64,000 bases of DNA, taken from Sedimentisphaerales bacterium (GTDB taxonomy: Bacteria; Planctomycetota; Phycisphaerae; Sedimentisphaerales; SM23-30). A program made the translations under genes and the position numbers. The stretch spans positions 62,001 to 126,000 of the forward strand of contig JANQJS010000037.1 of NCBI GenBank assembly GCA_028281535.1, read 5' to 3'. Positions 1 to 64,000 of this stretch are shown here, one piece after another. The first letter of the stretch is position 1; every line of letters starts with the position of its first letter. The notes under the pieces were generated by a model, which worked only from the letters and a program-made list of their open reading frames with translations, was not told the origin of the DNA and searched no databases.

Positions 1-1
1 A

Positions 2-529
2 GCTTTCCTTGTCATGCTGAATATGCCGCTTTCTTTAATCGGTGGTATCATCGCGATGTATCTAACCGAAGTTGAATACCCAATATCAAATTTAATGGCA
101 CTACTGAACCTTAGTTCGGAAAGATATATTCCTCCAGTCATATCGATTGCATCATTGATTGGCTTTATCACCTTATTCGGTATCTCTGTGCGAAACGGTA
201 TCCTACTTGTTAATCACTATCAATATATGATGTTGAATGAAGGAAAAAATTTGAAACAAGCGATCATCTCGGGTTCTCTTGAACGCCTCACACCAATACT
301 TATGACTGCGATCTCAGCTGCTCTTGGTCTAATACCTTTAGCATTGGCACTCGGACAACCCGGAAGTGAATTACTGGCACCCATGGCCATCGTAATATTA
401 GGCGGTCTGGTCAGTTCGACCATCTTAAACCTGGTGGTTGTACCCGCCGGTTATTACATAATGTTGCATAAATCACCACAAGACGCATTGATTGGTAAAC
501 AACAAAATAACCAAAAAATCATTTATTAA
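2..529 (+). CDS. RND-family efflux transporter, C-terminal part (5' truncated)
   Basis: This is the last ~175 residues of an inner-membrane proton-driven RND exporter of the CzcA/CusA (heavy-metal efflux) type; the reading frame is open to the left edge, so the start lies outside the window. Visible are the late transmembrane helices, with the family signature FGISVRNGILLVNHY followed by a loop ending GSLERLTPILMTAISAALG and the final helices ILGGLVSSTILNLVVVPAGY. Compared with the usual short loop after the helix MPLSLIGGIIAMYL, this protein has about 22 extra residues ending in RYIPPVISIAS. Such proteins work with a periplasmic adaptor and an outer-membrane channel; those genes would lie upstream. 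Metal versus other substrate cannot be decided from this fragment. Confidence 0.93.
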   Translation, partial: AFLVMLNMPLSLIGGIIAMYLTEVEYPISNLMALLNLSSERYIPPVISIASLIGFITLFGISVRNGILLVNHYQYMMLNEGKNLKQAIISGSLERLTPILMTAISAALGLIPLALALGQPGSELLAPMAIVILGGLVSSTILNLVVVPAGYYIMLHKSPQDALIGKQQNNQKIIY

Positions 530-543
530 ATCAAATGATTTCT

Positions 544-702
544 CTAGGTTGAATGGTGCATGCGGCGATGATGAAAGGCTCGATACAATCCCTTAAAAAA
601 TCCACCGATCAATGTAGCCAAGGCAAAAATCGGTGCCAGGATCATAAAGAGAACCACTGGCGTAAAAACCATGATGACGATGAATAGAATTAGATATTCC
701 AT
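544..702 (-). CDS. small membrane protein, 52 aa, unknown function
   Basis: A short protein with one or two hydrophobic segments (MEYLILFIVIMVFTPVVLF, then LAPIFALATLIGGFFKG) and a basic His-rich tail RAFHHRRMHH. I chose the ATG at 702 because AAGGTGG sits 4-10 bases upstream; the same frame extends to an ATG at 759 (71 aa) without a ribosome-binding site. It is convergent with the RND gene, 14 bases away. About 150 bases upstream on the same strand lies a structured RNA ending in a strong hairpin plus T-run, so the gene could be controlled by attenuation. I do not recognise the family. Confidence 0.6.
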   Translation of the reverse strand: MEYLILFIVIMVFTPVVLFMILAPIFALATLIGGFFKGLYRAFHHRRMHHST

Positions 703-854
703 GAGCCACCTTCTTTCTCCGATAAACGGGTCATATTCAATAGGCAGCAATACTTTCATGTCTCTATATAAAGTATATCACAGATGTGAATGGAAACAAA
801 TTTGAGCCGAAGAATTTCTCTATAAAATCAATAAATAGATTTATTCGATTATCT
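703..854. other. gene-free spacer
   Basis: AT-rich spacer between the small membrane protein and the hairpin-ended RNA upstream of it. I see no convincing ORF. On the minus strand, TATACT about 20 bases before the longer alternative start at 759 could be a -10 element, but no matching -35 is evident. Confidence 0.4.
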
Positions 855-887
855 CAAAAAAAAGCTGGCCTCGGGGAGAGGCCAGCT
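855..887 (-). terminator. Rho-independent terminator (or attenuator)
   Basis: A perfect 10-bp stem, AGCTGGCCTC / GAGGCCAGCT (878-887 and 863-872), has a 5-base loop and is followed on the minus strand by eight T. It ends the structured RNA described next. Because a same-strand gene begins 150 bases further on, it could equally act as an attenuator. Confidence 0.85.
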
Positions 888-1026
888 GTAGCAAGGAACT
901 GCATTACAAACACGCAGCGAAAAGGACCAAATTCAACGCAGTCTCTATAAAATAAAATGGTGGTCCAGTGCCCTATGTATGGGTGAGTTCACTGGACCCA
1001 ACCAATAGCACCACCAAATTTAATAT
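855..1026 (-). ncRNA. candidate structured RNA (sRNA or 5' attenuator leader)
   Basis: About 170 bases, minus strand, with a TATAAT box just upstream (1033-1038) and an intrinsic terminator at the end. Reading 5' to 3': an 8-bp perfect stem GTCCAGTG/CACTGGAC (990-997 with 963-970), extended by GGTG/CACC across a bulge; a second stem ACTGCGTT with AATGCAGT (one G-U pair); then the terminator hairpin. No ORF with a ribosome-binding site is evident inside. It lacks the conserved loop of SRP RNA and the end-to-end pairing of 6S RNA, so I cannot name it. It may be a free small RNA or the regulatory leader of the small membrane protein gene. Confidence 0.5.
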
Positions 1027-1032
1027 GGGTAA

Positions 1033-1038
1033 ATTATA
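1033..1038 (-). promoter_or_regulatory. -10 box for the structured RNA
   Basis: A perfect TATAAT on the minus strand, about 7-10 bases upstream of the proposed RNA start. The -35 region is not a good match to TTGACA, so the promoter call is tentative. Confidence 0.4.
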
Positions 1039-1189
1039 AAGAATCGCAGTTAGATCGGTATGAGCATTTCTTGAAAATAAGATGAGGAAATGGTTAGAAA
1101 AAAAGGGAATACGATTATTCCTTGAAAAACAATAAGATAACCCTAAGCACCTTTATTAGACAGGTTATGAGTCACTCGATTTCCATATA

Positions 1190-1224
1190 AAAAGAAAGCC
1201 CGACTGATTGAATCAATCGGGCTT
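1190..1224 (-). terminator. Rho-independent terminator of the antiporter gene
   Basis: An 8-bp stem AAGCCCGA/TCGGGCTT with partial inner pairing is followed on the minus strand by TTCTTTTTA. It lies 68 bases past the stop of the nhaD-like gene. Confidence 0.85.
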
Positions 1225-1291
1225 CTGACGTGTCGAAAAGGAAGCGTCCCGGCATCAACACGTTACTCGTCTCTCTAACTCCGACCCAGGT

Positions 1292-2905
1292 TTATCCTGC
1301 CCCTCCAGTGAACAGGGCCCATGAGCCTAGCATTTTTTGTACAAATGTAAGAATGATAAATATAGGAATTAAGAACACGGCACTATAGCCCATATACCCA
1401 AAGAAACTGGGCATCTTCACACCGCTTTGTTCAGCGATACTCTTGACCATAAAGTTTGGACCATTACCAATATATGAGTTAGCACCCATAAATACCGCAC
1501 CCAATGAAATTGCCACGAGTATTTCTTGCGATAACATACCCGCAACCACAATGTCGCCCTCTGGCGTTGCTAACGTTCGAGCCGTTTCAAAGAAAACCAC
1601 ATAGGTTGGTGCATTATCTAAGAAACTACTTAAAATACCCGTAAACCAGAAGAACTGAGCAGGGCTGCTCACACCCATATCTGGTCCCTTGACATTCAAG
1701 ATTTCGACTGGCACCTGCATGGTAATAAAGATACCAATAAAGAGTGCAGCCACTTCACCAATGGCGACATAGTTGAATTTATTTTCTTCACGCAATCCTT
1801 TAGGTGTAAATTTCAATGAGAGAGCCACAAACACAAACATGACAATTTCACGGCAGAAATCAAAAACGATTGGATTGCCTTCTTTACCTAACAATGGCTT
1901 GCCTGGAATCAATAACGCCACTGAAAGAACCACACCCAATAGGAAGATCAAATTGATCTTACCATTTAATTGTAATTTTTCGACTTGGGTATCATCACGT
2001 TTGATATCGCGACTTTCCTCTTTGGCATAGAGTTTAGAGTCCCAGATAAAGTAAATGACTAATAGAATCAGATTCACTGCTAGCCACTGTGGCCATAAAA
2101 TAAAGGTCCATGTGAATGGAATCCCTTTCAAGTACCCTAAGAATAATGGTGGATCACCGATTGGTAATAAGCAACCACCAATATTACAAACCAAAAAGAT
2201 AAAGAAAATAACCGTATGCTTAACATACTTTCGTTCTCGGTTGGTTTGCAGTAATGGACGAATCAGCAGCATCGCGGCACCAGTCGTACCGACAAAACTT
2301 GCAATACCAGCACCCACGGCTAAGAACATTGTATTGGTCATGGGTTTAGCCGGTAAATCACCTTTAAGCTGAATACCACCACTAATCACATACAAACTAA
2401 AGAGCAAAACAATAAAAGGAATATATTCCATTAAAATCGCATGCTTTAGAACCAGGTGAACGGCCATGAAACCTTTTTCAAGTTTGTGAGTCTCATGATC
2501 AATCACACCAGGATGGACGACCCAGTAATAAAATAATACGACTACGGACAATAACAATGAAACTAACAAGCGGTTCTTATTATCTTCCCACCAATGTTCC
2601 GTCTTGTGAATTAATGGTAAAATTGCAATACATAACAGCAAAATCACAAATGGAATCACGGCCCATGCTTTGGGCAGTTCGTATCCTTCAGGTTTTGCGT
2701 GTCCGCCGCCATGATGATCGTCATGTCCATCATGTGCGTCATGATCATGTCCGGCGTGAGCATCTCCTCCAGCCGCATAAGCTTCACTGGTAACCATATC
2801 GATTATGCCAGGTGCAAACAGACAGGCACCAAAGAAAAGCAAGATGGCCAGTAGAATAGCTGTCGCAAATGAATTAGATTTGCTGTTATCAACTTTATTC
2901 AACAT
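1292..2905 (-). CDS. nhaD: NhaD-type Na+/H+ antiporter with His-rich N-terminal region
   Basis: An inner-membrane sodium/proton antiporter of the ion-transporter (ArsB/NhaD) superfamily. After an N-terminal hydrophobic segment comes a stretch of about 30 residues with eight histidines alternating with Asp and Gly, then roughly eleven more membrane helices. Recognisable family segments include [31 protein letters not shown] and [20 protein letters not shown] chose the ATG at 2905 (537 aa) because GAAAGGA precedes it; the frame also extends upstream to 2980 without a usable site. A perfect 6-bp hairpin (ATGGAG/CTCCAT, 2948-2965) lies in the leader. The gene stands alone, with its own terminator. 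The His-rich segment could bind metal or sense pH; that is inference. Confidence 0.9.
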
Positions 2906-3113
2906 ACAATATGTCCTTTCACGCTTACCGACCTGTTCCAATTTTTGATGGAGAAAACGCTCCATCCTCCCAAGAAACAATATGTTAGATTATCGACAGG
3001 AAATGGAGGGAAGGTTGAAAAATATAAGCGAAAATGGCCATTTATAGCACATTGGGCATACCAAATAAGGTGAATATGGCTTTTTTATACTGATATGACT
3101 GTTGCAATTTTGA

Positions 3114-4739
3114 CTAATTTTTTCGCTTTTCTAAATATTGGTCAAAATGCTTGAGGTTTTCATCATCTCGAGGGTCCGGATAATCTTGGCGATAGTGAAC
3201 ACCGCGACTCTCACACCGCTGTAAACTTCCGACAGCAATTAAGTAAGAAATCGTCAACATGTTCTGGCATTCCCAGCCGGTAGGGTCATCAAAGACTTTA
3301 TCCAAGACATAACGCTGCCAAAATTCAATGATCTCGATCGTCTCTTTGAGTCGATCGCCATGACGTTCGACTCCCACATTTCGGGTCATCACCGAGCGTA
3401 ACGAATTGACCACATCCGAAATATCTAACTCGGTCCGCTGCGATTGTTCGATCTGTGAAATGATTCGATGACGTTGAATTTCATCATCGGAGTCTGAAAT
3501 TTCAGCAGCTGCGCTATCACCACATTGTTGACCAAAAACCATACCTTCAAGAAGTGAGTTACTTGCCAATCGATTGCTGCCATGCAGACCTGTCGCGGCG
3601 GCTTCACCACAGGCATATAAATCTTTGATACTGGTTTCGCCCTCTAGATTTGTTTTTACACCACCAATCATATAATGAGCACTCGGTCTGACAGGTATTA
3701 AATCTTCTTCAACATCAATATCAAAGGATTCACAGATTTTAGAAATATTCGGAAAACGCTTCGAAAATTTTTCGCGGCCTAAATGACGAACATCCAGATA
3801 AACATGTGTCGATTTGGTCAAATCCATTTGCTTATAAATGGCGCGACTGACAATATCCCGAGGCGCAAGCTCCAATCGCTCATCATAATCTTTCATAAAA
3901 CGATGCCCATGGCGATCCAGAAGTTGTCCACCTTCACCTCGAATGGCTTCCGTAATCAATACGCGTGTGGCACCTGCAACATAAAGTGTCGTCGGATGAA
4001 ATTGAACGAACTCCATATCAGTTAGTACCGCTCCCGCACGATAGGCCATCGCAAGACCATCAGCTGTGGCACCCGAAGGATTAGTGGTTTCACGGTACAA
4101 TCTACCAGCTCCCCCCGTTGCCAGGATCGTTTTGCGTGCCCAGATACATTGCAAACCATGACGAGGATGAAAACAAACCACACCAAAACATTGATTACCT
4201 TCTGTTAAAAAATCGATACTAAAACATTCATCAAATAATTTAATATTAGAATGGTCTTTTACCTGCTGCTTGATGGCATCGACCAATACGCGTCCGGTGG
4301 CATCACCCATGCCATGAACAATTCGATTGTAACTGTGGCCACCTTCTCGGCCTAAAACCAGCAGATCTTCTTTTTTGTCTAATTCGGTATTCCAGGCAAG
4401 CAATTGCTCGATTTGTTCAGGACCATTTTCGACCACAAATCGCACCACCTCTTGATCACACAGACCATTTCCAGCGGTTAGGGTATCTTGAATATGACTT
4501 TCAATAGAATCTTCGGGACCAAGAACTGCAGCAATCCCCCCCTGGGCGTAAAACGTATTGCTACGTCGAAAATCATTTTTGCAAAGCATGATGACCTTAC
4601 CCGATTTTGCCGCACTCATAGCAGCGCGCATACCTGCAACCCCACCACCAATGACCAGACAGTCTGTGTAGAGATGCCCCAGTTCACGAGTGTCCATTCG
4701 AATTAAATAGCGATTCAATCTGGCTGATTGTTTAATCAC
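3114..4739 (-). CDS. nadB: L-aspartate oxidase
   Basis: A cytosolic FAD enzyme oxidising L-aspartate to iminoaspartate, the first step of bacterial NAD synthesis. At 541 aa it has the usual family length. Motifs: the dinucleotide-binding GGGVAG near residue 31, FYAQGGIAAVLGPEDS, REGGHSYNRIVH at 131, the substrate-site segment HPTTLY, RPSAHYMIGG, and LHGSNRLASNSLLEG before the helical C-terminal domain. The GTG at 4739 is kept because the residues before the Rossmann motif (RYLIRMDTRELGHLYTDCLV) look like the family N-terminus; there is no clear ribosome-binding site, and a later ATG at 4697 is possible. The partner gene nadA is not in the window. Succinate dehydrogenase flavoprotein is the usual misannotation, but the Asp-oxidase motifs fit better. 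Confidence 0.95.
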   Translation of the reverse strand: MIKQSARLNRYLIRMDTRELGHLYTDCLVIGGGVAGMRAAMSAAKSGKVIMLCKNDFRRSNTFYAQGGIAAVLGPEDSIESHIQDTLTAGNGLCDQEVVRFVVENGPEQIEQLLAWNTELDKKEDLLVLGREGGHSYNRIVHGMGDATGRVLVDAIKQQVKDHSNIKLFDECFSIDFLTEGNQCFGVVCFHPRHGLQCIWARKTILATGGAGRLYRETTNPSGATADGLAMAYRAGAVLTDMEFVQFHPTTLYVAGATRVLITEAIRGEGGQLLDRHGHRFMKDYDERLELAPRDIVSRAIYKQMDLTKSTHVYLDVRHLGREKFSKRFPNISKICESFDIDVEEDLIPVRPSAHYMIGGVKTNLEGETSIKDLYACGEAAATGLHGSNRLASNSLLEGMVFGQQCGDSAAAEISDSDDEIQRHRIISQIEQSQRTELDISDVVNSLRSVMTRNVGVERHGDRLKETIEIIEFWQRYVLDKVFDDPTGWECQNMLTISYLIAVGSLQRCESRGVHYRQDYPDPRDDENLKHFDQYLEKRKN

Positions 4740-4762
4740 TGAGTTGTAATGTGCCTTGCTAG

Positions 4763-5383
4763 TTATTTCAGTTCGACGGACCAGTAAGCATGATCCAGGA
4801 ATTGCTTCCAGGATTTATAACGACCATCCACCATGTTCACTTGCACGACAGGTGATCGTTTTGGCTTCACCGGCTTGGTAATCAAACGCATATTGGTTTT
4901 TTCTAATGGCCGACTTCCTTTTTTCACATTGCATTTGACACAAGCACATACCAGGTTTTCCCAGCTGGCTCCGCCCCCCAAACTTCTCGGAATAACGTGA
5001 TCCAGGCTAAGTTCGCTAGGTGGAAATTTCTTTCCACAATACTGGCACTTATTACCGTCTCGAGCAAAAATGTTGCGGCGGTTTAATGTCACATCCTTTT
5101 TCGGAAGTCGATCATAAAACAACAATCGTACAATGCGCGGAACGGCAACGCTGATCTTTACCGTGCTGATAAAGTCGTGATCATGAGGTTCGAATTCACG
5201 CTTTAATTCAGACACTTCCAGCCAACTATCAAAATCGTAGTTGTTATACTGGCCTTTGTCCAAATCGATCACTTCTGCCAAATTACGAACGAGAAGCGAA
5301 ACCGCACGCCGGACATTCACAATGCGAACCGGCATGTAGTGTTTGTTCAAAACCAAAACATGACTATTCAACAACTGACCCAT
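4763..5383 (-). CDS. HNH endonuclease family protein
   Basis: A 206-residue protein whose second half is an HNH nuclease fold: CQYC at 113-116 and CVKC at 148-151 form a structural zinc site, and SLDHVIPRSLGG (126-137) carries the catalytic His. The N-terminal ~95 residues (LNKHYMPVRIVNVRRAVSLL) are a conserved extension found in a widespread family of stand-alone HNH proteins of unclear role. ATG at 5383 is preceded by TAGGATG. It lies 23 bases upstream of nadB on the same strand, so the two may be co-transcribed. Such stand-alone HNH proteins are not necessarily restriction enzymes; no methylase or specificity gene is adjacent. Confidence 0.88.
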   Translation of the reverse strand: MGQLLNSHVLVLNKHYMPVRIVNVRRAVSLLVRNLAEVIDLDKGQYNNYDFDSWLEVSELKREFEPHDHDFISTVKISVAVPRIVRLLFYDRLPKKDVTLNRRNIFARDGNKCQYCGKKFPPSELSLDHVIPRSLGGGASWENLVCACVKCNVKKGSRPLEKTNMRLITKPVKPKRSPVVQVNMVDGRYKSWKQFLDHAYWSVELK

Positions 5384-5739
5384 ATTACATCCTAACTACC
5401 CTAGCGAGCTTTATTTAAACTCCACAACAGTTAAATTGCTTGAGGAGTTTGCTAGAATTGTGTCAATTTCGAGGTCAATTCCGCACTTGGTCTATTACTA
5501 TTATATTTTCTACTCGAAAAAAACTCAAACAGCAATCAAAATGATTTCACACCATATCTCCTGCCATTATGACATCTTTTTCTCGCTATGACATATATAT
5601 CTAATACGTCTTATCAGACCAACTTGTTCGTAACTATTTTATTTATAAAGGCTTAAATTTTAATTTTCTGTTTGGCACGCTGATTGCAATATAGACTATT
5701 GGCAATGAGAAAAAGCCAACAAATTAGGAAAGGAAAAAC
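5384..5739. other. divergent regulatory region between HNH gene and hsp20
   Basis: 356 bases with no ORF. It contains an interrupted inverted repeat near the HNH start (AAACTCC 5417-5423 with GGAGTTT 5444-5450, flanked by CTAGC/GCTAG), two direct copies of TATGACAT about 19 bases apart near 5566-5592, and the sigma-54 promoter listed next. The TATGACAT repeats lie about 90 bases upstream of that promoter, a plausible place for enhancer-binding sites. Confidence 0.5.
5671..5688 (+). promoter_or_regulatory. sigma-54 promoter of hsp20
   Basis: TTGGCACGCTGATTGCA matches the sigma-54 consensus TGGCACG-N4-TTGCW, with GG (5674-5675) and GC (5686-5687) separated by exactly ten bases. The predicted start is near 5699, about 41 bases before the first ATG of the small heat-shock gene. 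Confidence 0.85.
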
Positions 5740-6225
5740 ATGAAAAAGTGCAATACAACGAACCAATTTAATATAAGGAGACCTGTTATGTTACCTATGA
5801 TTAAACACATTCAACTCAACAAACGTGATCCTTTTCAAGCTTTCTCAAGACTTTTGGATGACTTAGGCACCAATACCGGTAACTATGCCATCAACTTCGG
5901 CAACACCGACGTTTATGAAGATGACAAAAATCTCTACTTCGATGTGGAACTTCCAGGCGTCAGCCGCAATCAAATTAATGTCGTTTTGGAAGATGGCCTA
6001 TTGCAATTAACAGTGCAACGTGAAAATTCACGCGTTCAAAATAATGAAGAAGGACAAGTGAATGTTTACTTGCAGGAACGTTCTACGGGTCAATGGTCAC
6101 GTAACATTCAATTACCCGTTGAAGTCAACAAAGACAAAATCAACGCCAAATTTGAAAATGGCGTACTGAACTTAACACTTGAAAAACAAGAGGCACATAA
6201 AGCCCATAAGATTGAAATTAACTAA
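5740..6225 (+). CDS. small heat-shock protein, Hsp20/alpha-crystallin family
   Basis: An ATP-independent holdase chaperone that keeps unfolding proteins soluble. The alpha-crystallin domain spans roughly the last 105 residues, with the landmarks DVYEDDKNLYFDVELPGV, the loop WSRNIQLPVEV and the C-terminal strand FENGVLNLTLEK (A-x-x-x-G-V-L-type motif). Two in-frame ATGs each have a good ribosome-binding site: 5740 (AGGAAAGG upstream, 161 aa) and 5788 (AAGGAGA upstream, 145 aa, MLPMIKH, the usual family start). Either two isoforms are made or the second is the true start. Expression probably depends on sigma-54 and an enhancer-binding activator; no CIRCE or ROSE-type element was seen. A strong hairpin follows the gene. 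Confidence 0.95.
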   Translation: MKKCNTTNQFNIRRPVMLPMIKHIQLNKRDPFQAFSRLLDDLGTNTGNYAINFGNTDVYEDDKNLYFDVELPGVSRNQINVVLEDGLLQLTVQRENSRVQNNEEGQVNVYLQERSTGQWSRNIQLPVEVNKDKINAKFENGVLNLTLEKQEAHKAHKIEIN

Positions 6226-6310
6226 TCCCTTTACTCGAGTTAATTTCAGGGTCCTACGAAACGTCAATTAGAAAGACCCTTTTAAATCTTCTTTTTTTCG
6301 CGAGAGCATG

Positions 6311-6356
6311 GCCGTTGTGGAAGTCTGCTAAACTTTCACAGCGGCTTTCTCATTTT
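6311..6356 (+). terminator. Rho-independent terminator of hsp20
   Basis: A 13-bp stem (6311-6323 with 6333-6345, including two G-U pairs) with a 9-base loop, followed by TTTCTCATTTTT. It begins 85 bases past the hsp20 stop. Confidence 0.7.
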
Positions 6357-7054
6357 TAAGGGGAATCGATAATCACATCGAATGTATTTCCATTAATGCA
6401 CCATTTCTCTCCATTAGGTACAGGTGTGGACTCAAACGTAATGTTGTCAATGGTTACTTCGATAAGCACAATATCTTGAAACACTCCAGTAAGAGAAGCC
6501 CCTGCAGAACCTATCGCCGTAATATCAACAGAACCACTTTCGGCCAAGAAAACTTTATCGCACTGACCACTACCAATACAATCTTTATAGGCTAACAGAC
6601 ATACCACACAGTCATTATAATTTTGCCCAGTAAAGAAAATTTGAGTTGGTGTTGTCGGTCCACCTTGTGAGCCATAGACCTCAAGAGATATCACATCAAA
6701 TGGCGTTGTTAAGGAAGTCTGTGCATTATAAAAAATATCACCATTGCCTATTTCTGTCGCCTGTTCATTTGCTACGACATAACCAATATAATCACAATCT
6801 GACACACAGATATTTTCTTCACAAACCTCATTTTCACCACATGTCCCACAACTACCGCCACACCCGTCGTCGCCACATGCTTTCCCCACACAACTACAAT
6901 CAGCCAACCAACGAGAACTGAAGATAGCAAAGTCAATAATATTAACGGTACCATCACTATTAAGATCAGCGGTTGTTGTTTGCGTTTGGGAATAAAGAGT
7001 AGAACCACTTAGCAGTATAATGATAACAAAGAAATATTTCAAATTTAATAACAT
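6356..7054 (-). CDS. secreted protein with one dockerin-type repeat and Cys-rich module
   Basis: A 232-residue exported protein of unknown function. A signal peptide (MLLNLKYFFVIIILLSGSTLYSQ) is followed by one EF-hand-like dockerin repeat, ADLNSDGTVNIIDFAIFSSRW, with Asp/Asn calcium ligands. Next is a disulfide-rich stretch of about 30 residues (CVGKACGDDGCGGSCGTC, then CEENIC) of the kind repeated in myxobacterial surface proteins. The C-terminal ~140 residues contain paired cysteines (DCVVCLLAYKDC, GQCDKVF) and a strand-rich pattern ending NGEKWCING. The dockerin repeat resembles those in the 1.2 kb-residue surface protein at 13.9-17.5 kb, suggesting a shared surface-attachment scheme. A cohesin partner is not visible. 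The gene is alone, with AT-rich flanks. Confidence 0.75.
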   Translation of the reverse strand: MLLNLKYFFVIIILLSGSTLYSQTQTTTADLNSDGTVNIIDFAIFSSRWLADCSCVGKACGDDGCGGSCGTCGENEVCEENICVSDCDYIGYVVANEQATEIGNGDIFYNAQTSLTTPFDVISLEVYGSQGGPTTPTQIFFTGQNYNDCVVCLLAYKDCIGSGQCDKVFLAESGSVDITAIGSAGASLTGVFQDIVLIEVTIDNITFESTPVPNGEKWCINGNTFDVIIDSP

Positions 7055-7253
7055 TTTTTCTCCTTATGCATTTTATGTAATACACATGTACTATATTAAC
7101 ATGAATGGAGCATGATAAATGGAGAAAAATAATATTTTTATTTTTGATTCTATCCTATTATCTAAAGTGATTTTATGAACTATTTAAATTGAAGAATTTT
7201 CAAAATTTATTTACGAAATATATGATATGCCAATAAAAATGTAAGCATCTTTT

Positions 7254-7901
7254 TTAATAATTTAACTCAAAAATCTGATTCAACGAATCAAAAACTTCAA
7301 TTCCACAAGTTTCTAATTTATCTCGACGATGATGACCACTCACGACTAACGCGCAATCAGCTCCGATTTCTACAGCAACTTCATGATCATGTACCGTATC
7401 ACCGATAAATAAAACATCATGAGGTTCGTGATGAATTTCATTCATCCAGGCAATGCCATTATCAATCTTGCCATGAGCTTGATTATTCTCCAAACCAATG
7501 ACCCGAACGAAATAATCTCGCAGCTTAAAATGATCCACACCTGCATCCAACATTTCTTGTTGAGCGGCAGAGAGAATTGATTGTTGTATCCCTAATGCTT
7601 TGGCTTTTTCCAATGCCTCAATAGCTCCTTCCTGTAAATAACAATTAGGCCAGCGGGCATTGTAATACTCATGATATTCCACTGCTAAAGACTCAAAAGA
7701 ATCTTTTTTATAATCAAAGCCAAGCTTGTGATAAAAATCAATCACGGGAAAATCGAATTCATCCTGGTACTTTTTTTCGGACATGTAAGGAAGGTCACGT
7801 TGTTTTAACGCCAGGTTCACACACTCCACACAACAGGATAGATCGTTGAGTAGTGTGCCATTCCAATCCCAGATGATATGTTTATATTGACTTACATCCA
7901 C
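7254..7901 (-). CDS. HAD-family hydrolase, phosphoglycolate phosphatase-like
   Basis: A 215-residue phosphatase of the haloacid dehalogenase superfamily. Motif I is IWDWNGTLLND (nucleophile Asp; the W in place of F in DWNGT is common in the phosphoglycolate phosphatase-like subgroup). A helical cap follows, then motif II LSAA, a Lys in the AHGK segment, and motif IV DVLFIGDTVHDHEVA. The substrate cannot be told from sequence. The start is a GTG at 7901 with no obvious ribosome-binding site. The gene lies 71 bases downstream of the PnuC-like gene on the same strand, so they may share a transcript with queG. Confidence 0.88.
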   Translation of the reverse strand: MDVSQYKHIIWDWNGTLLNDLSCCVECVNLALKQRDLPYMSEKKYQDEFDFPVIDFYHKLGFDYKKDSFESLAVEYHEYYNARWPNCYLQEGAIEALEKAKALGIQQSILSAAQQEMLDAGVDHFKLRDYFVRVIGLENNQAHGKIDNGIAWMNEIHHEPHDVLFIGDTVHDHEVAVEIGADCALVVSGHHRRDKLETCGIEVFDSLNQIFELNY

Positions 7902-7972
7902 TTATTATAAATAACTTTCTTGTCTTAAACAAAGTTGATTAGCTTAATGACTTTGAGCCTTTGTGGAAAATT

Positions 7973-8251
7973 TTATTCCGGTACATTTGCCGCTTGGGTT
8001 TCATGTTTCCACTTGATAAAGCCTCGAATATTCATTGCAGCAAACACCACATTGGCTAATATACCTGCATAACTTTCCACAAAAAGATTAAAGATCGTCC
8101 AGAAAAAAGCAGCGATCAAACCATAAATAAAACCACTCTTTCTTTTATTGCTCAAATTATGAATCGATAGGAAGGTCGCGACCATCGCAATCCAATCGAT
8201 GCCATAATAATTCTTCAGTGAATTAATAAAACTATCGACAATCGCATCCAT
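7973..8251 (-). CDS. small membrane protein, PnuC-like half-size
   Basis: A 92-residue protein with about three hydrophobic segments (IDWIAMVATFLSIHNL, GFIYGLIAAFFWTIFNLFV, YAGILANVVFAAMNIRGFIKW). The ending NVVFAAMNIRGFIKWK and the internal W-x-x-F pattern resemble one half of PnuC vitamin transporters, which are about twice this size and built from two three-helix halves. It could be a dimerising half-transporter, comparable to SemiSWEET versus SWEET; that is inference. ATG at 8251 has AGGAG 7 bases upstream. It lies 12 bases downstream of queG, so they are probably co-transcribed. Queuosine precursor uptake is a speculative link from that neighbour. Confidence 0.65.
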   Translation of the reverse strand: MDAIVDSFINSLKNYYGIDWIAMVATFLSIHNLSNKRKSGFIYGLIAAFFWTIFNLFVESYAGILANVVFAAMNIRGFIKWKHETQAANVPE

Positions 8252-8263
8252 AACAAACTCCTA

Positions 8264-9223
8264 TCAATTCTCAGATTTTGATTCTGATAAATTATTCAAA
8301 CAATTCTGACCCACATGAGTCATATGCTCCTGATTCGTACGTGTCATACTATTGCCTACAAAGCGATCCGTAAATTCTTTTTCTTCTAATTTTTCCAATT
8401 CGTGTAAATCAATCGATGACCATTTTTCATTCGGTTGAAAGTCTTCATCTTCAGTCGAAGGACTTTTCCGATTGAAGGGACAAACCTCCTGACAAACATC
8501 GCAACCAAAAATCCAATCGCCACAGGATTGTTTATATTCATTAGGAATATCACTGCGTGATTCAATGGTCAAATACGAGATGCATTTTCTCGGATCCAAA
8601 ACTTGTGGCTTAACAAACGCATTGGTGGGACATCCATCTAAACAATTGCGACACGTTCCACAATGATCGACACCCGGTTGATCATAATCCAGTTCCAAAT
8701 CCGTAACAATCTCTCCAAGCAGCAACCAGGAACCTAAACGTTTATTAATTAATAAACCATTTTTACCAATCCAACCTAACCCAGCTTGCATGGCATGTTC
8801 TCGCTCCATTAAGGGAGCCGTATCCACAAAACGCCGGGTCATAATTTTCCCATCACCCGATTCGCGAATTTTATCCGCCAATACTTTTAAGCGATCTTTC
8901 AAAACAATATGATAATCTTTTCCCCAAGCATAGCGTGCCACACGACCATAAGATTTAGCTTTATCTTGTCCCACAGGTTCATCGCCAACATAATAATTTG
9001 TCGCCGTACAAATAATACTCTTGGCACCTGGAACTAACTCGCTTGGATCAATTCGTTTTTCCACATTACGTGCTAGATAGCCCATCTCGCCATACATTTT
9101 TTTGTCTAAGTATTCACGATAAGCTTGCTCATATCCAATTGGTTTTGCACGTGTAATCCCCACCAAATCAAAACCAATCTCTCTGGCCCATTGTTTGATT
9201 TGATCACTTGTGACTTGCGACAT
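8264..9223 (-). CDS. queG: epoxyqueuosine reductase
   Basis: A cobalamin- and Fe-S-dependent enzyme performing the last step of queuosine synthesis in tRNA, reducing epoxyqueuosine to queuosine. Landmarks: the N-terminal segment REIGFDLVGIT, the conserved DTAPLMEREHAMQAGLGW and GKNGLLIN, and two [4Fe-4S] clusters bound by CGTCRNCLDGCP and CDVCQEVCPFNRK. I chose the ATG at 9223 (319 aa); an open extension to 9328 runs through a palindromic repeat and is not family-like. The C-terminal HEAT-like repeat domain of longer homologues is absent, as in many species. No other queuosine gene is nearby. Confidence 0.94.
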   Translation of the reverse strand: MSQVTSDQIKQWAREIGFDLVGITRAKPIGYEQAYREYLDKKMYGEMGYLARNVEKRIDPSELVPGAKSIICTATNYYVGDEPVGQDKAKSYGRVARYAWGKDYHIVLKDRLKVLADKIRESGDGKIMTRRFVDTAPLMEREHAMQAGLGWIGKNGLLINKRLGSWLLLGEIVTDLELDYDQPGVDHCGTCRNCLDGCPTNAFVKPQVLDPRKCISYLTIESRSDIPNEYKQSCGDWIFGCDVCQEVCPFNRKSPSTEDEDFQPNEKWSSIDLHELEKLEEKEFTDRFVGNSMTRTNQEHMTHVGQNCLNNLSESKSEN

Positions 9224-9251
9224 ACTTATTACCAAAATAATCTTCCAGTGC

Positions 9252-9275
9252 CATGCCCACATAAATATGGGCATG
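9252..9275. repeat. REP-like palindrome, copy 1
   Basis: CATGCCCA (9252-9259) pairs with TGGGCATG (9268-9275). It is a degenerate member of the family also seen at 9301-9323 and 41653-41676. Confidence 0.6.
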
Positions 9276-9294
9276 AGACGAACGATTCTTACAT

Positions 9295-9323
9295 AAAAAA
9301 CATGCCCACGCAAGCGTGGGCAT
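9295..9323 (-). terminator. gyrB terminator formed by REP-like palindrome, copy 2
   Basis: On the minus strand a 10-bp perfect stem ATGCCCACGC/GCGTGGGCAT with a 2-base gap is followed by GTTTTTT, a good intrinsic terminator 38 bases after the gyrB stop. The stem is the same palindrome found at 41653, and both copies have CACCG 3-4 bases beyond the stem on the plus strand. Confidence 0.75.
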
Positions 9324-9361
9324 AGCACCGTTCATTTAAGACTTTATAAGGATGATTTCAA

Positions 9362-11866
<2,505 letters not shown>

Positions 11867-11886
11867 TTATAATTTCCTAATAAGGA

Positions 11887-12288
11887 TTATTTCTTAAATA
11901 CTGGTATCACACTTCCTTCATCATCACGTCGATACCACGTGCCATACGTCACTTTTATTTTTCTTATCGAAACGTTGGGACACATTTCCCGTAATGCATC
12001 CAGCAAACCTTCCTTTAACATCAAATTTAATTCATATTGATGACTGGAGCTATCGACTAAAACATTGAGCTGGCCGCCACGAAAACTTTCGATGCACGTA
12101 TGCTCAACCAGTTCCTCAGGTAAATTCATTTCCCAGGCCTGAGACACCACGGCAAATTTTTTCATTCGCGGCTGAACCTGTTTTTTTAAAAACTGCTGAA
12201 TCGAAGAGCCCATGGTTGTGGTGCGATCCCGGCGTTGCCTGGCTTTTAACGCACGATCTAATCGCTCTTTGTCCCAATGCTCAGTCAT
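11887..12288 (-). CDS. dciA: DciA-type replicative helicase loader (DUF721)
   Basis: A 133-residue protein of the DUF721/DciA family, which in bacteria without DnaC helps load the replicative helicase DnaB. The C-terminal half has the family pattern: VVSQAWEMNLPEELVEHTCIESFRGGQLNVLVDSSSHQYEL, and a later segment ending IRKIKVTYG; the N-terminal part is basic (KARQRRDRTTT). Its location is supportive: it begins one base after the dnaN stop and is followed 41 bases later by gyrB, matching the common recF-dciA-gyrB neighbourhood but with recF missing. Confidence 0.85.
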   Translation of the reverse strand: MTEHWDKERLDRALKARQRRDRTTTMGSSIQQFLKKQVQPRMKKFAVVSQAWEMNLPEELVEHTCIESFRGGQLNVLVDSSSHQYELNLMLKEGLLDALREMCPNVSIRKIKVTYGTWYRRDDEGSVIPVFKK

Positions 12289-12289
12289 C

Positions 12290-13387
12290 TTAAACCGTTA
12301 CAGGCATCACAACATATAAAAAGTTTTTACCACTCTTCAATAAACCAGGACGTTTGCCATCTGAAAATTCAAAAGCCACTTCATCATTGTCTGATACTTT
12401 CAACATTTCCAGAACATATTGGGGATTAAATCCAATCTCAACAGGCTCCGCCTGATAATCCACATCCATCGTCACTTCTGCTTCACCCGCTTCGGGTGTA
12501 CTGGAAGTCAATCGCAAACCACCTTTGGAAAATCCGAGTAATATACCTCGTGAATTTTCATTAGTCAAAAGCGCCGCACGACGTACCGCACTTTGAAGCG
12601 AACTAACATTAAGTTCAATTTTTTTATCACATCCCGAAGGAATGACATCTTCATATTTTGGAAAGCGACCTTGAACCAGAATTCCTGACAATTCAACCGT
12701 TGCCGTTCGAATCACAATCTGGTTTCCTGAAAAAGTAATTTCAATTTTTTCATCTGGGTCTTGTAAAATTCGTTCTAGAATGGACATGGTTTTTATCGGA
12801 ACAATCGCAGAGTGATCTTCGCCTTTGGCAGCACCACTGACTTCACCATCAACTTGAGCAAGGCGACGACCGTCGGTCGCAACCATCCGCAATTTTTTTC
12901 CAGTACATTCCCACAATACCCCATTGATCGCATAGCGACTACTCTCACGTGCCGCGGCAAAGGTCACCTTACTGATCATGCTTTTGAGATCTTGAGCTTT
13001 GATTTTCAGACTGGCTGGCTGATCCGCTGTTTCCGTGACCGGAAAGTCATCGGCATCCTGACCAAACACTTTAAAGTGACTGTCAGTCCCTGAGATCTCG
13101 CACACAGCATCTTTGACCTCAATCGAGACTGTTTCATCATTACTCTCACGTAAGATCCCTGTCATGCGATCTGCGGGCACTACGGTGGAACCTTCCTGAA
13201 CAATCTGCAATTGACTAATGCTGTAGGTAATGGTGATTTCATTGTCTGTGGCTGTGACAATTAATTTATCATTACTGGTATGTAGTTTTGCACATTGCAA
13301 AATGGGTTTTGGCGTTCTAGCGGGCACAATGGATGAGGCCAATTGGACGGCTTCAAACAATGCGGCTCGATTTACATTTACATTCAT
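12290..13387 (-). CDS. dnaN: DNA polymerase III beta subunit (sliding clamp)
   Basis: The ring-shaped processivity clamp that holds the replicative polymerase on DNA. It has 365 aa with three tandem clamp domains. Landmarks: MNVNVNRAALFEAVQLASSI at the N-terminus, ILQCAKLHTSNDKLIVTATD, YAINGVLWE, VATDGRRLAQ (family motif A-T-D-x-H/R-R-L), ARFPKYEDVIP-like GRFPKYEDVIP, and the C-terminal FLYVVMPV. The start is the ATG at 13387 with GGAGA six bases upstream; a TTG eight codons earlier is less likely. It is the first gene of the dnaN-dciA-gyrB operon, and the candidate replication origin lies immediately upstream. Confidence 0.96.
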   Translation of the reverse strand: MNVNVNRAALFEAVQLASSIVPARTPKPILQCAKLHTSNDKLIVTATDNEITITYSISQLQIVQEGSTVVPADRMTGILRESNDETVSIEVKDAVCEISGTDSHFKVFGQDADDFPVTETADQPASLKIKAQDLKSMISKVTFAAARESSRYAINGVLWECTGKKLRMVATDGRRLAQVDGEVSGAAKGEDHSAIVPIKTMSILERILQDPDEKIEITFSGNQIVIRTATVELSGILVQGRFPKYEDVIPSGCDKKIELNVSSLQSAVRRAALLTNENSRGILLGFSKGGLRLTSSTPEAGEAEVTMDVDYQAEPVEIGFNPQYVLEMLKVSDNDEVAFEFSDGKRPGLLKSGKNFLYVVMPVTV

Positions 13388-13420
13388 GGATGTCTCCAAT
13401 CCTTGGATCAACTCTCAATT

Positions 13421-13800
13421 TATAACAATTACCAAATGCCTTCTTATTATATATATATTTAAGTAAAATTCAGCAGTATTATTCATATATCTTGTGGGAT
13501 GTGTGAGGTTTTTAATGGTAGACATAACCCTTTTTTAATCAATTGTTTACAAAACAAATTATGTGGATAACTTGTGAGGCAAACCGTTATTAATTTTGTT
13601 TCTTGAAAGCTCTAAAATCACAGAGTGAATTTCACAGCTTATACCCTGTTATTGTGGATAAAAAATAATACACAATCCAACAGCTTTTCCACGAATGCGC
13701 CAACAAATCGTCGTAGAAAAAATGGAAAATAGGACCTGATTTGTCCACAAAAATTGTGGATAACCCTTTGGTTTTCAACAATCCAAAATCACTGTCTGTC
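13421..13800. other. candidate chromosomal replication origin (oriC) with DnaA boxes
   Basis: A gene-free region upstream of dnaN. Three perfect DnaA boxes (TTATCCACA on the minus strand) lie at 13562-13570, 13653-13661 and 13755-13763. Near matches are TTGTCCACA at 13741-13749 and TTTTCCACG at 13685-13693. A very AT-rich stretch (13441-13490, with TTATTATATATATATTTAAG) could be the unwinding element. Genes to the left run leftward. In a few rows I counted by hand, C exceeds G on the plus strand to the left, while G equals or exceeds C to the right even inside minus-strand genes, as expected at an origin. dnaA is not adjacent. Confidence 0.75.
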
Positions 13801-13914
13801 TAACCAATTCAAGGTCCAACTCACGAATAATCATTATACTAGAGATATGGGGTTTTGCACAGATAGAACTATAGAGTTATTGCGCTCTGACACTTCCAGG
13901 AAATGGTTGATGTA

Positions 13915-16900
13915 TTAATCTAAAAGCCAATTATTGGATAAAACACTGAAATCTTTGAGGTTGAAAATACCGTCCCCCTGGTTTGGTGAAATATCTTTCA
14001 GAGGCGTACCGGGCTGGAGCCATTCCTTTGAAAATGCTTGGAATTCATTGGGATGCTGGGTTGTAAGTAAGGCGAAATCAGCCATCGTGACAATGCCATC
14101 GCCGCCTTCAGGGTTAACATCATATTGAAGACTCTTGAGAAGCCAGACATCAACCAAGGTGGATAAATCCATCAGGTCCACTCCAAATGGACAGGCAAAA
14201 TCGCCAGGTATGGTTTCCCATGATAATTTTGGATAAGTTAAACCATCAGCACATATTTTCCAGAGATCATCTGTGCCATTCGCTATTTCGTCTGTAAAAT
14301 CCCAACCCGCGGATGTGAAGGTGCTTTTCATTTGTAGCTCGCTGGTGGTTTTTCCAGCAACACCTACTGGATCTGGGTTTTCATTACCAACCCCAGTAAG
14401 TATCCCTGAGGTTTCAATGTCCCAAAAGCAATTTAAAATAAAAGATTGATAATTATTTTCTCCCAATACCCCTCCTGGATTGTTATTTGAAAACACAGAA
14501 CCTACTGCAAAACAATTTATAATTTCTGAATTAACCAAATTACTTCCTACAAGCCCACCCGTTTTATCATTTCCAAAAACATTTGAATTTGAATAGCAAT
14601 TCGAAACAGTAGAGTTCTGATGGTTGTATCCAACGAGCCCTCCTATACTATATGAAGTGCCTGTTACATTATTATTTGAATAACTTTGATTAATAGATGA
14701 ATTATTGGAATTATATCCTACTAACCCTCCTACAATCCAGGCACCTGTAACATCGCCTGATGCATAGCAATTAATAACCATGGAATTATTATAATTTCTA
14801 CCAACAAGTCCACCTGTGCTAGAATTGCCTATAATATGGCTTGTTGAATAACAATTTGAAACCGTTGATTGATTATCATTTTCTCCCACTAAGCCACCCA
14901 CGCTTTGATTTCCTCGAATTTGGCCGCCTATGCTATAACAATGATCAATATTTCCACTATTTAAAAGACCAACCAACCCTCCTGTTTTTGTATCACCTTC
15001 CATATTAGGGTCCACCAAACCTAAATTGTAGATACCTTTCTCATAGATACTATTATCCACATTGCCAAATAACCCCACACCATCAAAGAAAGATTCATAG
15101 TATCGAATAGAAACATTTTGTATTTCCTGGTTATTACCATTAAATGAACCTGTAAATGGAACATCGTTACCACAAATAGGGGTTAATGATATATTAAGCA
15201 TATTAATATCATTAATTAGTTTGAAATGTTTATCACAATGGCAGTCATATAGGCTTAGATACAAAATATGATTTGGTTCTGTTATTTGATATGGATCCTC
15301 CAAGCTACCTGTTCCATCAGAAAATTCAAAGAACGGTGTTGGATCACCTGTATTCTCCTCCCAATATAATTGCGGGTATTCGGTGCCTTCATTAATAGTC
15401 CATATTACCTCATTACAATTCCAACCAACAAATGTTTCAGCGGTTTGTAATTGATCAGTGGTTTTACCAATACCACCGCTACTAGTTAATTGTCCGCTTG
15501 ATTCGATATTCCAAAATGAATTTACAATAGGGCGGTCTGATCCATCTCCAATTAATCCACCATAAGAACTGTTACCTAAAACTTGCCCAGTAGAATAACA
15601 ATTAATGACGGTTTTATCATTAAGTCTACCGATTAGTCCTCCTATGAAATATTCTCCAGAAACATCACCTAGTGCATAACTATTTAATATTATGGCCCCT
15701 TCGTTATATCCAACCAAACCGCCAATAATTGATTGTCCTGTTATATTGCCAGTCGCATAGCAGTTTTTTATTAATCCATTACCATAAGTATCCCTGTCTA
15801 TAAAACCTATTAGCCCACCTGTATTTTTATCATTTGTGAAATTTATTATATGGGCTTCAGAATAGCAATTTTGGATCGTAAAATCTGGATATGCGTATCC
15901 TATTAATCCTCCAGAGTTTTCTTTTCCATTAACAAAACCCGTTGTATAGCAATTTGTGACCGTCGATAAAAAACAAGAGCCAATTAATCCACCTGTATTA
16001 CGTTCTCCATTTACATGGCCTTGTTCGGTATAACAATAAGTAATATTACCTTTTAAATATCCAACCAATGCGCCTGTAGTTTGATCACCCATCACGTTCG
16101 GTTCGATTAGACCTAGATCATGAATAACATAATCATCATTCGTGTTGAACGCATAGCTAAACAAACCTGTGTATCTACCATTTGGTCCGCCATTAATTTG
16201 TAGGCCACTTATGGTATGATTCCCTCCATCAAACTGTCCAGTGAAGGGGGTTTCACTGTCTCCAATCGGACAAAAGAATAAACCAGATAGGTCAATATCT
16301 TGAATGAGTTGAAAGTATTGGTTCCAATCACATGGTATACGACTTAATGCCTCAAGGTCATTTTCATTACTAATCAAATAAGGATCTTCCGAAGTACCTG
16401 AACCACCTGAATACTGATAAGAAGTAGGTAAATTGGTGCCAGGTGTATCTTCCCAAATGAATCTGGGAGAATCTAACCCTTCATTAATTTTCCAAATTTC
16501 CTCTGAACAATTCCAACCGATAAAGGTGCTTGCTGTTTGCATTTGATTGGTTGTTATGCCCCAACCGATAGAAATCCCAGATCCTGTACTGGTTGATTGT
16601 CCACTGGTATTCATATCCCAAAAATTTGTAGGGCCATTTCCATAATTATTAAACCCTGTTAGTCCACCTGTTGCAGTGCCTGATGAAACAACACCTGTCG
16701 CATAGCAATTTGATGTAGGGCTAGCAGAATTATTCCATCCTATCAACCCCCCAACTCTTAGGGAGCCAGAGACATGACTTTTCGAGTAACAGTTGTTTAC
16801 ATTAAACGCTTTACCCGATAGACCTCCGACATTTTCTTGACCTACAACATTTCCTGTTGAAAAACATTGAGATAAATTTGAACCAAATCCTGAAAATCCT

Positions 16901-17481
16901 CCAACGTTTACTTGTCCATTTACATTTCCTGTGGAATAACATTGAAATAAGTTAGAGCCACTTCCTACCAATCCCCCCACAAAACGATTTCCAGTTACAT
17001 TAGCTCCCTCTGAATAACAATTTTTAACACCCTTATTTAATATGGATCCAATTAAGCTCCCTACATGATCAGAACCTGTGATATTAGGATTTATCAACCC
17101 AAGGTCATATATTGCATTGGGGCCATAGTTGTTACCAACATAACCAAATAATCCTATATTGTCAGAATTTGGCATATTAATTTGTAAGTTACTGATCGTT
17201 TTTTCGTTCCCATTAAACGTTCCAGAAAATTGGAAGAAATTGTTGCCAATCGGAATAAAGTTGATTCCTGTCATATCTAAATTGGCCGTTAATTTAAAGT
17301 GATCATCCCAATAGGTGAAGTTATTAGATAGGTTAACGAGGTCGGTGTTTTGCGAGATTAGATATGGGTCACCTAGGCTACCGTTGCCGCCGCTGAACTG
17401 TGCCAAAGTTGTTGAGGGCAAGAACATCAACGTGAATATGAAGAACAGACGGATAGAATCAAACTTTGGATTGTTTTCCAC
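13915..17481 (-). CDS. large secreted GLUG-repeat surface protein with dockerin-like C-terminus
   Basis: A ~1190-residue exported protein, probably cell-surface or extracellular. A signal peptide (SIRLFFIFTLMFLPSTTLAQ) is followed by three similar modules of roughly 330-370 residues. Each opens with a GGxGSxxDPYLIS-type strand and a NLDMTGINFIPIG-type segment, continues with many GLUG repeats (VGGLVG, then NCYS-x-G-x-V-x-G), and closes with an FW-D-x-x-x-SGQ...GWNCSEEIWKINEG block. The C-terminal ~90 residues hold dockerin-like repeats (GDGIVTMADFALLTT, GDGIFNLKDFSVLSNNWLLD). GLUG repeats are thought to form beta-helical adhesin-like folds. The start is the GTG at 17481, seven bases after AGGAG. 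The gene is monocistronic, next to the candidate origin. Confidence 0.88.
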   Translation of the reverse strand: MENNPKFDSIRLFFIFTLMFLPSTTLAQFSGGNGSLGDPYLISQNTDLVNLSNNFTYWDDHFKLTANLDMTGINFIPIGNNFFQFSGTFNGNEKTISNLQINMPNSDNIGLFGYVGNNYGPNAIYDLGLINPNITGSDHVGSLIGSILNKGVKNCYSEGANVTGNRFVGGLVGSGSNLFQCYSTGNVNGQVNVGGFSGFGSNLSQCFSTGNVVGQENVGGLSGKAFNVNNCYSKSHVSGSLRVGGLIGWNNSASPTSNCYATGVVSSGTATGGLTGFNNYGNGPTNFWDMNTSGQSTSTGSGISIGWGITTNQMQTASTFIGWNCSEEIWKINEGLDSPRFIWEDTPGTNLPTSYQYSGGSGTSEDPYLISNENDLEALSRIPCDWNQYFQLIQDIDLSGLFFCPIGDSETPFTGQFDGGNHTISGLQINGGPNGRYTGLFSYAFNTNDDYVIHDLGLIEPNVMGDQTTGALVGYLKGNITYCYTEQGHVNGERNTGGLIGSCFLSTVTNCYTTGFVNGKENSGGLIGYAYPDFTIQNCYSEAHIINFTNDKNTGGLIGFIDRDTYGNGLIKNCYATGNITGQSIIGGLVGYNEGAIILNSYALGDVSGEYFIGGLIGRLNDKTVINCYSTGQVLGNSSYGGLIGDGSDRPIVNSFWNIESSGQLTSSGGIGKTTDQLQTAETFVGWNCNEVIWTINEGTEYPQLYWEENTGDPTPFFEFSDGTGSLEDPYQITEPNHILYLSLYDCHCDKHFKLINDINMLNISLTPICGNDVPFTGSFNGNNQEIQNVSIRYYESFFDGVGLFGNVDNSIYEKGIYNLGLVDPNMEGDTKTGGLVGLLNSGNIDHCYSIGGQIRGNQSVGGLVGENDNQSTVSNCYSTSHIIGNSSTGGLVGRNYNNSMVINCYASGDVTGAWIVGGLVGYNSNNSSINQSYSNNNVTGTSYSIGGLVGYNHQNSTVSNCYSNSNVFGNDKTGGLVGSNLVNSEIINCFAVGSVFSNNNPGGVLGENNYQSFILNCFWDIETSGILTGVGNENPDPVGVAGKTTSELQMKSTFTSAGWDFTDEIANGTDDLWKICADGLTYPKLSWETIPGDFACPFGVDLMDLSTLVDVWLLKSLQYDVNPEGGDGIVTMADFALLTTQHPNEFQAFSKEWLQPGTPLKDISPNQGDGIFNLKDFSVLSNNWLLD

Positions 17482-17671
17482 AATAACGCTCCTGATGATG
17501 TAAAACATATTGATATTGACCAACTCGATTTTAACCTTATCGACCGATAATTAGAAAAAGGATAAATATGGACAAGCTTTCCTCTGAGATCCTAAGACTA
17601 TGATGGAGTCTTTAGAGTTAAAAATAAGGGGGTTACCTAAGTTTACATAATGAGGGGTGCTATTTATTTGG

Positions 17672-18868
17672 CTAGTAGAGGAATTTTTCGACGTCAAAAT
17701 CGCCGGCTTTGACAATTTTGAGGTCTTGGCGGATTTCAAGGTGGATGTCATTTTTGGGTATGTCTTTATTTTCTTCTTTATTAAATTGTGAGACATCCGT
17801 CAAATCCATATTGATTGGAACCACAGTCGGGCGACAAGGGTCTTCCATATTGACTTGTTTAACCACGCAGGTTTGGCCATTGTTGAGTGTAACTTGTTCG
17901 CCTGGAGGAAATGGTGGAACAGAATCCTCTAGCGCCTTAAACACAATTGGATCGAACCATTTGACATATCCAGGATTATGCAATCGTTTAAGTGCAACAA
18001 TATTGGGTGCTTCAGAACCGTCAGGCATGAACTTAAATCCTTCGAAACGATCAGCGAGTGCCGCGATGCGACAGAAAATATGAATGTCTTCGCCTTCCAG
18101 AGCTGTGTCAATGACATTAGAGCCCATGGATTTTTTACGGAATGGAAAACCGCTGCCATCGAAATGTTGATGATGATTTAGCACAACCTGGCTGGCGGCG
18201 GAATCGATATGATCTTTGACCATGTCGTAACCAATCTGTATGTGTTGTTGCCATTCGAGATTGCCCTGGCTTTGAGCGGTCATTTTGAATTCCTGCATGT
18301 CTTTATCGAAATTCAATTTACCAATATCATGCAGTAAACACCCAACACCTAATTGCGTGAGATCAATCGCGGCAGACGCATTCATATTGGGCCTGTTTTT
18401 GACTAGGTAAGCTTCCATTTTCATGCCCATGATCATCGCCAGGTGTGCAACAGAACAACCATGGCGGAATTGGTCATGCGTTTCGCCTTGCATGTCACCT
18501 AAATAGAGCGAATTTTTGCTCTGTTTTTCTGACATTCGTTTGTAGATCATGCTCATTTGGCGTGTGAATACCTGATAGTCGACTTTGCCCGAAGTATTTT
18601 CGTTGTTGCTGTTGAATTGCGTTTTGAACGTATCGTAGACGGCTTGCTGCAGTTCGGTTAATTCAGGATCTACCAGATTATCCAGGAATTCCAAATTTGG
18701 ATATCTGACCCAAATGCTGGGAATTTCCAGGGAATTTAGACGAGCGATATCGGTTTCGTTGAGTTGGTAACCTGCTTTGAGCAGGGTATGCTTGGGTTGG
18801 GCTGGATCATAAAGTTTGCGGGCCAGGACCATATCGGGTTTTGCTTGGTGAAGTTGTACTTTTAACAT
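17672..18868 (-). CDS. HD-GYP domain protein, putative cyclic-di-GMP phosphodiesterase
   Basis: A 398-residue cytosolic protein. The N-terminal ~100 residues form an uncharacterised domain (PAQPKHTLLKAGYQLNETDI resembles the regulatory start found before some HD-GYP domains). The HD-GYP domain follows, with a metal site at LLHDIGKLN (HD at 180-181), HHQHFDGSGFP at 232-242 and RIAALADRFEG. The signature triplet reads GFP rather than GYP, and the usual HHE is HHQ, so activity is likely but unproven. The 3' region holds no other gene before the GLUG gene. A diguanylate cyclase gene is present at 29.1 kb, so the cell probably has c-di-GMP signalling. Confidence 0.85.
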   Translation of the reverse strand: MLKVQLHQAKPDMVLARKLYDPAQPKHTLLKAGYQLNETDIARLNSLEIPSIWVRYPNLEFLDNLVDPELTELQQAVYDTFKTQFNSNNENTSGKVDYQVFTRQMSMIYKRMSEKQSKNSLYLGDMQGETHDQFRHGCSVAHLAMIMGMKMEAYLVKNRPNMNASAAIDLTQLGVGCLLHDIGKLNFDKDMQEFKMTAQSQGNLEWQQHIQIGYDMVKDHIDSAASQVVLNHHQHFDGSGFPFRKKSMGSNVIDTALEGEDIHIFCRIAALADRFEGFKFMPDGSEAPNIVALKRLHNPGYVKWFDPIVFKALEDSVPPFPPGEQVTLNNGQTCVVKQVNMEDPCRPTVVPINMDLTDVSQFNKEENKDIPKNDIHLEIRQDLKIVKAGDFDVEKFLY

Positions 18869-19017
18869 AAACCTAAATATCTATAAATAATAAAGTTAAT
18901 TCATTCCCTGTTTTGGGGATAACTTAGAACCTCACAGATATTATCGGTTGCTGAGCAAGGGATCTTAACTAGATGTAGGGCAGGTTTTTAGGGAAAATAT
19001 TGGAAAAATGCGTATTT

Positions 19018-19066
19018 AAAAACTATCTGCAAGCACCTTATTGTCCATCAAAGGTGCTCGCAGATA
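19018..19066 (-). terminator. Rho-independent terminator of the sigma factor gene
   Basis: A 16-bp stem (19051-19066 with 19024-19039, one G-U pair) with an 11-base loop, followed on the minus strand by GTTTTTAAAT. It starts 24 bases past the sigma factor stop. Confidence 0.88.
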
Positions 19067-19089
19067 TAGCGGATTTGGGGTTGTTTAGA

Positions 19090-19980
19090 TTATGTCGTCA
19101 CCATACGTTCTTCAACGATGCTGCGAAGTTTAATGAGTGCCTTGTTCTGAATTTGGCGGATGCGTTCTTTTGTGAGTCCGAGAATCTCACCGACCTGTTT
19201 GAGGGTCATGGGTTTTCGGTTTTCACCTTTTTGATAAAAACGCATTTTGACAACAGAACGTTCGATGTCACTTAGATTGGCTAGGTTCTGATCCACGACA
19301 TAGCGGACTTCATCTACCCAGTCGTTGTGTTTGACTTCTCGGGTTTGCTCTGTGTGGTTGTCTTTAATCATTTCTGGTTCTAGCTGCACTGAAAAACGGC
19401 TGCGGTATCGGAAGTTCAGTTTGGCTACTTTAGAGAATCCTTTAAGGATCGCTCTGCAGGCATAGGTACTGAATTTCCAGCCGCGAGAGCAGTCAAATTT
19501 TTCAGCGGCTCGCAGTAAGGCCATATTGCCTTCGCTGACGAGATCATTAAATTCAATATCCTGCGTATTGATACGTTTGGACATTGCCAGTACCAGCCCC
19601 ATATTATTGGCAACGATGGCAGAACGGATATCGTATTGTCTCTGGTACAGGTTCAAAAGCTGTTTAATATCCTGGAAAGTCCAGCGATTACTTTTCAACA
19701 TTTTTTCGCACAATTCTCTTAATTTGAATCGAGTGTAATTAAATGCCAAGAATATTTCTTCCTCTGGTCTTGTGTCTTTTTCATTTTCACTCAATATTGG
19801 GAACGTTTCTTTTTCAATATAGGCTGCGAACGTTGGATCTGTGAATCGATCATCCGGCATAAAATCAGGAGGTTCACATAACAGCCGCATCACAAGTTTC
19901 CGTTGAAATTTTGAAATCTTTAGTGAAGCGATTTTTCTGAGCGTGGCATTTGGCAGTTTGTTTGTTTGCGTCTTTTTCAT
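19090..19980 (-). CDS. sigma-70 family RNA polymerase sigma factor lacking region 3
   Basis: A 296-residue transcription initiation factor. About 115 residues of unfamiliar N-terminal sequence precede region 2 (NNMGLVLAMSKRI, EFNDLVSEGNMALLRAAEKF and RGWKFSTYACRAILKGF, the core-binding and -10-reading helices). Region 4 (LSDIERSVVKMRF, then LKQVGEILGLTKERIRQIQ) provides the -35-reading helix-turn-helix. Only ~50 residues separate the two, so region 3 is missing or reduced; it is neither a standard RpoD nor an ECF factor. The strong AGGAGG before the ATG at 19980 suggests high translation. It is flanked by its own terminator and a long upstream region. Its regulon cannot be inferred from the sequence alone. 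Confidence 0.9.
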   Translation of the reverse strand: MKKTQTNKLPNATLRKIASLKISKFQRKLVMRLLCEPPDFMPDDRFTDPTFAAYIEKETFPILSENEKDTRPEEEIFLAFNYTRFKLRELCEKMLKSNRWTFQDIKQLLNLYQRQYDIRSAIVANNMGLVLAMSKRINTQDIEFNDLVSEGNMALLRAAEKFDCSRGWKFSTYACRAILKGFSKVAKLNFRYRSRFSVQLEPEMIKDNHTEQTREVKHNDWVDEVRYVVDQNLANLSDIERSVVKMRFYQKGENRKPMTLKQVGEILGLTKERIRQIQNKALIKLRSIVEERMVTT

Positions 19981-20048
19981 AATGCTACCTCCTGTTCAGT
20001 GATTATGATTCGCTACTTTGTTTTTTGGACGTTTGTGTGTCCTACTGA

Positions 20049-20076
20049 AGAATAATACGAGCAAGAATGATGCCAA
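20049..20076 (-). promoter_or_regulatory. putative promoter of the sigma factor gene
   Basis: TTGGCA (20071-20076) and TATTCT (20049-20054) on the minus strand, 16 bases apart. The predicted start near 20042 leaves a leader of about 60 bases. Confidence 0.45.
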
Positions 20077-20190
20077 GTTCTGATAACAGAAGAATAAATT
20101 TCTTAAATATCTTTAAATTAAGTATTTATGGATTATATAGCGACTATGACGTACATTACAGTCTACGTAGTATCTGGACATATGAGAATT

Positions 20191-20315
20191 GAGACATGAT
20201 ATTAACATGATAAATGAGTCAGGAATTTAAGTACTTTTAATAAAGGTGTATATATTAGAAATAATGTGTCTCGAATTAAAAGTGTCTCATTAGTATGGAT
20301 TATTAATTTTGAGAC
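20191..20315. promoter_or_regulatory. cluster of GAGAC/GTCTC boxes
   Basis: Four copies within 125 bases: GAGACA at 20191, TGTCTC at 20267 and 20283, and GAGAC at 20311, in both orientations. Recurrence between divergent genes suggests binding sites for a regulator, but the regulator is unknown. Confidence 0.35.
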
Positions 20316-20337
20316 GAAAAAAATTATTGCGGTTCAT

Positions 20338-20379
20338 TTCACTTTTAGAATTTGGTGGTCTATAATTTAGGTATAGACC
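20338..20379 (+). promoter_or_regulatory. promoter with palindrome over the -10 box
   Basis: A perfect TATAAT (20361-20366), with a weak -35 (TTCACT, 20338-20343) 17 bases upstream, lies inside the inverted repeat GGTCTATA (20357-20364) / TATAGACC (20372-20379). A repressor bound there would block transcription of the small gene at 20460. Confidence 0.5.
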
Positions 20380-20459
20380 TGTCTTCGAAAGTATTACGTA
20401 ATGTTATAAATTGATTTCATTGATATGGGTGATTCGTAGTTATTTTGTGAACTGAGGTT

Positions 20460-20660
20460 ATGAGTCTTGCACCGGATAGAAATCTTGAAAAAGCCCTCGA
20501 TTTGGCTCAGAAACTTTTGGAGTTAGCTGATCAAGGCGACGCCGAACGTCAAGATATTGGCTGTGGGATTGTTTTTGGTACGATCCGTGACTGTGGCTAT
20601 AAAATTCGATCTCAAGTGGAATCTGAGATGGCCAAACACCAGAATGATGCTGAGCACTGA
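20460..20660 (+). CDS. small conserved protein of unknown function, 66 aa
   Basis: A soluble, mostly helical protein with Leu-rich amphipathic N-terminus (LEKALDLAQKLLELADQGD) and a central GCGIVFGTIRDCGYKIR segment containing two cysteines. I do not recognise a characterised family. The coding character is good: it starts at ATG with TGAGG upstream, has no rare-residue bias and sits 102 bases upstream of the Fe-S gene on the same strand. Two Cys and the iron-sulfur neighbour make a metal-linked role conceivable, but there is no direct evidence. Confidence 0.65.
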   Translation: MSLAPDRNLEKALDLAQKLLELADQGDAERQDIGCGIVFGTIRDCGYKIRSQVESEMAKHQNDAEH

Positions 20661-20762
20661 TCTTCAATAGAGACACATAAATAATATCCCTTCAATAAGT
20701 ATGATAAAGGCGGCAGTGAAAGGACGGTGGATTTTTGCGCGCATCGGTTGTAATCTATTTGT

Positions 20763-21248
20763 ATGAAAGAAAAACAACAACCGGAATCTCCAGACCTTAA
20801 AGAAGTGATCTGTTTTTGCTTTGGCGTTGAGCTGGGCGCGATCCGCGAAGCGGTCAAGAAGAACAACTATAAAGGGGTCGAACAAATCACCCGATATTGT
20901 GCTGCCGGGGGTGGTTGCCATGGGTGTCAGCCAGATATTCGGCGAATCATTGATGAAGCTAGGCAAGAATTTGGCCTGGATCAAATGGAAGCTGAAAAAC
21001 TGGAGCAAGCGGAGAAAAAATCGGGAAGTCTACCTGCGATTAAAATGATTCGACTCGTCGAAAAGGCCATTCAGGAGAAAATCAATCCATTATTAAAAAA
21101 TGAACAAATTCAAGTATCTTTAGATGAAGTTAATGGGGATATTGTGATTTTAAAAACAAATAATGAATTAAGTCCTTCATTATTAAATGATGTTGAAGCG
21201 ATTTTAAAACAGGATATTTGCAATTCGATTGAATTGAAAATTATTTAA
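20763..21248 (+). CDS. BFD-type [2Fe-2S] plus NifU C-terminal-like domain protein
   Basis: A 161-residue protein. Residues ~13-65 form a BFD-like [2Fe-2S] domain with CFCFG near the start and YCAAGGGCHGCQPDI, giving the C-x-C and C-x2-C pairs also found in the middle domain of NifU. The C-terminal ~75 residues (IRLVEKAIQEKINPLL, then DIVILKT, then VEAILKQ) resemble the NifU/NFU fold but lack the CxxC that binds the transferred cluster. The IscU-like scaffold domain of full NifU is absent. A role in Fe-S assembly or electron transfer is inferred. It ends 21 bases before the aldolase/dehydrogenase gene. Confidence 0.78.
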   Translation: MKEKQQPESPDLKEVICFCFGVELGAIREAVKKNNYKGVEQITRYCAAGGGCHGCQPDIRRIIDEARQEFGLDQMEAEKLEQAEKKSGSLPAIKMIRLVEKAIQEKINPLLKNEQIQVSLDEVNGDIVILKTNNELSPSLLNDVEAILKQDICNSIELKII

Positions 21249-21269
21249 AGCATTAAAGGAAAATGTTGA

Positions 21270-23231
21270 ATGAAAAGTTTATGGAAAGATGATGAGGCTC
21301 AGCGTTGTGATGATGATTTGGCGATGCGGGTCTATACCTCTCGATTATTGGGGGCCTCAGAAGAGTTGGTCATGCATGGAGGTGGCAATACCTCGGTGAA
21401 ATCTACGCGCGAGGATTTCTTTGGTGAGCAGCATGACGTACTTTATGTGAAAGGGAGCGGTTGGGATTTAAAGACGATTGAAAAAGAAGGTTTTGCTCCG
21501 CTGCTTTTAAATCAAACCAAACGTTTGGCTGAGCTTGAGTCGTTAACGGATGATGATATGGTGGCTCAATTGAAATTGTTTTGCATGGATCCTTCGGCAC
21601 CTGGGCCATCTGTGGAAGCGATCTTGCATGCGATTTTGCCGTTTAAGTTTGTGGATCATACTCACACCGATGCGGTGGTGACATTGACGAATAATCCTAA
21701 AGGCGAAAAGATTATGCAGGAGCTTTATCCGGATTGTTTAATCTTACCTTATATTATGCCCGGGTTTATTTTATCTAAGCAGGTCTTTGATGCGATACAG
21801 GGAATAGATCTGAATGAGAGAAAAGGGATTATACTATTACATCATGGCGTGTTTACGTTTGATGACGATGCAAAACAATCTTATGAAACGATGATTGAGT
21901 TGGTGACTCGGGCGGAAGACTATATCACTCGTAAAGGATCGACGGTTCACCCAAAAGAAGAATCTGAGATTGATCTATTGGAATTAGCAGAAATTCGAAA
22001 TGTGATTTCAAAAGCACGCGGAACAGCTCAATTGGCACAACTCAATGATTCTAAAAAAGCGTGTGGATTTGCTAGCCGGGATGATGTTAAAACGATCGCG
22101 ACGCGCGGACCGATTACACCTGATCATGTGATTCGTACTAAGCGTACTCCTGTGATTTTGAAAAAGAATATTGAAAAGAATGTCAGCAGTTATGTGGATG
22201 ACTATAAAACCTATTTTGATACACATACTGATGGAAAGTTGACGATGTTAGATCCGGCGCCGCGTTGGGGTGTATGGAAACATCGTGGTACGCTGGCCTT
22301 TGGTAGTTCGGTCAAGGAATGTCAGATTATCCATGACATTACACGGCACACCCTTTGGGCCATTCAAACAGGTGAAACGTTAGGCGGCTGGCAGGCACTG
22401 CCTGAAAAAGATATTTTTGATGTTGAATATTGGGTGTTGGAACAAAATAAACTTAAAAAAGCCGGACAAGCTAAAAAACATCAAGGTAAAATTGCCATCG
22501 TGACCGGTGCTGCGAGTGGTATTGGAAAGGCGACCGCTTTGGCGCTACATGCACAGGGAGCTGTGGTGGTAGGATTAGATATCGATACGTCAATTGAAAA
22601 GCAATTTAATCAACCGGATCTTAAAGGGATAGCTGTTGATATTACCGAAATGAAGAAAGTCAAATCCGCTATCGAACGTGTTGTCCGTGAATTTGGCGGC
22701 TTGGATATTTTAGTTTGTAATGCTGGGATGTTTTCGACGGGACAAACCATAGACAAAATGGATCAAGATGTTTGGGGCAAAACACTTGAAGTGAATTTAA
22801 CCGCAACGCAATTAGTGATGAAGTACTCAATCGAATATTTGAAATTGGGTATTGATCCTACGATTTTGATTGTGGGTTCGAGAAATGTCTCAGCACCTGG
22901 GCCAGGCGCTTCTGCTTATTCTGTCAGTAAAGCTGGGTTGACGCAATTAGCACGCGTGGCGGCATTGGAACTGGCATCTGATGGTGTGCGTGTGAATGTG
23001 ATTCATCCTGATGCCGTGTTTGATACAGGGCTTTGGACCAAAGAAGCTCTTGAGAAATCGGCTGGGCGTTATAATATGAGTGTGGATGAGTATAAGAAAA
23101 AGAATTTATTAAAACGGGAAATCAGTTCTAAACAAATTGGTGAGCTTCTCTCTACCGTGGCGAGTCAAACGTTTATCAATACAACCGGTGCCCAAATTTC
23201 CGTAGATGGTGGTAATGATCGGGTGATTTGA
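21270..23231 (+). CDS. bifunctional class II aldolase / short-chain dehydrogenase
   Basis: A 653-residue fusion. The N-terminal ~420 residues are a zinc-dependent class II aldolase of the rhamnulose-1-phosphate type: HGGGNTSVK, zinc-ligand region FVDHTHTDAVVTL, and LLHHGVFTFDDDA. The C-terminal ~250 residues are an NAD(P)-dependent dehydrogenase: cofactor loop TGAASGIG, CNAG, catalytic YSVSK and an ending IDVDGG-like SVDGGN. In characterised relatives (RhaDE type) the two activities cleave a deoxy-sugar phosphate and oxidise lactaldehyde. The substrate here is inferred. AAAGGA precedes the start. It is the last gene of a possible three-gene plus-strand run. Confidence 0.92.
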   Translation: MKSLWKDDEAQRCDDDLAMRVYTSRLLGASEELVMHGGGNTSVKSTREDFFGEQHDVLYVKGSGWDLKTIEKEGFAPLLLNQTKRLAELESLTDDDMVAQLKLFCMDPSAPGPSVEAILHAILPFKFVDHTHTDAVVTLTNNPKGEKIMQELYPDCLILPYIMPGFILSKQVFDAIQGIDLNERKGIILLHHGVFTFDDDAKQSYETMIELVTRAEDYITRKGSTVHPKEESEIDLLELAEIRNVISKARGTAQLAQLNDSKKACGFASRDDVKTIATRGPITPDHVIRTKRTPVILKKNIEKNVSSYVDDYKTYFDTHTDGKLTMLDPAPRWGVWKHRGTLAFGSSVKECQIIHDITRHTLWAIQTGETLGGWQALPEKDIFDVEYWVLEQNKLKKAGQAKKHQGKIAIVTGAASGIGKATALALHAQGAVVVGLDIDTSIEKQFNQPDLKGIAVDITEMKKVKSAIERVVREFGGLDILVCNAGMFSTGQTIDKMDQDVWGKTLEVNLTATQLVMKYSIEYLKLGIDPTILIVGSRNVSAPGPGASAYSVSKAGLTQLARVAALELASDGVRVNVIHPDAVFDTGLWTKEALEKSAGRYNMSVDEYKKKNLLKREISSKQIGELLSTVASQTFINTTGAQISVDGGNDRVI

Positions 23232-23240
23232 ATGAAAAAA

Positions 23241-23693
23241 TTATCTTGGGTCTGAATTTGAAATTTTTTTACCTTTAGGTGTTATACAATAAATATCGAA
23301 TTTAAAGATCTCACCAGGGTATTTGTAAGTATATTGATTTCCCCATGGGTCAAGTGGTACTTGTTTTTCTCCATCTAAGTATCCCATTGATTCCCAGTTT
23401 TCAACATTGTCAGGTTTTGTTACCAAGTCAATAAGTTCTTCAGGATATTGTCCTGTATCGATTTTAAATATGTTACATGAAGCATGTAATAATTTTATCT
23501 GTGCTTTAGCCAATTCAATTTTAGAATTATTTATATATGTATCGAAAAAAGGAAGAGATTTTCTCTTGGGTTTTGGTTTTTCCTGAACATTATTTTGGGG
23601 TATTGAAACAGGCTCGGTTGTTGGTTTTTGATTATGACAACCTGCTATCATTGTTAAAGAAAGGATGAATGAAAACCATATTAATTTATTCAT
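23241..23693 (-). CDS. lipoprotein with GspG-like (type II secretion pseudopilin) core domain
   Basis: A 150-residue exported lipoprotein: signal with lipobox MIAGC (Cys19), a Pro/Lys-rich linker, then a domain that follows the globular part of pseudopilin GspG: AKAQIKLLHASCNIFKIDTGQYPEELIDLV, then WESMGYL, VPLDPWGNQYTYKYPG, and a terminal FDIYCITPKGKK. The prepilin signal and N-terminal helix are replaced by a lipid anchor, so it should sit on a membrane surface rather than polymerise. Its ATG overlaps the end of the O-antigen ligase gene by 8 bases, implying translational coupling. No other secretion genes are nearby. Its function is unknown. Confidence 0.85.
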   Translation of the reverse strand: MNKLIWFSFILSLTMIAGCHNQKPTTEPVSIPQNNVQEKPKPKRKSLPFFDTYINNSKIELAKAQIKLLHASCNIFKIDTGQYPEELIDLVTKPDNVENWESMGYLDGEKQVPLDPWGNQYTYKYPGEIFKFDIYCITPKGKKISNSDPR

Positions 23694-26043
23694 TGTTTTG
23701 TCCTATGTTTATAGATGATATTTTTTCAAGGACCATTTCGCATTGAGTTTTGAGTGAGCTTGACAGCCGCGAGACATATTCTGGTTGATTAGGTAAGAGT
23801 CGTTTTTGTTGTTCGATGAATCGGTTGTGATCGTCTAAGATTTTTTCCAGGATGGTGATGGCTTGTTCAACCTTTTTCTGTTCGATATTTTTTAATGCAA
23901 AATCGAACGCGATCATCGGGTTGACCGGATCCTTTTCGTATGCTGTTTTAGAAAATTCATAAGCCGTTTCAATGGTCACCGGTGACGTTTTCAGTGATCG
24001 TGCTTGAGTGTAGATCTGGCTTAGCTGATGATCATAGCTGGCCTTTTGTGGGTCTCGTTGGGCTGCACGTAGTGTGATATCTGCTATTTGTTCAAATGTC
24101 GTATCAAATTTTGACATGTTTGTTTTTAACATGAATTGAATAAGTTGACTTTGAAACTTCAAAGGATAAGGGTTATGAGGGTCTATTAACGAAGCGTTTG
24201 CTGACAAGAAAATTGATTGATCGAATAAATTATGTGCCATTTCTATTTGGTTGTTTTTTAATTGTTCAAATGCCTGAATCGTGGTTTTCTGTGAATAGGC
24301 CAACTGATAAAACGAAGATACTTTCGGCATGATGACTTTGATCCACACCAAAACGATACCAGCAATGACGACCATGGAAATCATGCTCAGTCGTTTTATG
24401 TTTTTTAATGCATGTTGGTTTGTATTGACGCCTTCACTTTTCATGGCAATGGCACAGGCTAACAAAGCAAAAAATGCAATGTGAATCCCTGGTTCAAATA
24501 TAGCAATATCGATACAATTATGAATTATAAAGCCAAGGAGCCCTATCGACAACACAAGGATTTCCCAAGGTATCGATTGAATTTGTTTTGATAGCATTTG
24601 CCCTGATTGGGTTAAAAGGAAGGCCACCAGCCAATAAAGAGCTGGGAAGATAAATATATAAATGAATAATCCATAGCCTGCTTCTTGACTGAAATAATGG
24701 TAATCGCTACTGACAAAATACCGAACCAGAATGATCGATGCTATCATGGTTGTCGCGATCATCCAGAGGTTGTTTTTAGGGGTATTTTCTTGTGGCAATG
24801 CCGTAGATGCTGATTCATTTTTGGAAAGAATCATATGACGACAGATCGACACGAAGGCCCATATAAAGGCGGCAAAGGCCAGCAAGCCATATTGACTCCA
24901 GAGTGATAAGGGAAAACTATGTGGGTCAATAATTATTTCTGGAGCACCCGGGTCCATATACCTCGGGTAAAACGTGCCAAAATTATGGCCACCAACACCT
25001 GTGCAAAAATGATCTAAGATCATTGCAGCTGTCGCTTGCCAATATTGCCAGCGGATCCAAAGCGAATTGCCCGGTAGGCTGCCATGATATAGTCCATGAC
25101 CCACCAATGCAGCAATCCCTAAGATCAATAGACTAAGGCCGAGATAGAAAGATTTTTGTCGATGTTGATTTAACCATGGATAGCATTGGTAACAGATGAT
25201 TAACATTAAACCTATTAAACAACATGAGGCAATACCTCCTTTGCTTTTAGTCAATCCCAGGCCCAGCAATTGAACCAAAAAGAGAATCGATAGAATGGCC
25301 AAAATCATTGGACGTTGCTCTTTGTCGATTGTTCGAAAGCGATGTATAATCAGAGCGAGTGCCGCACTCATTGATAAGAGAAAATAAGATGCGGCACTAT
25401 TGCTTAATCGAAAATAACCCTTTACATCCTGGCTTTTGGCACGAGATAAATATTGAAATGCTTCATAGGTCCCTTTTGTTAAACCTTCTTTGGCAAGAAG
25501 TTGATCGGCATTTTTTTCAATTTCGGCTGCCATGTCTGGATTTATTTCAAAACGTTGCTGCCAACATAGAATGGAGAGGGCTGAACCATTTGCAATGATG
25601 ACACTTAGAATGAATAACCATTTCCAGCGTTGGTCGAGTAATTGAATCAGTAGTATGCAAAAGACAACGGCAGCGATAAGTGTCAGGGATCCTATAGCGG
25701 CGCTGTATTTATTAGAAGCAACGACTGTGGAAATCATCCCTCCGCATGTTAAGAGTATCAAGGGTATGACCAGAAACGTTTTTCGCCATTGAAACTGTTT
25801 GTTAAAGATGTGGATCGTAAACCAGATTGCAAACATGGTTAAGATAAGGCCCGAAAAAAGTAGTATGGAAGGATCTTGACCAAATCCAATATCAGTGCGA
25901 TCTTTAAAAACCTGCTTGAACCAATCCGTTGTTATCGTTTCATTGAGGTAGAGTCGAGACGAGACGATGATACCACATAGTAGCAACAGAGCAAAATCCG
26001 TTATAGCGATTAATTTGTTAGCTTTTTCTGTCGATGAGTTCAT
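23686..26043 (-). CDS. O-antigen ligase/polymerase-family membrane protein with periplasmic C-terminal repeats
   Basis: A 785-residue protein with about 14 membrane helices in its first ~570 residues and a soluble C-terminal region with helical, TPR-like repeats (AYEKDPVNPMIAFDFALKNI, KKVEQAITILEKILDDH). The Wzy_C/WaaL-type signature is the loop region TGVGGHNFGTFYPRYMDPG followed by IDPHSFPLSLWSQYG, and an upstream SKGGIASC segment. Such enzymes join or polymerise lipid-linked glycans on the outer face of the inner membrane. The true start is the ATG at 26043, sharing ATGA with the stop of the wecA-like gene. Context (wecA-like glycan initiator upstream) supports a cell-surface polysaccharide role. 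Confidence 0.85.
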   Translation of the reverse strand: MNSSTEKANKLIAITDFALLLLCGIIVSSRLYLNETITTDWFKQVFKDRTDIGFGQDPSILLFSGLILTMFAIWFTIHIFNKQFQWRKTFLVIPLILLTCGGMISTVVASNKYSAAIGSLTLIAAVVFCILLIQLLDQRWKWLFILSVIIANGSALSILCWQQRFEINPDMAAEIEKNADQLLAKEGLTKGTYEAFQYLSRAKSQDVKGYFRLSNSAASYFLLSMSAALALIIHRFRTIDKEQRPMILAILSILFLVQLLGLGLTKSKGGIASCCLIGLMLIICYQCYPWLNQHRQKSFYLGLSLLILGIAALVGHGLYHGSLPGNSLWIRWQYWQATAAMILDHFCTGVGGHNFGTFYPRYMDPGAPEIIIDPHSFPLSLWSQYGLLAFAAFIWAFVSICRHMILSKNESASTALPQENTPKNNLWMIATTMIASIILVRYFVSSDYHYFSQEAGYGLFIYIFIFPALYWLVAFLLTQSGQMLSKQIQSIPWEILVLSIGLLGFIIHNCIDIAIFEPGIHIAFFALLACAIAMKSEGVNTNQHALKNIKRLSMISMVVIAGIVLVWIKVIMPKVSSFYQLAYSQKTTIQAFEQLKNNQIEMAHNLFDQSIFLSANASLIDPHNPYPLKFQSQLIQFMLKTNMSKFDTTFEQIADITLRAAQRDPQKASYDHQLSQIYTQARSLKTSPVTIETAYEFSKTAYEKDPVNPMIAFDFALKNIEQKKVEQAITILEKILDDHNRFIEQQKRLLPNQPEYVSRLSSSLKTQCEMVLEKISSINIGQNNE

Positions 26044-27146
26044 TTCGATGACTTTCCAGGTATTTCCAGAATCGCAATAATTAAGAGCATCATAATGGTT
26101 TGTGCAAAAACGGCGATAGCGCCAAACATATTGAGTTGATGTAAAAAGATGCCGCCTAATCCTGTGCATCCCGTTACGAAGTAAATCGTCAATACCGCTT
26201 GACGATGGGTCATGCCTCGTTTAACAAGTCTATGTGAAAAATGTTGGGTATCACCCACGAAAGGATTTTTACCTGCTAATAATCGTAAGATAACGACACT
26301 GATAAAATCGTAAATAGGAACGGCCATGACAATCAAGGGCATGAGTGTGCCATACCATTGCCCGGAGGTGTTTGACTGTTGGTAATAGGTGGTTTGTATA
26401 CTGGCAACTGCCACGAGTAGCCCAATGACCAATGATCCGCTGTCACCGAGAAAAATCTTCGCCGGAGAAAAATTATAAATTAAAAACCCGGCTAACGACC
26501 CAATGAGTAAAACCAACAAACCACTAACAAAGTATTGCTGACTATTGATGGCCGCTGTTAGGATCATGCAACTACAAATAATAGCAATCCCTGTTGTAAG
26601 TCCATCCATATTATCCAGAAAGTTAAAGGCATTTATAATCACGACCATCCAGAGGACTGTGATGACAACTGAAAAGAGAGGGCTGGGGATAAAAAAGCTC
26701 AATCGCACATCGGCAAACAGACTTAGTACCACAGCAACACCGATTTGAATAAAAAGTTTTACAAAGGGCCCTAAACCAAATTTGTCATCGAATAACCCCA
26801 TCAAATGTAATAGTAATGCACATCCAACTAGAATTAAAGCCGCAGGAGCACGTTTAGCCAGGCCAGCAATATGTTGAGATAACTGTTCGGATAAACCCGC
26901 AGGTGCGCCTTGCTGATTCCATAGCAGTGCCAGGCACGCAACACATAGGATCGGTAAAAGCGTTACCCAAAAAATGACCATCCCTCCGCCAAGGGCTATT
27001 GGGTTTTCATGGATTTTACGCTGGCCCGGTTTATCGACAAAATTTCGAGCAATGGCCAAGCGTCGCACGATGGGTGTGGCGATGGTTGAAAGAAGAAAAG
27101 CACCGATGCCAAGCATCCATATTGCTTTGGTTTCAGTAATGTTCAC
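26040..27146 (-). CDS. WecA/TagO-family polyprenyl-phosphate GlcNAc-1-phosphate transferase
   Basis: A 368-residue inner-membrane enzyme with about 11 helices that attaches a sugar-1-phosphate to undecaprenyl phosphate, starting surface glycan synthesis. Motifs: RKIHENPIALGGG near the N-terminus, the Mg-binding GLFDDKFGLGP, the catalytic NAFNFLDNMDGLTTG, FLGDSGSLVIG, and DTQHFSHRLVKRGMT. The exact sugar is inferred. The GTG at 27146 has AAGGAG only two bases upstream, an unusually short spacing; an ATT nine bases on would have ideal spacing but is a rare start. It follows proS by 24 bases and overlaps the ligase gene by four. Confidence 0.92.
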   Translation of the reverse strand: MNITETKAIWMLGIGAFLLSTIATPIVRRLAIARNFVDKPGQRKIHENPIALGGGMVIFWVTLLPILCVACLALLWNQQGAPAGLSEQLSQHIAGLAKRAPAALILVGCALLLHLMGLFDDKFGLGPFVKLFIQIGVAVVLSLFADVRLSFFIPSPLFSVVITVLWMVVIINAFNFLDNMDGLTTGIAIICSCMILTAAINSQQYFVSGLLVLLIGSLAGFLIYNFSPAKIFLGDSGSLVIGLLVAVASIQTTYYQQSNTSGQWYGTLMPLIVMAVPIYDFISVVILRLLAGKNPFVGDTQHFSHRLVKRGMTHRQAVLTIYFVTGCTGLGGIFLHQLNMFGAIAVFAQTIMMLLIIAILEIPGKSSK

Positions 27147-27170
27147 AACTCCTTATCGAAGAGAATGGGG

Positions 27171-28925
27171 CTATTTTTTTAACGCATCATACAATTCTTG
27201 TATTTTGTCTATCGCCTGTTTGACGATCTGATCTACAGGAATGGTATTTCCTTCGCTTTCGTGACGTAATTTTAGCTCGACATTGCCTTCTGCCAGGCCG
27301 CGTTTACCGACTGTGATTCGAATAGGGATGCCGATAAGGTCAGCATCTTTGAACTTGCCGCCGCCTCGCATGATGCGATCGTCTAGTAAAACATCGCATC
27401 CTTGTTTTTGTAACTGGTCATAGATGTTTGCCGCTGCTTGTGCTACGTCGTCATCATCTTGATTAACACAGGTAATGAGCACTTCAAAAGGAGCTATGCT
27501 AATCGGCCAGATGATGCCATCTTTGTCGTAACCATTTTCGATGGCTGAGGCCATGATGCGATTGACACCAATGCCGTAGCAGCCCATCAGGCAGGTTTGC
27601 TTTTTGCCATTTTCGTCGAGGAAATTGGCTTCCAGCTTGCGGCTATATTTGGTACCGAGTTTAAAAACCTGGCCGACTTCGATACCGCGTTTAAATAACA
27701 ATGGTTTACCATTGAGCGTATCGCCTTCAATTGCGTTACGGATATCTGCAACTTTAATGTTATCACCTTCTAATGGGAAATCTCTTCCTGGTACACAGTT
27801 TTTTACATGGTAGTCTGTTTTGTTCGCACCGGTAATACCGCTGACCATTGCTGCAACGGCATGATCAATCAGAACACCATCGACTTTGTCAAATAATCCA
27901 ACTGGTCCAGCAAAACCAATGGAGGCTCCCGTTAATTTTGTGACACTCTTTTCATCATCACATAATTGAATCCCAGGTATGCTGCTGCATTTTAGTTTTT
28001 CGTCATTAACTTCATGGTCGCCACGAATTAAAACAATAAAGGTTTTTTCATTTTCCCCTTCAGGTGTGACGGTATAGATCAAGGTTTTGATCATTTCACT
28101 TGAGCTTGTTTTTAAGAAATCACATACTGCTTCAATTTTTCCAACACCCGGTGTATGAATTTCTTCAAGTGCAGGGATGTCGCCATCAGATGTTTGTTTG
28201 GGCAATGCATCGACATCTGCTTTTTCAATGTTCGCGGCATACTTACTATCTTCGGTATAAACAATGACATCTTCACCTGATTCGCACGGAACGGTAAATT
28301 GATGCGATCCGCTTCCGCCCATTTCGCCCGTTTCGGCTTCAACAATCACATATTCAATACCGCAGCGTTCGAAGATTTTGCAATAAGCGTTGTACATCGC
28401 ATCATAAGTTGCTTGCAGACTTTCTTCAGAGGCCTCAAAGCTGTAAGCATCTTTCATAATAAATTCACGACTACGAAGAACACCAAACCTTGGGCGAAAC
28501 TCATCGCGAAACTTAAAGCTGATTTGATATAAGTTTATTGGAAGCTGTTTATAGGAATTGATTTCATTCGCGCCTAAAAAAGTAATCACTTCTTCAGCGG
28601 TCGGTGCGAGAACATTCTCTCTGCCATGCCGATCCGTAAATTTTCCTAATGTTTCACCATAATCGATATCGCGACCAGTCTGTTGCCAGAGGTTAATCGG
28701 TTGAACCGCAGGCATGAGAATTTCCTGCGCATCAGCGGCATTCATCTCTTCTCGAATAATATTGATGATTTTATTTAACGTTCTTTGACCGATCGCCAGG
28801 TAATAATAGGTACCACTTGCCAGCTTGCGAATGAGCCCTGCGCGAATCATTAATTGATGGCTGATAACTTCCGCATCAGCCGGAACTTCTTTAGTGGTTG
28901 GGATGAGCAACTTGCTCCATTTCAT
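27171..28925 (-). CDS. proS: prolyl-tRNA synthetase (bacterial type)
   Basis: A class II aminoacyl-tRNA synthetase charging tRNA-Pro. It has 584 aa with the long bacterial layout: motif 1 region (LASGTYYYLAIGQRTLNKI), motif 2 (FKFRDEFRPRFGVLRSREF), an inserted Ala-tRNA editing domain (residues ~225-390; KTLIYTV, then CVPGRDFPLEGD), motif 3 (GCYGIGVNRIMASAIE) and the anticodon-binding domain (FEVLITCVNQDD). ATG at 28925 follows GAGGAAA. It is first in a minus-strand run with the glycan genes. A palindromic repeat lies in its leader; I looked for a T-box and did not find one. Confidence 0.97.
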   Translation of the reverse strand: MKWSKLLIPTTKEVPADAEVISHQLMIRAGLIRKLASGTYYYLAIGQRTLNKIINIIREEMNAADAQEILMPAVQPINLWQQTGRDIDYGETLGKFTDRHGRENVLAPTAEEVITFLGANEINSYKQLPINLYQISFKFRDEFRPRFGVLRSREFIMKDAYSFEASEESLQATYDAMYNAYCKIFERCGIEYVIVEAETGEMGGSGSHQFTVPCESGEDVIVYTEDSKYAANIEKADVDALPKQTSDGDIPALEEIHTPGVGKIEAVCDFLKTSSSEMIKTLIYTVTPEGENEKTFIVLIRGDHEVNDEKLKCSSIPGIQLCDDEKSVTKLTGASIGFAGPVGLFDKVDGVLIDHAVAAMVSGITGANKTDYHVKNCVPGRDFPLEGDNIKVADIRNAIEGDTLNGKPLLFKRGIEVGQVFKLGTKYSRKLEANFLDENGKKQTCLMGCYGIGVNRIMASAIENGYDKDGIIWPISIAPFEVLITCVNQDDDDVAQAAANIYDQLQKQGCDVLLDDRIMRGGGKFKDADLIGIPIRITVGKRGLAEGNVELKLRHESEGNTIPVDQIVKQAIDKIQELYDALKK

Positions 28926-28963
28926 AAGTCATTTCCTCATAATCTAATTTTTAGTTTTTACTA

Positions 28964-29009
28964 GGGTGGCAGCGTCAAACGAAGTTTGGCGATGGTGAAT
29001 CAACCACCA
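28964..29009. repeat. dispersed palindromic element, GGGTGGCAGC family, copy A
   Basis: GGGTGGCAGC followed by CAAAC (28976-28980) pairing with GTTTG (28984-28988), then GATGG and a distal CCACC. The same layout occurs at 44721-44756 with the stem changed to CAAAG/CTTTG. It lies in the leader of proS. Confidence 0.6.
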
Positions 29010-29072
29010 ATCCAGACATATGAATCTTCATGATGCTGGTAGTCTATTTTCTTGTATATAAAAGAGATAATA

Positions 29073-30461
29073 TTATACGGATTTTGGCTGACCAACCAAG
29101 TAAATACGGTTTTTTCCGCTTCGCTTAGCATTTAGAAGGGCTTGATCGGCTTGTTGCATGAGTTCATCGGCGGTTTGCCCATCTTTACCGAAGGTGGAAA
29201 GCCCCCCGCTGATGGTCAAAACGCCCCGAGCTTCAGGGCCCAACGCCGGAAATTCTGACGTTCGTAGCACGCGCCGAAAACGATTGCTCAGGAAAAAGGC
29301 TGTTCCCTGATGGCTATCCTGACCGTTGGAATGTGTCGAATCTGATCCATTATTGTCCTGGGAAGTATATTTTTCACGCTTAAATCCTGAATCCCAGAAA
29401 AGAACCGCAAATTCATCGCCTCCAACGCGAGCGACAACATCCTGCTGACGACAACATCTATGAATCAGTTGTGTAACCTGACGTAAGATATCATCACCGG
29501 CACCATGACCATAGGTATCATTATAATGTTTAAAATCATCAATATCGAAGAGCAGTAATGCAATTTCTGTTTGTTCGGTTTTGCTCTGCTCTATGAGTTG
29601 CTGCAAGTAAAATTCTAGGTAGCGTCGATTATATGCGCCGGTTAACTCATCAATGGTTGCCAGATGCCTTAGCCCCTCGCAACGCTGCGCTAGATGAATC
29701 AATGATCCAACAAATAAGGCAATTTCCTGTGCAATGAGCTCTGAAGGTGGATGATCAGGATTGCTGGGAGGTCCCAGAAGTAAGTCGCCTATAATTCCTA
29801 CTGGCGATTGCAACGAAAATACTTTGTATGGCTGGCGGGTGTAACTGTTAGATAGAGCATCCGTGTCAAAACCTGCTTCGCGAATTTGGAGCCATTGTAC
29901 ACCGAGTGTTTCTCTGAATAAATTCTGAGTTTGTTCGATTAGAGCTGATTTATCCTGACCAGCCAGTTGAGACAATTCTTTATATTGCTCCAGCATAAGA
30001 ATTTTTTGCGTTTCTTGTGTGGAATGTTTATGAGAATAAGTGCGGCGTGGTTTACTAAGAAAATGACGAAGTTCAGTAGCAGGAATCGGCCAGATCAGGT
30101 AATTATCTGCTCCGGATAACATAGCCTGCTTTGAGTAGGTTTCCGTAAAAGGTTCGCCATAGATCAAAATTAATATATCTTTGGCAATGCGGCGAATACC
30201 TTTAACCGCACTAACGGTTTTGCGTTCTAGTGGATGGGCATTGAGCAAGACCGCATTATAATTATTCTGACACAGCTCAACAATCCCATCAGTCACATGG
30301 GGCTTGTGCGTGACATGGAATTCTCGCAATCGCTTACCAAGCAAATCTTCCATGCGACCATCATCGCCCAATAGCAGTAGACGCTGCTGGGTGGTAAGGT
30401 CGTCAGTTTGTTGTAATGTATTTCTTTCCATAGGTAAACATAATGACGTTTTAGCGTTCAT
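29073..30461 (-). CDS. diguanylate cyclase with degenerate receiver domain
   Basis: A 462-residue protein. Residues ~25-150 have a response-regulator fold pattern (RLLLLGDDGRMEDLL, NAVLLNAH, ILILIYG, GADNYLIWPIPATEL), but the phospho-acceptor Asp is Asn and the conserved Lys is Trp, so normal phosphorylation is unlikely. A middle region of GAF-like length (~175-290) precedes a GGDEF domain with intact VGGDEFAVLFW and preceding LFDIDDFKHYNDTYGHGAGD, so c-di-GMP synthesis is expected. About 40 residues are inserted after the GGDEF motif (a Ser/Asn/Gly-rich loop). The start overlaps the upstream gene by 11 bases, suggesting coupling; MERNTLQQ is an alternative start. Confidence 0.9.
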   Translation of the reverse strand: MNAKTSLCLPMERNTLQQTDDLTTQQRLLLLGDDGRMEDLLGKRLREFHVTHKPHVTDGIVELCQNNYNAVLLNAHPLERKTVSAVKGIRRIAKDILILIYGEPFTETYSKQAMLSGADNYLIWPIPATELRHFLSKPRRTYSHKHSTQETQKILMLEQYKELSQLAGQDKSALIEQTQNLFRETLGVQWLQIREAGFDTDALSNSYTRQPYKVFSLQSPVGIIGDLLLGPPSNPDHPPSELIAQEIALFVGSLIHLAQRCEGLRHLATIDELTGAYNRRYLEFYLQQLIEQSKTEQTEIALLLFDIDDFKHYNDTYGHGAGDDILRQVTQLIHRCCRQQDVVARVGGDEFAVLFWDSGFKREKYTSQDNNGSDSTHSNGQDSHQGTAFFLSNRFRRVLRTSEFPALGPEARGVLTISGGLSTFGKDGQTADELMQQADQALLNAKRSGKNRIYLVGQPKSV

Positions 30462-30996
30462 CTGTTGGTTCGTTAAAACCGAGTAGAGCCTCTAGTTCCT
30501 GATCTGTAATAGTAGGTGAATGATCGTTCTGTATTGTTTCAGTTTTTAGTTCCGTGGTTTCAAGCGGAGCCTTATCTACTTTTTCAGTCACTTTTTTTGT
30601 TTGTGGCGATGCGGTTTGAATATATTCCATCAGGCAATCTTTGAGTTTATCTAAATGACTCATAACATCCGCCCCGCTCTGCTTAGCTTGCATAAATTTC
30701 TTTTGACCTGGATCATCCAAGTTCGATAAAGCGATTGTTTGTACATACTGTAGTTGAGTTGCATTATTAAATACCTGCATTTCATGCGGACACAAATGGT
30801 CTACCATAATCAACATCATGATGGTTGTCTGATCATCTTTTTTTTCTAGAATGGCTGCTAACGCTTCAAAACAGTTGTCGAACCACAGAATTGATTCAAA
30901 ATAGTCATTTAAATCGCTTGCGATTCGACGTTGCCACTTTTCTCCCGCCACCACGATTGCATGTTTGATTTGCCTACTCAAGAATGGTGCCACCAT
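30451..30996 (-). CDS. receiver-like protein paired with the diguanylate cyclase
   Basis: A 181-residue cytosolic protein. Residues ~11-125 follow the beta-alpha pattern of a receiver domain (HAIVVAGEKWQRRIASDL, TIMMLIMVDHLCPHE, QTIALSN, GADVMSHLDKLKDCLMEYI). An Asp ends the third strand, but the acidic pocket after strand one is poor (GEKW). A charged, probably disordered tail ends with the short motif DQELEALLGFNEP. It overlaps the cyclase gene by 11 bases and is served by a consensus promoter 35-63 bases upstream. It may be a regulatory partner of the cyclase; this is inference from fold pattern and coupling. Confidence 0.65.
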   Translation of the reverse strand: MVAPFLSRQIKHAIVVAGEKWQRRIASDLNDYFESILWFDNCFEALAAILEKKDDQTTIMMLIMVDHLCPHEMQVFNNATQLQYVQTIALSNLDDPGQKKFMQAKQSGADVMSHLDKLKDCLMEYIQTASPQTKKVTEKVDKAPLETTELKTETIQNDHSPTITDQELEALLGFNEPTDER

Positions 30997-31030
30997 ACAA
31001 GTTTTAGTTTTCTCTCATCCCAGCTGCCTT

Positions 31031-31059
31031 ATTATATCACAGAATCGCAATCTTGTCAA
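31031..31059 (-). promoter_or_regulatory. consensus sigma-70 promoter for the receiver/cyclase operon
   Basis: TTGACA (31054-31059) and TATAAT (31031-31036) on the minus strand, both perfect, with a 17-base spacer. The predicted start near 31024 gives a 28-base leader. Confidence 0.88.
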
Positions 31060-31231
31060 AATACGTTATATAATAAGGACTTATGGTTGTTTTGGTTTTG
31101 GAATTGCTCGGTATGCAGACAATACTGTTTGCTGCAATAATTTCATCAGCTTCTACTTGCCAAGCGACATAATTCGCTCTATAGTTGCGTTTTCATAATT
31201 TTAAACATGACAAAAGTGCAAGGAGCCGGAT

Positions 31232-32200
31232 ATGTCAAAGCAGCCGCGACGTTGGGTGAAGGAGATTTCACCGCCAGAACGCCTCGATCAGATTTTTCTC
31301 ATTTCTCAACCCCAATTGCGAAATACCACTCGCGGCGATTTATATATCGCAGCCTACTTAAGCGACAAATCCGGGAAAATCAATGGCCGTATGTGGCAAG
31401 CCTCAGAAGCTTTATTTAAGAGTTTACCTGATGAAGGTTTTGTCAAAGTGAAAGGCAATGCCGAAAGTTATCAGAATAATGTCCAGATGATCATCAATGC
31501 CATCCAACCCGTGGATGCCAGTGAAGTTGATATGGAAGATTTTCTCGCGGCCAGTGAATTTGATGTGGATGAAATGTTCGAAAGATTATTGACTGTTTTA
31601 CGTACCGTCAAAAATCCACATCTGTTGGAATTGATCAAATTATTTTTAGATGATAGTGACCTCATGGCGATTTTCAAAAAAGCACCCGCGGCGTCAAATC
31701 TACACCATGCTTATCTTGGCGGTTTACTGGAACATACCCTTTCACTACTTGAATTATCTCAACGAATCTTGCCTCACTATCCAAAACTAAATGCGGATTT
31801 GGTGATCGTTGGTCTATTCCTCCATGATATTGGTAAAACCAAAGAATTGGCTTGCGATATCAGTTTCAAATATACTGACCAAGGCCAACTGCTAGGACAC
31901 ATCGTTCAAGGCTTAATGATGATTCAGGAAAAAATTGCTCAGATTGATAACTTTCCGGTCGATTTGAAAAATGCCCTTCTGCATATCATCGCATCACATC
32001 ATGGCATCAAAGAATATGGCTCACCCGTGACGCCCGCAATGCCGGAAGCTTTTGCTGTACATCATATTGATAACCTCGATTCTAAAATCACGATGACCAC
32101 CTCCATGATCGAAAATGATCTTGGTGAAGGACGCTGGACACCTTATATACGAGCATTAGAAATGCCATTATTCAAAGTTCGACCTGATGATTTTGAATAG
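31232..32200 (+). CDS. YhaM-like 3'-5' exoribonuclease (OB-fold + HD domain)
   Basis: A 322-residue protein with an N-terminal OB-fold nucleic-acid-binding domain (LRNTTRGDLYIAAYLSDKSG, GKINGRMWQA, FVKVKGNAESY) and a C-terminal HD hydrolase domain: metal residues in NLHHAYLGGLLEHTLS, LFLHDIGKTKEL, HIIASHHG and HHIDNLDSK. This is the layout of Bacillus YhaM, which trims RNA or DNA 3' ends. AAGGAG lies six bases before the ATG. It is monocistronic and divergent from the cyclase operon. The family match is strong; the in vivo substrate is inferred. Confidence 0.9.
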   Translation: MSKQPRRWVKEISPPERLDQIFLISQPQLRNTTRGDLYIAAYLSDKSGKINGRMWQASEALFKSLPDEGFVKVKGNAESYQNNVQMIINAIQPVDASEVDMEDFLAASEFDVDEMFERLLTVLRTVKNPHLLELIKLFLDDSDLMAIFKKAPAASNLHHAYLGGLLEHTLSLLELSQRILPHYPKLNADLVIVGLFLHDIGKTKELACDISFKYTDQGQLLGHIVQGLMMIQEKIAQIDNFPVDLKNALLHIIASHHGIKEYGSPVTPAMPEAFAVHHIDNLDSKITMTTSMIENDLGEGRWTPYIRALEMPLFKVRPDDFE

Positions 32201-32207
32201 TCTAATT

Positions 32208-32336
32208 TTAACGAAGAATCCAGAAAAGACAGATGGCATAACAGATGTAGGTAATAGCGTTAATGATTCGCAGGCCAAAATTCATGCGTGAAAGCCATTT
32301 TCGGCCATGTGGATCAACATAGGTATCGATTGCCAT
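32208..32336 (-). CDS. 42-residue single-helix membrane peptide, third gene of the ExbB-like operon
   Basis: A short ORF starting ATG at 32336, with AAGGA nine bases upstream, 12 bases after the stop of the PIG-domain gene. The product begins MAIDTYVDPHGRKWLSRMNF and ends with a hydrophobic helix (INAITYICYAICLFWIL) and Arg. The basic N-terminal half predicts an inside location, with the helix crossing the membrane. Spacing and ribosome-binding site support co-translation with the channel genes. It is convergent with the YhaM-like gene, with 7 bases between stops. It may be a small accessory subunit of the complex; its function is unknown. Confidence 0.6.
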   Translation of the reverse strand: MAIDTYVDPHGRKWLSRMNFGLRIINAITYICYAICLFWILR

Positions 32337-32348
32337 GTGATGAATTCC

Positions 32349-33497
32349 TTATTTTGCCGCTTCTTTGAAGCAGTAATTTTTCCATAATGTTTTAATTAAC
32401 CAGCTTATCACAAAAATGATGCCTAAGACAAACCACTTAGGTGATTTTAATGGCGGAAGTTTTTGTGATTCTGCTACGGCCAGGGTATATTCTATGGTCT
32501 TTTTATATCCCTGGCTTTGACATTGAACCGTTAAATTGGTTTCTTTGTCGGTTAGTTGTTTTGGAATGCCAAAGATGCGACCATCAGAAAATCCTAAACC
32601 ATCTGGCAATGTGCCCGCCATTTTCCATTGATAGTTTCCATTGCCACCTGAAGCGGCCAGTGATAAATTATAATATTGATTGACCACCGCATCAGGTAAA
32701 TTTGTGGTTAAAATTTCTGGTGGTGTACGTTGCGGACGATATTCTTCTTCAGAAGGAAAATGGATTGAAAATTCAAACGAACGTGTATCTCTTTTTTCAT
32801 TAGTGCGTTGAGGTCTGGAATCTGTGACTTGAAAGACAAATTCTTCTTCCTCCATATCATCATAAGTGTAACCTGTAATGCGCCCTGTTTTAGAATCTAA
32901 TGTAAGATCGCCAGGCAATTCCTCTGTGCATCGCCATCGGTAAGGCGGTACGCCTCCCGTTGCAGCTAACGTCACATTATAATATTCGCCAATGATGGCA
33001 TTAGGCAGTGGCGATTGAGTTAAAATGCGAACGGGCTGAATCTCTGTTAAATCAACCTCACTTTCACCTAGAACCAATAGCTTATATTTGATACGAGTTT
33101 TACTATCTTCAGGGTTTTTCGTTTGTAATTTAAGGGCTGTTAGTTCCACTTCAAACGTAAACTCTTCTTCACTTTCATCTTCATCGTTGAGTTCTGGAAT
33201 GCCCTGCAGATACCCTTTTGTATCAAGGGTCATATTCCCGGGCAAGTTTTGTCCCGGTAATAAAGCCCAATGATAATCACCTGTTCCCCCCTGAGCGGAT
33301 AACCAGAGTTCATAATTTTCTCCAGTGGTGCCATTTGGCAGACGTTGTGTGTTAATGATTGGTTTGGTTCCAGCGACACCTATCATTAGAATAACCATCA
33401 GGAAAATAAATAGAAAGGCTCCGAACGCACCAAAAAGTGGATCGATAAAGATCGATAAGATGCTGGGAAGTTCTCGTGTTTTTCGCTTTCGTGCCAT
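32349..33497 (-). CDS. MotB/ExbD-like anchored protein with three PIG/cadherin-like domains
   Basis: A 382-residue protein. A short basic N-terminus is followed by one helix (residues ~12-42) with an Asp at position 19 at the start (ILSIFIDPLFGAFGAFLF), the position of the proton-carrying Asp in MotB and ExbD. Three tandem ~90-residue putative immunoglobulin-like (He_PIG) domains follow, each with a GEYYNVTLAATGGVPPYRW-like start and a LPGDLTLDSKTGRITG-like end. A second helix near the C-terminus (WFVLGIIFVISWLIKTLW) re-anchors the protein. Its gene is 38 bases downstream of an ExbB/MotA-type channel gene, so it is probably the B-type partner. No OmpA peptidoglycan-binding domain is present. 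The domains would face the periplasm. Confidence 0.78.
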   Translation of the reverse strand: MARKRKTRELPSILSIFIDPLFGAFGAFLFIFLMVILMIGVAGTKPIINTQRLPNGTTGENYELWLSAQGGTGDYHWALLPGQNLPGNMTLDTKGYLQGIPELNDEDESEEEFTFEVELTALKLQTKNPEDSKTRIKYKLLVLGESEVDLTEIQPVRILTQSPLPNAIIGEYYNVTLAATGGVPPYRWRCTEELPGDLTLDSKTGRITGYTYDDMEEEEFVFQVTDSRPQRTNEKRDTRSFEFSIHFPSEEEYRPQRTPPEILTTNLPDAVVNQYYNLSLAASGGNGNYQWKMAGTLPDGLGFSDGRIFGIPKQLTDKETNLTVQCQSQGYKKTIEYTLAVAESQKLPPLKSPKWFVLGIIFVISWLIKTLWKNYCFKEAAK

Positions 33498-33535
33498 ACG
33501 ATTGTTTCTCTCAGAGATTTAACGTTGAAGTTAAA

Positions 33536-34570
33536 TTAATGTTCTGAGTGTTCTTTTTGAGCCTGGGCCAGTTGTTTGAGTGCTGCGATTAATTCATTCA
33601 GTTTTTCTTCATTCATGGATGTCACTTTTTCCAAGTGAAGATCTTTCATCGTTGTGTTCAGTTGATTCGTTTGATCCTGAAACAGAAAACCTAATCGACT
33701 GTAATAATCATCCGTATCTTCAAAACTGCCTGAAATCTCATCCACACAAAAGGCATCAATTCGATAAAGTAAATCTTCGTCTCGTTTTTGTGTGTAGGAA
33801 AGAATCGCTAAAATGATCGAAGTGAGAAATAAAGCTAGCAAGGTTGTGTCAAATGCCAACCCCAAATCACGTGTTACTTGTGGTATCTGATCTTTGACCG
33901 CATCAAAATTGGATCCTTCTTGAATCACAACACCAAATCCTGCAATCGCACTACCGATACCAATCACAGTGCCAATAAATCCAAGCGTTGGGATCAGCCA
34001 GACAATATAGCGAAGATTACTATAAGAGGTTTCAATAGCCAAGCTGTCCATTTCGCTTAAATGATTTAAAACTGTATCGACATCTTTGCTGCGTTTGGTT
34101 TTGAAAAAACGACGTACGGCATGATAGAGTCGTCGGCCTGTTTGCGATTTCACGAGAACGGGCTTGAGTGTTTTGATTTCTTCAAAAAGAACTTTCGCTT
34201 TATCTGAGGAAATCGTGGAATAGCTGCCAAAGATTTTTTTGCGAATTTCAGACCAGACATGACAAATTTGCTTGTAAGAAAGTCTTTCTCTCGAGCGGAC
34301 ATTTATTTTTCTTGCAAGTAAGAATATGGATAACCAAAAGAAAAAGACTTCAATGTAAGGAATTACTCCACGTTGTAGAAGAATATCTGAAATACGATGA
34401 AAATTAAATCCCATTGTGTCTGTTAGATAGACTAACCCTGAGACCAGAAGTGCTGTAGCCGTTGTTGCAACAGTTGCAAACCCCAGACCGGCCGCACCGG
34501 AAATCAGGATGTTTTCCTGAGGAGTCGAATCCAACGTCCTGTCGGTTGAAGGAGATTTATCAAGCTTCAT
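33536..34570 (-). CDS. MotA/TolQ/ExbB-family proton channel protein
   Basis: A 344-residue inner-membrane protein. Helices lie at about 23-50, 69-87, 188-214 and 236-260. The last two form the conserved channel domain: IVWLIPTLGFIGTVIGIGSAIAGF and LGLAFDTTLLALFLTSIILAIL, including the Thr pair typical of the channel-lining helix. A cytoplasmic region of ~100 residues separates helices two and three, and a hydrophilic coiled-coil-like tail (~270-344; MNEEKLNELIAALKQLAQAQK) ends the protein. Such proteins use the proton gradient to drive motion or energy transfer with a MotB/ExbD partner, here probably the next gene. It is not the standard TolQ (no TolA/TolB nearby) or flagellar MotA. Confidence 0.9.
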   Translation of the reverse strand: MKLDKSPSTDRTLDSTPQENILISGAAGLGFATVATTATALLVSGLVYLTDTMGFNFHRISDILLQRGVIPYIEVFFFWLSIFLLARKINVRSRERLSYKQICHVWSEIRKKIFGSYSTISSDKAKVLFEEIKTLKPVLVKSQTGRRLYHAVRRFFKTKRSKDVDTVLNHLSEMDSLAIETSYSNLRYIVWLIPTLGFIGTVIGIGSAIAGFGVVIQEGSNFDAVKDQIPQVTRDLGLAFDTTLLALFLTSIILAILSYTQKRDEDLLYRIDAFCVDEISGSFEDTDDYYSRLGFLFQDQTNQLNTTMKDLHLEKVTSMNEEKLNELIAALKQLAQAQKEHSEH

Positions 34571-34916
34571 TCTAACGGTTCCAATTGGCCAGTTATATGG
34601 TTAAAAATTTTATGTAATCCTTGTAGTACTAATCGGATAGTCAATGGATGAGCTTACGAAGAATGTCTGAATTCATATACGAATATAGGTCCGATAGAGT
34701 TCAGGGGGACTGAACCATCATTCCTTGTTAGTAGAGCCCGTTTTTTGTGTGGTGAGTCCTGCTGTGGTAACTAGTTAAGAAACCCTAATTAAATTATTCG
34801 GACCTTTGAATCACTCCATAATGGTGCTCAAGCTTGTGATTTTAGTAATAAACCGGGTTGTCTATTTATTATAGATGTAAAATATCCAAAAGTCATTTTG
34901 GTTCAACAAAAATCCA
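34571..34916. other. gene-free stretch upstream of the ExbB-like operon
   Basis: About 350 bases separating divergent transcripts. I see no ORF with a ribosome-binding site, no strong hairpin and no recognisable riboswitch. Confidence 0.5.
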
Positions 34917-34944
34917 TTGTGGAATTGTTCAATCAAATTATAAT
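34917..34944 (+). promoter_or_regulatory. sigma-70 promoter of a lipoprotein gene
   Basis: TTGTGG (34917-34922) and a perfect TATAAT (34939-34944) with a 16-base spacer. The start near 34951 leaves a leader of about 80 bases before the ATG at 35032. Confidence 0.6.
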
Positions 34945-35031
34945 AATCGAGAATCTTGACGATAATTAGTCGTATTGCCAATTAAAATGAGCTTTCTGGC
35001 GGTTTACTTTCTTAAAAAATTAGGTGTTAAT

Positions 35032-35934
35032 ATGAAAAAATGTACAAGTGTTGCGTTGGGTGTCTTGCTGTTGTTCTCCTGCTTGATAACGATGGGCTGT
35101 TCAAAAAAACTTGCCTTCGATCATCCTGCTCGTTTGGCTTACATCAAACCACTCGAAGAGTATCATGGCTTTGATACCTGGATGAACCAAAAAGCTTTTC
35201 AGGCAGAATTTCATTCCGATGTCCATGAGACCATGTCAGGAACAATCACCTTTACGACGAATATGTCCCACTGTCGGATGGACGTGAATGATGGCAGCTG
35301 CATTGTCTGGGATGGAGAAAAATGCTGGGTAAGCCCGCCGAACGTTGATTATGAAGAACCCAGGTTCAAAATTTTAACCTATGTCTATTTTTACCTTCAG
35401 CCATTTAAATTTAGTGACCAAGGTAGTTTTATCGAGCTGCTTGATCAGGAGCGCATAATTCATGGCCGACCTTGTGATGTTGCACGTATGACGTTCTCAC
35501 CAGATCTGGGGCCTGCACCTGAAGATTGGTATTTAATTTTCAAGGATCAGAAAACCCAGCGTCTATTGACCACTGCATATATTAATACTTATGGTTCAGG
35601 TTTAAACGAAATTGCACAGATTACGGGATCATCCTGTACCTATGAAGATATCCGCCCTATGCCAAGTCATCCCGAAGTGAAGATCGCCCATATCTGTCGT
35701 TTGCGAAAATGGTCAAACGCTTTAGGGCCTGCTCTAATTTCTCATGGAAGACTGACACTAGAAAATCCGCGTTTTGTCAACGACTTGCCTGCTGATTTTT
35801 TCTCACGACCAGAAAATTCCCGTGAAGATGTTATTCCAGAATCACAAGAAGAGGAAGAATTCAACATGGAAGAATTTATCCAATGGCGAAAACATATTTT
35901 TGGCCTCAAAGAAAATGAGGAATACTTGTTTTAA
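35032..35934 (+). CDS. lipoprotein, possibly LolA-like fold, unknown function
   Basis: A 300-residue exported lipoprotein. The start at 35032 gives a textbook signal (MKKCTSVALGVLLLFSCLITMGC, lipobox Cys23) and has AGGTG upstream; a longer frame from 34975 adds a non-signal extension. The mature part has the pattern of proteins measuring hydrophobic cargo on a curved sheet (GTITFTTNMSHCRMDVNDG, IVWDGEKCWVSP, LLDQERIIHGRPCDVARM, DWYLIFKDQKTQRLL), which suggests a LolA/outer-membrane-lipoprotein-sorting-like fold, but this is a weak inference. The acidic tail (EEEEFNMEEFIQW) is unusual. It converges with the next gene, overlapping by four bases. Confidence 0.7.
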   Translation: MKKCTSVALGVLLLFSCLITMGCSKKLAFDHPARLAYIKPLEEYHGFDTWMNQKAFQAEFHSDVHETMSGTITFTTNMSHCRMDVNDGSCIVWDGEKCWVSPPNVDYEEPRFKILTYVYFYLQPFKFSDQGSFIELLDQERIIHGRPCDVARMTFSPDLGPAPEDWYLIFKDQKTQRLLTTAYINTYGSGLNEIAQITGSSCTYEDIRPMPSHPEVKIAHICRLRKWSNALGPALISHGRLTLENPRFVNDLPADFFSRPENSREDVIPESQEEEEFNMEEFIQWRKHIFGLKENEEYLF

Positions 35935-36416
35935 AGCTTGAGTTGAAAAAGCGAATCAAACAAGGGCTGGTTCCAAGGGTATCCCCAAGGCCCAGATTTT
36001 CCAATGGCTTTGCTATACCCTTTTTCTTTATCGACTAAAATGAGAGCCAATGGTTCTGTCTCAGTAACAATCGCAACAGCAGAGCCATCTGATGACCAAA
36101 TCATGTCATAGTTGCTGGTATTTATTTTTTTCATCACTGCTCGACGCGAGGCATATGTTTTTGATATCGGAGCCTGCTTACCAAAGTAATTGGCCAAATC
36201 ATCTTCTTCAATTGGTTCAATCAAATTATAAACAATCACACCAGTTATTTTAGTATGAGTTTCATTATTCATCAGATAAAGATACGCCGCTTCATCACTG
36301 GTTTCCAATACGGCATTCACTTTCGATACCGGATGTTCATTATCAATGGTTTTGCGCGTTTCGCAACCGACCAAAAACATCATCATCAAACTGACTATTA
36401 TGTAACTCTGCTTCAT
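35931..36416 (-). CDS. small lipoprotein of unknown function
   Basis: A 161-residue protein with a lipoprotein signal (MKQSYIIVSLMMMFLVGC, Cys18) and AAAGGA before the ATG. The mature part has a WSSDGSAVAIVTETEPLALILVD segment resembling one blade of a beta-propeller (WD40-like TolB/PD40 type), but only about one to two blades fit. I do not recognise a family. Confidence 0.6.
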   Translation of the reverse strand: MKQSYIIVSLMMMFLVGCETRKTIDNEHPVSKVNAVLETSDEAAYLYLMNNETHTKITGVIVYNLIEPIEEDDLANYFGKQAPISKTYASRRAVMKKINTSNYDMIWSSDGSAVAIVTETEPLALILVDKEKGYSKAIGKSGPWGYPWNQPLFDSLFQLKL

Positions 36417-36493
36417 GTTATATCCTTTATCATGTCAATCTATATCATGATTAGACTACCACATAAATCAGGTTTGTCAAACAGGATTCATTT

Positions 36494-37078
36494 TCAGGAT
36501 TTCAATTTAGCCGTGGTTTGGGCCAGGGTTGTTCCTAGAGCTTCAATTTTTTTCTGTTGGTCTGCATCTTTCAGTGAACCATCGTCATTAAATGCTTGGT
36601 AGGCACTCGAAATGGCATGCTGGTCAGGTAAGACTATACTGCCCAGGCCACCTAAGATGGCACGCACATGAACTAGTCCGCGAAGACCACCTAATCCGCC
36701 AGGTGATGCACTCATAAGTGAAATGACTTTGCCGCGAAAAGCTGGTAGTGCAAATGGTTGTTCGCCTTCGTCGCTGCGTGTTACCCAATCAATGCTGTTT
36801 TTTAGTAGGGCCGTTATTGAGCCATTGTATTCTGGGCATGAAATTAAAAAGCCGTCATGCTCCATCATTAAAGCTTTGAGTTTTTGAGCGGATTCGGGTT
36901 TACCATGTTCTGCCTCGAAATCTTCGTCAAAGATGGGCAGTGGATAATCCTTGAGATCGATATAGGTCACTTCGGCTCCAGTTTCTTTGGCACCTTGGGC
37001 TGCGATTTGAACTAATTTTTTATTAAAAGAGTCTTTGCGGCTGCTACCGGCAAAGGCAAGTATTTTTACGTTGCTCAT
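36494..37078 (-). CDS. NADPH-dependent FMN reductase (flavodoxin-like)
   Basis: A 194-residue flavoprotein of the NADPH-dependent FMN/quinone reductase family (ChrR/SsuE type). The FMN phosphate-binding loop AGSSRKDSFNKKL lies near the N-terminus, and the isoalloxazine-side motif PEYNGSITALLKNSIDWV at about 85-102. A SASPGGLGG loop follows. It reduces quinones or other electrophiles, often for redox defence. AGGAG precedes the ATG. It lies 14 bases downstream of the pirin gene and is controlled with it by the MarR operator. Confidence 0.92.
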   Translation of the reverse strand: MSNVKILAFAGSSRKDSFNKKLVQIAAQGAKETGAEVTYIDLKDYPLPIFDEDFEAEHGKPESAQKLKALMMEHDGFLISCPEYNGSITALLKNSIDWVTRSDEGEQPFALPAFRGKVISLMSASPGGLGGLRGLVHVRAILGGLGSIVLPDQHAISSAYQAFNDDGSLKDADQQKKIEALGTTLAQTTAKLKS

Positions 37079-37092
37079 TGGTTTATCTCCTT

Positions 37093-37806
37093 TTATTTTA
37101 GATCGAATAATAAAAATTCTGCACTATATTTTGTTAATAATTCAATTTGACTGATATTTTCAATCGAGACGCCATCGCCTTCGGTGAGATTCTGTTGGTT
37201 TACAGTTAGTTGGCCTCGAATCATTTGCAGCCATAGTCCGCGATCAGGTGTTGTCTGGTAAATAATTTCCTGGTTATTTAGTTTTCCAAGAAAAAGTTTA
37301 GCATCCTGATGTATCTTTACACATGACTTTCCTGCTTTATCAGCAATTAGCGTTAATCCATCGATGAATGGCAAATCATCTACTGTGACTTGTTGATAAC
37401 TTGGCACGGCATCTTTGGTGTCTGGTATGATCCATATTTGTAGCAGGCGAGTTTTATCTGTGGAAGATGGATTAAATTCACTATGCAAAATTCCTGTTCC
37501 GGCAGAGATCTTTTGCACCTGACCTGCCTGAATGACTGAACCATTACCCATGCTGTCTTTATGTTCAAGTTGTCCTTCTACAATATATGAAACAATTTCC
37601 ATATTGTGATGCGGGTGCATGTCAAAGCCATGTCCTGGAGCAACAATGTCGTCATTAATCACACGAAGTGAGCGAAAACGCTGATGTTTGGGATCGTAGT
37701 AATCTGCAAACGAAAAGGTATGATGGGTTTTCAGCCAGCCATAATTGGCCTGGCCGCGATCGTCACTGCGTCGAATATTGATTTTTGGCTGTGTTAGCGT
37801 TGTCAT
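37093..37806 (-). CDS. pirin-family protein (YhhW-like cupin)
   Basis: A 237-residue bicupin metalloprotein; characterised relatives (E. coli YhhW) oxidise quercetin. Conserved sites: RGQANYGWLKTHHTFSFADY, DPKHQRFRSLRVINDD, and metal ligands in HGFDMHPHHNMEIVSYIVEG followed by GTGILHSEFN. AAGGAG lies seven bases upstream of the ATG. It is first in an operon with the FMN reductase and lies next to a divergent-looking MarR gene carrying the same operator, pointing to a response to phenolic or quinone compounds (inference). Confidence 0.93.
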   Translation of the reverse strand: MTTLTQPKINIRRSDDRGQANYGWLKTHHTFSFADYYDPKHQRFRSLRVINDDIVAPGHGFDMHPHHNMEIVSYIVEGQLEHKDSMGNGSVIQAGQVQKISAGTGILHSEFNPSSTDKTRLLQIWIIPDTKDAVPSYQQVTVDDLPFIDGLTLIADKAGKSCVKIHQDAKLFLGKLNNQEIIYQTTPDRGLWLQMIRGQLTVNQQNLTEGDGVSIENISQIELLTKYSAEFLLFDLK

Positions 37807-37822
37807 TATTTGACTCCTTCAT

Positions 37823-37842
37823 ATAGTTTAATATTAAACTAT
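37823..37842. promoter_or_regulatory. MarR-type operator in the pirin promoter
   Basis: The perfect 20-bp palindrome ATAGTTTAATATTAAACTAT, identical to the core of the palindrome upstream of the MarR gene, lies 17 bases upstream of the pirin ATG. Confidence 0.88.
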
Positions 37843-37859
37843 TACGCTAAAAAAAATGA

Positions 37860-38309
37860 TTAGTTCAGCGATCGTCCCAATTTCTTACAAAGGCTTCCCA
37901 AAGTTATTAATTCTTCAGTACTTAGCTTGGACATCTTTTTGGCAACGAGCCTGGAATGCTTTGGAAAAATCTCTTCGATGAGCTTATGCCCTTTGGGCGT
38001 AAGATTCACGTTGTAGTAGCGTCGATCTTCCTGGGATTTTTGTCGCATGACATAGCCCTCTTTTTCCAAGTTGTTTACTACTAAAGTGATATTTCCCTTA
38101 GACTTAAGTATTTTTTTACCAATAGCCAACTGCGATTGCGGTCCTGTATGATACAATAATTCCAACACACCAAACTGACTTTCCGTTAGCCCGGCGTTTT
38201 CGAACACATCACGCGTTGCGGCAGCGATCGATTCTGCGGCTCGTAATAACTTTACAAAGCAGCCCAGGGCCTGCCTTTCTTTTGGATGTCGTGTGTCATT
38301 TTCTATCAA
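37860..38309 (-). CDS. MarR-family transcriptional regulator
   Basis: A 149-residue winged-helix repressor. The DNA-binding region includes LTESQFGVLELLYHTG, LAIGKKILKSKGNITLVVNNLEKEGYV and the wing RRYYNVNLTPKGHKLIEE, flanked by dimerisation helices. The start is a TTG at 38309 with GGAGA at ideal spacing. Palindromic operators lie upstream of this gene and of the pirin-reductase operon immediately downstream, so it probably represses both and is released by a small phenolic or oxidising ligand. The ligand is inferred from the family. Confidence 0.93.
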   Translation of the reverse strand: MIENDTRHPKERQALGCFVKLLRAAESIAAATRDVFENAGLTESQFGVLELLYHTGPQSQLAIGKKILKSKGNITLVVNNLEKEGYVMRQKSQEDRRYYNVNLTPKGHKLIEEIFPKHSRLVAKKMSKLSTEELITLGSLCKKLGRSLN

Positions 38310-38320
38310 ATCGATTCTCC

Positions 38321-38344
38321 ATATAGTTTAATATTAAACTATAT
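38321..38344. promoter_or_regulatory. MarR-type operator in the regulator's own promoter
   Basis: A perfect 24-bp palindrome containing the same 20-bp core as the pirin operator, 12 bases upstream of the MarR start codon, consistent with autoregulation. Confidence 0.88.
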
Positions 38345-38477
38345 GACCTTTCATGTCAAGGTCAAATTTTATAAATTAAGAGTGTTTTCTATAGAACATT
38401 CTATCTGGTCTTACTTGACTAAATAATTTAAACTATCGTTGAGTTGAGGTATTTGAGATTTTTTTACAGGAGTTGAT

Positions 38478-39371
38478 ATGGGGTCAGAAGAACGTGGTGC
38501 ACTGAGTCTAGGTGCAAAAGTGATTTCTACTATTATCTCATTAATGGTCTTGTCTGGCATCTGTTTGGCGATACCCTTATTACCTCAATGGCAGAGTGAT
38601 AGCCATTCTATTTCGTCAGGTATATGGTATGTTTGGTTCTCAAAACATATTATTGGATTTTATCTTTATTCAACATGTTGTCTTTTTCTTAGGTGTTTCC
38701 TGAATGGTTATGAAAGAGTATTTAAATATTTCATATTCCGATTAGGCATTTATTCAGGAGTGCTTTGGTCAGCTATTTATGTTTATATTGCCCTGCTACT
38801 ACCATTAGAGGGCATCAAATCATTTTACATCATTAGTTATTTTTTATCTTTTGTTATGTATTTGGCATTTTCATTGAGAATGCCCCGCGAGGTTGCTGAT
38901 AGACCTCATTCATACAATATCCTTCGTTGGATTTTGGGATGGGGTATTTGGGGATTAAGTTTTATCTTGTCGTGGATAAAGACGAAAGATTTGGCCGATC
39001 AATTTTATCAATCATTACCCAAAACTCCACCAGATTGTTTTATTGCAACAGCAGCAGCTCATGGACACAAAAATATTGTTCAATCAGAAATAGTTTTGTT
39101 TTCTAATGATAGCAATTGTCCAATTAATGATCAACTGCGAGTATTAAAAGCTGCTGAATTGCTTTTTAAAATATTGTTTCCCAAAACACACTTTAAAGTT
39201 AGACGAATATATAATTATTTTGGCCCATTTCTCGCTCAATATATAAAGAATCGATATAGGGCAGATGTCATTTACTTATTACTAAAACCAGCTGAATGGA
39301 TGGCTCGTTGTATTATTACATTATTGAAGCTAGATATCAGATTTGTTTATAACCAGGATTTAGAAAAATAA
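38478..39371 (+). CDS. membrane protein with C-terminal CFIATAA domain (DUF6688-like)
   Basis: A 297-residue protein. The N-terminal ~170 residues hold about five hydrophobic segments (e.g. ISTIISLMVLSGICLAIPLL, FYIISYFLSFVMYLAFSL). The C-terminal part begins DCFIATAAAHGH and continues NDQLRVLKAAELLFKILFP and YNYFGPFLAQYIKNRY, then LLLKPAEWMARCII. This resembles a CFI-box type C-terminal domain known from Planctomycetota proteins of unknown function; the DUF number is from memory and unchecked. AGGAG lies before the ATG. It is monocistronic, with neighbours on the other strand. Confidence 0.7.
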   Translation: MGSEERGALSLGAKVISTIISLMVLSGICLAIPLLPQWQSDSHSISSGIWYVWFSKHIIGFYLYSTCCLFLRCFLNGYERVFKYFIFRLGIYSGVLWSAIYVYIALLLPLEGIKSFYIISYFLSFVMYLAFSLRMPREVADRPHSYNILRWILGWGIWGLSFILSWIKTKDLADQFYQSLPKTPPDCFIATAAAHGHKNIVQSEIVLFSNDSNCPINDQLRVLKAAELLFKILFPKTHFKVRRIYNYFGPFLAQYIKNRYRADVIYLLLKPAEWMARCIITLLKLDIRFVYNQDLEK

Positions 39372-39404
39372 AATGTATTAAGGTTTAACTACAAGAATTT
39401 ATTT

Positions 39405-41549
39405 CTACGGATTTACAACTTTTTTCCAGTTTTCGGCAATAAGTTTCATACCCTTTTTGTTGGGGTGAAAGCCATCTTGCTGCAAATCGGTGAAGTCATT
39501 GGAATTGCCAAAGTGGTCTACGAAAATGATAGGTGATTGCTCAGTGGTTTTTTTCAATGCCATGCGTTGTTGCATTTTGTAGAATTCGGTGAAGGCTAAA
39601 TTCAAATAACGAACATCCAGTGTTGCTTCATTGAATCTCAGGTAAGATCCCAAATAAACTTTCACTTTGGGATTATCTGCTCTCAGAAGATCAATCATTC
39701 GTTCTATATCATCCACCATTTCCTGGAGCGGCGGTTGTTCGGGTGTGGCATCAAAATCATTGCCACCGAGCATCATGAAAACAATATCAGGTGTATAATT
39801 TGGCATTTCCAGCCAGGTGGGCAGCATTTGCAAAAGACCGCGAATCGTCGCGCCGCTATGGGCTTCGTGATCATCATCAAATGATTGCCCTGCATGGTCG
39901 GGTGTGTCGCAGTCGCTATCGCCCATAGTGCCGATGAAGTCTGCCGTGGTATCAGAATCGACCCATTGTTTCCACAAAAAGTATCGCCAAGTGTTATGCT
40001 CACCATTGCATGTGGAATACGAATCGCCTAGACAGAGCACTTTGCCAAGATTATGGACACCGATTAGCATAGGGTCTTTGGTATCCGTTTTGATTTGGGT
40101 TTTATTTTTCTCAATCGGATCAGATTTTGTGCGTTTAATTTGAAAAACGGTTTTTTTCATCGGTGTCATATTAAACCAAACCACAAGCCGATCCCCTTCC
40201 AAACCCATTTGGTAATCTTGACCTTGCTCAAGTTCTTTTTCGTTCACAAGAATGGCTGGCGGTAATTCTTTGCCCCAGTTGTCAACCACTACGACAGGAT
40301 TATATAATGAACGAGTTGTATCTGGGACTAAGGTAAAGTGAAAATCGAAATTCTCTCGAACGCGTTTGATATGATAGGCTCGCTCATGATGCACATAATT
40401 ATCGAATTCACTTCGCGGGCCAAATTTTTTGACAAAGGCCTTTCCCTTAATAATCATGAAAGGTGGGTTGTCCCAGGATTTGGCAATGTGTTTTAATTCC
40501 AGAGAGCTTTCCAGCATGGAAGGTTGAAGTGATAATCCATGTAAATAGACCTGAGAAATAAATCGACTGCCCGGTGCTTTTGGGTAGATGACACGTTCAT
40601 AGGGTTTTTGATTAATCAGCTTTATCGAATGGTTTTTGGTATCTAGAGCCGGGTTGTCTCGATCCCTGACCATAATCCAGGGTTTGGCTTGTTTGGGATC
40701 ATTATCAATTTGGTGCAGCAGGATAGTTTTTTCGATATCCTTAGTGTCGAACTTAGGTTGTTCAAATGGACTATCTTTTCCACCTGCGATAATAGAGCCG
40801 CGTTTATTGGATGGAATATCAAACGCTCCGCTGAAGAAATGATGCATCATTTTGCTTTTAGTATCAATACATGGGCAACCGTGTGCAGACAGATCTGATT
40901 TATCGGCATGGTTGGTATAGACAACGGCATATCGAGTAATCGTGCCATCAGGATAAATGGTATAGGTTTGCTCGGCCCATTCACCAAAGTAAGTGTTTTT
41001 ATCCGTATCCCAATGTTGAGGTGTCGTTCGTGGTTCATATTCTCTGGCGATCGCCTGATTGTCCGGTGCTGAATTGACTAACGCTTGACGAACTTTGACA
41101 GTGATGCGTGCTTTGGATTGACTTTCGATCCAAATTTGATTGCTATTGGAACTTTGTGTGTCCCAAATATCACAGTGCCAATCTTTCTTAAATAGTTCTT
41201 TATCGCAATTGATAAAACCAGCACAAATATCTGAGACCGATTGGCAATCATTGCCGATCCCTTTGGGCAGGGCCTGAGGAGCGTCAGGATGATTATAATC
41301 AAATGTTTTTATCGTACCTGTGACAAATCGAATGTCGGGGTTCCCTGTTGTCATGATTAATTCACCCGTTTTCGAAAAAATGACTTTTCCAGGGTGTTCA
41401 TCAAAGCTGATTTCAATGATGCTGCTTTCTGCGACTTCATCTGGGGATGTGGGACCGGATACTTTAAATAACTCGGCCTGCGCATAGGTATTTACCAATG
41501 CTAAAAGTGCGAGATGGACTGTCCAGAGATTCAGAGCGGTATAGTTCAT
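39405..41549 (-). CDS. secreted protein with C-terminal SGNH/GDSL hydrolase domain
   Basis: A 714-residue exported protein: signal peptide (LNLWTVHLALLALVNTYAQA), an N-terminal strand-rich region of about 480 residues without recognised domains, then a SGNH esterase-like domain. Catalytic blocks: GDSYS (block I, nucleophile Ser), GGND (block III) and DGFHPN (block V, Asp/His). Such domains typically deacylate carbohydrates or lipids. The N-terminal region may bind the substrate, but this is not established. AGGAG precedes the ATG. The gene stands alone. Confidence 0.82.
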   Translation of the reverse strand: MNYTALNLWTVHLALLALVNTYAQAELFKVSGPTSPDEVAESSIIEISFDEHPGKVIFSKTGELIMTTGNPDIRFVTGTIKTFDYNHPDAPQALPKGIGNDCQSVSDICAGFINCDKELFKKDWHCDIWDTQSSNSNQIWIESQSKARITVKVRQALVNSAPDNQAIAREYEPRTTPQHWDTDKNTYFGEWAEQTYTIYPDGTITRYAVVYTNHADKSDLSAHGCPCIDTKSKMMHHFFSGAFDIPSNKRGSIIAGGKDSPFEQPKFDTKDIEKTILLHQIDNDPKQAKPWIMVRDRDNPALDTKNHSIKLINQKPYERVIYPKAPGSRFISQVYLHGLSLQPSMLESSLELKHIAKSWDNPPFMIIKGKAFVKKFGPRSEFDNYVHHERAYHIKRVRENFDFHFTLVPDTTRSLYNPVVVVDNWGKELPPAILVNEKELEQGQDYQMGLEGDRLVVWFNMTPMKKTVFQIKRTKSDPIEKNKTQIKTDTKDPMLIGVHNLGKVLCLGDSYSTCNGEHNTWRYFLWKQWVDSDTTADFIGTMGDSDCDTPDHAGQSFDDDHEAHSGATIRGLLQMLPTWLEMPNYTPDIVFMMLGGNDFDATPEQPPLQEMVDDIERMIDLLRADNPKVKVYLGSYLRFNEATLDVRYLNLAFTEFYKMQQRMALKKTTEQSPIIFVDHFGNSNDFTDLQQDGFHPNKKGMKLIAENWKKVVNP

Positions 41550-41652
41550 TCGAATACACTCCTTTGTATTGTTGAATGACTTAGTTGTAACCGAATGGGG
41601 AGATTATTGTCAAGAGTTCTCTATGATTAGGTGATCTGAGCTATTGGACTCA

Positions 41653-41676
41653 CATGCCCACTCTGGCGTGGGCATG
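41653..41676. repeat. REP-like palindrome, copy 3
   Basis: CATGCCCAC (41653-41661) pairs with GTGGGCATG (41668-41676) and is followed by ACACCG, as is the copy after gyrB. It sits just past the stop of the next gene's transcript, without a following T-run. Confidence 0.75.
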
Positions 41677-41697
41677 ACACCGATGCAAATTAAATTC

Positions 41698-42435
41698 CTA
41701 AAAGAGTATATGGATAATCATGTATTCCATAAGTAGGACCATCAGGATGATACTGATGAAGAGCAGATTTGATTTTTGCTTCTTTTTGTAGGATGGGCAA
41801 TAGTTATAAAGTTGTTTTCGGGTTGGATCGACTTTATAGGCTGGTTGTTGTTTGGGTTTGATTTTTGATGCTTGATGGGCCGCAAAAACTTGTTGCATCA
41901 TCATATGTGCACGGTAGACATGGATGCCCCATTCGTGAGCGAGTTGGAGCATGTCGATTTCGATTTCCGTTCTAGGCGTATCTTTATGAACCAACAGCGA
42001 GACTTTTTCACGGAAGTCATCTTCGATCTGTTGCGTACTTCTTTCAATGGTTTCAGTTGATCTTATGGGAGGGTCTGCTTGCATTTCAACGCGATGTCTT
42101 TGCAGGCGATGATGCATTTTGAGATTTTCTTCCAGCGTGACATCTTTCATATAGTCCTCGACGGGAACTGGTTGAAAATCGATTTCGGTGGTTTGCATTC
42201 TTAGTGCCTGGATATTTTTCTGGCGAATCGCAACGGGCTTATGCTGCTGCATGAGAGGTTGATATTGTTTTAATCGATGAGCTCGATTGGGATCATTGTT
42301 AAATCGATATGGATCAAGCCGTTTACGTGCGGCATTATCGAGTCGTTCGTAACGATCCTGATTGATCTGATCAACGATTTGCCAAAGCGGCTGGCTTTTC
42401 TTAGTTCTCTGGTTGTAAATAGGTTCAATGGGCAT
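41698..42435 (-). CDS. tail-anchored basic protein of unknown function
   Basis: A 245-residue hydrophilic, basic protein rich in Arg, Gln and His (e.g. RYERLDNAARKRLDPYRFNND, MHHRLQRHRVEMQ), ending in a single hydrophobic C-terminal helix (LLFISIILMVLLMEYMIIHILF), so it is probably anchored in the inner membrane with a cytoplasmic body. No domain is recognised. GAGGAG before the ATG supports the start. Confidence 0.65.
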   Translation of the reverse strand: MPIEPIYNQRTKKSQPLWQIVDQINQDRYERLDNAARKRLDPYRFNNDPNRAHRLKQYQPLMQQHKPVAIRQKNIQALRMQTTEIDFQPVPVEDYMKDVTLEENLKMHHRLQRHRVEMQADPPIRSTETIERSTQQIEDDFREKVSLLVHKDTPRTEIEIDMLQLAHEWGIHVYRAHMMMQQVFAAHQASKIKPKQQPAYKVDPTRKQLYNYCPSYKKKQKSNLLFISIILMVLLMEYMIIHILF

Positions 42436-42659
42436 GATATCTCCTCTCCGTTTTCTCTCTATGTTTATGATACCAGAATCGATTACTTGAATGGAACCTG
42501 AGAAATGGGGTGGCCGGTTGCTTTTGAGGATAAATAATTGGCCGCGATATCGCCTGTAAGGATTGGCAGGGTTATAGGGTGGATTTCGAACTGTGAGCTT
42601 GCATTTTTGGCCCAGATTGGTACTCTATGACTCTTTAAAACCTTAGGAATCAGGAAACT

Positions 42660-43145
42660 ATGTCAGAAATTCATCGAATTGGCCAGGGATATGATTTGCA
42701 TCGGCTGGAAGCTGGGCGGAATCTCATTTTGGCAGGTGTGCAAATCCCGTCAGATAAAGGACTTGTTGGTCATAGTGATGCTGATATTGTGCTTCATGCT
42801 GTGATTGACGCGATGCTGGGAGCCGCTGGATTGGGGGATATCGGCGAGCAATTTCCTGATAATGACCCAGCTTTTAAGGATATTGATAGCGCCAAGTTAT
42901 TTGAAAAAGCGCTCGTTAAGGTTCGGCAAAAAGGGTTTAGCCCGGTGAATGTCGATGTGACCATTATTGCCCAGCAGCCTAAACTGAGTCCTTATAAACC
43001 GGCGATGAAAACACGCCTGGCACAACTGCTCAGTTTGGATGAATGTTTTGTCAGTGTGAAAGCAAAAACAAATGAAGGGATGGATGCTGTGGGACAAGGT
43101 CTTGCCATGGCGTGTCATACCGTGATTGGATTAAGTCAAACGTAA
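42660..43145 (+). CDS. ispF: 2-C-methyl-D-erythritol 2,4-cyclodiphosphate synthase
   Basis: A trimeric zinc enzyme of the MEP isoprenoid pathway, converting CDP-ME phosphate to the cyclic diphosphate. At 161 aa it is full length. Motifs: RIGQGYDLHRL (metal ligands Asp and His), GHSDADIVLHAVIDAMLGAAGLGDIGEQFPD (third ligand and catalytic loop) and the C-terminal KAKTNEGMDAVGQG. AGGAA lies before the ATG. It is followed 16 bases later by cysS, the common ispF-cysS pairing. Other MEP genes are outside the window. Confidence 0.97.
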   Translation: MSEIHRIGQGYDLHRLEAGRNLILAGVQIPSDKGLVGHSDADIVLHAVIDAMLGAAGLGDIGEQFPDNDPAFKDIDSAKLFEKALVKVRQKGFSPVNVDVTIIAQQPKLSPYKPAMKTRLAQLLSLDECFVSVKAKTNEGMDAVGQGLAMACHTVIGLSQT

Positions 43146-43161
43146 CGAAAAAGGAATTCAA

Positions 43162-44661
43162 ATGGCATTACGCCTCTATAATACATTAACGAATCAAAAA
43201 GAAGATTTTAAACCTGTAGAGCCTGGCAAGATTGGTATCTATGTCTGTGGTCCGACGGTTTATAAAGATAGCCATATAGGTCATGCGGTTGGCCCGGTGA
43301 TCTTTGATGCGTTTAAAAAGTTTCTGGTCCATCAAGGTTATGAAGTCAAGCTGATTATTAACATTACTGATGTGGATGATAAGATTATTATCGAATCGCA
43401 AAAGCAAGGCGTTTCCATGGAAGAGCTGGCGAAAAAAGTAACCGCCAGTTACTTTGAATGCCTTAAACAATTGGGTGTGAATAGTGTGGATGAATTTCCT
43501 CGTGCGACTGATCATATCCAACAGATTTTAGATATTATTCAAAAGCTGATGAAGAAAGATGCGGCCTATCCGGTTGATGGTGATGTTTATTTTGATGTGA
43601 CCAAAGATGATGATTATGGCAAATTGTCTAATCGTCGTTTAGATGAACAAACGGAAGGCTCACGAGATCTTGCCAGTAAAGAAAAACGTAATGCCGCGGA
43701 CTTTGCTTTGTGGAAAGCCGCTGGCGATGATGAGATTGGCTGGGATTCGCCATGGGGGCGAGGTCGTCCTGGTTGGCATATTGAATGCTCAGCGATGAGT
43801 ATGGAATATCTAGGTGAAACATTTGATATTCATGGCGGTGGTATTGATTTGGTCTTTCCGCATCATGAAAATGAGATTGCTCAATCTGAGACGGCGACCG
43901 GAAAGCCTTTTGCTAATTATTGGCTGCATAATGGTTTGACACGTATGCGTACCAAAGCAGCCAGTGGTGAATGGAAAAATGAAAAGATGAGTAAATCGCT
44001 GGGGAACATTAAACCCATCAAGGATTTGCTCGAACAGCATTCACCGCAGTTGCTTCGTTACTTTTTATTAAGTACTCAATACCGTAGTCCAATCGATTTT
44101 TCAGATGAAGCCATCGAAGCATCAGAAAAAGGGATGATGAATATTTATCGTCTTTTGGATCGAGTGAATCGCATTACCACAGAAGATGTTTTTGGAGTTT
44201 GTTCTGGCTTAGAAAACCTCTCGGCAAGTGATGAGACGGACCAATCTTTAGTTGATTCAGCCAAGCAGGCAAAAGATAAATTTATTGAAGCCTTAGAAGA
44301 TGATTTTAATACGGCAGGTGCTTTGGCTGAGATCTTTGATTTATGCAATGCGATTAATCGTTATGTGGAAACTAAAAAGTTGGAAACGGTTAACGATACT
44401 GCAGGAAAAATCTTAGCTTTAGAAACGGCTCGTCAAGTAACCGATCTTGGTCAGATTCTTGGTTTATTCCAAGGTCCCATCGAAGATTCAAGTTCGGATG
44501 GTTTGGCTGATGATTTGATGCAGCTGATTATTGAATTGCGAGCCCAGGCGCGGCAGGATAAAAATTATGCCCTCAGTGATGCTATCCGTGATGGTTTGGG
44601 CAAGCTCCAAATCACCCTGGAAGATCGCCCGGACGGAACTACTGGCTGGAGCCGAAGTTAA
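43162..44661 (+). CDS. cysS: cysteinyl-tRNA synthetase
   Basis: A class I aminoacyl-tRNA synthetase charging tRNA-Cys. It has 499 aa. The zinc-binding Cys in VCGPTVYKDSHIGH is next to the HIGH-type ATP motif (SHIGHAVG); further zinc ligands are in GWHIECSAM and FPHHENEIAQSE, and the second ATP motif is EKMSKSLGN. The C-terminal helical anticodon domain (LEDDFNTAGALAEIFDLCNAI, LRAQARQDKNYALSDAIRDGL) is present. Co-transcribed with ispF. Confidence 0.97.
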   Translation: MALRLYNTLTNQKEDFKPVEPGKIGIYVCGPTVYKDSHIGHAVGPVIFDAFKKFLVHQGYEVKLIINITDVDDKIIIESQKQGVSMEELAKKVTASYFECLKQLGVNSVDEFPRATDHIQQILDIIQKLMKKDAAYPVDGDVYFDVTKDDDYGKLSNRRLDEQTEGSRDLASKEKRNAADFALWKAAGDDEIGWDSPWGRGRPGWHIECSAMSMEYLGETFDIHGGGIDLVFPHHENEIAQSETATGKPFANYWLHNGLTRMRTKAASGEWKNEKMSKSLGNIKPIKDLLEQHSPQLLRYFLLSTQYRSPIDFSDEAIEASEKGMMNIYRLLDRVNRITTEDVFGVCSGLENLSASDETDQSLVDSAKQAKDKFIEALEDDFNTAGALAEIFDLCNAINRYVETKKLETVNDTAGKILALETARQVTDLGQILGLFQGPIEDSSSDGLADDLMQLIIELRAQARQDKNYALSDAIRDGLGKLQITLEDRPDGTTGWSRS

Positions 44662-44720
44662 GAACGTTTGTTTTTTTATCTCATTTCGATTAAAATCCTC
44701 TTAGTTGTAATTGATAAACT

Positions 44721-44756
44721 GGGTGGCAGCCTCAAAGATAACATCTTTGGGGATGG
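44721..44756. repeat. dispersed palindromic element, GGGTGGCAGC family, copy B
   Basis: GGGTGGCAGC, then CAAAG (44733-44737) pairing with CTTTG (44745-44749), then GATGG. It has the same layout as the copy at 28964, with a compensating C-G to G-C change in the stem. It lies in the ruvC leader. Confidence 0.6.
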
Positions 44757-44825
44757 CGGACCTGTAATAATCTTCAGATGAGATTAAACTCGCCAGCCCA
44801 ACTATATTGAAATGGATTTTGATAT

Positions 44826-45320
44826 ATGAAAGTTATCGGTGTTGATCCCGGATTACGAACCAGCGGCTATGCGGTGATTCATTTTTCTGATCGCCAGGAG
44901 CATAAGGTGCTGGATGCCGGTGTGATCAAAGCCGATACCAATCGTCCTCTTTCGATTCGGCTCAATCAAATCCATGACGATATCGACGAGATTCTCAAAG
45001 AACATCAACCTGATATTATGGCCATCGAGGAATTGTATGCCCATTATAATCATCCACGAACGGCCATTTTGATGGGACATGCTCGGGGCGTGTTTTTATT
45101 AACAGCCAATCAAAATAAGATTCATGTGGATGATTATAGCGCTACGCGAATCAAAAAAAGTCTGGTTGGTCACGGCAGAGCCAGTAAAGAGCAGATGCAA
45201 TATGCCGTGATGCAGCAATTGAATTTATCATCGCTGCCGACACCGGCCGATGTGGCGGATGCACTGGCGATTGCGATGTGTTGTATTAATGAACATCAAA
45301 GGGAAAATTTGACATTATGA
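44826..45320 (+). CDS. ruvC: Holliday junction resolvase RuvC
   Basis: The dimeric endonuclease that cuts Holliday junctions in recombinational repair. It has 164 aa with the four acidic catalytic positions: Asp in GVDPGLRTSGYAV near the N-terminus, Glu in AIEELYAHYNHPRTAILMG, and the late pair in PADVADALAIAMC; the basic segment IKKSLVGHGRASKEQMQ lies between. Its stop overlaps the ruvA start by four bases (ATGA). First of the ruvC-ruvA-ruvB operon. The start is the ATG at 44826. Confidence 0.97.
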   Translation: MKVIGVDPGLRTSGYAVIHFSDRQEHKVLDAGVIKADTNRPLSIRLNQIHDDIDEILKEHQPDIMAIEELYAHYNHPRTAILMGHARGVFLLTANQNKIHVDDYSATRIKKSLVGHGRASKEQMQYAVMQQLNLSSLPTPADVADALAIAMCCINEHQRENLTL

Positions 45321-45955
45321 TAGCTCGTATAAGTGGAACTTTGGTTGAACTGAATACCGATGGCAATACCATCATTTTGGAAGCAGGACATCTGGCTTAT
45401 GAAATATTGGTGCCCGGCTATTCGATCAGTGATTTGTCAAGGATGAGAGAACGATCCATTACATTACATTGCTTTGAATATTATGAATCCAGTGGTGCAA
45501 TGGGATCGAACCTGGTGCCCTGTTTGGTTGGGTTTCCGCAGGCGACTGATAAACAGTTTTTTCAACGGTTTATTTCTGTTAAAGGCATTGGCGCTCGCAA
45601 GGCATTAAGAGCTTTAGCCAAACCCATTGCCGATATTGCCTATGCGATTGAGCAAGGTGATGCAAAACTCTTAACGACCCTACCTGAAATTGGAAAACGC
45701 ACCGCTGAACAGATTATTGCTGAACTGAAAGGTAAATTAACGGACTTTGCTCAGCAGCCAATGAGTCATGTGGCAAATGTGACCAAAACGCTGAATGACA
45801 TTGAAAGCCAGGCATTAGAGATATTATTACAACTGGGTGAACGACGCAACGAAGCTCAGGAATTAATTGAACGAGCATCTGATGTTTTAGACGATGTGGC
45901 AACCACCGATGTATTGGTTCAAACGGCCTATCGTTTGAAGTCGGGTAGTATCTAA
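45317..45955 (+). CDS. ruvA: Holliday junction branch-migration protein RuvA
   Basis: Binds the four-way junction and recruits RuvB. At 212 aa it has an OB-fold N-terminal domain (MIARISGTLVELNT, LAYEILVPG), tandem helix-hairpin-helix motifs (VKGIGARKALRALA, LPEIGKRTAEQIIAELKG) and the C-terminal RuvB-contacting helices (ALEILLQLGERRNEAQELI). The segment NLVPCLVGFPQATDKQFFQRFI is slightly longer than usual. Its gene overlaps ruvC by four bases. Confidence 0.96.
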   Translation: MIARISGTLVELNTDGNTIILEAGHLAYEILVPGYSISDLSRMRERSITLHCFEYYESSGAMGSNLVPCLVGFPQATDKQFFQRFISVKGIGARKALRALAKPIADIAYAIEQGDAKLLTTLPEIGKRTAEQIIAELKGKLTDFAQQPMSHVANVTKTLNDIESQALEILLQLGERRNEAQELIERASDVLDDVATTDVLVQTAYRLKSGSI

Positions 45956-45974
45956 GAAAATAAAAGGAATTGAA

Positions 45975-47015
45975 TTGGCAAGAGAACGAATTATTGATGC
46001 TGGCTCTCAAGATGATCAAGGCGATAGCTATGACTTGGCGCTGCGACCACAATATTTAAATGAATGTATTGGTCAGGAAAAACTGATCGAAAAAATTCGA
46101 ATTGCCATCACGGCCGCCAAGCAACGTGAAGAACCTGCAGAGCATGTGTTGCTATATGGTCCTCCAGGGCTTGGTAAAACAACCATTGCTCATGTCATTG
46201 CCAATGAGATGGCAACCAATTTAAAAACCACCTCCGGTCCTGCTTTAATGCGAAGCGGTGATTTGATGGGGATTCTAACAAATCTGCAGCGTGGCGATGT
46301 CTTATTTATCGATGAGATTCATCGTTTGCCCGCGGCGGTTGAGGAATTCATCTATCCTGCGATGGAAGATTTCAAAGTGGATTTTACCGTCGATAGCGGG
46401 ATGCATGCCAAAACGATTAACATTCCTTTGCAACCTTTTACTTTGATTGGTGCAACGACCCGAACTGGCTTAGTGTCTGCCCCACTGCGTGCCCGATTTG
46501 GTATTCAGCATCATTTGGAATTCTGGTCAGACAAAGATTTAGTCAATTGCCTGCTGCGAAGTAGCCAAAAGCTGAAGATGGAATGTGATATGGGGTCCCT
46601 GGAAACCCTTGCCGCGTGCAGTCGAGGTACGCCGCGTGTGGCGAATCGATTGTTGCGTCGCGTGCGTGATTATACGCAGGTTCATGCCAAAGGTAAGGTG
46701 ACATCCGAATTGGCATTGGCAGCACTGAATATCGAAGAGATTGATGAGATCGGTCTGGATAATCTGGATCGCAGTTATCTGAAAAATCTGATCGGAACCT
46801 ACCAAGGTGGTCCGGCTGGTATCGAAGCATTGGCTGCGACATTAGGCGAAGAACGTGATAGCTTGGAGGATGTGGTGGAACCTTATCTACTGCAAATTGG
46901 TTTTATCGCACGAACACGTCAAGGACGCATGGCAACACATGCCGCCTATCAACACTTGAATTTAACGCCCCCGAAGCAAGCCTCTTCGTCTGAAGATGAA
47001 GCGACTTTATTTTAG
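45975..47015 (+). CDS. ruvB: Holliday junction branch-migration ATPase RuvB
   Basis: A hexameric AAA+ motor that drives branch migration. It has 346 aa: Walker A GPPGLGKTT, Walker B LFIDEIHRL, sensor 1 GATTRTG, arginine finger in PLRARFGI, and a winged-helix C-terminus (GGPAGIEALAATLGEERDSLEDVVEPYLLQ). The start is a TTG at 45975, with AAAAGGA at good spacing. The 3' end overlaps the convergent glycosyltransferase gene by four bases. Confidence 0.97.
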   Translation: MARERIIDAGSQDDQGDSYDLALRPQYLNECIGQEKLIEKIRIAITAAKQREEPAEHVLLYGPPGLGKTTIAHVIANEMATNLKTTSGPALMRSGDLMGILTNLQRGDVLFIDEIHRLPAAVEEFIYPAMEDFKVDFTVDSGMHAKTINIPLQPFTLIGATTRTGLVSAPLRARFGIQHHLEFWSDKDLVNCLLRSSQKLKMECDMGSLETLAACSRGTPRVANRLLRRVRDYTQVHAKGKVTSELALAALNIEEIDEIGLDNLDRSYLKNLIGTYQGGPAGIEALAATLGEERDSLEDVVEPYLLQIGFIARTRQGRMATHAAYQHLNLTPPKQASSSEDEATLF

Positions 47016-47716
47016 TCAGTAAATCGAAAACGAATAATCGTAAGAAGTGCTTTGACACCATCTTTCCAGGTAATCTTTTTTCCTTCAGCATACGTTCGAC
47101 CGTTGTAAGAAATTCCTACTTCATAAATACGCCATCCCGCTTTGGCAAACTTGGCCGTCATTTCAGGTTCAACACCAAAACGTTCGCATTTAATGTCAAG
47201 TCGCTCGAGAACTTCTTTTTTCATCACTTTGTAACAGGTTTCCATATCGGTCAAATTTAAATTGGTGCACATGTTACTGAGTGTGGTGAGAAATTTGTTA
47301 CCTACCGAGTGCCAATAAAACAATACGCGTTTCTCGTCGCTGCCGACAAATCGACTGCCATAGACAATATCTGCTTTGCCTTCTAGGATTGGTTTTAGCA
47401 GTTTATTGTAATCGTTCGGGTCGTATTCCAGATCGCCATCTTGAATAATCGCGATGTCGGTGTTGACTTTAGCAAATCCGCTTCTTAATGCAGCACCTTT
47501 ACCCTGATTTATTTTGTGGGTAATGACCTGAATAGGAACATCAGGATTGTCCTGGCAAATAGTTTCAATGACCTTCGCTGAATTATCGGTACTAGCGTCG
47601 TTGACCAAAATGAGTTCCTTTTTTAAAGGTACTTCTACCTCTAAAACGCGGTTGACACATTCTGTCAGCGTATCCTGTTCGTTGTATACGGGTATAATAA
47701 TTGAAAGACTTTCCAT
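47012..47716 (-). CDS. family 2 glycosyltransferase (dolichol-phosphate-mannose synthase-like)
   Basis: A 234-residue GT-A enzyme using a nucleotide-sugar and probably a lipid acceptor. Motifs: SIIIPVYNEQDTL, VNDASTDNS, NQGKGAALRSGF and the metal-binding IQDGDLEYDP (D-x-D type), plus YGSRFVG. It lacks membrane helices. The start codon lies immediately after GGGGAG and exactly 7 bases past a TATAAT, so the transcript appears leaderless. It is convergent with ruvB. The acceptor is inferred from the family. Confidence 0.93.
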   Translation of the reverse strand: MESLSIIIPVYNEQDTLTECVNRVLEVEVPLKKELILVNDASTDNSAKVIETICQDNPDVPIQVITHKINQGKGAALRSGFAKVNTDIAIIQDGDLEYDPNDYNKLLKPILEGKADIVYGSRFVGSDEKRVLFYWHSVGNKFLTTLSNMCTNLNLTDMETCYKVMKKEVLERLDIKCERFGVEPEMTAKFAKAGWRIYEVGISYNGRTYAEGKKITWKDGVKALLTIIRFRFTD

Positions 47717-47722
47717 CTCCCC

Positions 47723-47751
47723 ATTATATGAAACGTACTGATTCTGATCAA
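47723..47751 (-). promoter_or_regulatory. sigma-70 promoter giving a leaderless glycosyltransferase transcript
   Basis: TTGATC (47746-47751) and TATAAT (47723-47728) on the minus strand, 17-base spacer. The A of the ATG is the seventh base after TATAAT, coinciding with the expected start site. Confidence 0.8.
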
Positions 47752-47783
47752 GTCTTTACTATGAAACGCAGGTGGTGTAAAAT

Positions 47784-47805
47784 AGTCCTATTGAAGAGTC
47801 CTATT
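47784..47805 (+). repeat. direct repeat upstream of the methyltransferase
   Basis: AGTCCTATT occurs twice (47784-47792 and 47797-47805), separated by GAAG, 18 bases before the next gene. Possible operator; no other support. Confidence 0.35.
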
Positions 47806-47822
47806 TTAAAAAAAGGTTATCT

Positions 47823-48413
47823 ATGAGTGGTGTAACACGTGGATATGGATTATTAGAATCCTATTTGGCTAAAAAACGATGTGAGATGGCGAACCGTCAT
47901 ATTCCGGATGATGCACGATCTGGGCGGTTACTTGATATTGGTTGTGGAACTTATCCTTATTTTCTGGTGAATACAGCGTTTAATGAACGAGTCGGCTTAG
48001 ACTTGGAATCAGACCCTGATAATGCTCCAGAAAATATTACCTTAATCAAACATGATTTTGAAAATGCGTCGACATTACCGATTGATGATGTCAGCGTTGA
48101 TGTGGTGACTATGTTAGCGGTTTTTGAACATATTAAATTGGATTTGCTGATTCAATTATTGAAAGAAATTCATCGTGTACTTAAACCAGGTGGTAGATAT
48201 ATCCTGACGACGCCTTCGCCGATTGGCAATTATGTTTTATATTGGATGGCCAAGTGTCGATTGGTCAGTGCCGATGAGATTGATGAGCATGAAGATGGCT
48301 ATCATCAAAAAGTGATTATGTCTCATTTGGAAACAGCCGGTTTTTCCAAGGAGCAGATGCGGTTTGGATATTTTGAATTCTGGATGAACAATTGGGGTTA
48401 TGCCATCAAGTAA
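47823..48413 (+). CDS. class I SAM-dependent methyltransferase
   Basis: A 196-residue cytosolic enzyme. The S-adenosylmethionine-binding site is RLLDIGCGTYPYFLV and LDLESDP, with DVVTMLAVFEHIKLD and a LKPGGRYILTTPSPIGNY segment completing the Rossmann fold. The motif-I spacing is slightly unusual (GCGTYPY). The substrate is unknown; it is divergent from the glycosyltransferase and 24 bases upstream of the MATE gene. AAAGG lies before the ATG. Confidence 0.88.
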   Translation: MSGVTRGYGLLESYLAKKRCEMANRHIPDDARSGRLLDIGCGTYPYFLVNTAFNERVGLDLESDPDNAPENITLIKHDFENASTLPIDDVSVDVVTMLAVFEHIKLDLLIQLLKEIHRVLKPGGRYILTTPSPIGNYVLYWMAKCRLVSADEIDEHEDGYHQKVIMSHLETAGFSKEQMRFGYFEFWMNNWGYAIK

Positions 48414-48437
48414 TTGTTCCTTTAACAGTAGATTCAT

Positions 48438-49904
48438 GTGTCAAAAATAAAATTACAATGGTCTGGTCAAGGGGGTTTCAAACAGGTACTACACATATCG
48501 ATACCGTTGATCATATCAACCAGTGCGATGACTATTCAACATTTCATTGATAGTGTGTTCTTAATGGCCTATTCACCTGATGCGATGTCGGCGTCTGTTC
48601 AATCAGGTGTGACGCATTATATGTTCCTCAGTCTTTTTGTGGGGACTGTTACCTATGTGAATACCTTTATCGCGCAGTATACCGGTGCGAAAATGCCACA
48701 TCGTATTGGTTTTGCGGTTTGGCAGGGACTTTATCTTTCATTGCTCGGTGCTGTACTGATCATGTTGTTAATTCCAATTTCAAAAAGCCTTTTTCAATGG
48801 TTTCAACATGATCCATCGATTATGGATTATGAGGTGATTTATTTTAACTATCTTTGTTATGCCAGTTTTCCCTTTTTGGTTTCTACGGCGATTAGTGCCT
48901 TTTATACAGGTCGAGGCAAAACTAAGATTGTCATGGTCGTGAATATTTTGACCGCTCTAGTGAATATCATTTTAGATTATGGGTTGATCTTCGGTAAATG
49001 GGGTTTGCCTGAATGGGGTTTTGTTGGTGCAGCACGAGCCACATTGATTGCGACGATATTTTCTTCTGTTGTCTTTCTTGTTCTTTTCTTTCGAAAAAAT
49101 AATCGACAACAATTTGGTACTTTGAGTGGTGCAAAACCCGATTGGGATTTATTCAAACGGCTCATTCGTTATGGATTGCCAAGTGGTATTCAAATTATGT
49201 TAGAGGTATTGCCATTTACCTTATTTATCATGTTTATCGGTCAAATTGGTAAAGCTGAGATGGCAGCAACGACCATGGCGTTTCGAATCAACATGCTGGC
49301 CTTTTTGCCGATGATCGGCTTTGGTATTGGTGTGACGACTTTGGTTGGACAAGCCTTAGGACAAAATAAACCTCACCTTGCTAAGCAAACAACCTGGTCT
49401 GCCGCATCATTGACCATGGGATATATGGTGATCATAGCGATCGGTTTTGTGGTTGTACCGGATCTTTTTTTGGCACCTTTTGCGATGCTGAGTGAAAAGA
49501 GCGATCCACAAGAATTTTTAGCCATCAAGTCCATCGTCAAAAATCTGCTTTGGTTTGTCGCGGCCTATTGTTTGTTTGATACGGGAAATATTATCTTTGC
49601 CGCGACGTTGAAGGGTGCTGGTGATACCCGCTATGTCATGGTGACTTCAGTCATATTAAATACGACAATCTTGATTATTCCTTCAATGATAGCTTCCTGG
49701 ATGGGCTGGAGCATTTATGTTTTCTGGGGGTTTGCTACCCTCTTTATTTGTGTGCTGGCGGTGATGTATTTTCGCAGGTATTTAACTGGAAAATGGACGA
49801 GTATGCGTGTGATTGAAGCGGTACCCCCAGCTATTCCGGTCATTAGCCCTGAGGTGCCATCTGTTGAGCCGGAATCTGTGGTGAGTGAGCATCCCGAATC
49901 GTAG
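48438..49904 (+). CDS. MATE-family multidrug/organic-cation exporter
   Basis: A 488-residue inner-membrane antiporter with 12 predicted helices in two similar halves (e.g. FLMAYSPDAMSASVQSG in half one; MLAFLPMIGFGIGVTTLVGQALGQ in half two, a MATE signature). MATE proteins export drugs or metabolites using Na+ or H+. The Pro/Glu-rich C-terminal tail (~35 residues) is longer than usual. The start is a GTG without a clear ribosome-binding site. It follows the methyltransferase and may share its transcript. Confidence 0.9.
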   Translation: MSKIKLQWSGQGGFKQVLHISIPLIISTSAMTIQHFIDSVFLMAYSPDAMSASVQSGVTHYMFLSLFVGTVTYVNTFIAQYTGAKMPHRIGFAVWQGLYLSLLGAVLIMLLIPISKSLFQWFQHDPSIMDYEVIYFNYLCYASFPFLVSTAISAFYTGRGKTKIVMVVNILTALVNIILDYGLIFGKWGLPEWGFVGAARATLIATIFSSVVFLVLFFRKNNRQQFGTLSGAKPDWDLFKRLIRYGLPSGIQIMLEVLPFTLFIMFIGQIGKAEMAATTMAFRINMLAFLPMIGFGIGVTTLVGQALGQNKPHLAKQTTWSAASLTMGYMVIIAIGFVVVPDLFLAPFAMLSEKSDPQEFLAIKSIVKNLLWFVAAYCLFDTGNIIFAATLKGAGDTRYVMVTSVILNTTILIIPSMIASWMGWSIYVFWGFATLFICVLAVMYFRRYLTGKWTSMRVIEAVPPAIPVISPEVPSVEPESVVSEHPES

Positions 49905-49947
49905 CTCCAAAGCCCTGAACCAGCAACTTTTAGCGAAAATTATTCTC

Positions 49948-49975
49948 TTGCAATTCCAGGCCATTGGGCTATAAT
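49948..49975 (+). promoter_or_regulatory. sigma-70 promoter of the downstream small membrane protein
   Basis: TTGCAA (49948-49953) and TATAAT (49970-49975) with a 16-base spacer. The start near 49982 leaves a leader of about 47 bases. Confidence 0.7.
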
Positions 49976-50028
49976 ATATACGATTGAGAATAGGCATAAC
50001 CTCATTAAATGAAGGAACTTAGGGCCGT

Positions 50029-50421
50029 ATGCCATCACAAGCCCACATGCCACAGCGAACCATCCTGATTTTTTCTGTCATGCTATCGGTTGTCGCACTC
50101 GTGATTTTACTCTCACAGCAGCAAACGGTGGTAGGCGATGGATTAAATCTAGCCTCGCAGGCAGGCTTGAATCCACCTACGATTCAAGCGGTTCCATTAC
50201 AATTGAAACCTGGCTCACAAGCTTTGGCATTGATTGATCATGATAATGAGACGATTTGCCTGTATGAATATCAATATAATCGTCAAAAGCATGAACGATT
50301 GGTTTTGCTGGCGACACGAAGTTTTAAATATGATCGTCAACTGGAAGCGTTTAATACTGCATCACCAACACCGATGGACATTAAACGTTTGATTGATAGT
50401 AGTGGCTCAGACGAGAAATAA
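50029..50421 (+). CDS. single-pass membrane protein of unknown function, 130 aa
   Basis: One N-terminal helix (ILIFSVMLSVVALVILLS) followed by about 95 residues facing the periplasm. The segment QALALIDHDNETICLYEYQYNRQKHERLVLLATRSFKYDRQLEAFN is a strand-rich pattern I do not assign. AGGG precedes the ATG. It has its own promoter and is followed 121 bases later by the HTH-membrane protein gene. Confidence 0.7.
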   Translation: MPSQAHMPQRTILIFSVMLSVVALVILLSQQQTVVGDGLNLASQAGLNPPTIQAVPLQLKPGSQALALIDHDNETICLYEYQYNRQKHERLVLLATRSFKYDRQLEAFNTASPTPMDIKRLIDSSGSDEK

Positions 50422-50542
50422 GCTCCAGCTCAAAAGGATTTGCTGCCTGGCTCATTGAAATGGCTAAGGAGAGAAAACAAGAATTTGTCCATGCGAGGCA
50501 TCGGCAAAGCAGTTTTTGTTAATTACAGGAGATTGAAATAAC

Positions 50543-51643
50543 ATGGCTAAGATGTGGTACAACCTGGAAGAAGTGCAAGAGAAGCTGGGTAAAACCGCTG
50601 ATGAGATCAAAGACCTGGTCAGCAATAATGAATTGCGAGAATTTCGTGATGGTGCCAAGTTGATGTACAAAGTGGAAGAAGTTGACCAATTGTCTGATCA
50701 ATTTAGTTCTCCTGATGATGCCGTGACCTTGCCACCTGATGATGAATTTATGGCCGATGGCAGCAGCATTGGCTTAGCCCCTCTGGAAGATTCTGTCGAC
50801 GATTTTGGATTAAATGTTGAGGAATCTGCAGCTCCGATTGAAGATAGTTTTGCAGGATTATCCAATACGGGAACTGGGACAGGATTTGATGTCAGCCCTG
50901 GTGGAAGTGGCAGCGGGTCAATTGGTTTATCGCCTATGGATGATACGTCTGCGGACCAAATTGATTTGGATGGCTCACAGTCATTTGATAGCCAAACAGA
51001 AGATAACAAAGATGATACGGTCATTACGTCGCATGGCGTAAATGTTTTAGATGATTCTGATGATGATTTTGCTGATCTTGATGCTGATCCCATGGCACAA
51101 ACGCAGATTGCACCAGATTTTGCTGATCAGGTTCAATTGGATAGCGGATCAAGCGGCTCAGGATTATTGGATTTGACGCGTGAAGCGGATGATACCAGTT
51201 TGGGTGCTGAGCTTCTGGATGAAATTTACCCAGGTGCAGATGAAGGTGCCGTGGAAACACAGGTGCCAACTGGGCTGGATATTCCTTCAAGAACTTCAAG
51301 TGCCATTGCTCAGGAAGTACCCGATGAACAGCCATTGGCTTATGCACAATTTACTGAAGTCATTGATCCCACAAGCGGTGCTTGGGGTGCGATGTTAGTT
51401 GTGCCGTTCTTACTCTTGGTTTGCCTTGCTTTTACAACCGCAGCCGCTATTAGTAATGTTCAGACGGGCCTGTTAAAATTTTTGGGAGATTATAACCTGA
51501 TCGTTATGGGAGCTGGTGCCGCATTGGCTTTAATTGTTCTTGGGATTGGTGTGGTTGTCACAAAGCCAAACTCAGGCGCACCTAAGCCTAAGAAAGTAAA
51601 AGCGAAGAAGCCAAAAAAAGAAAAGAAATCGAAGAAAAAATAA
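50543..51643 (+). CDS. HTH-acidic-membrane protein with Lys-rich tail
   Basis: A 366-residue protein of odd architecture. Residues 1-50 look like a MerR/excisionase-type winged helix-turn-helix (MWYNLEEVQEKLGKTADEI, then LVSNNELREFRDGAKLMYKV). A ~220-residue acidic, Ser/Gly/Asp-rich, probably disordered region follows, then two membrane helices (GAMLVVPFLLLVCLAFTTAA and IVMGAGAALALIVLGIGVVV) and a C-terminal tail of alternating Lys/Pro (KPKKVKAKKPKKEK). Both ends would lie in the cytoplasm. It could be a membrane-tethered DNA-binding protein or a chromosome-to-membrane linker; neither is shown. The start is the ATG at 50543; a second ATG three codons on is possible. Confidence 0.75.
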   Translation: MAKMWYNLEEVQEKLGKTADEIKDLVSNNELREFRDGAKLMYKVEEVDQLSDQFSSPDDAVTLPPDDEFMADGSSIGLAPLEDSVDDFGLNVEESAAPIEDSFAGLSNTGTGTGFDVSPGGSGSGSIGLSPMDDTSADQIDLDGSQSFDSQTEDNKDDTVITSHGVNVLDDSDDDFADLDADPMAQTQIAPDFADQVQLDSGSSGSGLLDLTREADDTSLGAELLDEIYPGADEGAVETQVPTGLDIPSRTSSAIAQEVPDEQPLAYAQFTEVIDPTSGAWGAMLVVPFLLLVCLAFTTAAAISNVQTGLLKFLGDYNLIVMGAGAALALIVLGIGVVVTKPNSGAPKPKKVKAKKPKKEKKSKKK

Positions 51644-51760
51644 CTGACTTTTTTCCTAGAGTCCGTTACTATTCATACAAGTCTTGAATTTAGCTGGATC
51701 TGCGTGAATTTCGTGTGATCCTTACCATTCAGCTATTGATGTCGCGAAAGGAGTTTTGAC

Positions 51761-52549
51761 ATGATTTGCCGCCAACTAATTAGCATCGGTCTGTTGGGGT
51801 TTGTCCTTTTTGCCCTGTCGGGTTGTGTCGCTGAAGCAGAATACAAAAAATGTGTTCGTCGCAATCAAATTCAACAACAGCGTATCCTGGATCTGGAAGC
51901 CGCCCAAGAAAGAGAACGTTTGGAGGCTGACAAGCTTCGCCAGGAATTCGAACTCTATATGAAAACCCAAGGCTATGATTCAGAAAAAATTGCGGCATTG
52001 CAAGCAGCATTAGCAGCGAAGCAGGCTAAAATTGATCAACTTTCCAGTATGGTTGGTCAGATCGCCTTGCCAGCAGAACTTTCCAGTGCTTTGGCCGATT
52101 GGGCGAGTAAATCTGGATCAAGTCTTGTGACCTATGATGAAGAAAATGGTATTGTTCGCTTTAAGAGTGATTTGCTCTTTAAGAAAGGTGATGATGCTGT
52201 TCAGTCATCTGCGAAGGGACAGTTAGGCGAGTTCGCAAAAATTCTTAATACCTCTGCCGCGAAAGATTTTGATGTTTTAATTGTGGGACATACGGACGAT
52301 GTTCCCATTTTAAAACCTTCGACCAAAGCCAAGCATCCAAGCAACTGGCATTTGTCAGCACACCGATCCATTTCGGTTCAGAAAGTTCTGGCCAGTTCAG
52401 GATTGGCTCAAACGCGTATGGCTGTCATGGGCTTAGGTGAGTTTCGTCCCATGGAACCCAACAAAGCCGGTAACAAAGGGAATCCTGTGAATCGTCGGGT
52501 TGAGATTTATATTGTTCCAGCTGGGCATTTAAGAACAGTTCCCAATTAA
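51761..52549 (+). CDS. OmpA-family lipoprotein
   Basis: A 262-residue lipoprotein: signal with lipobox LSGC (Cys22), a coiled-coil of about 90 residues (LEAAQERERLEADKLRQEF, LQAALAAKQAKIDQLSSMV), then a C-terminal OmpA/MotB peptidoglycan-binding domain with VGHTDDVPI, NWHLSAHRSISVQKVL, GLGEFRP and NRRVEIYI. It should anchor the outer membrane to the cell wall. The long coiled coil distinguishes it from Pal. AAAGGAG lies before the ATG, and a clean terminator follows. Confidence 0.92.
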   Translation: MICRQLISIGLLGFVLFALSGCVAEAEYKKCVRRNQIQQQRILDLEAAQERERLEADKLRQEFELYMKTQGYDSEKIAALQAALAAKQAKIDQLSSMVGQIALPAELSSALADWASKSGSSLVTYDEENGIVRFKSDLLFKKGDDAVQSSAKGQLGEFAKILNTSAAKDFDVLIVGHTDDVPILKPSTKAKHPSNWHLSAHRSISVQKVLASSGLAQTRMAVMGLGEFRPMEPNKAGNKGNPVNRRVEIYIVPAGHLRTVPN

Positions 52550-52571
52550 TACAATTGAGTAAGGAATTTTC

Positions 52572-52605
52572 AAGGCCCGCTGATTCAGTAGCGGGCCTTT
52601 TTTAT
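52572..52605 (+). terminator. Rho-independent terminator of the OmpA-family gene
   Basis: A 10-bp stem AAGGCCCGCT/AGCGGGCCTT with an 8-base loop, followed by a T-run (TTTTTTT within 52597-52603). It starts 23 bases after the stop. Confidence 0.92.
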
Positions 52606-52620
52606 TTATAGTAGAAACAA

Positions 52621-54372
52621 ATGTCGAATAAGCAAATTATAGATATTTTTAATGAGATTGCTGATGTCATGGAGATCCTAGGTGAAGATGGATTTCGCGT
52701 GAATAGCTATCGAAAAGTGGCGCGTGCGATTAAGGAAACGCCCGATGATGTTGCAGAGTTGATGCAGCAAGATAAGCTAAAAAGTTTGGCGGGTGTGGGT
52801 AAAACATCGGCTGAAAAAATATCTGAATGGGTGGTGTCGGGCAAGATTCAGGTTCATCAGGAGTTATTAGAAAAAATTCCCAATGGTTTGTTAGGGGTTT
52901 TGAAGATTCCTGGATTAGGGCCTAAGAGTGTCGCGGCTGTTTGGAAGAATTTGAATGTGGAAAACCTGGATGATTTGCGCCGGGTGATTGACGATAAATC
53001 GATTGAAACTTTACAAGGGTTTGGGGCGAAGAAATCCAAAACGATCTTACAGGGAATTGAATTTTTAGAATCGTCTCAAGGCCGTATTCAGTTGCATCAC
53101 GCATTGGCGATTGCGGAAGTGATTACCGGTTGGCTCAGACAGGTGCATGGGCTGGAGCGAATTGAATATGCAGGATCTCTGAGGCGATGTTGTGAGACGA
53201 TTGGTGATATTGATATTCTTGCCGAAGCCGATGAAGCATTGGGCGAAGAGATTATTCAAACGTTTACGGCCATTGAAGGTTCACAGGACGTGTTGGCCTC
53301 AGGCAAAACCAAAGGATCGATTCGATATCATAATCCATCCGTTTGTGCAGATACAGTTCAAGTCGATTTACGTGTGATCTCAGCAGAAAGTATGGGAGCG
53401 GCCTGGCAATATTTTACGGGCTCGAAAGAGCATAATGTTCGTTTGCGTGAAATTGCCTCGAAGAAAAAATTAAAACTGAATGAATATGGTTTGTTCAAAG
53501 GGGAAAAATGTGTCGCGGGAAAAACTGAGCAGGAGATTTATAAAAAGTTGGGGCTTAGTTATGTCCCCCCTACTTTGCGTGAAGATCGAGGCGAAGTAGA
53601 GCTCGCTCAGAAAAATAAGTTACCTCAGATTATTCAGCAATCCGATTTAATGGGCGATATGCATATGCATACCACGGCCTCAGATGGTCGAAATGAAATA
53701 TTAGATATGGTGACCGTTGCTCAACAGTTGGGCTATAAATATATTAACATTACGGATCATTCAAAAAGTTCTGCAATTGCTAATGGCTTGGATGAGACGC
53801 GACTACTTGAACAAGTAGAAAAGGTTCACGAAATCAATGACTCCGTCAAAGGATTTACGATATTAGCAGGTAGCGAAGTAGATATTTTGGCAGATGGGAC
53901 ATTGGATTTTTCGAATGAAGTTTTGTCGCAATTGGACTTTGTGATGGCATCAATTCATTCGGGGATGAAAGGCGACAAGAAGAAAAACACTGATCGCGTT
54001 TTGCGAGCGATGGAGAATCCCTATGTGAATTGTATTTCGCATCCGACGGGCCGTTTGATTAACCGCCGTGAGCCAATGGATCTGGATATGAAGGTGATTA
54101 TTGAAAAAGCCATTGAAACGCAAACCGCTTTAGAAATCAGTTCGAGTCCTCACCGCTTGGACCTAAAAGATATTCATGCCCGCATGGCGATCGAAGCGGG
54201 TGTGCTGGTTTGTATTAATACAGATGCTCACGATATTCATGGTCTGTATCAAATTCGCTATGGCATTGCAACGGCTCAGCGTGGGCAAGTGGCAAAGAAA
54301 CATGTCATTAATGCAATGACGATCGATAAACTAAAGAGTTGGGTCGCTGAGAAGCGTGAAAAATTTATTTAA
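52621..54372 (+). CDS. polX: family X DNA polymerase with PHP domain
   Basis: A 583-residue bacterial PolX: two helix-hairpin-helix units (LAGVGKTSAEKISEWV, LKIPGLGPKSVAAVWK), the polymerase-beta palm with SLRRCCETIGDIDILAEAD (nucleotidyl-transferase Asp pair), and a C-terminal PHP phosphoesterase domain with MHMHTTASDGR, ITDHSKSS, AGSEVDIL and NTDAHD metal-binding motifs. It acts in base-excision repair and gap filling. The ATG at 52621 immediately follows the preceding terminator. It is followed 12 bases later by a GNAT gene. Confidence 0.96.
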   Translation: MSNKQIIDIFNEIADVMEILGEDGFRVNSYRKVARAIKETPDDVAELMQQDKLKSLAGVGKTSAEKISEWVVSGKIQVHQELLEKIPNGLLGVLKIPGLGPKSVAAVWKNLNVENLDDLRRVIDDKSIETLQGFGAKKSKTILQGIEFLESSQGRIQLHHALAIAEVITGWLRQVHGLERIEYAGSLRRCCETIGDIDILAEADEALGEEIIQTFTAIEGSQDVLASGKTKGSIRYHNPSVCADTVQVDLRVISAESMGAAWQYFTGSKEHNVRLREIASKKKLKLNEYGLFKGEKCVAGKTEQEIYKKLGLSYVPPTLREDRGEVELAQKNKLPQIIQQSDLMGDMHMHTTASDGRNEILDMVTVAQQLGYKYINITDHSKSSAIANGLDETRLLEQVEKVHEINDSVKGFTILAGSEVDILADGTLDFSNEVLSQLDFVMASIHSGMKGDKKKNTDRVLRAMENPYVNCISHPTGRLINRREPMDLDMKVIIEKAIETQTALEISSSPHRLDLKDIHARMAIEAGVLVCINTDAHDIHGLYQIRYGIATAQRGQVAKKHVINAMTIDKLKSWVAEKREKFI

Positions 54373-54384
54373 AAGAGGTAACAA

Positions 54385-54861
54385 ATGGACGAGATAGAAT
54401 TTATCAGTGGGCGAGAAGAGTTATTAGATAAGGTCGAAACATTATGGGAAAAATTAAAAACACATCATATAAGTAGTTCACCTTATTTTAAGAAACTGAT
54501 GGCTTCAAAATCTTTTAAGGAGCGAAAGCAAGATTTATTATGTCAAGTGGAGGGGGGAGAGCTTTGTGTTGTACTTGCTACTAATAGAAAGACAGACTCC
54601 ATTATTGGGTATTGTCTTAGTACCATTACGATGAAAGATTCAGACATATCTGTAGGTGAAATCAGTTCGATTTTTGTTGAAGAGCGATATAGGAATTCAT
54701 CTATTGGTCAGGAGTTAATGCAAAAATCGATAGATTGGTTTCGACAGGAACATGTCCAAAAAATTATCACCTACGTGGCTGTGGGCAATGAATCAGTGAT
54801 TGACTTTTATAAGAGGTTTAACTTATATCCAAAATGTATTGCACTAGAACAGGTTGATTGA
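54385..54861 (+). CDS. GNAT-family N-acetyltransferase
   Basis: A 158-residue acetyl-CoA-dependent acetyltransferase. The acetyl-CoA motif is SIFVEERYRNSSIGQELMQKSIDWF, with the later segment VAVGNESVIDFYKRFNLYPK. The substrate is unknown. GAGG precedes the ATG, 12 bases after polX, so they are probably co-transcribed. It converges with the M56 gene, one base between stops. Confidence 0.9.
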   Translation: MDEIEFISGREELLDKVETLWEKLKTHHISSSPYFKKLMASKSFKERKQDLLCQVEGGELCVVLATNRKTDSIIGYCLSTITMKDSDISVGEISSIFVEERYRNSSIGQELMQKSIDWFRQEHVQKIITYVAVGNESVIDFYKRFNLYPKCIALEQVD

Positions 54862-54862
54862 A

Positions 54863-57800
54863 TTATTTTAAATGTTTTTGGAAATTAGGAATTCGATCAT
54901 TTTTAACATCTTGTGTCCATTGATCCAATTTGTCATTACCTCTTGACCAGAATTTTCTGCAGTTGGAAAAATATTCCAGGACCACTTCTTTTTCTCCTAC
55001 CTCTAAGAGTTCTTTAGCCAGTGTCATTTTGGGACCAAATGAGTTGAGTGCAGGCCCACCTGATGTTTTTCCTGCTTTTTGTAAGTATTTTTTTGCTGCA
55101 GGAATGTCATTGTCTAGCATGGCAAGGCGGCCCAATAGATGATTGCCATGAAAGATACCTATTCCAGGTGTTCGAATTTCAGTTGAGATTTTTATAAGCT
55201 GCTCAGCATAGGTTTTTGCTTTTTCGTATTGTCCAAGATCAAAAGCGATTTGGGCAAGGTAAGGCATTGTGTATATCTTAGAATCTTTATCTTGCATTAA
55301 AGATTGTCCCAATTCATACTCTGTCAAAGCTTTTTGGAGAAGAGTATCTCGATGTTGAGATTGTCTGCCGGATTGTAGCTTGTATAAGTGAGCCAGGCCA
55401 TTTGGCCATCGGTAGTTTGATGGATCTAACGATTTTGCTTTTTGATAGAGATGGATTGATTTTTCATTGTTTTCGTTTGTATAAAATCGTGCCATGTTAC
55501 CCATTATATTAGCGTTATTTGGGTTGGCCGTGAGTAATTGATTCCATAAATTTTCTATTTTATTATATAAGTCATAATCTGATTTAAGTATTGTCGAGCA
55601 TGAGGAGCCAGCATAAAAATGTTCCGGGTGATTTTTTATAAGCCATTCTAAATGTGATTCATATTCTTGATTGGCTTTGGTCGATTTTTTTCGTTCCATA
55701 CTTAGTTTCGAGATTCGTAAATTAAGCATATTTAAATCACTTCTGTAATCGATATATTCTTGAATATTCTCCAGCATGCCATCATCTTGAGTTTTAGGGA
55801 TCGCTTTTGTATTGACTTTGTTTGGCTTGACTAAAGTGGTGTTAGAAATGTTAGCTCTCATAATTAATGTTTCTGTTTGCCCTGCTTTACCTAAATATTC
55901 TTTCGTTAAGGACAAATTGTTACCAAAGCATGTGATTTCGTAAACAAGATCTTTTAGTTTTGTAAATTGAAATTCTCCATTTTTATTCGTTTTGTTTTCA
56001 GGAACGATCGTATGATGACGATTATCTTTTAGCCTTACAGTTGAGCGGGCATACATTCGTATATTGGGAATTGGATAGCCTGTTTCATCTTCGACCAATA
56101 TAATCTTGAGAGATTTACCTTTAGAAAGAGAAAACTTCATATCCAACTGATTTGGGTCTAGTTTGACCATTTTTTTCTGCCAGGTATCGCTAGGTTTTAT
56201 CTGGATAGAATAGTCCCCTTGTTTGATATCAAAATTAATATCGTTTAATATAAATTTTCCATTTTCATCAGTAAAGTGAGATACACCTCCTAAACCTAAC
56301 TTTGGCCCATTATACATGATAGAATATCCGATGTTACTTAAGGGGGTACCATTCTCATCAACAATTTGTCCTGTGACTTGCTGGCCTGTTTGATATTGTA
56401 GCGTCACATGTGCTATGGGGTTTTGTTTTGTGATATGTATAGGTTCTGAAATAGCGTAGCGATGATTTTGCTTTGCTATAATCACGTAAGTTCCACCAAG
56501 TGGTAAAGGTGTTGCTGTAAATCGGGTTTCGTTAATATCATGTTCATTTGGCTGGATTGTCAAATCTGAAAATCCTCTATTTAATTGTTTTTTTCGAAAA
56601 TCCAGCCGTGTAGCATTTTTTGTCGGGCTGACATATAGCATCGTATTTCCTGTACTTAAGCCGTCAGGGCCCAATACTTCGCCATGAATCGCTCCTGCAG
56701 GTATCGCAGATATATTGATTGTTAAAGGTTCATCCTTATGTTCCAACTGTGTATCCCATTGTCCTTCAAACCAGTAGCCTATTGTATGATGCATGTTATA
56801 GCGGAAATTACAAGGGGTTGGGAGTTCGCACGTGGCTTGAAAGTTTTCGATGGGTAAGGTCATTGAATGATTTGAGCCTACTTGATTATTTCCACCTGGA
56901 AAATAGATTACTTTAATTTCCCCTGAAGGTGATGGGTGGTTTTCAGGGACATTGAAGTTGAAAATAATTTTTCTTTTTTGTTGCTCCAAGCTAAGACTTG
57001 ACAGGTCATATTCTACAAAATTATCCCAAAGCTGAATGGGGATATTTCCCCCTATTTGATCCTGGCCAATTCGTATTGTATTACCTGATAGTTTGTTAAT
57101 AGCAAAATAACCATTGTTATCAACGTTTACAAAATGATTACCTCCTGCCGAGCGATTGACTCCGCTGTGATAGAGATAGCAGCGATAGTTGATGACATAT
57201 TTCCCATTTTGTTTTTGCAGATGATCCAACGGGCCATTGAATTTTCCTTTAATGACATAAGGTTCTGGTAGTTGGATCTCTAATGGATCACAACCTGGTA
57301 CGACATCATATTCATAAGTAAATTGCTGATTTTTTTTGAATTTCAATATGTAGCGACAATCATTACGTAATGAATCAATCTCGAATTTTCCTTGTGTGTT
57401 CGTACTTGTTAAAAGAGGCATTTCTGCATCTTCGTATCTTTCAAAGTATTTTCTATTATTGTCTATACTTTTGAGATAGACATTCACACCTTCAATGGGC
57501 TCACCTGTTTTTTGGGATAAGATATTACCTTGAATGATTGTTGACGGATTTAATTTTATTAATTCAGTATGATTTTTTTTGGGATTTAATGTAGCGGAAT
57601 AGCCATTTTCGTACCCCTCGGCTTCATAGCTCAGCTCCATTGATTCAGAGCTAATATCCTTAAAGGTTAATTCACCCTTTTGATTGCTGAATTTGTCTAA
57701 CTCGTAGAAAAATTTTTGATCCAGGTGATATCCCGTTACATGTACGTTAGGTATCGCATTGTTATTTTTATCGATAAATTTTACATTCATTGAAATGGAT

Positions 57801-59257
57801 TTTTTGAGTATGAGCTTGATAGGGTCTTTAAACCTAATTGATTTGGTTGAGTATGGTCCATAAATATCAGACTGGTAACCAGGCGCTTTGGCATACAGGG
57901 AGATTTTCGCTGGTTCGCTTTCAAATGAAAAGCTGTTACCTGTAACGGGCTCCGTGTATGTCTCATCATTGTGAGTATACGAGGCGTGTATATGAATTTT
58001 GGTTTGTGGAGGGATTTTTCCGCTGCTGGCCATTGATACAGAGCCAGAAAATTCTTCTATGTGATCTTCATGTGATAGGTAATGGTCATTTTTGTAGGAC
58101 TTGGTAACTGTTTGAATTTTTTCAATTCGTTGCTGAGGTGTTAACCATGCCGATACGGTCTTAACCGTTTTGTCAGCACCAAACTTTAATCCGACACATC
58201 CTAAGAAGCAAAATAGCAGTAACACCAATGTTGTAGGCCAAGGCAAACGCAGGCCTGGTTTGTCATTTGGATTTAGGATACGTTTCACTCGATTGAGTAT
58301 TGAGCTTTGGTTTGGATCCAGGGTTTCGGTAAATCCTAGCGTTGCAGCATGATGATTGATATGGCTTATTTTTAGAGCCCAATTTGTTAATACTTTGGCA
58401 TAGGTGATATCACTTTTGGCGTATTCTTTTCCAATCATGTCGCAACAACTCTCACGTTCTAATCTGATTTGGCGGGAAATCAACCATACGGCCGGATTAA
58501 AAAATAAGATGGATTCAATAAATAATTGGATGAGGTTAATCAGGTAATCATGTCGTTTAATGTGCGCCAATTCATGCGCTAGAATCATTTTGAGATCTTC
58601 GATTGGGATGTTACCATTTGAAATCGATAACGGCAGTAAGATTGTTGCGTTGAAGACCCCGGTAATACAAGGTGAGAGTATTTGATCTGAGGCAAGTACT
58701 ATTATTTTTTTGGATAAGTTTAGTTTGGTTTTTATTTCTAATAGTATGCTTTCGATTTGATTGTTATCGAGACGTGTGGCATTATTATGGATTTTCTTTA
58801 CGGCGATGACACTCAACATCATTCGTATTAGCATCATACCGGTACCCATAGCCCAGAAAAATAGAAACCACTTTTTCCATGGTATGGATTTGTTATTATC
58901 CTGATGCGACTCATTCAAAACTGGATGTTCAGTCTGAAATGATTTGGGAGAATTATCCTGTATGATATGATTGTTTTGTTGTGAGGACTTTTCTGTTGAT
59001 GAAATCGTAATTGTCGTTGTTGATTGTGTAAGGTTTCTATTAGATTGCTGTAATATCCCCCAGGTAATAAACAGCATAGCCACTAAAGTGGTCAGTGCCA
59101 AAACGGAAATGATATAGCGGTAAGGTGCTTTTTGTGCTTTTATAGATTTGAGGATGATCCATAGTGCGATCCCAATGATGATTCCTTGCCATAAGCTATG
59201 TAAAAGTGCCATGGAAAATGAGTTGATCAAGTTTTGGTTCGTAAATAAGATTTCCAT
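54863..59257 (-). CDS. BlaR1-like M56 metallopeptidase receptor with regulatory-like and TPR domains
   Basis: A 1464-residue membrane protein. The N-terminal ~350 residues form a M56 (BlaR1/MecR1) sensor-protease: four helices, zinc site HELAHIKRHD at about 230 and ESCCDMIG after it. A further helix (PTTLVLLLFCFLGCVGL) leads to a periplasmic region of ~850 residues with repeated CarboxypepD_reg-like domains (e.g. NPSTIIQGNILSQKTGEP, GQQVTGQIVDENGTPLS). A C-terminal ~300-residue TPR-like region follows (ANIMGNMARFYTNENNEKSI, YRWPNGLAHLYKLQ). Unlike BlaR1 it has no penicillin-binding sensor. It overlaps the BlaI-type repressor gene by one base (TAATG), so the receptor probably inactivates that repressor. 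Confidence 0.85.
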   Translation of the reverse strand: MEILFTNQNLINSFSMALLHSLWQGIIIGIALWIILKSIKAQKAPYRYIISVLALTTLVAMLFITWGILQQSNRNLTQSTTTITISSTEKSSQQNNHIIQDNSPKSFQTEHPVLNESHQDNNKSIPWKKWFLFFWAMGTGMMLIRMMLSVIAVKKIHNNATRLDNNQIESILLEIKTKLNLSKKIIVLASDQILSPCITGVFNATILLPLSISNGNIPIEDLKMILAHELAHIKRHDYLINLIQLFIESILFFNPAVWLISRQIRLERESCCDMIGKEYAKSDITYAKVLTNWALKISHINHHAATLGFTETLDPNQSSILNRVKRILNPNDKPGLRLPWPTTLVLLLFCFLGCVGLKFGADKTVKTVSAWLTPQQRIEKIQTVTKSYKNDHYLSHEDHIEEFSGSVSMASSGKIPPQTKIHIHASYTHNDETYTEPVTGNSFSFESEPAKISLYAKAPGYQSDIYGPYSTKSIRFKDPIKLILKKSISMNVKFIDKNNNAIPNVHVTGYHLDQKFFYELDKFSNQKGELTFKDISSESMELSYEAEGYENGYSATLNPKKNHTELIKLNPSTIIQGNILSQKTGEPIEGVNVYLKSIDNNRKYFERYEDAEMPLLTSTNTQGKFEIDSLRNDCRYILKFKKNQQFTYEYDVVPGCDPLEIQLPEPYVIKGKFNGPLDHLQKQNGKYVINYRCYLYHSGVNRSAGGNHFVNVDNNGYFAINKLSGNTIRIGQDQIGGNIPIQLWDNFVEYDLSSLSLEQQKRKIIFNFNVPENHPSPSGEIKVIYFPGGNNQVGSNHSMTLPIENFQATCELPTPCNFRYNMHHTIGYWFEGQWDTQLEHKDEPLTINISAIPAGAIHGEVLGPDGLSTGNTMLYVSPTKNATRLDFRKKQLNRGFSDLTIQPNEHDINETRFTATPLPLGGTYVIIAKQNHRYAISEPIHITKQNPIAHVTLQYQTGQQVTGQIVDENGTPLSNIGYSIMYNGPKLGLGGVSHFTDENGKFILNDINFDIKQGDYSIQIKPSDTWQKKMVKLDPNQLDMKFSLSKGKSLKIILVEDETGYPIPNIRMYARSTVRLKDNRHHTIVPENKTNKNGEFQFTKLKDLVYEITCFGNNLSLTKEYLGKAGQTETLIMRANISNTTLVKPNKVNTKAIPKTQDDGMLENIQEYIDYRSDLNMLNLRISKLSMERKKSTKANQEYESHLEWLIKNHPEHFYAGSSCSTILKSDYDLYNKIENLWNQLLTANPNNANIMGNMARFYTNENNEKSIHLYQKAKSLDPSNYRWPNGLAHLYKLQSGRQSQHRDTLLQKALTEYELGQSLMQDKDSKIYTMPYLAQIAFDLGQYEKAKTYAEQLIKISTEIRTPGIGIFHGNHLLGRLAMLDNDIPAAKKYLQKAGKTSGGPALNSFGPKMTLAKELLEVGEKEVVLEYFSNCRKFWSRGNDKLDQWTQDVKNDRIPNFQKHLK

Positions 59258-59637
59258 TATGCGTCATTCCTTTTTTCGGCTTCTGCAATCATTTCTTTCA
59301 ATTGTTTTAATTCTTCCTGCGACGTTTTTTTGTCGAGCAGCATTTGAAAAGCAGCTGTTTTTGAACCATCAAAATAATGGTTAATCACTCTTTTAAAAAG
59401 GCCGCCAAGAATTTTATTTTTTTGAACTTTAGGTGAAAAGAGATGCGTTTTTCCTTTGTTCTTATGTGTAACGAGGCCTTTTTTTTCCATGACTTGAAGT
59501 ACAGATAAGATGGTAGTGTAGGCTCGCTCTTTTCCGTCGGGTATTTGCTCTAAAACTTGGCGAGCTGTTAATGGTGCTTTATTCCATAGTACAGAAAGGA
59601 CCTGCATTTCCAATTCGGATGGTGCGGTATGAGTCAT
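59257..59637 (-). CDS. BlaI/MecI/CopY-family repressor
   Basis: A 126-residue winged-helix repressor: ELEMQVLSVLWNKAPLTARQVLEQI (N-terminal helices and recognition region), TTILSVLQVMEKKGLV, and a wing HLFSPKVQKNK, then a dimerisation tail. In BlaI the cleavage site lies between helices near Asn-Phe; I could not place it here. AAGGGAA precedes the ATG. It is first in the operon with the M56 receptor and lies next to two BlaI-type operators. Confidence 0.93.
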   Translation of the reverse strand: MTHTAPSELEMQVLSVLWNKAPLTARQVLEQIPDGKERAYTTILSVLQVMEKKGLVTHKNKGKTHLFSPKVQKNKILGGLFKRVINHYFDGSKTAAFQMLLDKKTSQEELKQLKEMIAEAEKRNDA

Positions 59638-59655
59638 TTGTTATTCCCTTTTTAT

Positions 59656-59671
59656 TACTATAAATCTAGTA
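59656..59671. promoter_or_regulatory. BlaI-type operator 1
   Basis: TACTA-TAAATC-TAGTA, matching the TACTA-N6-TAGTA layout of staphylococcal bla/mec operators. It lies 19 bases upstream of the BlaI-type ATG. Confidence 0.82.
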
Positions 59672-59684
59672 GACAGGCTTAATA

Positions 59685-59700
59685 TACTAGGTTTATAGTA
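59685..59700. promoter_or_regulatory. BlaI-type operator 2
   Basis: TACTA-GGTTTA-TAGTA, with the same layout as operator 1, 13 bases away (29 centre to centre, near three helical turns). The two arms also form a larger inverted repeat. Confidence 0.82.
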
Positions 59701-59798
59701 GATTGGAAACCAAAAAATCCCTGGTTTGGAAAGAAAAATTCTGATGCGGAGAAGTTATTTATATAACTATTTTAATTTAAATGAGTAAAGTGCGTGAG

Positions 59799-60134
59799 TT
59801 ATACTTCGATTTCAAGCTGTTGATCGATGGCTTGTTTGACTTTTCGCATCATTTCGACGAAATCGACTTGTCGTCTAGTCAATTCGGCGAGTGATGGGTG
59901 CATGCTGATGTCTTGTTCGATTTTCTGGAGGGCTTGTTTATCATCAACTTCGATGGGCTTGCCTTGTTTTTCGAGTTCGGCAATTTTTTGAGCCTGATCC
60001 TGATAGCTTTTGATCAGTTCGGCTGCTTTGCTATCTTCGTTGACTTTTTTTTGTGCATCTTTCAGGGTCACGGTACGTTCGTTGTCGGCCATTTGTTTGC
60101 CAAGACGTTTAGCCAGTTCGATTAATTGGTCCAT
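59799..60134 (-). CDS. YlbF/YmcA-family protein
   Basis: A 111-residue all-helical cytosolic protein of the YlbF/YmcA (DUF964) family; in Bacillus, relatives form a complex that steers RNase Y and development. The signature is LIKSYQDQAQKIAELEKQGKP and a C-terminal VDFVEMMRKVKQAID. GAGG precedes the ATG. No rny or partner gene is adjacent, so the role here is inferred only from the family. Confidence 0.87.
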   Translation of the reverse strand: MDQLIELAKRLGKQMADNERTVTLKDAQKKVNEDSKAAELIKSYQDQAQKIAELEKQGKPIEVDDKQALQKIEQDISMHPSLAELTRRQVDFVEMMRKVKQAIDQQLEIEV

Positions 60135-60225
60135 CGTTTCCTCATTTTCAGGTTAAAAATCAATAAAAGTATTTTAAACATTTTTTATTGCTATGTCCTG
60201 CTAAAAAAGTTAAAACCCATGTAAA

Positions 60226-60254
60226 TTGACAAAAGTATTGGTGTGTGATATACT
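60226..60254 (+). promoter_or_regulatory. sigma-70 promoter of the FHA-GAF gene
   Basis: TTGACA (60226-60231) perfect and TATACT (60249-60254), 17-base spacer. The start near 60261 gives a 36-base leader. Confidence 0.85.
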
Positions 60255-60296
60255 TATAGAGGTGGTTCACCTTTCTGGCTTGAAGGGAGTTACGGA

Positions 60297-61184
60297 ATGA
60301 GAGTACTAGTGAAGCGGGGTAGTTCATTAATCAATGATCTGCGGTTCGAGAAAGGTCCTATTTACATTGGTCGTCAGCGCGGCAGCCAGGTTTTTTTGCC
60401 CGATCGTAGTGTATCCCGACAGCATGCCGTTATCTTGACCAATGATGAAGGTGTTTGGCTGGTGCAGGATTTGCAGTCGGCGAACCGTACACTGCTTAAT
60501 GGCAAACCGGTGGCCAAGGCTGCGATTCATGAAGGGGATATTATTGCTATCTCCGATTTTTCTATTGAGATACACTTTGAAGTTGAATCCCAGGTCAATT
60601 CACCGGAGCACCCCATTGATTTAAATGATACAGTGATGCATGAACCGAGTGCAATGCAAACGGTTTATAAATCAGAACGCCAGAAAGTGATTCATTTGGC
60701 ACCGACTCGATTGAATGATTTTTATCTTCTGGCTATTGAATTATGCCGTGTGGATGATCAGGAGGAATTGTTATCAAAATTGATAAAATTGTTGATGAGT
60801 CAATTTGATGCGTATCATGTCTGGGCCGGTTTGCGAGAAACAACGCAGGGACCAGTAACCTGTCATGGTGGATTGGCGCGAGGCGGGCATCAAATTACTT
60901 TAGAACAATTGTTTGGTAAGAATTTTATCCGCGAGTCATTGCAAAAAGAAACCTATATTCTTTTACCTAATTTGGCGGATGCCTCTAACCCATCTGATAC
61001 CAATATTCACACACTCGAATTTTTATGCTCTGCGATGGCGGTTCCTATTTCTTCTCCTTTAGGTGCTTATGGTGTGATATACGTCGATAATGGTGCTGAC
61101 CAAGCGAGTTTTAATTACCAGGATTTGGATTACTTAACACTTGTTTCTACTTTAGTCGCAGCGATTGTGGAACATATTGGTTAA
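60297..61184 (+). CDS. FHA-domain protein with C-terminal GAF domain
   Basis: A 295-residue cytosolic signalling protein. The FHA domain (residues ~1-95) has IGRQRGSQVFLPDRSVSRQHA (Gly-Arg and Ser-x-x-His phosphothreonine contacts) and ANRTLLNGKPV (Asn contact). A linker is followed by a GAF-like domain (~155-290; LLAIELCRVDDQEELLSKL, AMAVPISSPLGAYGVIYVD). It would read out a Ser/Thr kinase; no kinase is adjacent. GGGAG lies before the ATG. Confidence 0.92.
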   Translation: MRVLVKRGSSLINDLRFEKGPIYIGRQRGSQVFLPDRSVSRQHAVILTNDEGVWLVQDLQSANRTLLNGKPVAKAAIHEGDIIAISDFSIEIHFEVESQVNSPEHPIDLNDTVMHEPSAMQTVYKSERQKVIHLAPTRLNDFYLLAIELCRVDDQEELLSKLIKLLMSQFDAYHVWAGLRETTQGPVTCHGGLARGGHQITLEQLFGKNFIRESLQKETYILLPNLADASNPSDTNIHTLEFLCSAMAVPISSPLGAYGVIYVDNGADQASFNYQDLDYLTLVSTLVAAIVEHIG

Positions 61185-61187
61185 CGT

Positions 61188-62324
61188 TTAAATTCCCCAA
61201 TCGTTTGCTAAATAGGTTTTGTAAACATCTAATCCTTTTTTCAGTTGGTCGAGTTTGATGAATTCATCCTTGGTATGCGCTTGTGCGATATTTCCAGGTC
61301 CTAAAATAATTTTGGGAAAATCAAGCTCGTCGAAGGCACTGGCATCGGTTGCGTAACTGACCCCTTCTACTTTTTGATGATGACAAATTTTGTCGGTGCT
61401 TTGGCGACATTGTTTGACCATAGAATGATCAGGGTTGGTTTGCATTGGGCTAAAATAATTTAAAATATTAATTTCTGTGGTCGATTCGAGAACCTTTGAC
61501 AGTGCTTCACGACAGTCATTGGCATTATGCTTGGGTAAGTAGCGCCATTCTATGTAGGCTTGACATTGGTTTGGGATAATATTCAATTGCTTTCCCCCAT
61601 CCATCATGGTGATCGCTAATGTCTCATGGCCAAGCAAAGGGTGATCTGTCTCTTTTTGGCGTTGATGTGAAAATGCTTCGATTTTTTGGATTTCTTTTGC
61701 CATGGTGTAAATTGCGTTTCTACCGGCATCTGGTTGAGAACTGTGAACACTTTTACCATGGGTTGCAACTTTTAATCTCAATGATCCTTTATGACATACT
61801 ATCGTTTTGAGTTCTGTAGGTTCACCAAAAATGGCTGCTGAAATGGTGTGGCCATGATTTTGTGCAAAAGTTTTGGCACCGATCATATTGTGTTCTTCAC
61901 CGCAAGATGCCAGGAGCATCAGGTTGTAAGGAAGAGGCCCTGCGTTCACGCGATGATGAAACGCCAGGAGCATGCAGGCCAGGGAGGCTTTTGTGTCGCA
62001 ACTACCTCGACCATAAAGTTTATTGTCTTGCAATATCGGCTTAAAGGGGTCAATGGTCATACCGTCTGTTCCTACGGTATCGGTATGCGCACATAGTAAC
62101 AATGTTTTAGATCCATCCTGTCCTGGGGCAGATACGATGACATTGTTTCGCTGATTAGCAACCGGCTGGATTTCGGCATCGAGCGAATGGGTTTTGCACC
62201 AATCGCTCACAAAATGGACCATTTGCTCTTCGCCATAGGGTGTTTGGAAATTCTGGCGATCCTGTGGATTCAAGCTGGGGATGGAAATCATTTCCTGGCA
62301 AAGGTCTATCAGTTCATTTGACAT
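61188..62324 (-). CDS. M20-family deacetylase, acetylornithine deacetylase-like
   Basis: A 378-residue zinc amidohydrolase (M20A). First metal motif LLLCAHTDTVGTDG, bridging Asp in LYGRGSCDTKASLACML, catalytic Glu and ligand in LLASCGEEHNMIGA, later ligand Glu in IFGEPTEL, and last His in AQAHTKDEF. The sequence fits ArgE/DapE-type enzymes best, with ArgE favoured by YATDASAFDEL and by ILGPGNIAQAHTKDE. I used the ATG at 62324; the open frame runs further upstream with an atypical hydrophobic extension. Confidence 0.87.
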   Translation of the reverse strand: MSNELIDLCQEMISIPSLNPQDRQNFQTPYGEEQMVHFVSDWCKTHSLDAEIQPVANQRNNVIVSAPGQDGSKTLLLCAHTDTVGTDGMTIDPFKPILQDNKLYGRGSCDTKASLACMLLAFHHRVNAGPLPYNLMLLASCGEEHNMIGAKTFAQNHGHTISAAIFGEPTELKTIVCHKGSLRLKVATHGKSVHSSQPDAGRNAIYTMAKEIQKIEAFSHQRQKETDHPLLGHETLAITMMDGGKQLNIIPNQCQAYIEWRYLPKHNANDCREALSKVLESTTEINILNYFSPMQTNPDHSMVKQCRQSTDKICHHQKVEGVSYATDASAFDELDFPKIILGPGNIAQAHTKDEFIKLDQLKKGLDVYKTYLANDWGI

Positions 62325-62378
62325 AAAAACTATGATATCAAAAAAAATAGACGAGAGTATGAAAAAATAGACTTTTAA

Positions 62379-62414
62379 TTTTGCATGATTCACTAAAGCG
62401 TTTATGATGCAAAA
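62379..62414. promoter_or_regulatory. candidate operator between M20 and GH13 genes
   Basis: TTTTGCATGAT (62379-62389) and ATGATGCAAAA (62404-62414) form an imperfect inverted repeat. Within it, TAAAGCGTTTA (62394-62404) resembles LacI/GalR-family (cre-like) operators. No LacI-type gene is in the window. Confidence 0.45.
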
Positions 62415-62447
62415 AACGAAAGTATTTATTATTATCAGGGTATACCA

Positions 62448-64000
62448 ATGATAACATCTGAGATCCAATCGAAAATTACCACCCTTTATGGTGAATCCGC
62501 CAGCCAGACCATTCTTAAAAAAATTGAACAACTTTTGCAAAATTATGGTGATATGAGCCGAGAGGATACATCGTTTTTATCTGAAAAAGATATATTTTTG
62601 ATCACTTATGGCGATAGTTTGACCTCTGCTGGTTTGCCAGGATTTGTTTGCTTAAATCATTTTGTTAAATCCAAGCTGGAAGATTTGATTAGCATTGTCC
62701 ATATATTGCCCTGCTTTCCCTGGACCAGTGATGATGGGTTTTCGGTGGTCGATTATCGAGCGATACATCCGGAGCTGGGTAATTGGGATCATGTGGACCA
62801 GTTGGCACAGCATGTTGATCTTTGCTTTGACTTTGTCTTGAATCACTGTTCATCTGAGAGTCATTATTTTAAAGGGTTTTTAGATGATGATCCTCACTAC
62901 AAGAATTTTTTTATTGAGTTGGATCCTGACACAGACACGTCCAGTGTGTTGCGACCTCGGACCTTACCTTTGATTCATGATTATGAGAGTGCAAGCGGAA
63001 CGAAATATTGCTGGACGACCTTTAGTCGTGATCAGTTAGATATCAATTTTAAAAACCCGGATGTTCTGATCGAAATGCTGGATATTCTTTTGTTTTATGC
63101 CAAGCGATCTGCACGTATGGTTAGATTGGATGCCATTGCTTATCTTTGGAAAGAGTTAGGCACGAGTTGCGCTCACTTGACTCAGACGCATATGGTGGTT
63201 CAACTCTTTCGTGATATTTTGAACCTGGCAGCACGTCATTTATTGATTCTAACAGAGACGAATGTGCCTCATAAAGATAATATATCTTACTTTGGTGATG
63301 GTTCTAATGAAGCGCAGGTCGTTTATAATTTCCCCCTGCCTCCATTGATTCTACATACCTTGTCATCACAAGATTCAACTCACTTGACACGCTGGGCAAA
63401 AACAATTCAACCTATTTCGGATCAAACCACCTTTTTGAATTTTACGGCTTCGCATGATGGGATTGGTGTACGTCCTGTGGCTGATATTTTAAGCCAGAAA
63501 GAATTTGATGAACTGGTCGAATTGACCACGCGACACAATGGAAATGTTTCCTATAAAAATGATAGTGACGGAACCCCAATTCCTTACGAATTGAATATTA
63601 ATTATTTTGATGCGATTAATAATCCAAATGATACGCGTGTGGATGTTGAGACTCAAGTGGATCGTTTTATGCTTTCTCAAGCGATTGTGCAATCATTGTT
63701 AGGTATGCCGGCAATCTATATTCATTCATTGCTGGGGTCGCGTAACTGGTTGGAAGGCGTTGAGAAAACAGGGCATAATCGAACCATCAATCGTGAGAAA
63801 CTGGACATTGAGCATGTCATCAACGATTTGGATAAACCGACATCGCTTCGTTCTATTGTATTTGGGCGATTTCAAAAATTGATTAGTGTTCGGAAAAATC
63901 AGAAAGCATTTCATCCAAACGCGACGCAGGAAATTTTAGACCTTGGCCCTTCCCTATTTGGATTAAAACGGTGCGATCATACTGTGGGACAAACCATTAT
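62448..64000 (+). CDS. GH13 sucrose phosphorylase-like enzyme (3' truncated)
   Basis: An alpha-amylase-family protein open to the right edge; 517 residues are visible. Its sequence fits subfamily GH13_18 (sucrose/glucosylglycerate phosphorylases): VHILPCFPWTSDDGFSVVDY, GNWDHV, DFVLNHCS, the catalytic Asp in ARMVRLDAIAYLWKELG, the catalytic Glu in LLILTETNVPH, and a later DGIGVRP segment with the transition-state Asp. These enzymes split a disaccharide with phosphate. The ATG at 62448 has CAGGG seven bases upstream. Exact substrate unknown. The missing C-terminus is probably about 60-80 residues. Confidence 0.88.
   Translation, partial: MITSEIQSKITTLYGESASQTILKKIEQLLQNYGDMSREDTSFLSEKDIFLITYGDSLTSAGLPGFVCLNHFVKSKLEDLISIVHILPCFPWTSDDGFSVVDYRAIHPELGNWDHVDQLAQHVDLCFDFVLNHCSSESHYFKGFLDDDPHYKNFFIELDPDTDTSSVLRPRTLPLIHDYESASGTKYCWTTFSRDQLDINFKNPDVLIEMLDILLFYAKRSARMVRLDAIAYLWKELGTSCAHLTQTHMVVQLFRDILNLAARHLLILTETNVPHKDNISYFGDGSNEAQVVYNFPLPPLILHTLSSQDSTHLTRWAKTIQPISDQTTFLNFTASHDGIGVRPVADILSQKEFDELVELTTRHNGNVSYKNDSDGTPIPYELNINYFDAINNPNDTRVDVETQVDRFMLSQAIVQSLLGMPAIYIHSLLGSRNWLEGVEKTGHNRTINREKLDIEHVINDLDKPTSLRSIVFGRFQKLISVRKNQKAFHPNATQEILDLGPSLFGLKRCDHTVGQTI

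Follow-up and report, generated by a model that had tools for sequence, protein, structure and literature searches.

A candidate ion-driven membrane motor with a PIG-domain axle protein in a Sedimentisphaerales genome

Related motors and the layout of the locus

The closest described systems are the motors in which a transpore helix (TPH) is joined to a vWA domain, published in 2025 (Mol Biol Evol; PMC12204202). The axle of these motors itself carries the working domain, and AF3 models of TPH-vWA relatives place the axle Asp inside a Thr ring (PMC12204202). In Zorya that Asp, facing a ring of Ser/Thr residues, has been shown to matter (PMC11890865), and GldM bears a multi-domain periplasmic shaft on its motor helix (PMC9389320).

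The locus described here lies in a 64,000-nucleotide stretch of Sedimentisphaerales DNA, referred to as the window. Three minus-strand open reading frames encode subunit A of the MotA/TolQ/ExbB family (344 aa, 33536..34570), the TPH-PIG subunit B with two membrane helices around three PIG domains (382 aa, 32349..33497) and the mini-gene C for a peptide with one membrane helix (42 aa, 32208..32336). An earlier note made from the letters of the window had reported these three genes and a spacing of 12 bases between B and C, and both are found as it described; the gap between A and B is 38 nt. Co-transcription of the three is suggested by this spacing. The sole promoter-like site upstream of A on its strand (34868..34896, minus) is a weak candidate, the count of such sites in the window being no higher than in shuffles. 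In the gene list the operon is flanked by housekeeping genes and stands alone. Elsewhere in the window are an FHA-GAF protein on the plus strand (60297-61184), which places an FHA gene 26 kb from the operon, and a 1201-aa protein with GLUG repeats (13915-17523).

The TPH-vWA motors, for example that of Idiomarina (locus L112), resemble the window operon in combining a TolQ-family ring gene with a partner that has an N-terminal Asp-bearing transpore helix and no TolR or ExbD domain, and their A subunits share the WLIPTLGFIGTV core with that of the window. The window differs from them in having PIG domains instead of vWA, a second membrane helix and the 42-aa peptide, in encoding a single partner and not a pair, and in lacking FHA, PP2C and kinase neighbours. 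Planctomycete loci with a TolQ-like gene and two partners use the same A family and the same axle-helix motif, but their partners are usually about 270-390 aa long, many of them coiled-coil-like by eye, and these loci, unlike the window, have neither PIG domains nor a mini-gene.

Among the longer-known systems, ZorAB of Zorya likewise pairs a membrane ring with an Asp axle, and ZorA is the best PADLOC match of window A (3.9e-7). The window nevertheless lacks the cell-wall-binding domain, the long A tail and zorC/D/E of Zorya (none of these genes was seen near the operon when the gene list was inspected by eye), and ZorB models did not match the PIG protein. GldLM also has a motor axle with several periplasmic domains, but B has no GldM match in Pfam; GldM is absent from the listed Foldseek rows as well, where the multi-domain model of B is too loose to exclude GldM domains. 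With ExbBD, TolQR and MotAB the operon shares the ring fold, the Thr positions and the axle Asp, whereas it lacks the ExbD/TolR fold, the OmpA/MotB domain and TonB/TolA. Membership in the Tol, Exb, flagellar stator or Zorya systems was rejected, as ExbD/TolR, OmpA and ZorB domains and zorC/D/E were not found. The earlier view that the layout is unlike Tol, Exb, Mot and Zorya is upheld, and it probably holds for Gld as well.

Predicted ring subunit and axle protein, and their wider family

Subunit A is a member of the MotA/TolQ/ExbB superfamily. It matches PF01618 (MotA_ExbB) at 8e-7 with 29.3 bits, above the curated cut-off of 22.9, and a TM scan predicts four membrane helices. The AF2 model of A is helical and of high confidence (pLDDT 88.4), and the PDB structures nearest to it are those of TolQ and ExbB, with Z from 14.3 down to about 12; TolQ aligns over 207-215 residues at Z 14.3 and an rmsd of 3.0-4.1, and MotA and ZorA rank next at Z of about 10, in a comparison where unrelated helical rows lie mostly at or below 9.9 and reach 11.5 at the highest. 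This comparison shows the TolQ/ExbB fold with an extra N-terminal helix relative to TolQ, the helices forming two pairs about 100 residues apart, and a short cytoplasmic tail of about 60 aa after the last long helix of the model. Searches of PDB sequences with A (phmmer) and with the profile of alignment A4 returned coiled-coil or chance matches only. Thr201 (33968..33970, minus) aligns with Thr148 of E. coli ExbB and Thr243 (33842..33844, minus) with Thr181. Both are invariant in alignments A6, which includes E. coli ExbB, and A4, and A thus carries the pore-lining Thr pair of ExbB. The description of A as a four-helix gene of the proton-channel type is borne out by the Pfam match, the TolQ-like model and the predicted helices.

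Protein B matches He_PIG of Pfam at 5e-19 in three stretches. In its AF2 model, helices at residues 13-42 and 355-381 flank three beta-sandwich domains, and the Foldseek matches of the model are Ig and cadherin domains; because the pTM is 0.34, the arrangement of the domains is unreliable. The first helix (33372..33461, minus), with the motif FIDPLFGAFGAFLFIFLMVILMIG, is the predicted axle, or transpore helix, from the model and the partner alignment. It aligns with about 140 axle helices from other partners, and Asp19 (33441..33443, minus) stands in register with them at the ion-carrying Asp position of ExbD, TolR and MotB. The three PIG/Ig-like domains occupy approximately residues 46-341 (32475..33362, minus) and are predicted to be periplasmic. 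They are followed by the C-terminal return helix TM2 (residues 355-381; 32355..32435, minus), supported by the model and alignment A3, where it is preceded by a KSPKW motif. The OmpA, ExbD, TolR and MotB models gave no match to B. The earlier note's picture of B, with an Asp at the MotB/ExbD position of the first helix, a body of three PIG-like domains, a second helix and no OmpA domain, therefore stands in each part. In a plasmid protein search with B the alignments lie from residue 36 onward, so that these matches concern the PIG/Ig repeats only.

He_PIG is the sole match of B above cut-off and the model is Ig-like, which leaves B with an N-terminal transpore helix and no vWA domain. Because of this combination the window system is best classed, from its sequence, as a PIG-bearing variant of the TPH-type TolQ-like motors. 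Subunit A belongs to a broad, non-canonical TolQ-like family, whose planctomycete members usually occur with two TolR-like or transpore-helix partners (71/392 genomes, E 1e-12). A scan of 84,980 species genomes yielded 80 A-subunit loci. In other phyla the family occurs with vWA-type transpore partners at 63 of 80 loci, FHA at 52, PP2C at 47 and kinases at 38. The impression that the system stands alone has to be given up, as A is part of a widespread family and fusions of TPH axles to vWA had already been described.

When the window axle helix was aligned with the partner helices of about 160 loci, 116 of these showed Asp at the position of Asp19. Helices of the same motif without the Asp form a SLFPFL[S/A] subtype, several members of which sit beside a second, Asp-bearing partner; at seven SLFPFL[S/A] loci no such second partner was found nearby. 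The remaining rows without Asp look like unrelated signal peptides. Asp thus appears to be the rule, and not universal, among the axle helices of the wider family. Its absence from some partners would fit a degenerate or non-motor channel, in which an ExbB relative and a membrane-held, adhesin-like PIG protein do no ion-driven work, but in the PIG clade the Asp and both Thr residues are kept over a large divergence, and this explanation is considered very improbable.

Several further features of the family loci were noted. The seven loci without an Asp-bearing partner are closely related and apparently hold only the SLFPFL[S/A] protein, and many planctomycete loci (among L044-L103 and L194-L213) encode two different axle partners. 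In L049, L050 and L055 the ExbB-like gene overlaps by 4 bases a gene for a protein of 381 aa; the start of this protein, WYFKSDE.EYGPYSLDEL, resembles GYF, and axle partners follow.

Relatives with a PIG partner

The top three loci of the genome scan all have a PIG partner immediately downstream of A. They are L104, in a Chloroflexi-labelled genome and 40% identical to window A in the best segment; L105, in a Bacteroidales genome; and L106, a contig labelled Phycisphaerales that was also found in G084, the sole genome with adjacent A and B among 98 relatives searched. The pair is therefore adjacent in four of four genomes including the window, and exceeds chance because it recurs side by side in the three others. 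In L105 and L106 the alignment with window B runs from the first residue through the Asp axle helix and first PIG domain. Asp19, on whose conservation the earlier note had staked its proposal, is kept in all three readable PIG partners (window, L105 and L106). It is unreadable in L104 because a deletion, either genuine or an assembly artefact, has broken the frame and removed the start of B together with the end of A. This damaged junction spans L104:3900-4070, where the frame breaks and the axle helix is missing, and errors of assembly or binning may affect the contig. The A subunit of L104 has a longer coiled tail than that of the window. Its B protein shares the C-terminal helix (SPRW..LGLVFV against SPKW..LGIIFV in the window), with RSPRW as the equivalent of the window KSPKW.

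In a 57-row tree, which omits E. coli ExbB and four long-branch rows, the four PIG-partnered A subunits form one clade with support of 99/98. Once L107 and other long branches are included, L107 intrudes and the PIG group needs two changes and not one. A search of 392 genomes of the window's phylum with the axle and first PIG domain as the query found no second TPH-PIG gene; the listed matches, the window aside, consist of PIG only, plus one axle helix alone. Searches of the phyla of L104 (251 genomes) and L105 (345 genomes) found no further close relatives, and viral contigs contained no relatives. The TPH-PIG system is rare, and the co-occurrence across Planctomycetota that the earlier note had proposed as a check is not a general trait of the phylum.

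Peptide C has a polar N-terminus with VD..GR.WL followed by one membrane helix, and a ribosome-binding-like AAGGA belongs to its gene. It did not match the family models applied to A and B. In L104 a corresponding peptide (MVVGPTPVDETGRFWLAIVKPIGSLVISVLTVIGYVLCLLWILGYIP; L104:5528-5671) lies directly after B, 33 nt beyond its stop codon and with GGAGG in front. The two are identical at 16 of 37 aligned residues, with a local score of 78; among 20,000 shuffles, each done separately within the polar and the hydrophobic half, the highest score was 50. Since this homologue occupies the same place, C exceeds chance and is a genuine gene, at the least in the branch of the window and L104. A mini-gene HMM run over the loci gathered by that stage found the window and L104 only. 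Conservation of all three genes is judged on L104 and L105, as the contig of L106 stops within B, and it holds in L104, one of these two. The mini-gene is absent from the L105 locus, so C does not occur in all members; of the proposed three-gene co-conservation, the A-PIG pair holds throughout and the peptide is shared with L104.

The PIG proteins of these relatives also bear on a possible GldM- or TolA-like transducer, in which the A ring would stay fixed and the moving PIG arm of a B dimer would use its Ig-like domains to do work on a partner in the envelope or outer membrane. PIG domains are of a binding type, and the seven PIG-like units counted by eye in the L105 protein would give such an arm, comparable with the GldM shaft, a longer reach. 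The terminal second membrane helix in the window and L104 would however tie the arm to the inner membrane, and no outer-membrane partner gene adjoins the window operon. A transducer of this kind is regarded as unlikely.

Two of the neighbourhoods contain signalling genes. In L104 a TIR-FGE-FGE gene (L104:401-2395) ends just upstream of A, and its TIR part scores with ThsB; the FGE parts are two FGE-sulfatase domains after the TIR. Downstream of the PIG motor in L105 follow genes for a zinc-ribbon-like protein (by eye), Hsp70, vWA-FHA, FHA-kinase, PP2C and kinase-FGE proteins. The Bacteroidales run (L105:1-6801 and L240:1-10421) holds the TPH-PIG motor and the signalling genes all on one strand. 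FGE thus lies beside signalling domains in two of the three PIG contexts with readable flanks, and these two cases hint at regulated stress or conflict/defence signalling. A signalling motor of Zorya-like logic, compatible with a 5:2 motor, would use the PIG domains to sense envelope disturbance and control cytoplasmic effectors. Both neighbourhoods, the ZorA score of A and the frequent FHA, PP2C and kinase genes near non-planctomycete relatives agree with it. Against this, such neighbours occur at only two PIG loci, the window operon sits among housekeeping genes without them or zorC/D/E, and viral contigs hold no relatives. On balance a signalling role of this form is held to be doubtful.

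A proposed membrane-held motor

In the reading preferred here, the operon specifies an ion-driven motor of the inner membrane that belongs to the 5:2 class and has the N-terminal helix of the PIG protein as its axle. This reading is considered fairly probable because of the A clade, Asp19, the conservation of Thr201 and Thr243 and the adjacent pair. The TolQ/ExbB-like A subunit would form a ring, presumably a pentamer, around the N-terminal helices of a presumed B dimer. Asp19 on the axle would take up ions, probably protons, and hand them along the Thr201/Thr243 ring, and by analogy with ExbBD, TolQR, MotAB and ZorAB this passage may drive rotation of the ring relative to the axle. The PIG domains, in the predicted topology, would form a periplasmic arm for ligand binding or anchoring, from which the second helix of B would bring the chain back into the inner membrane. 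TM2 and the 42-aa peptide most likely keep the axle membrane-bound, in place of the attachment to the cell wall that MotB and ZorB use.

Several observations weigh against the 5:2 motor: the Asp-less SLFPFL[S/A] subtype of the wider family, the second change that the PIG group needs with long branches included, the low pTM of the B model, the absence of the mini-gene in L105 and the damaged exbB/pig junction of L104 on a possibly mis-binned contig. The earlier idea of a proton machine with an Ig-like part on an Asp axle is retained for the A subunit type, the axle and the predicted periplasmic domains, and not for its isolated status.

With moderate confidence, the PIG loop is assigned an anchoring or sensing role, and TM2 with the peptide that of an in-membrane anchor. 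These roles are favoured because a chain tethered to the membrane at each end would be poorly suited to be a free periplasmic shaft. A fuller version, in which the axle's C-terminal helix and the 42-residue peptide staple it back into the inner membrane, an Ig-like sensor loop stands above the ring and work is delivered cytoplasmically to TIR-FGE or kinase-FGE effectors, is speculative and, taken as a whole, quite unlikely.

The TolQ-like A family and the TPH axles with vWA domains were known; the PIG axle, the membrane-return helix and the peptide partner are new. An Ig-like axle bearing two membrane helices would be a new class of axle among ion-driven motors, and it would come with a small protein as partner. 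Three testable residues in a compact three-gene system offer a way to ask whether such motors can dispense with anchorage to the cell wall. The combination of one ring family with many periplasmic modules (vWA, PIG and coiled coil) would amount to a modular motor toolbox.
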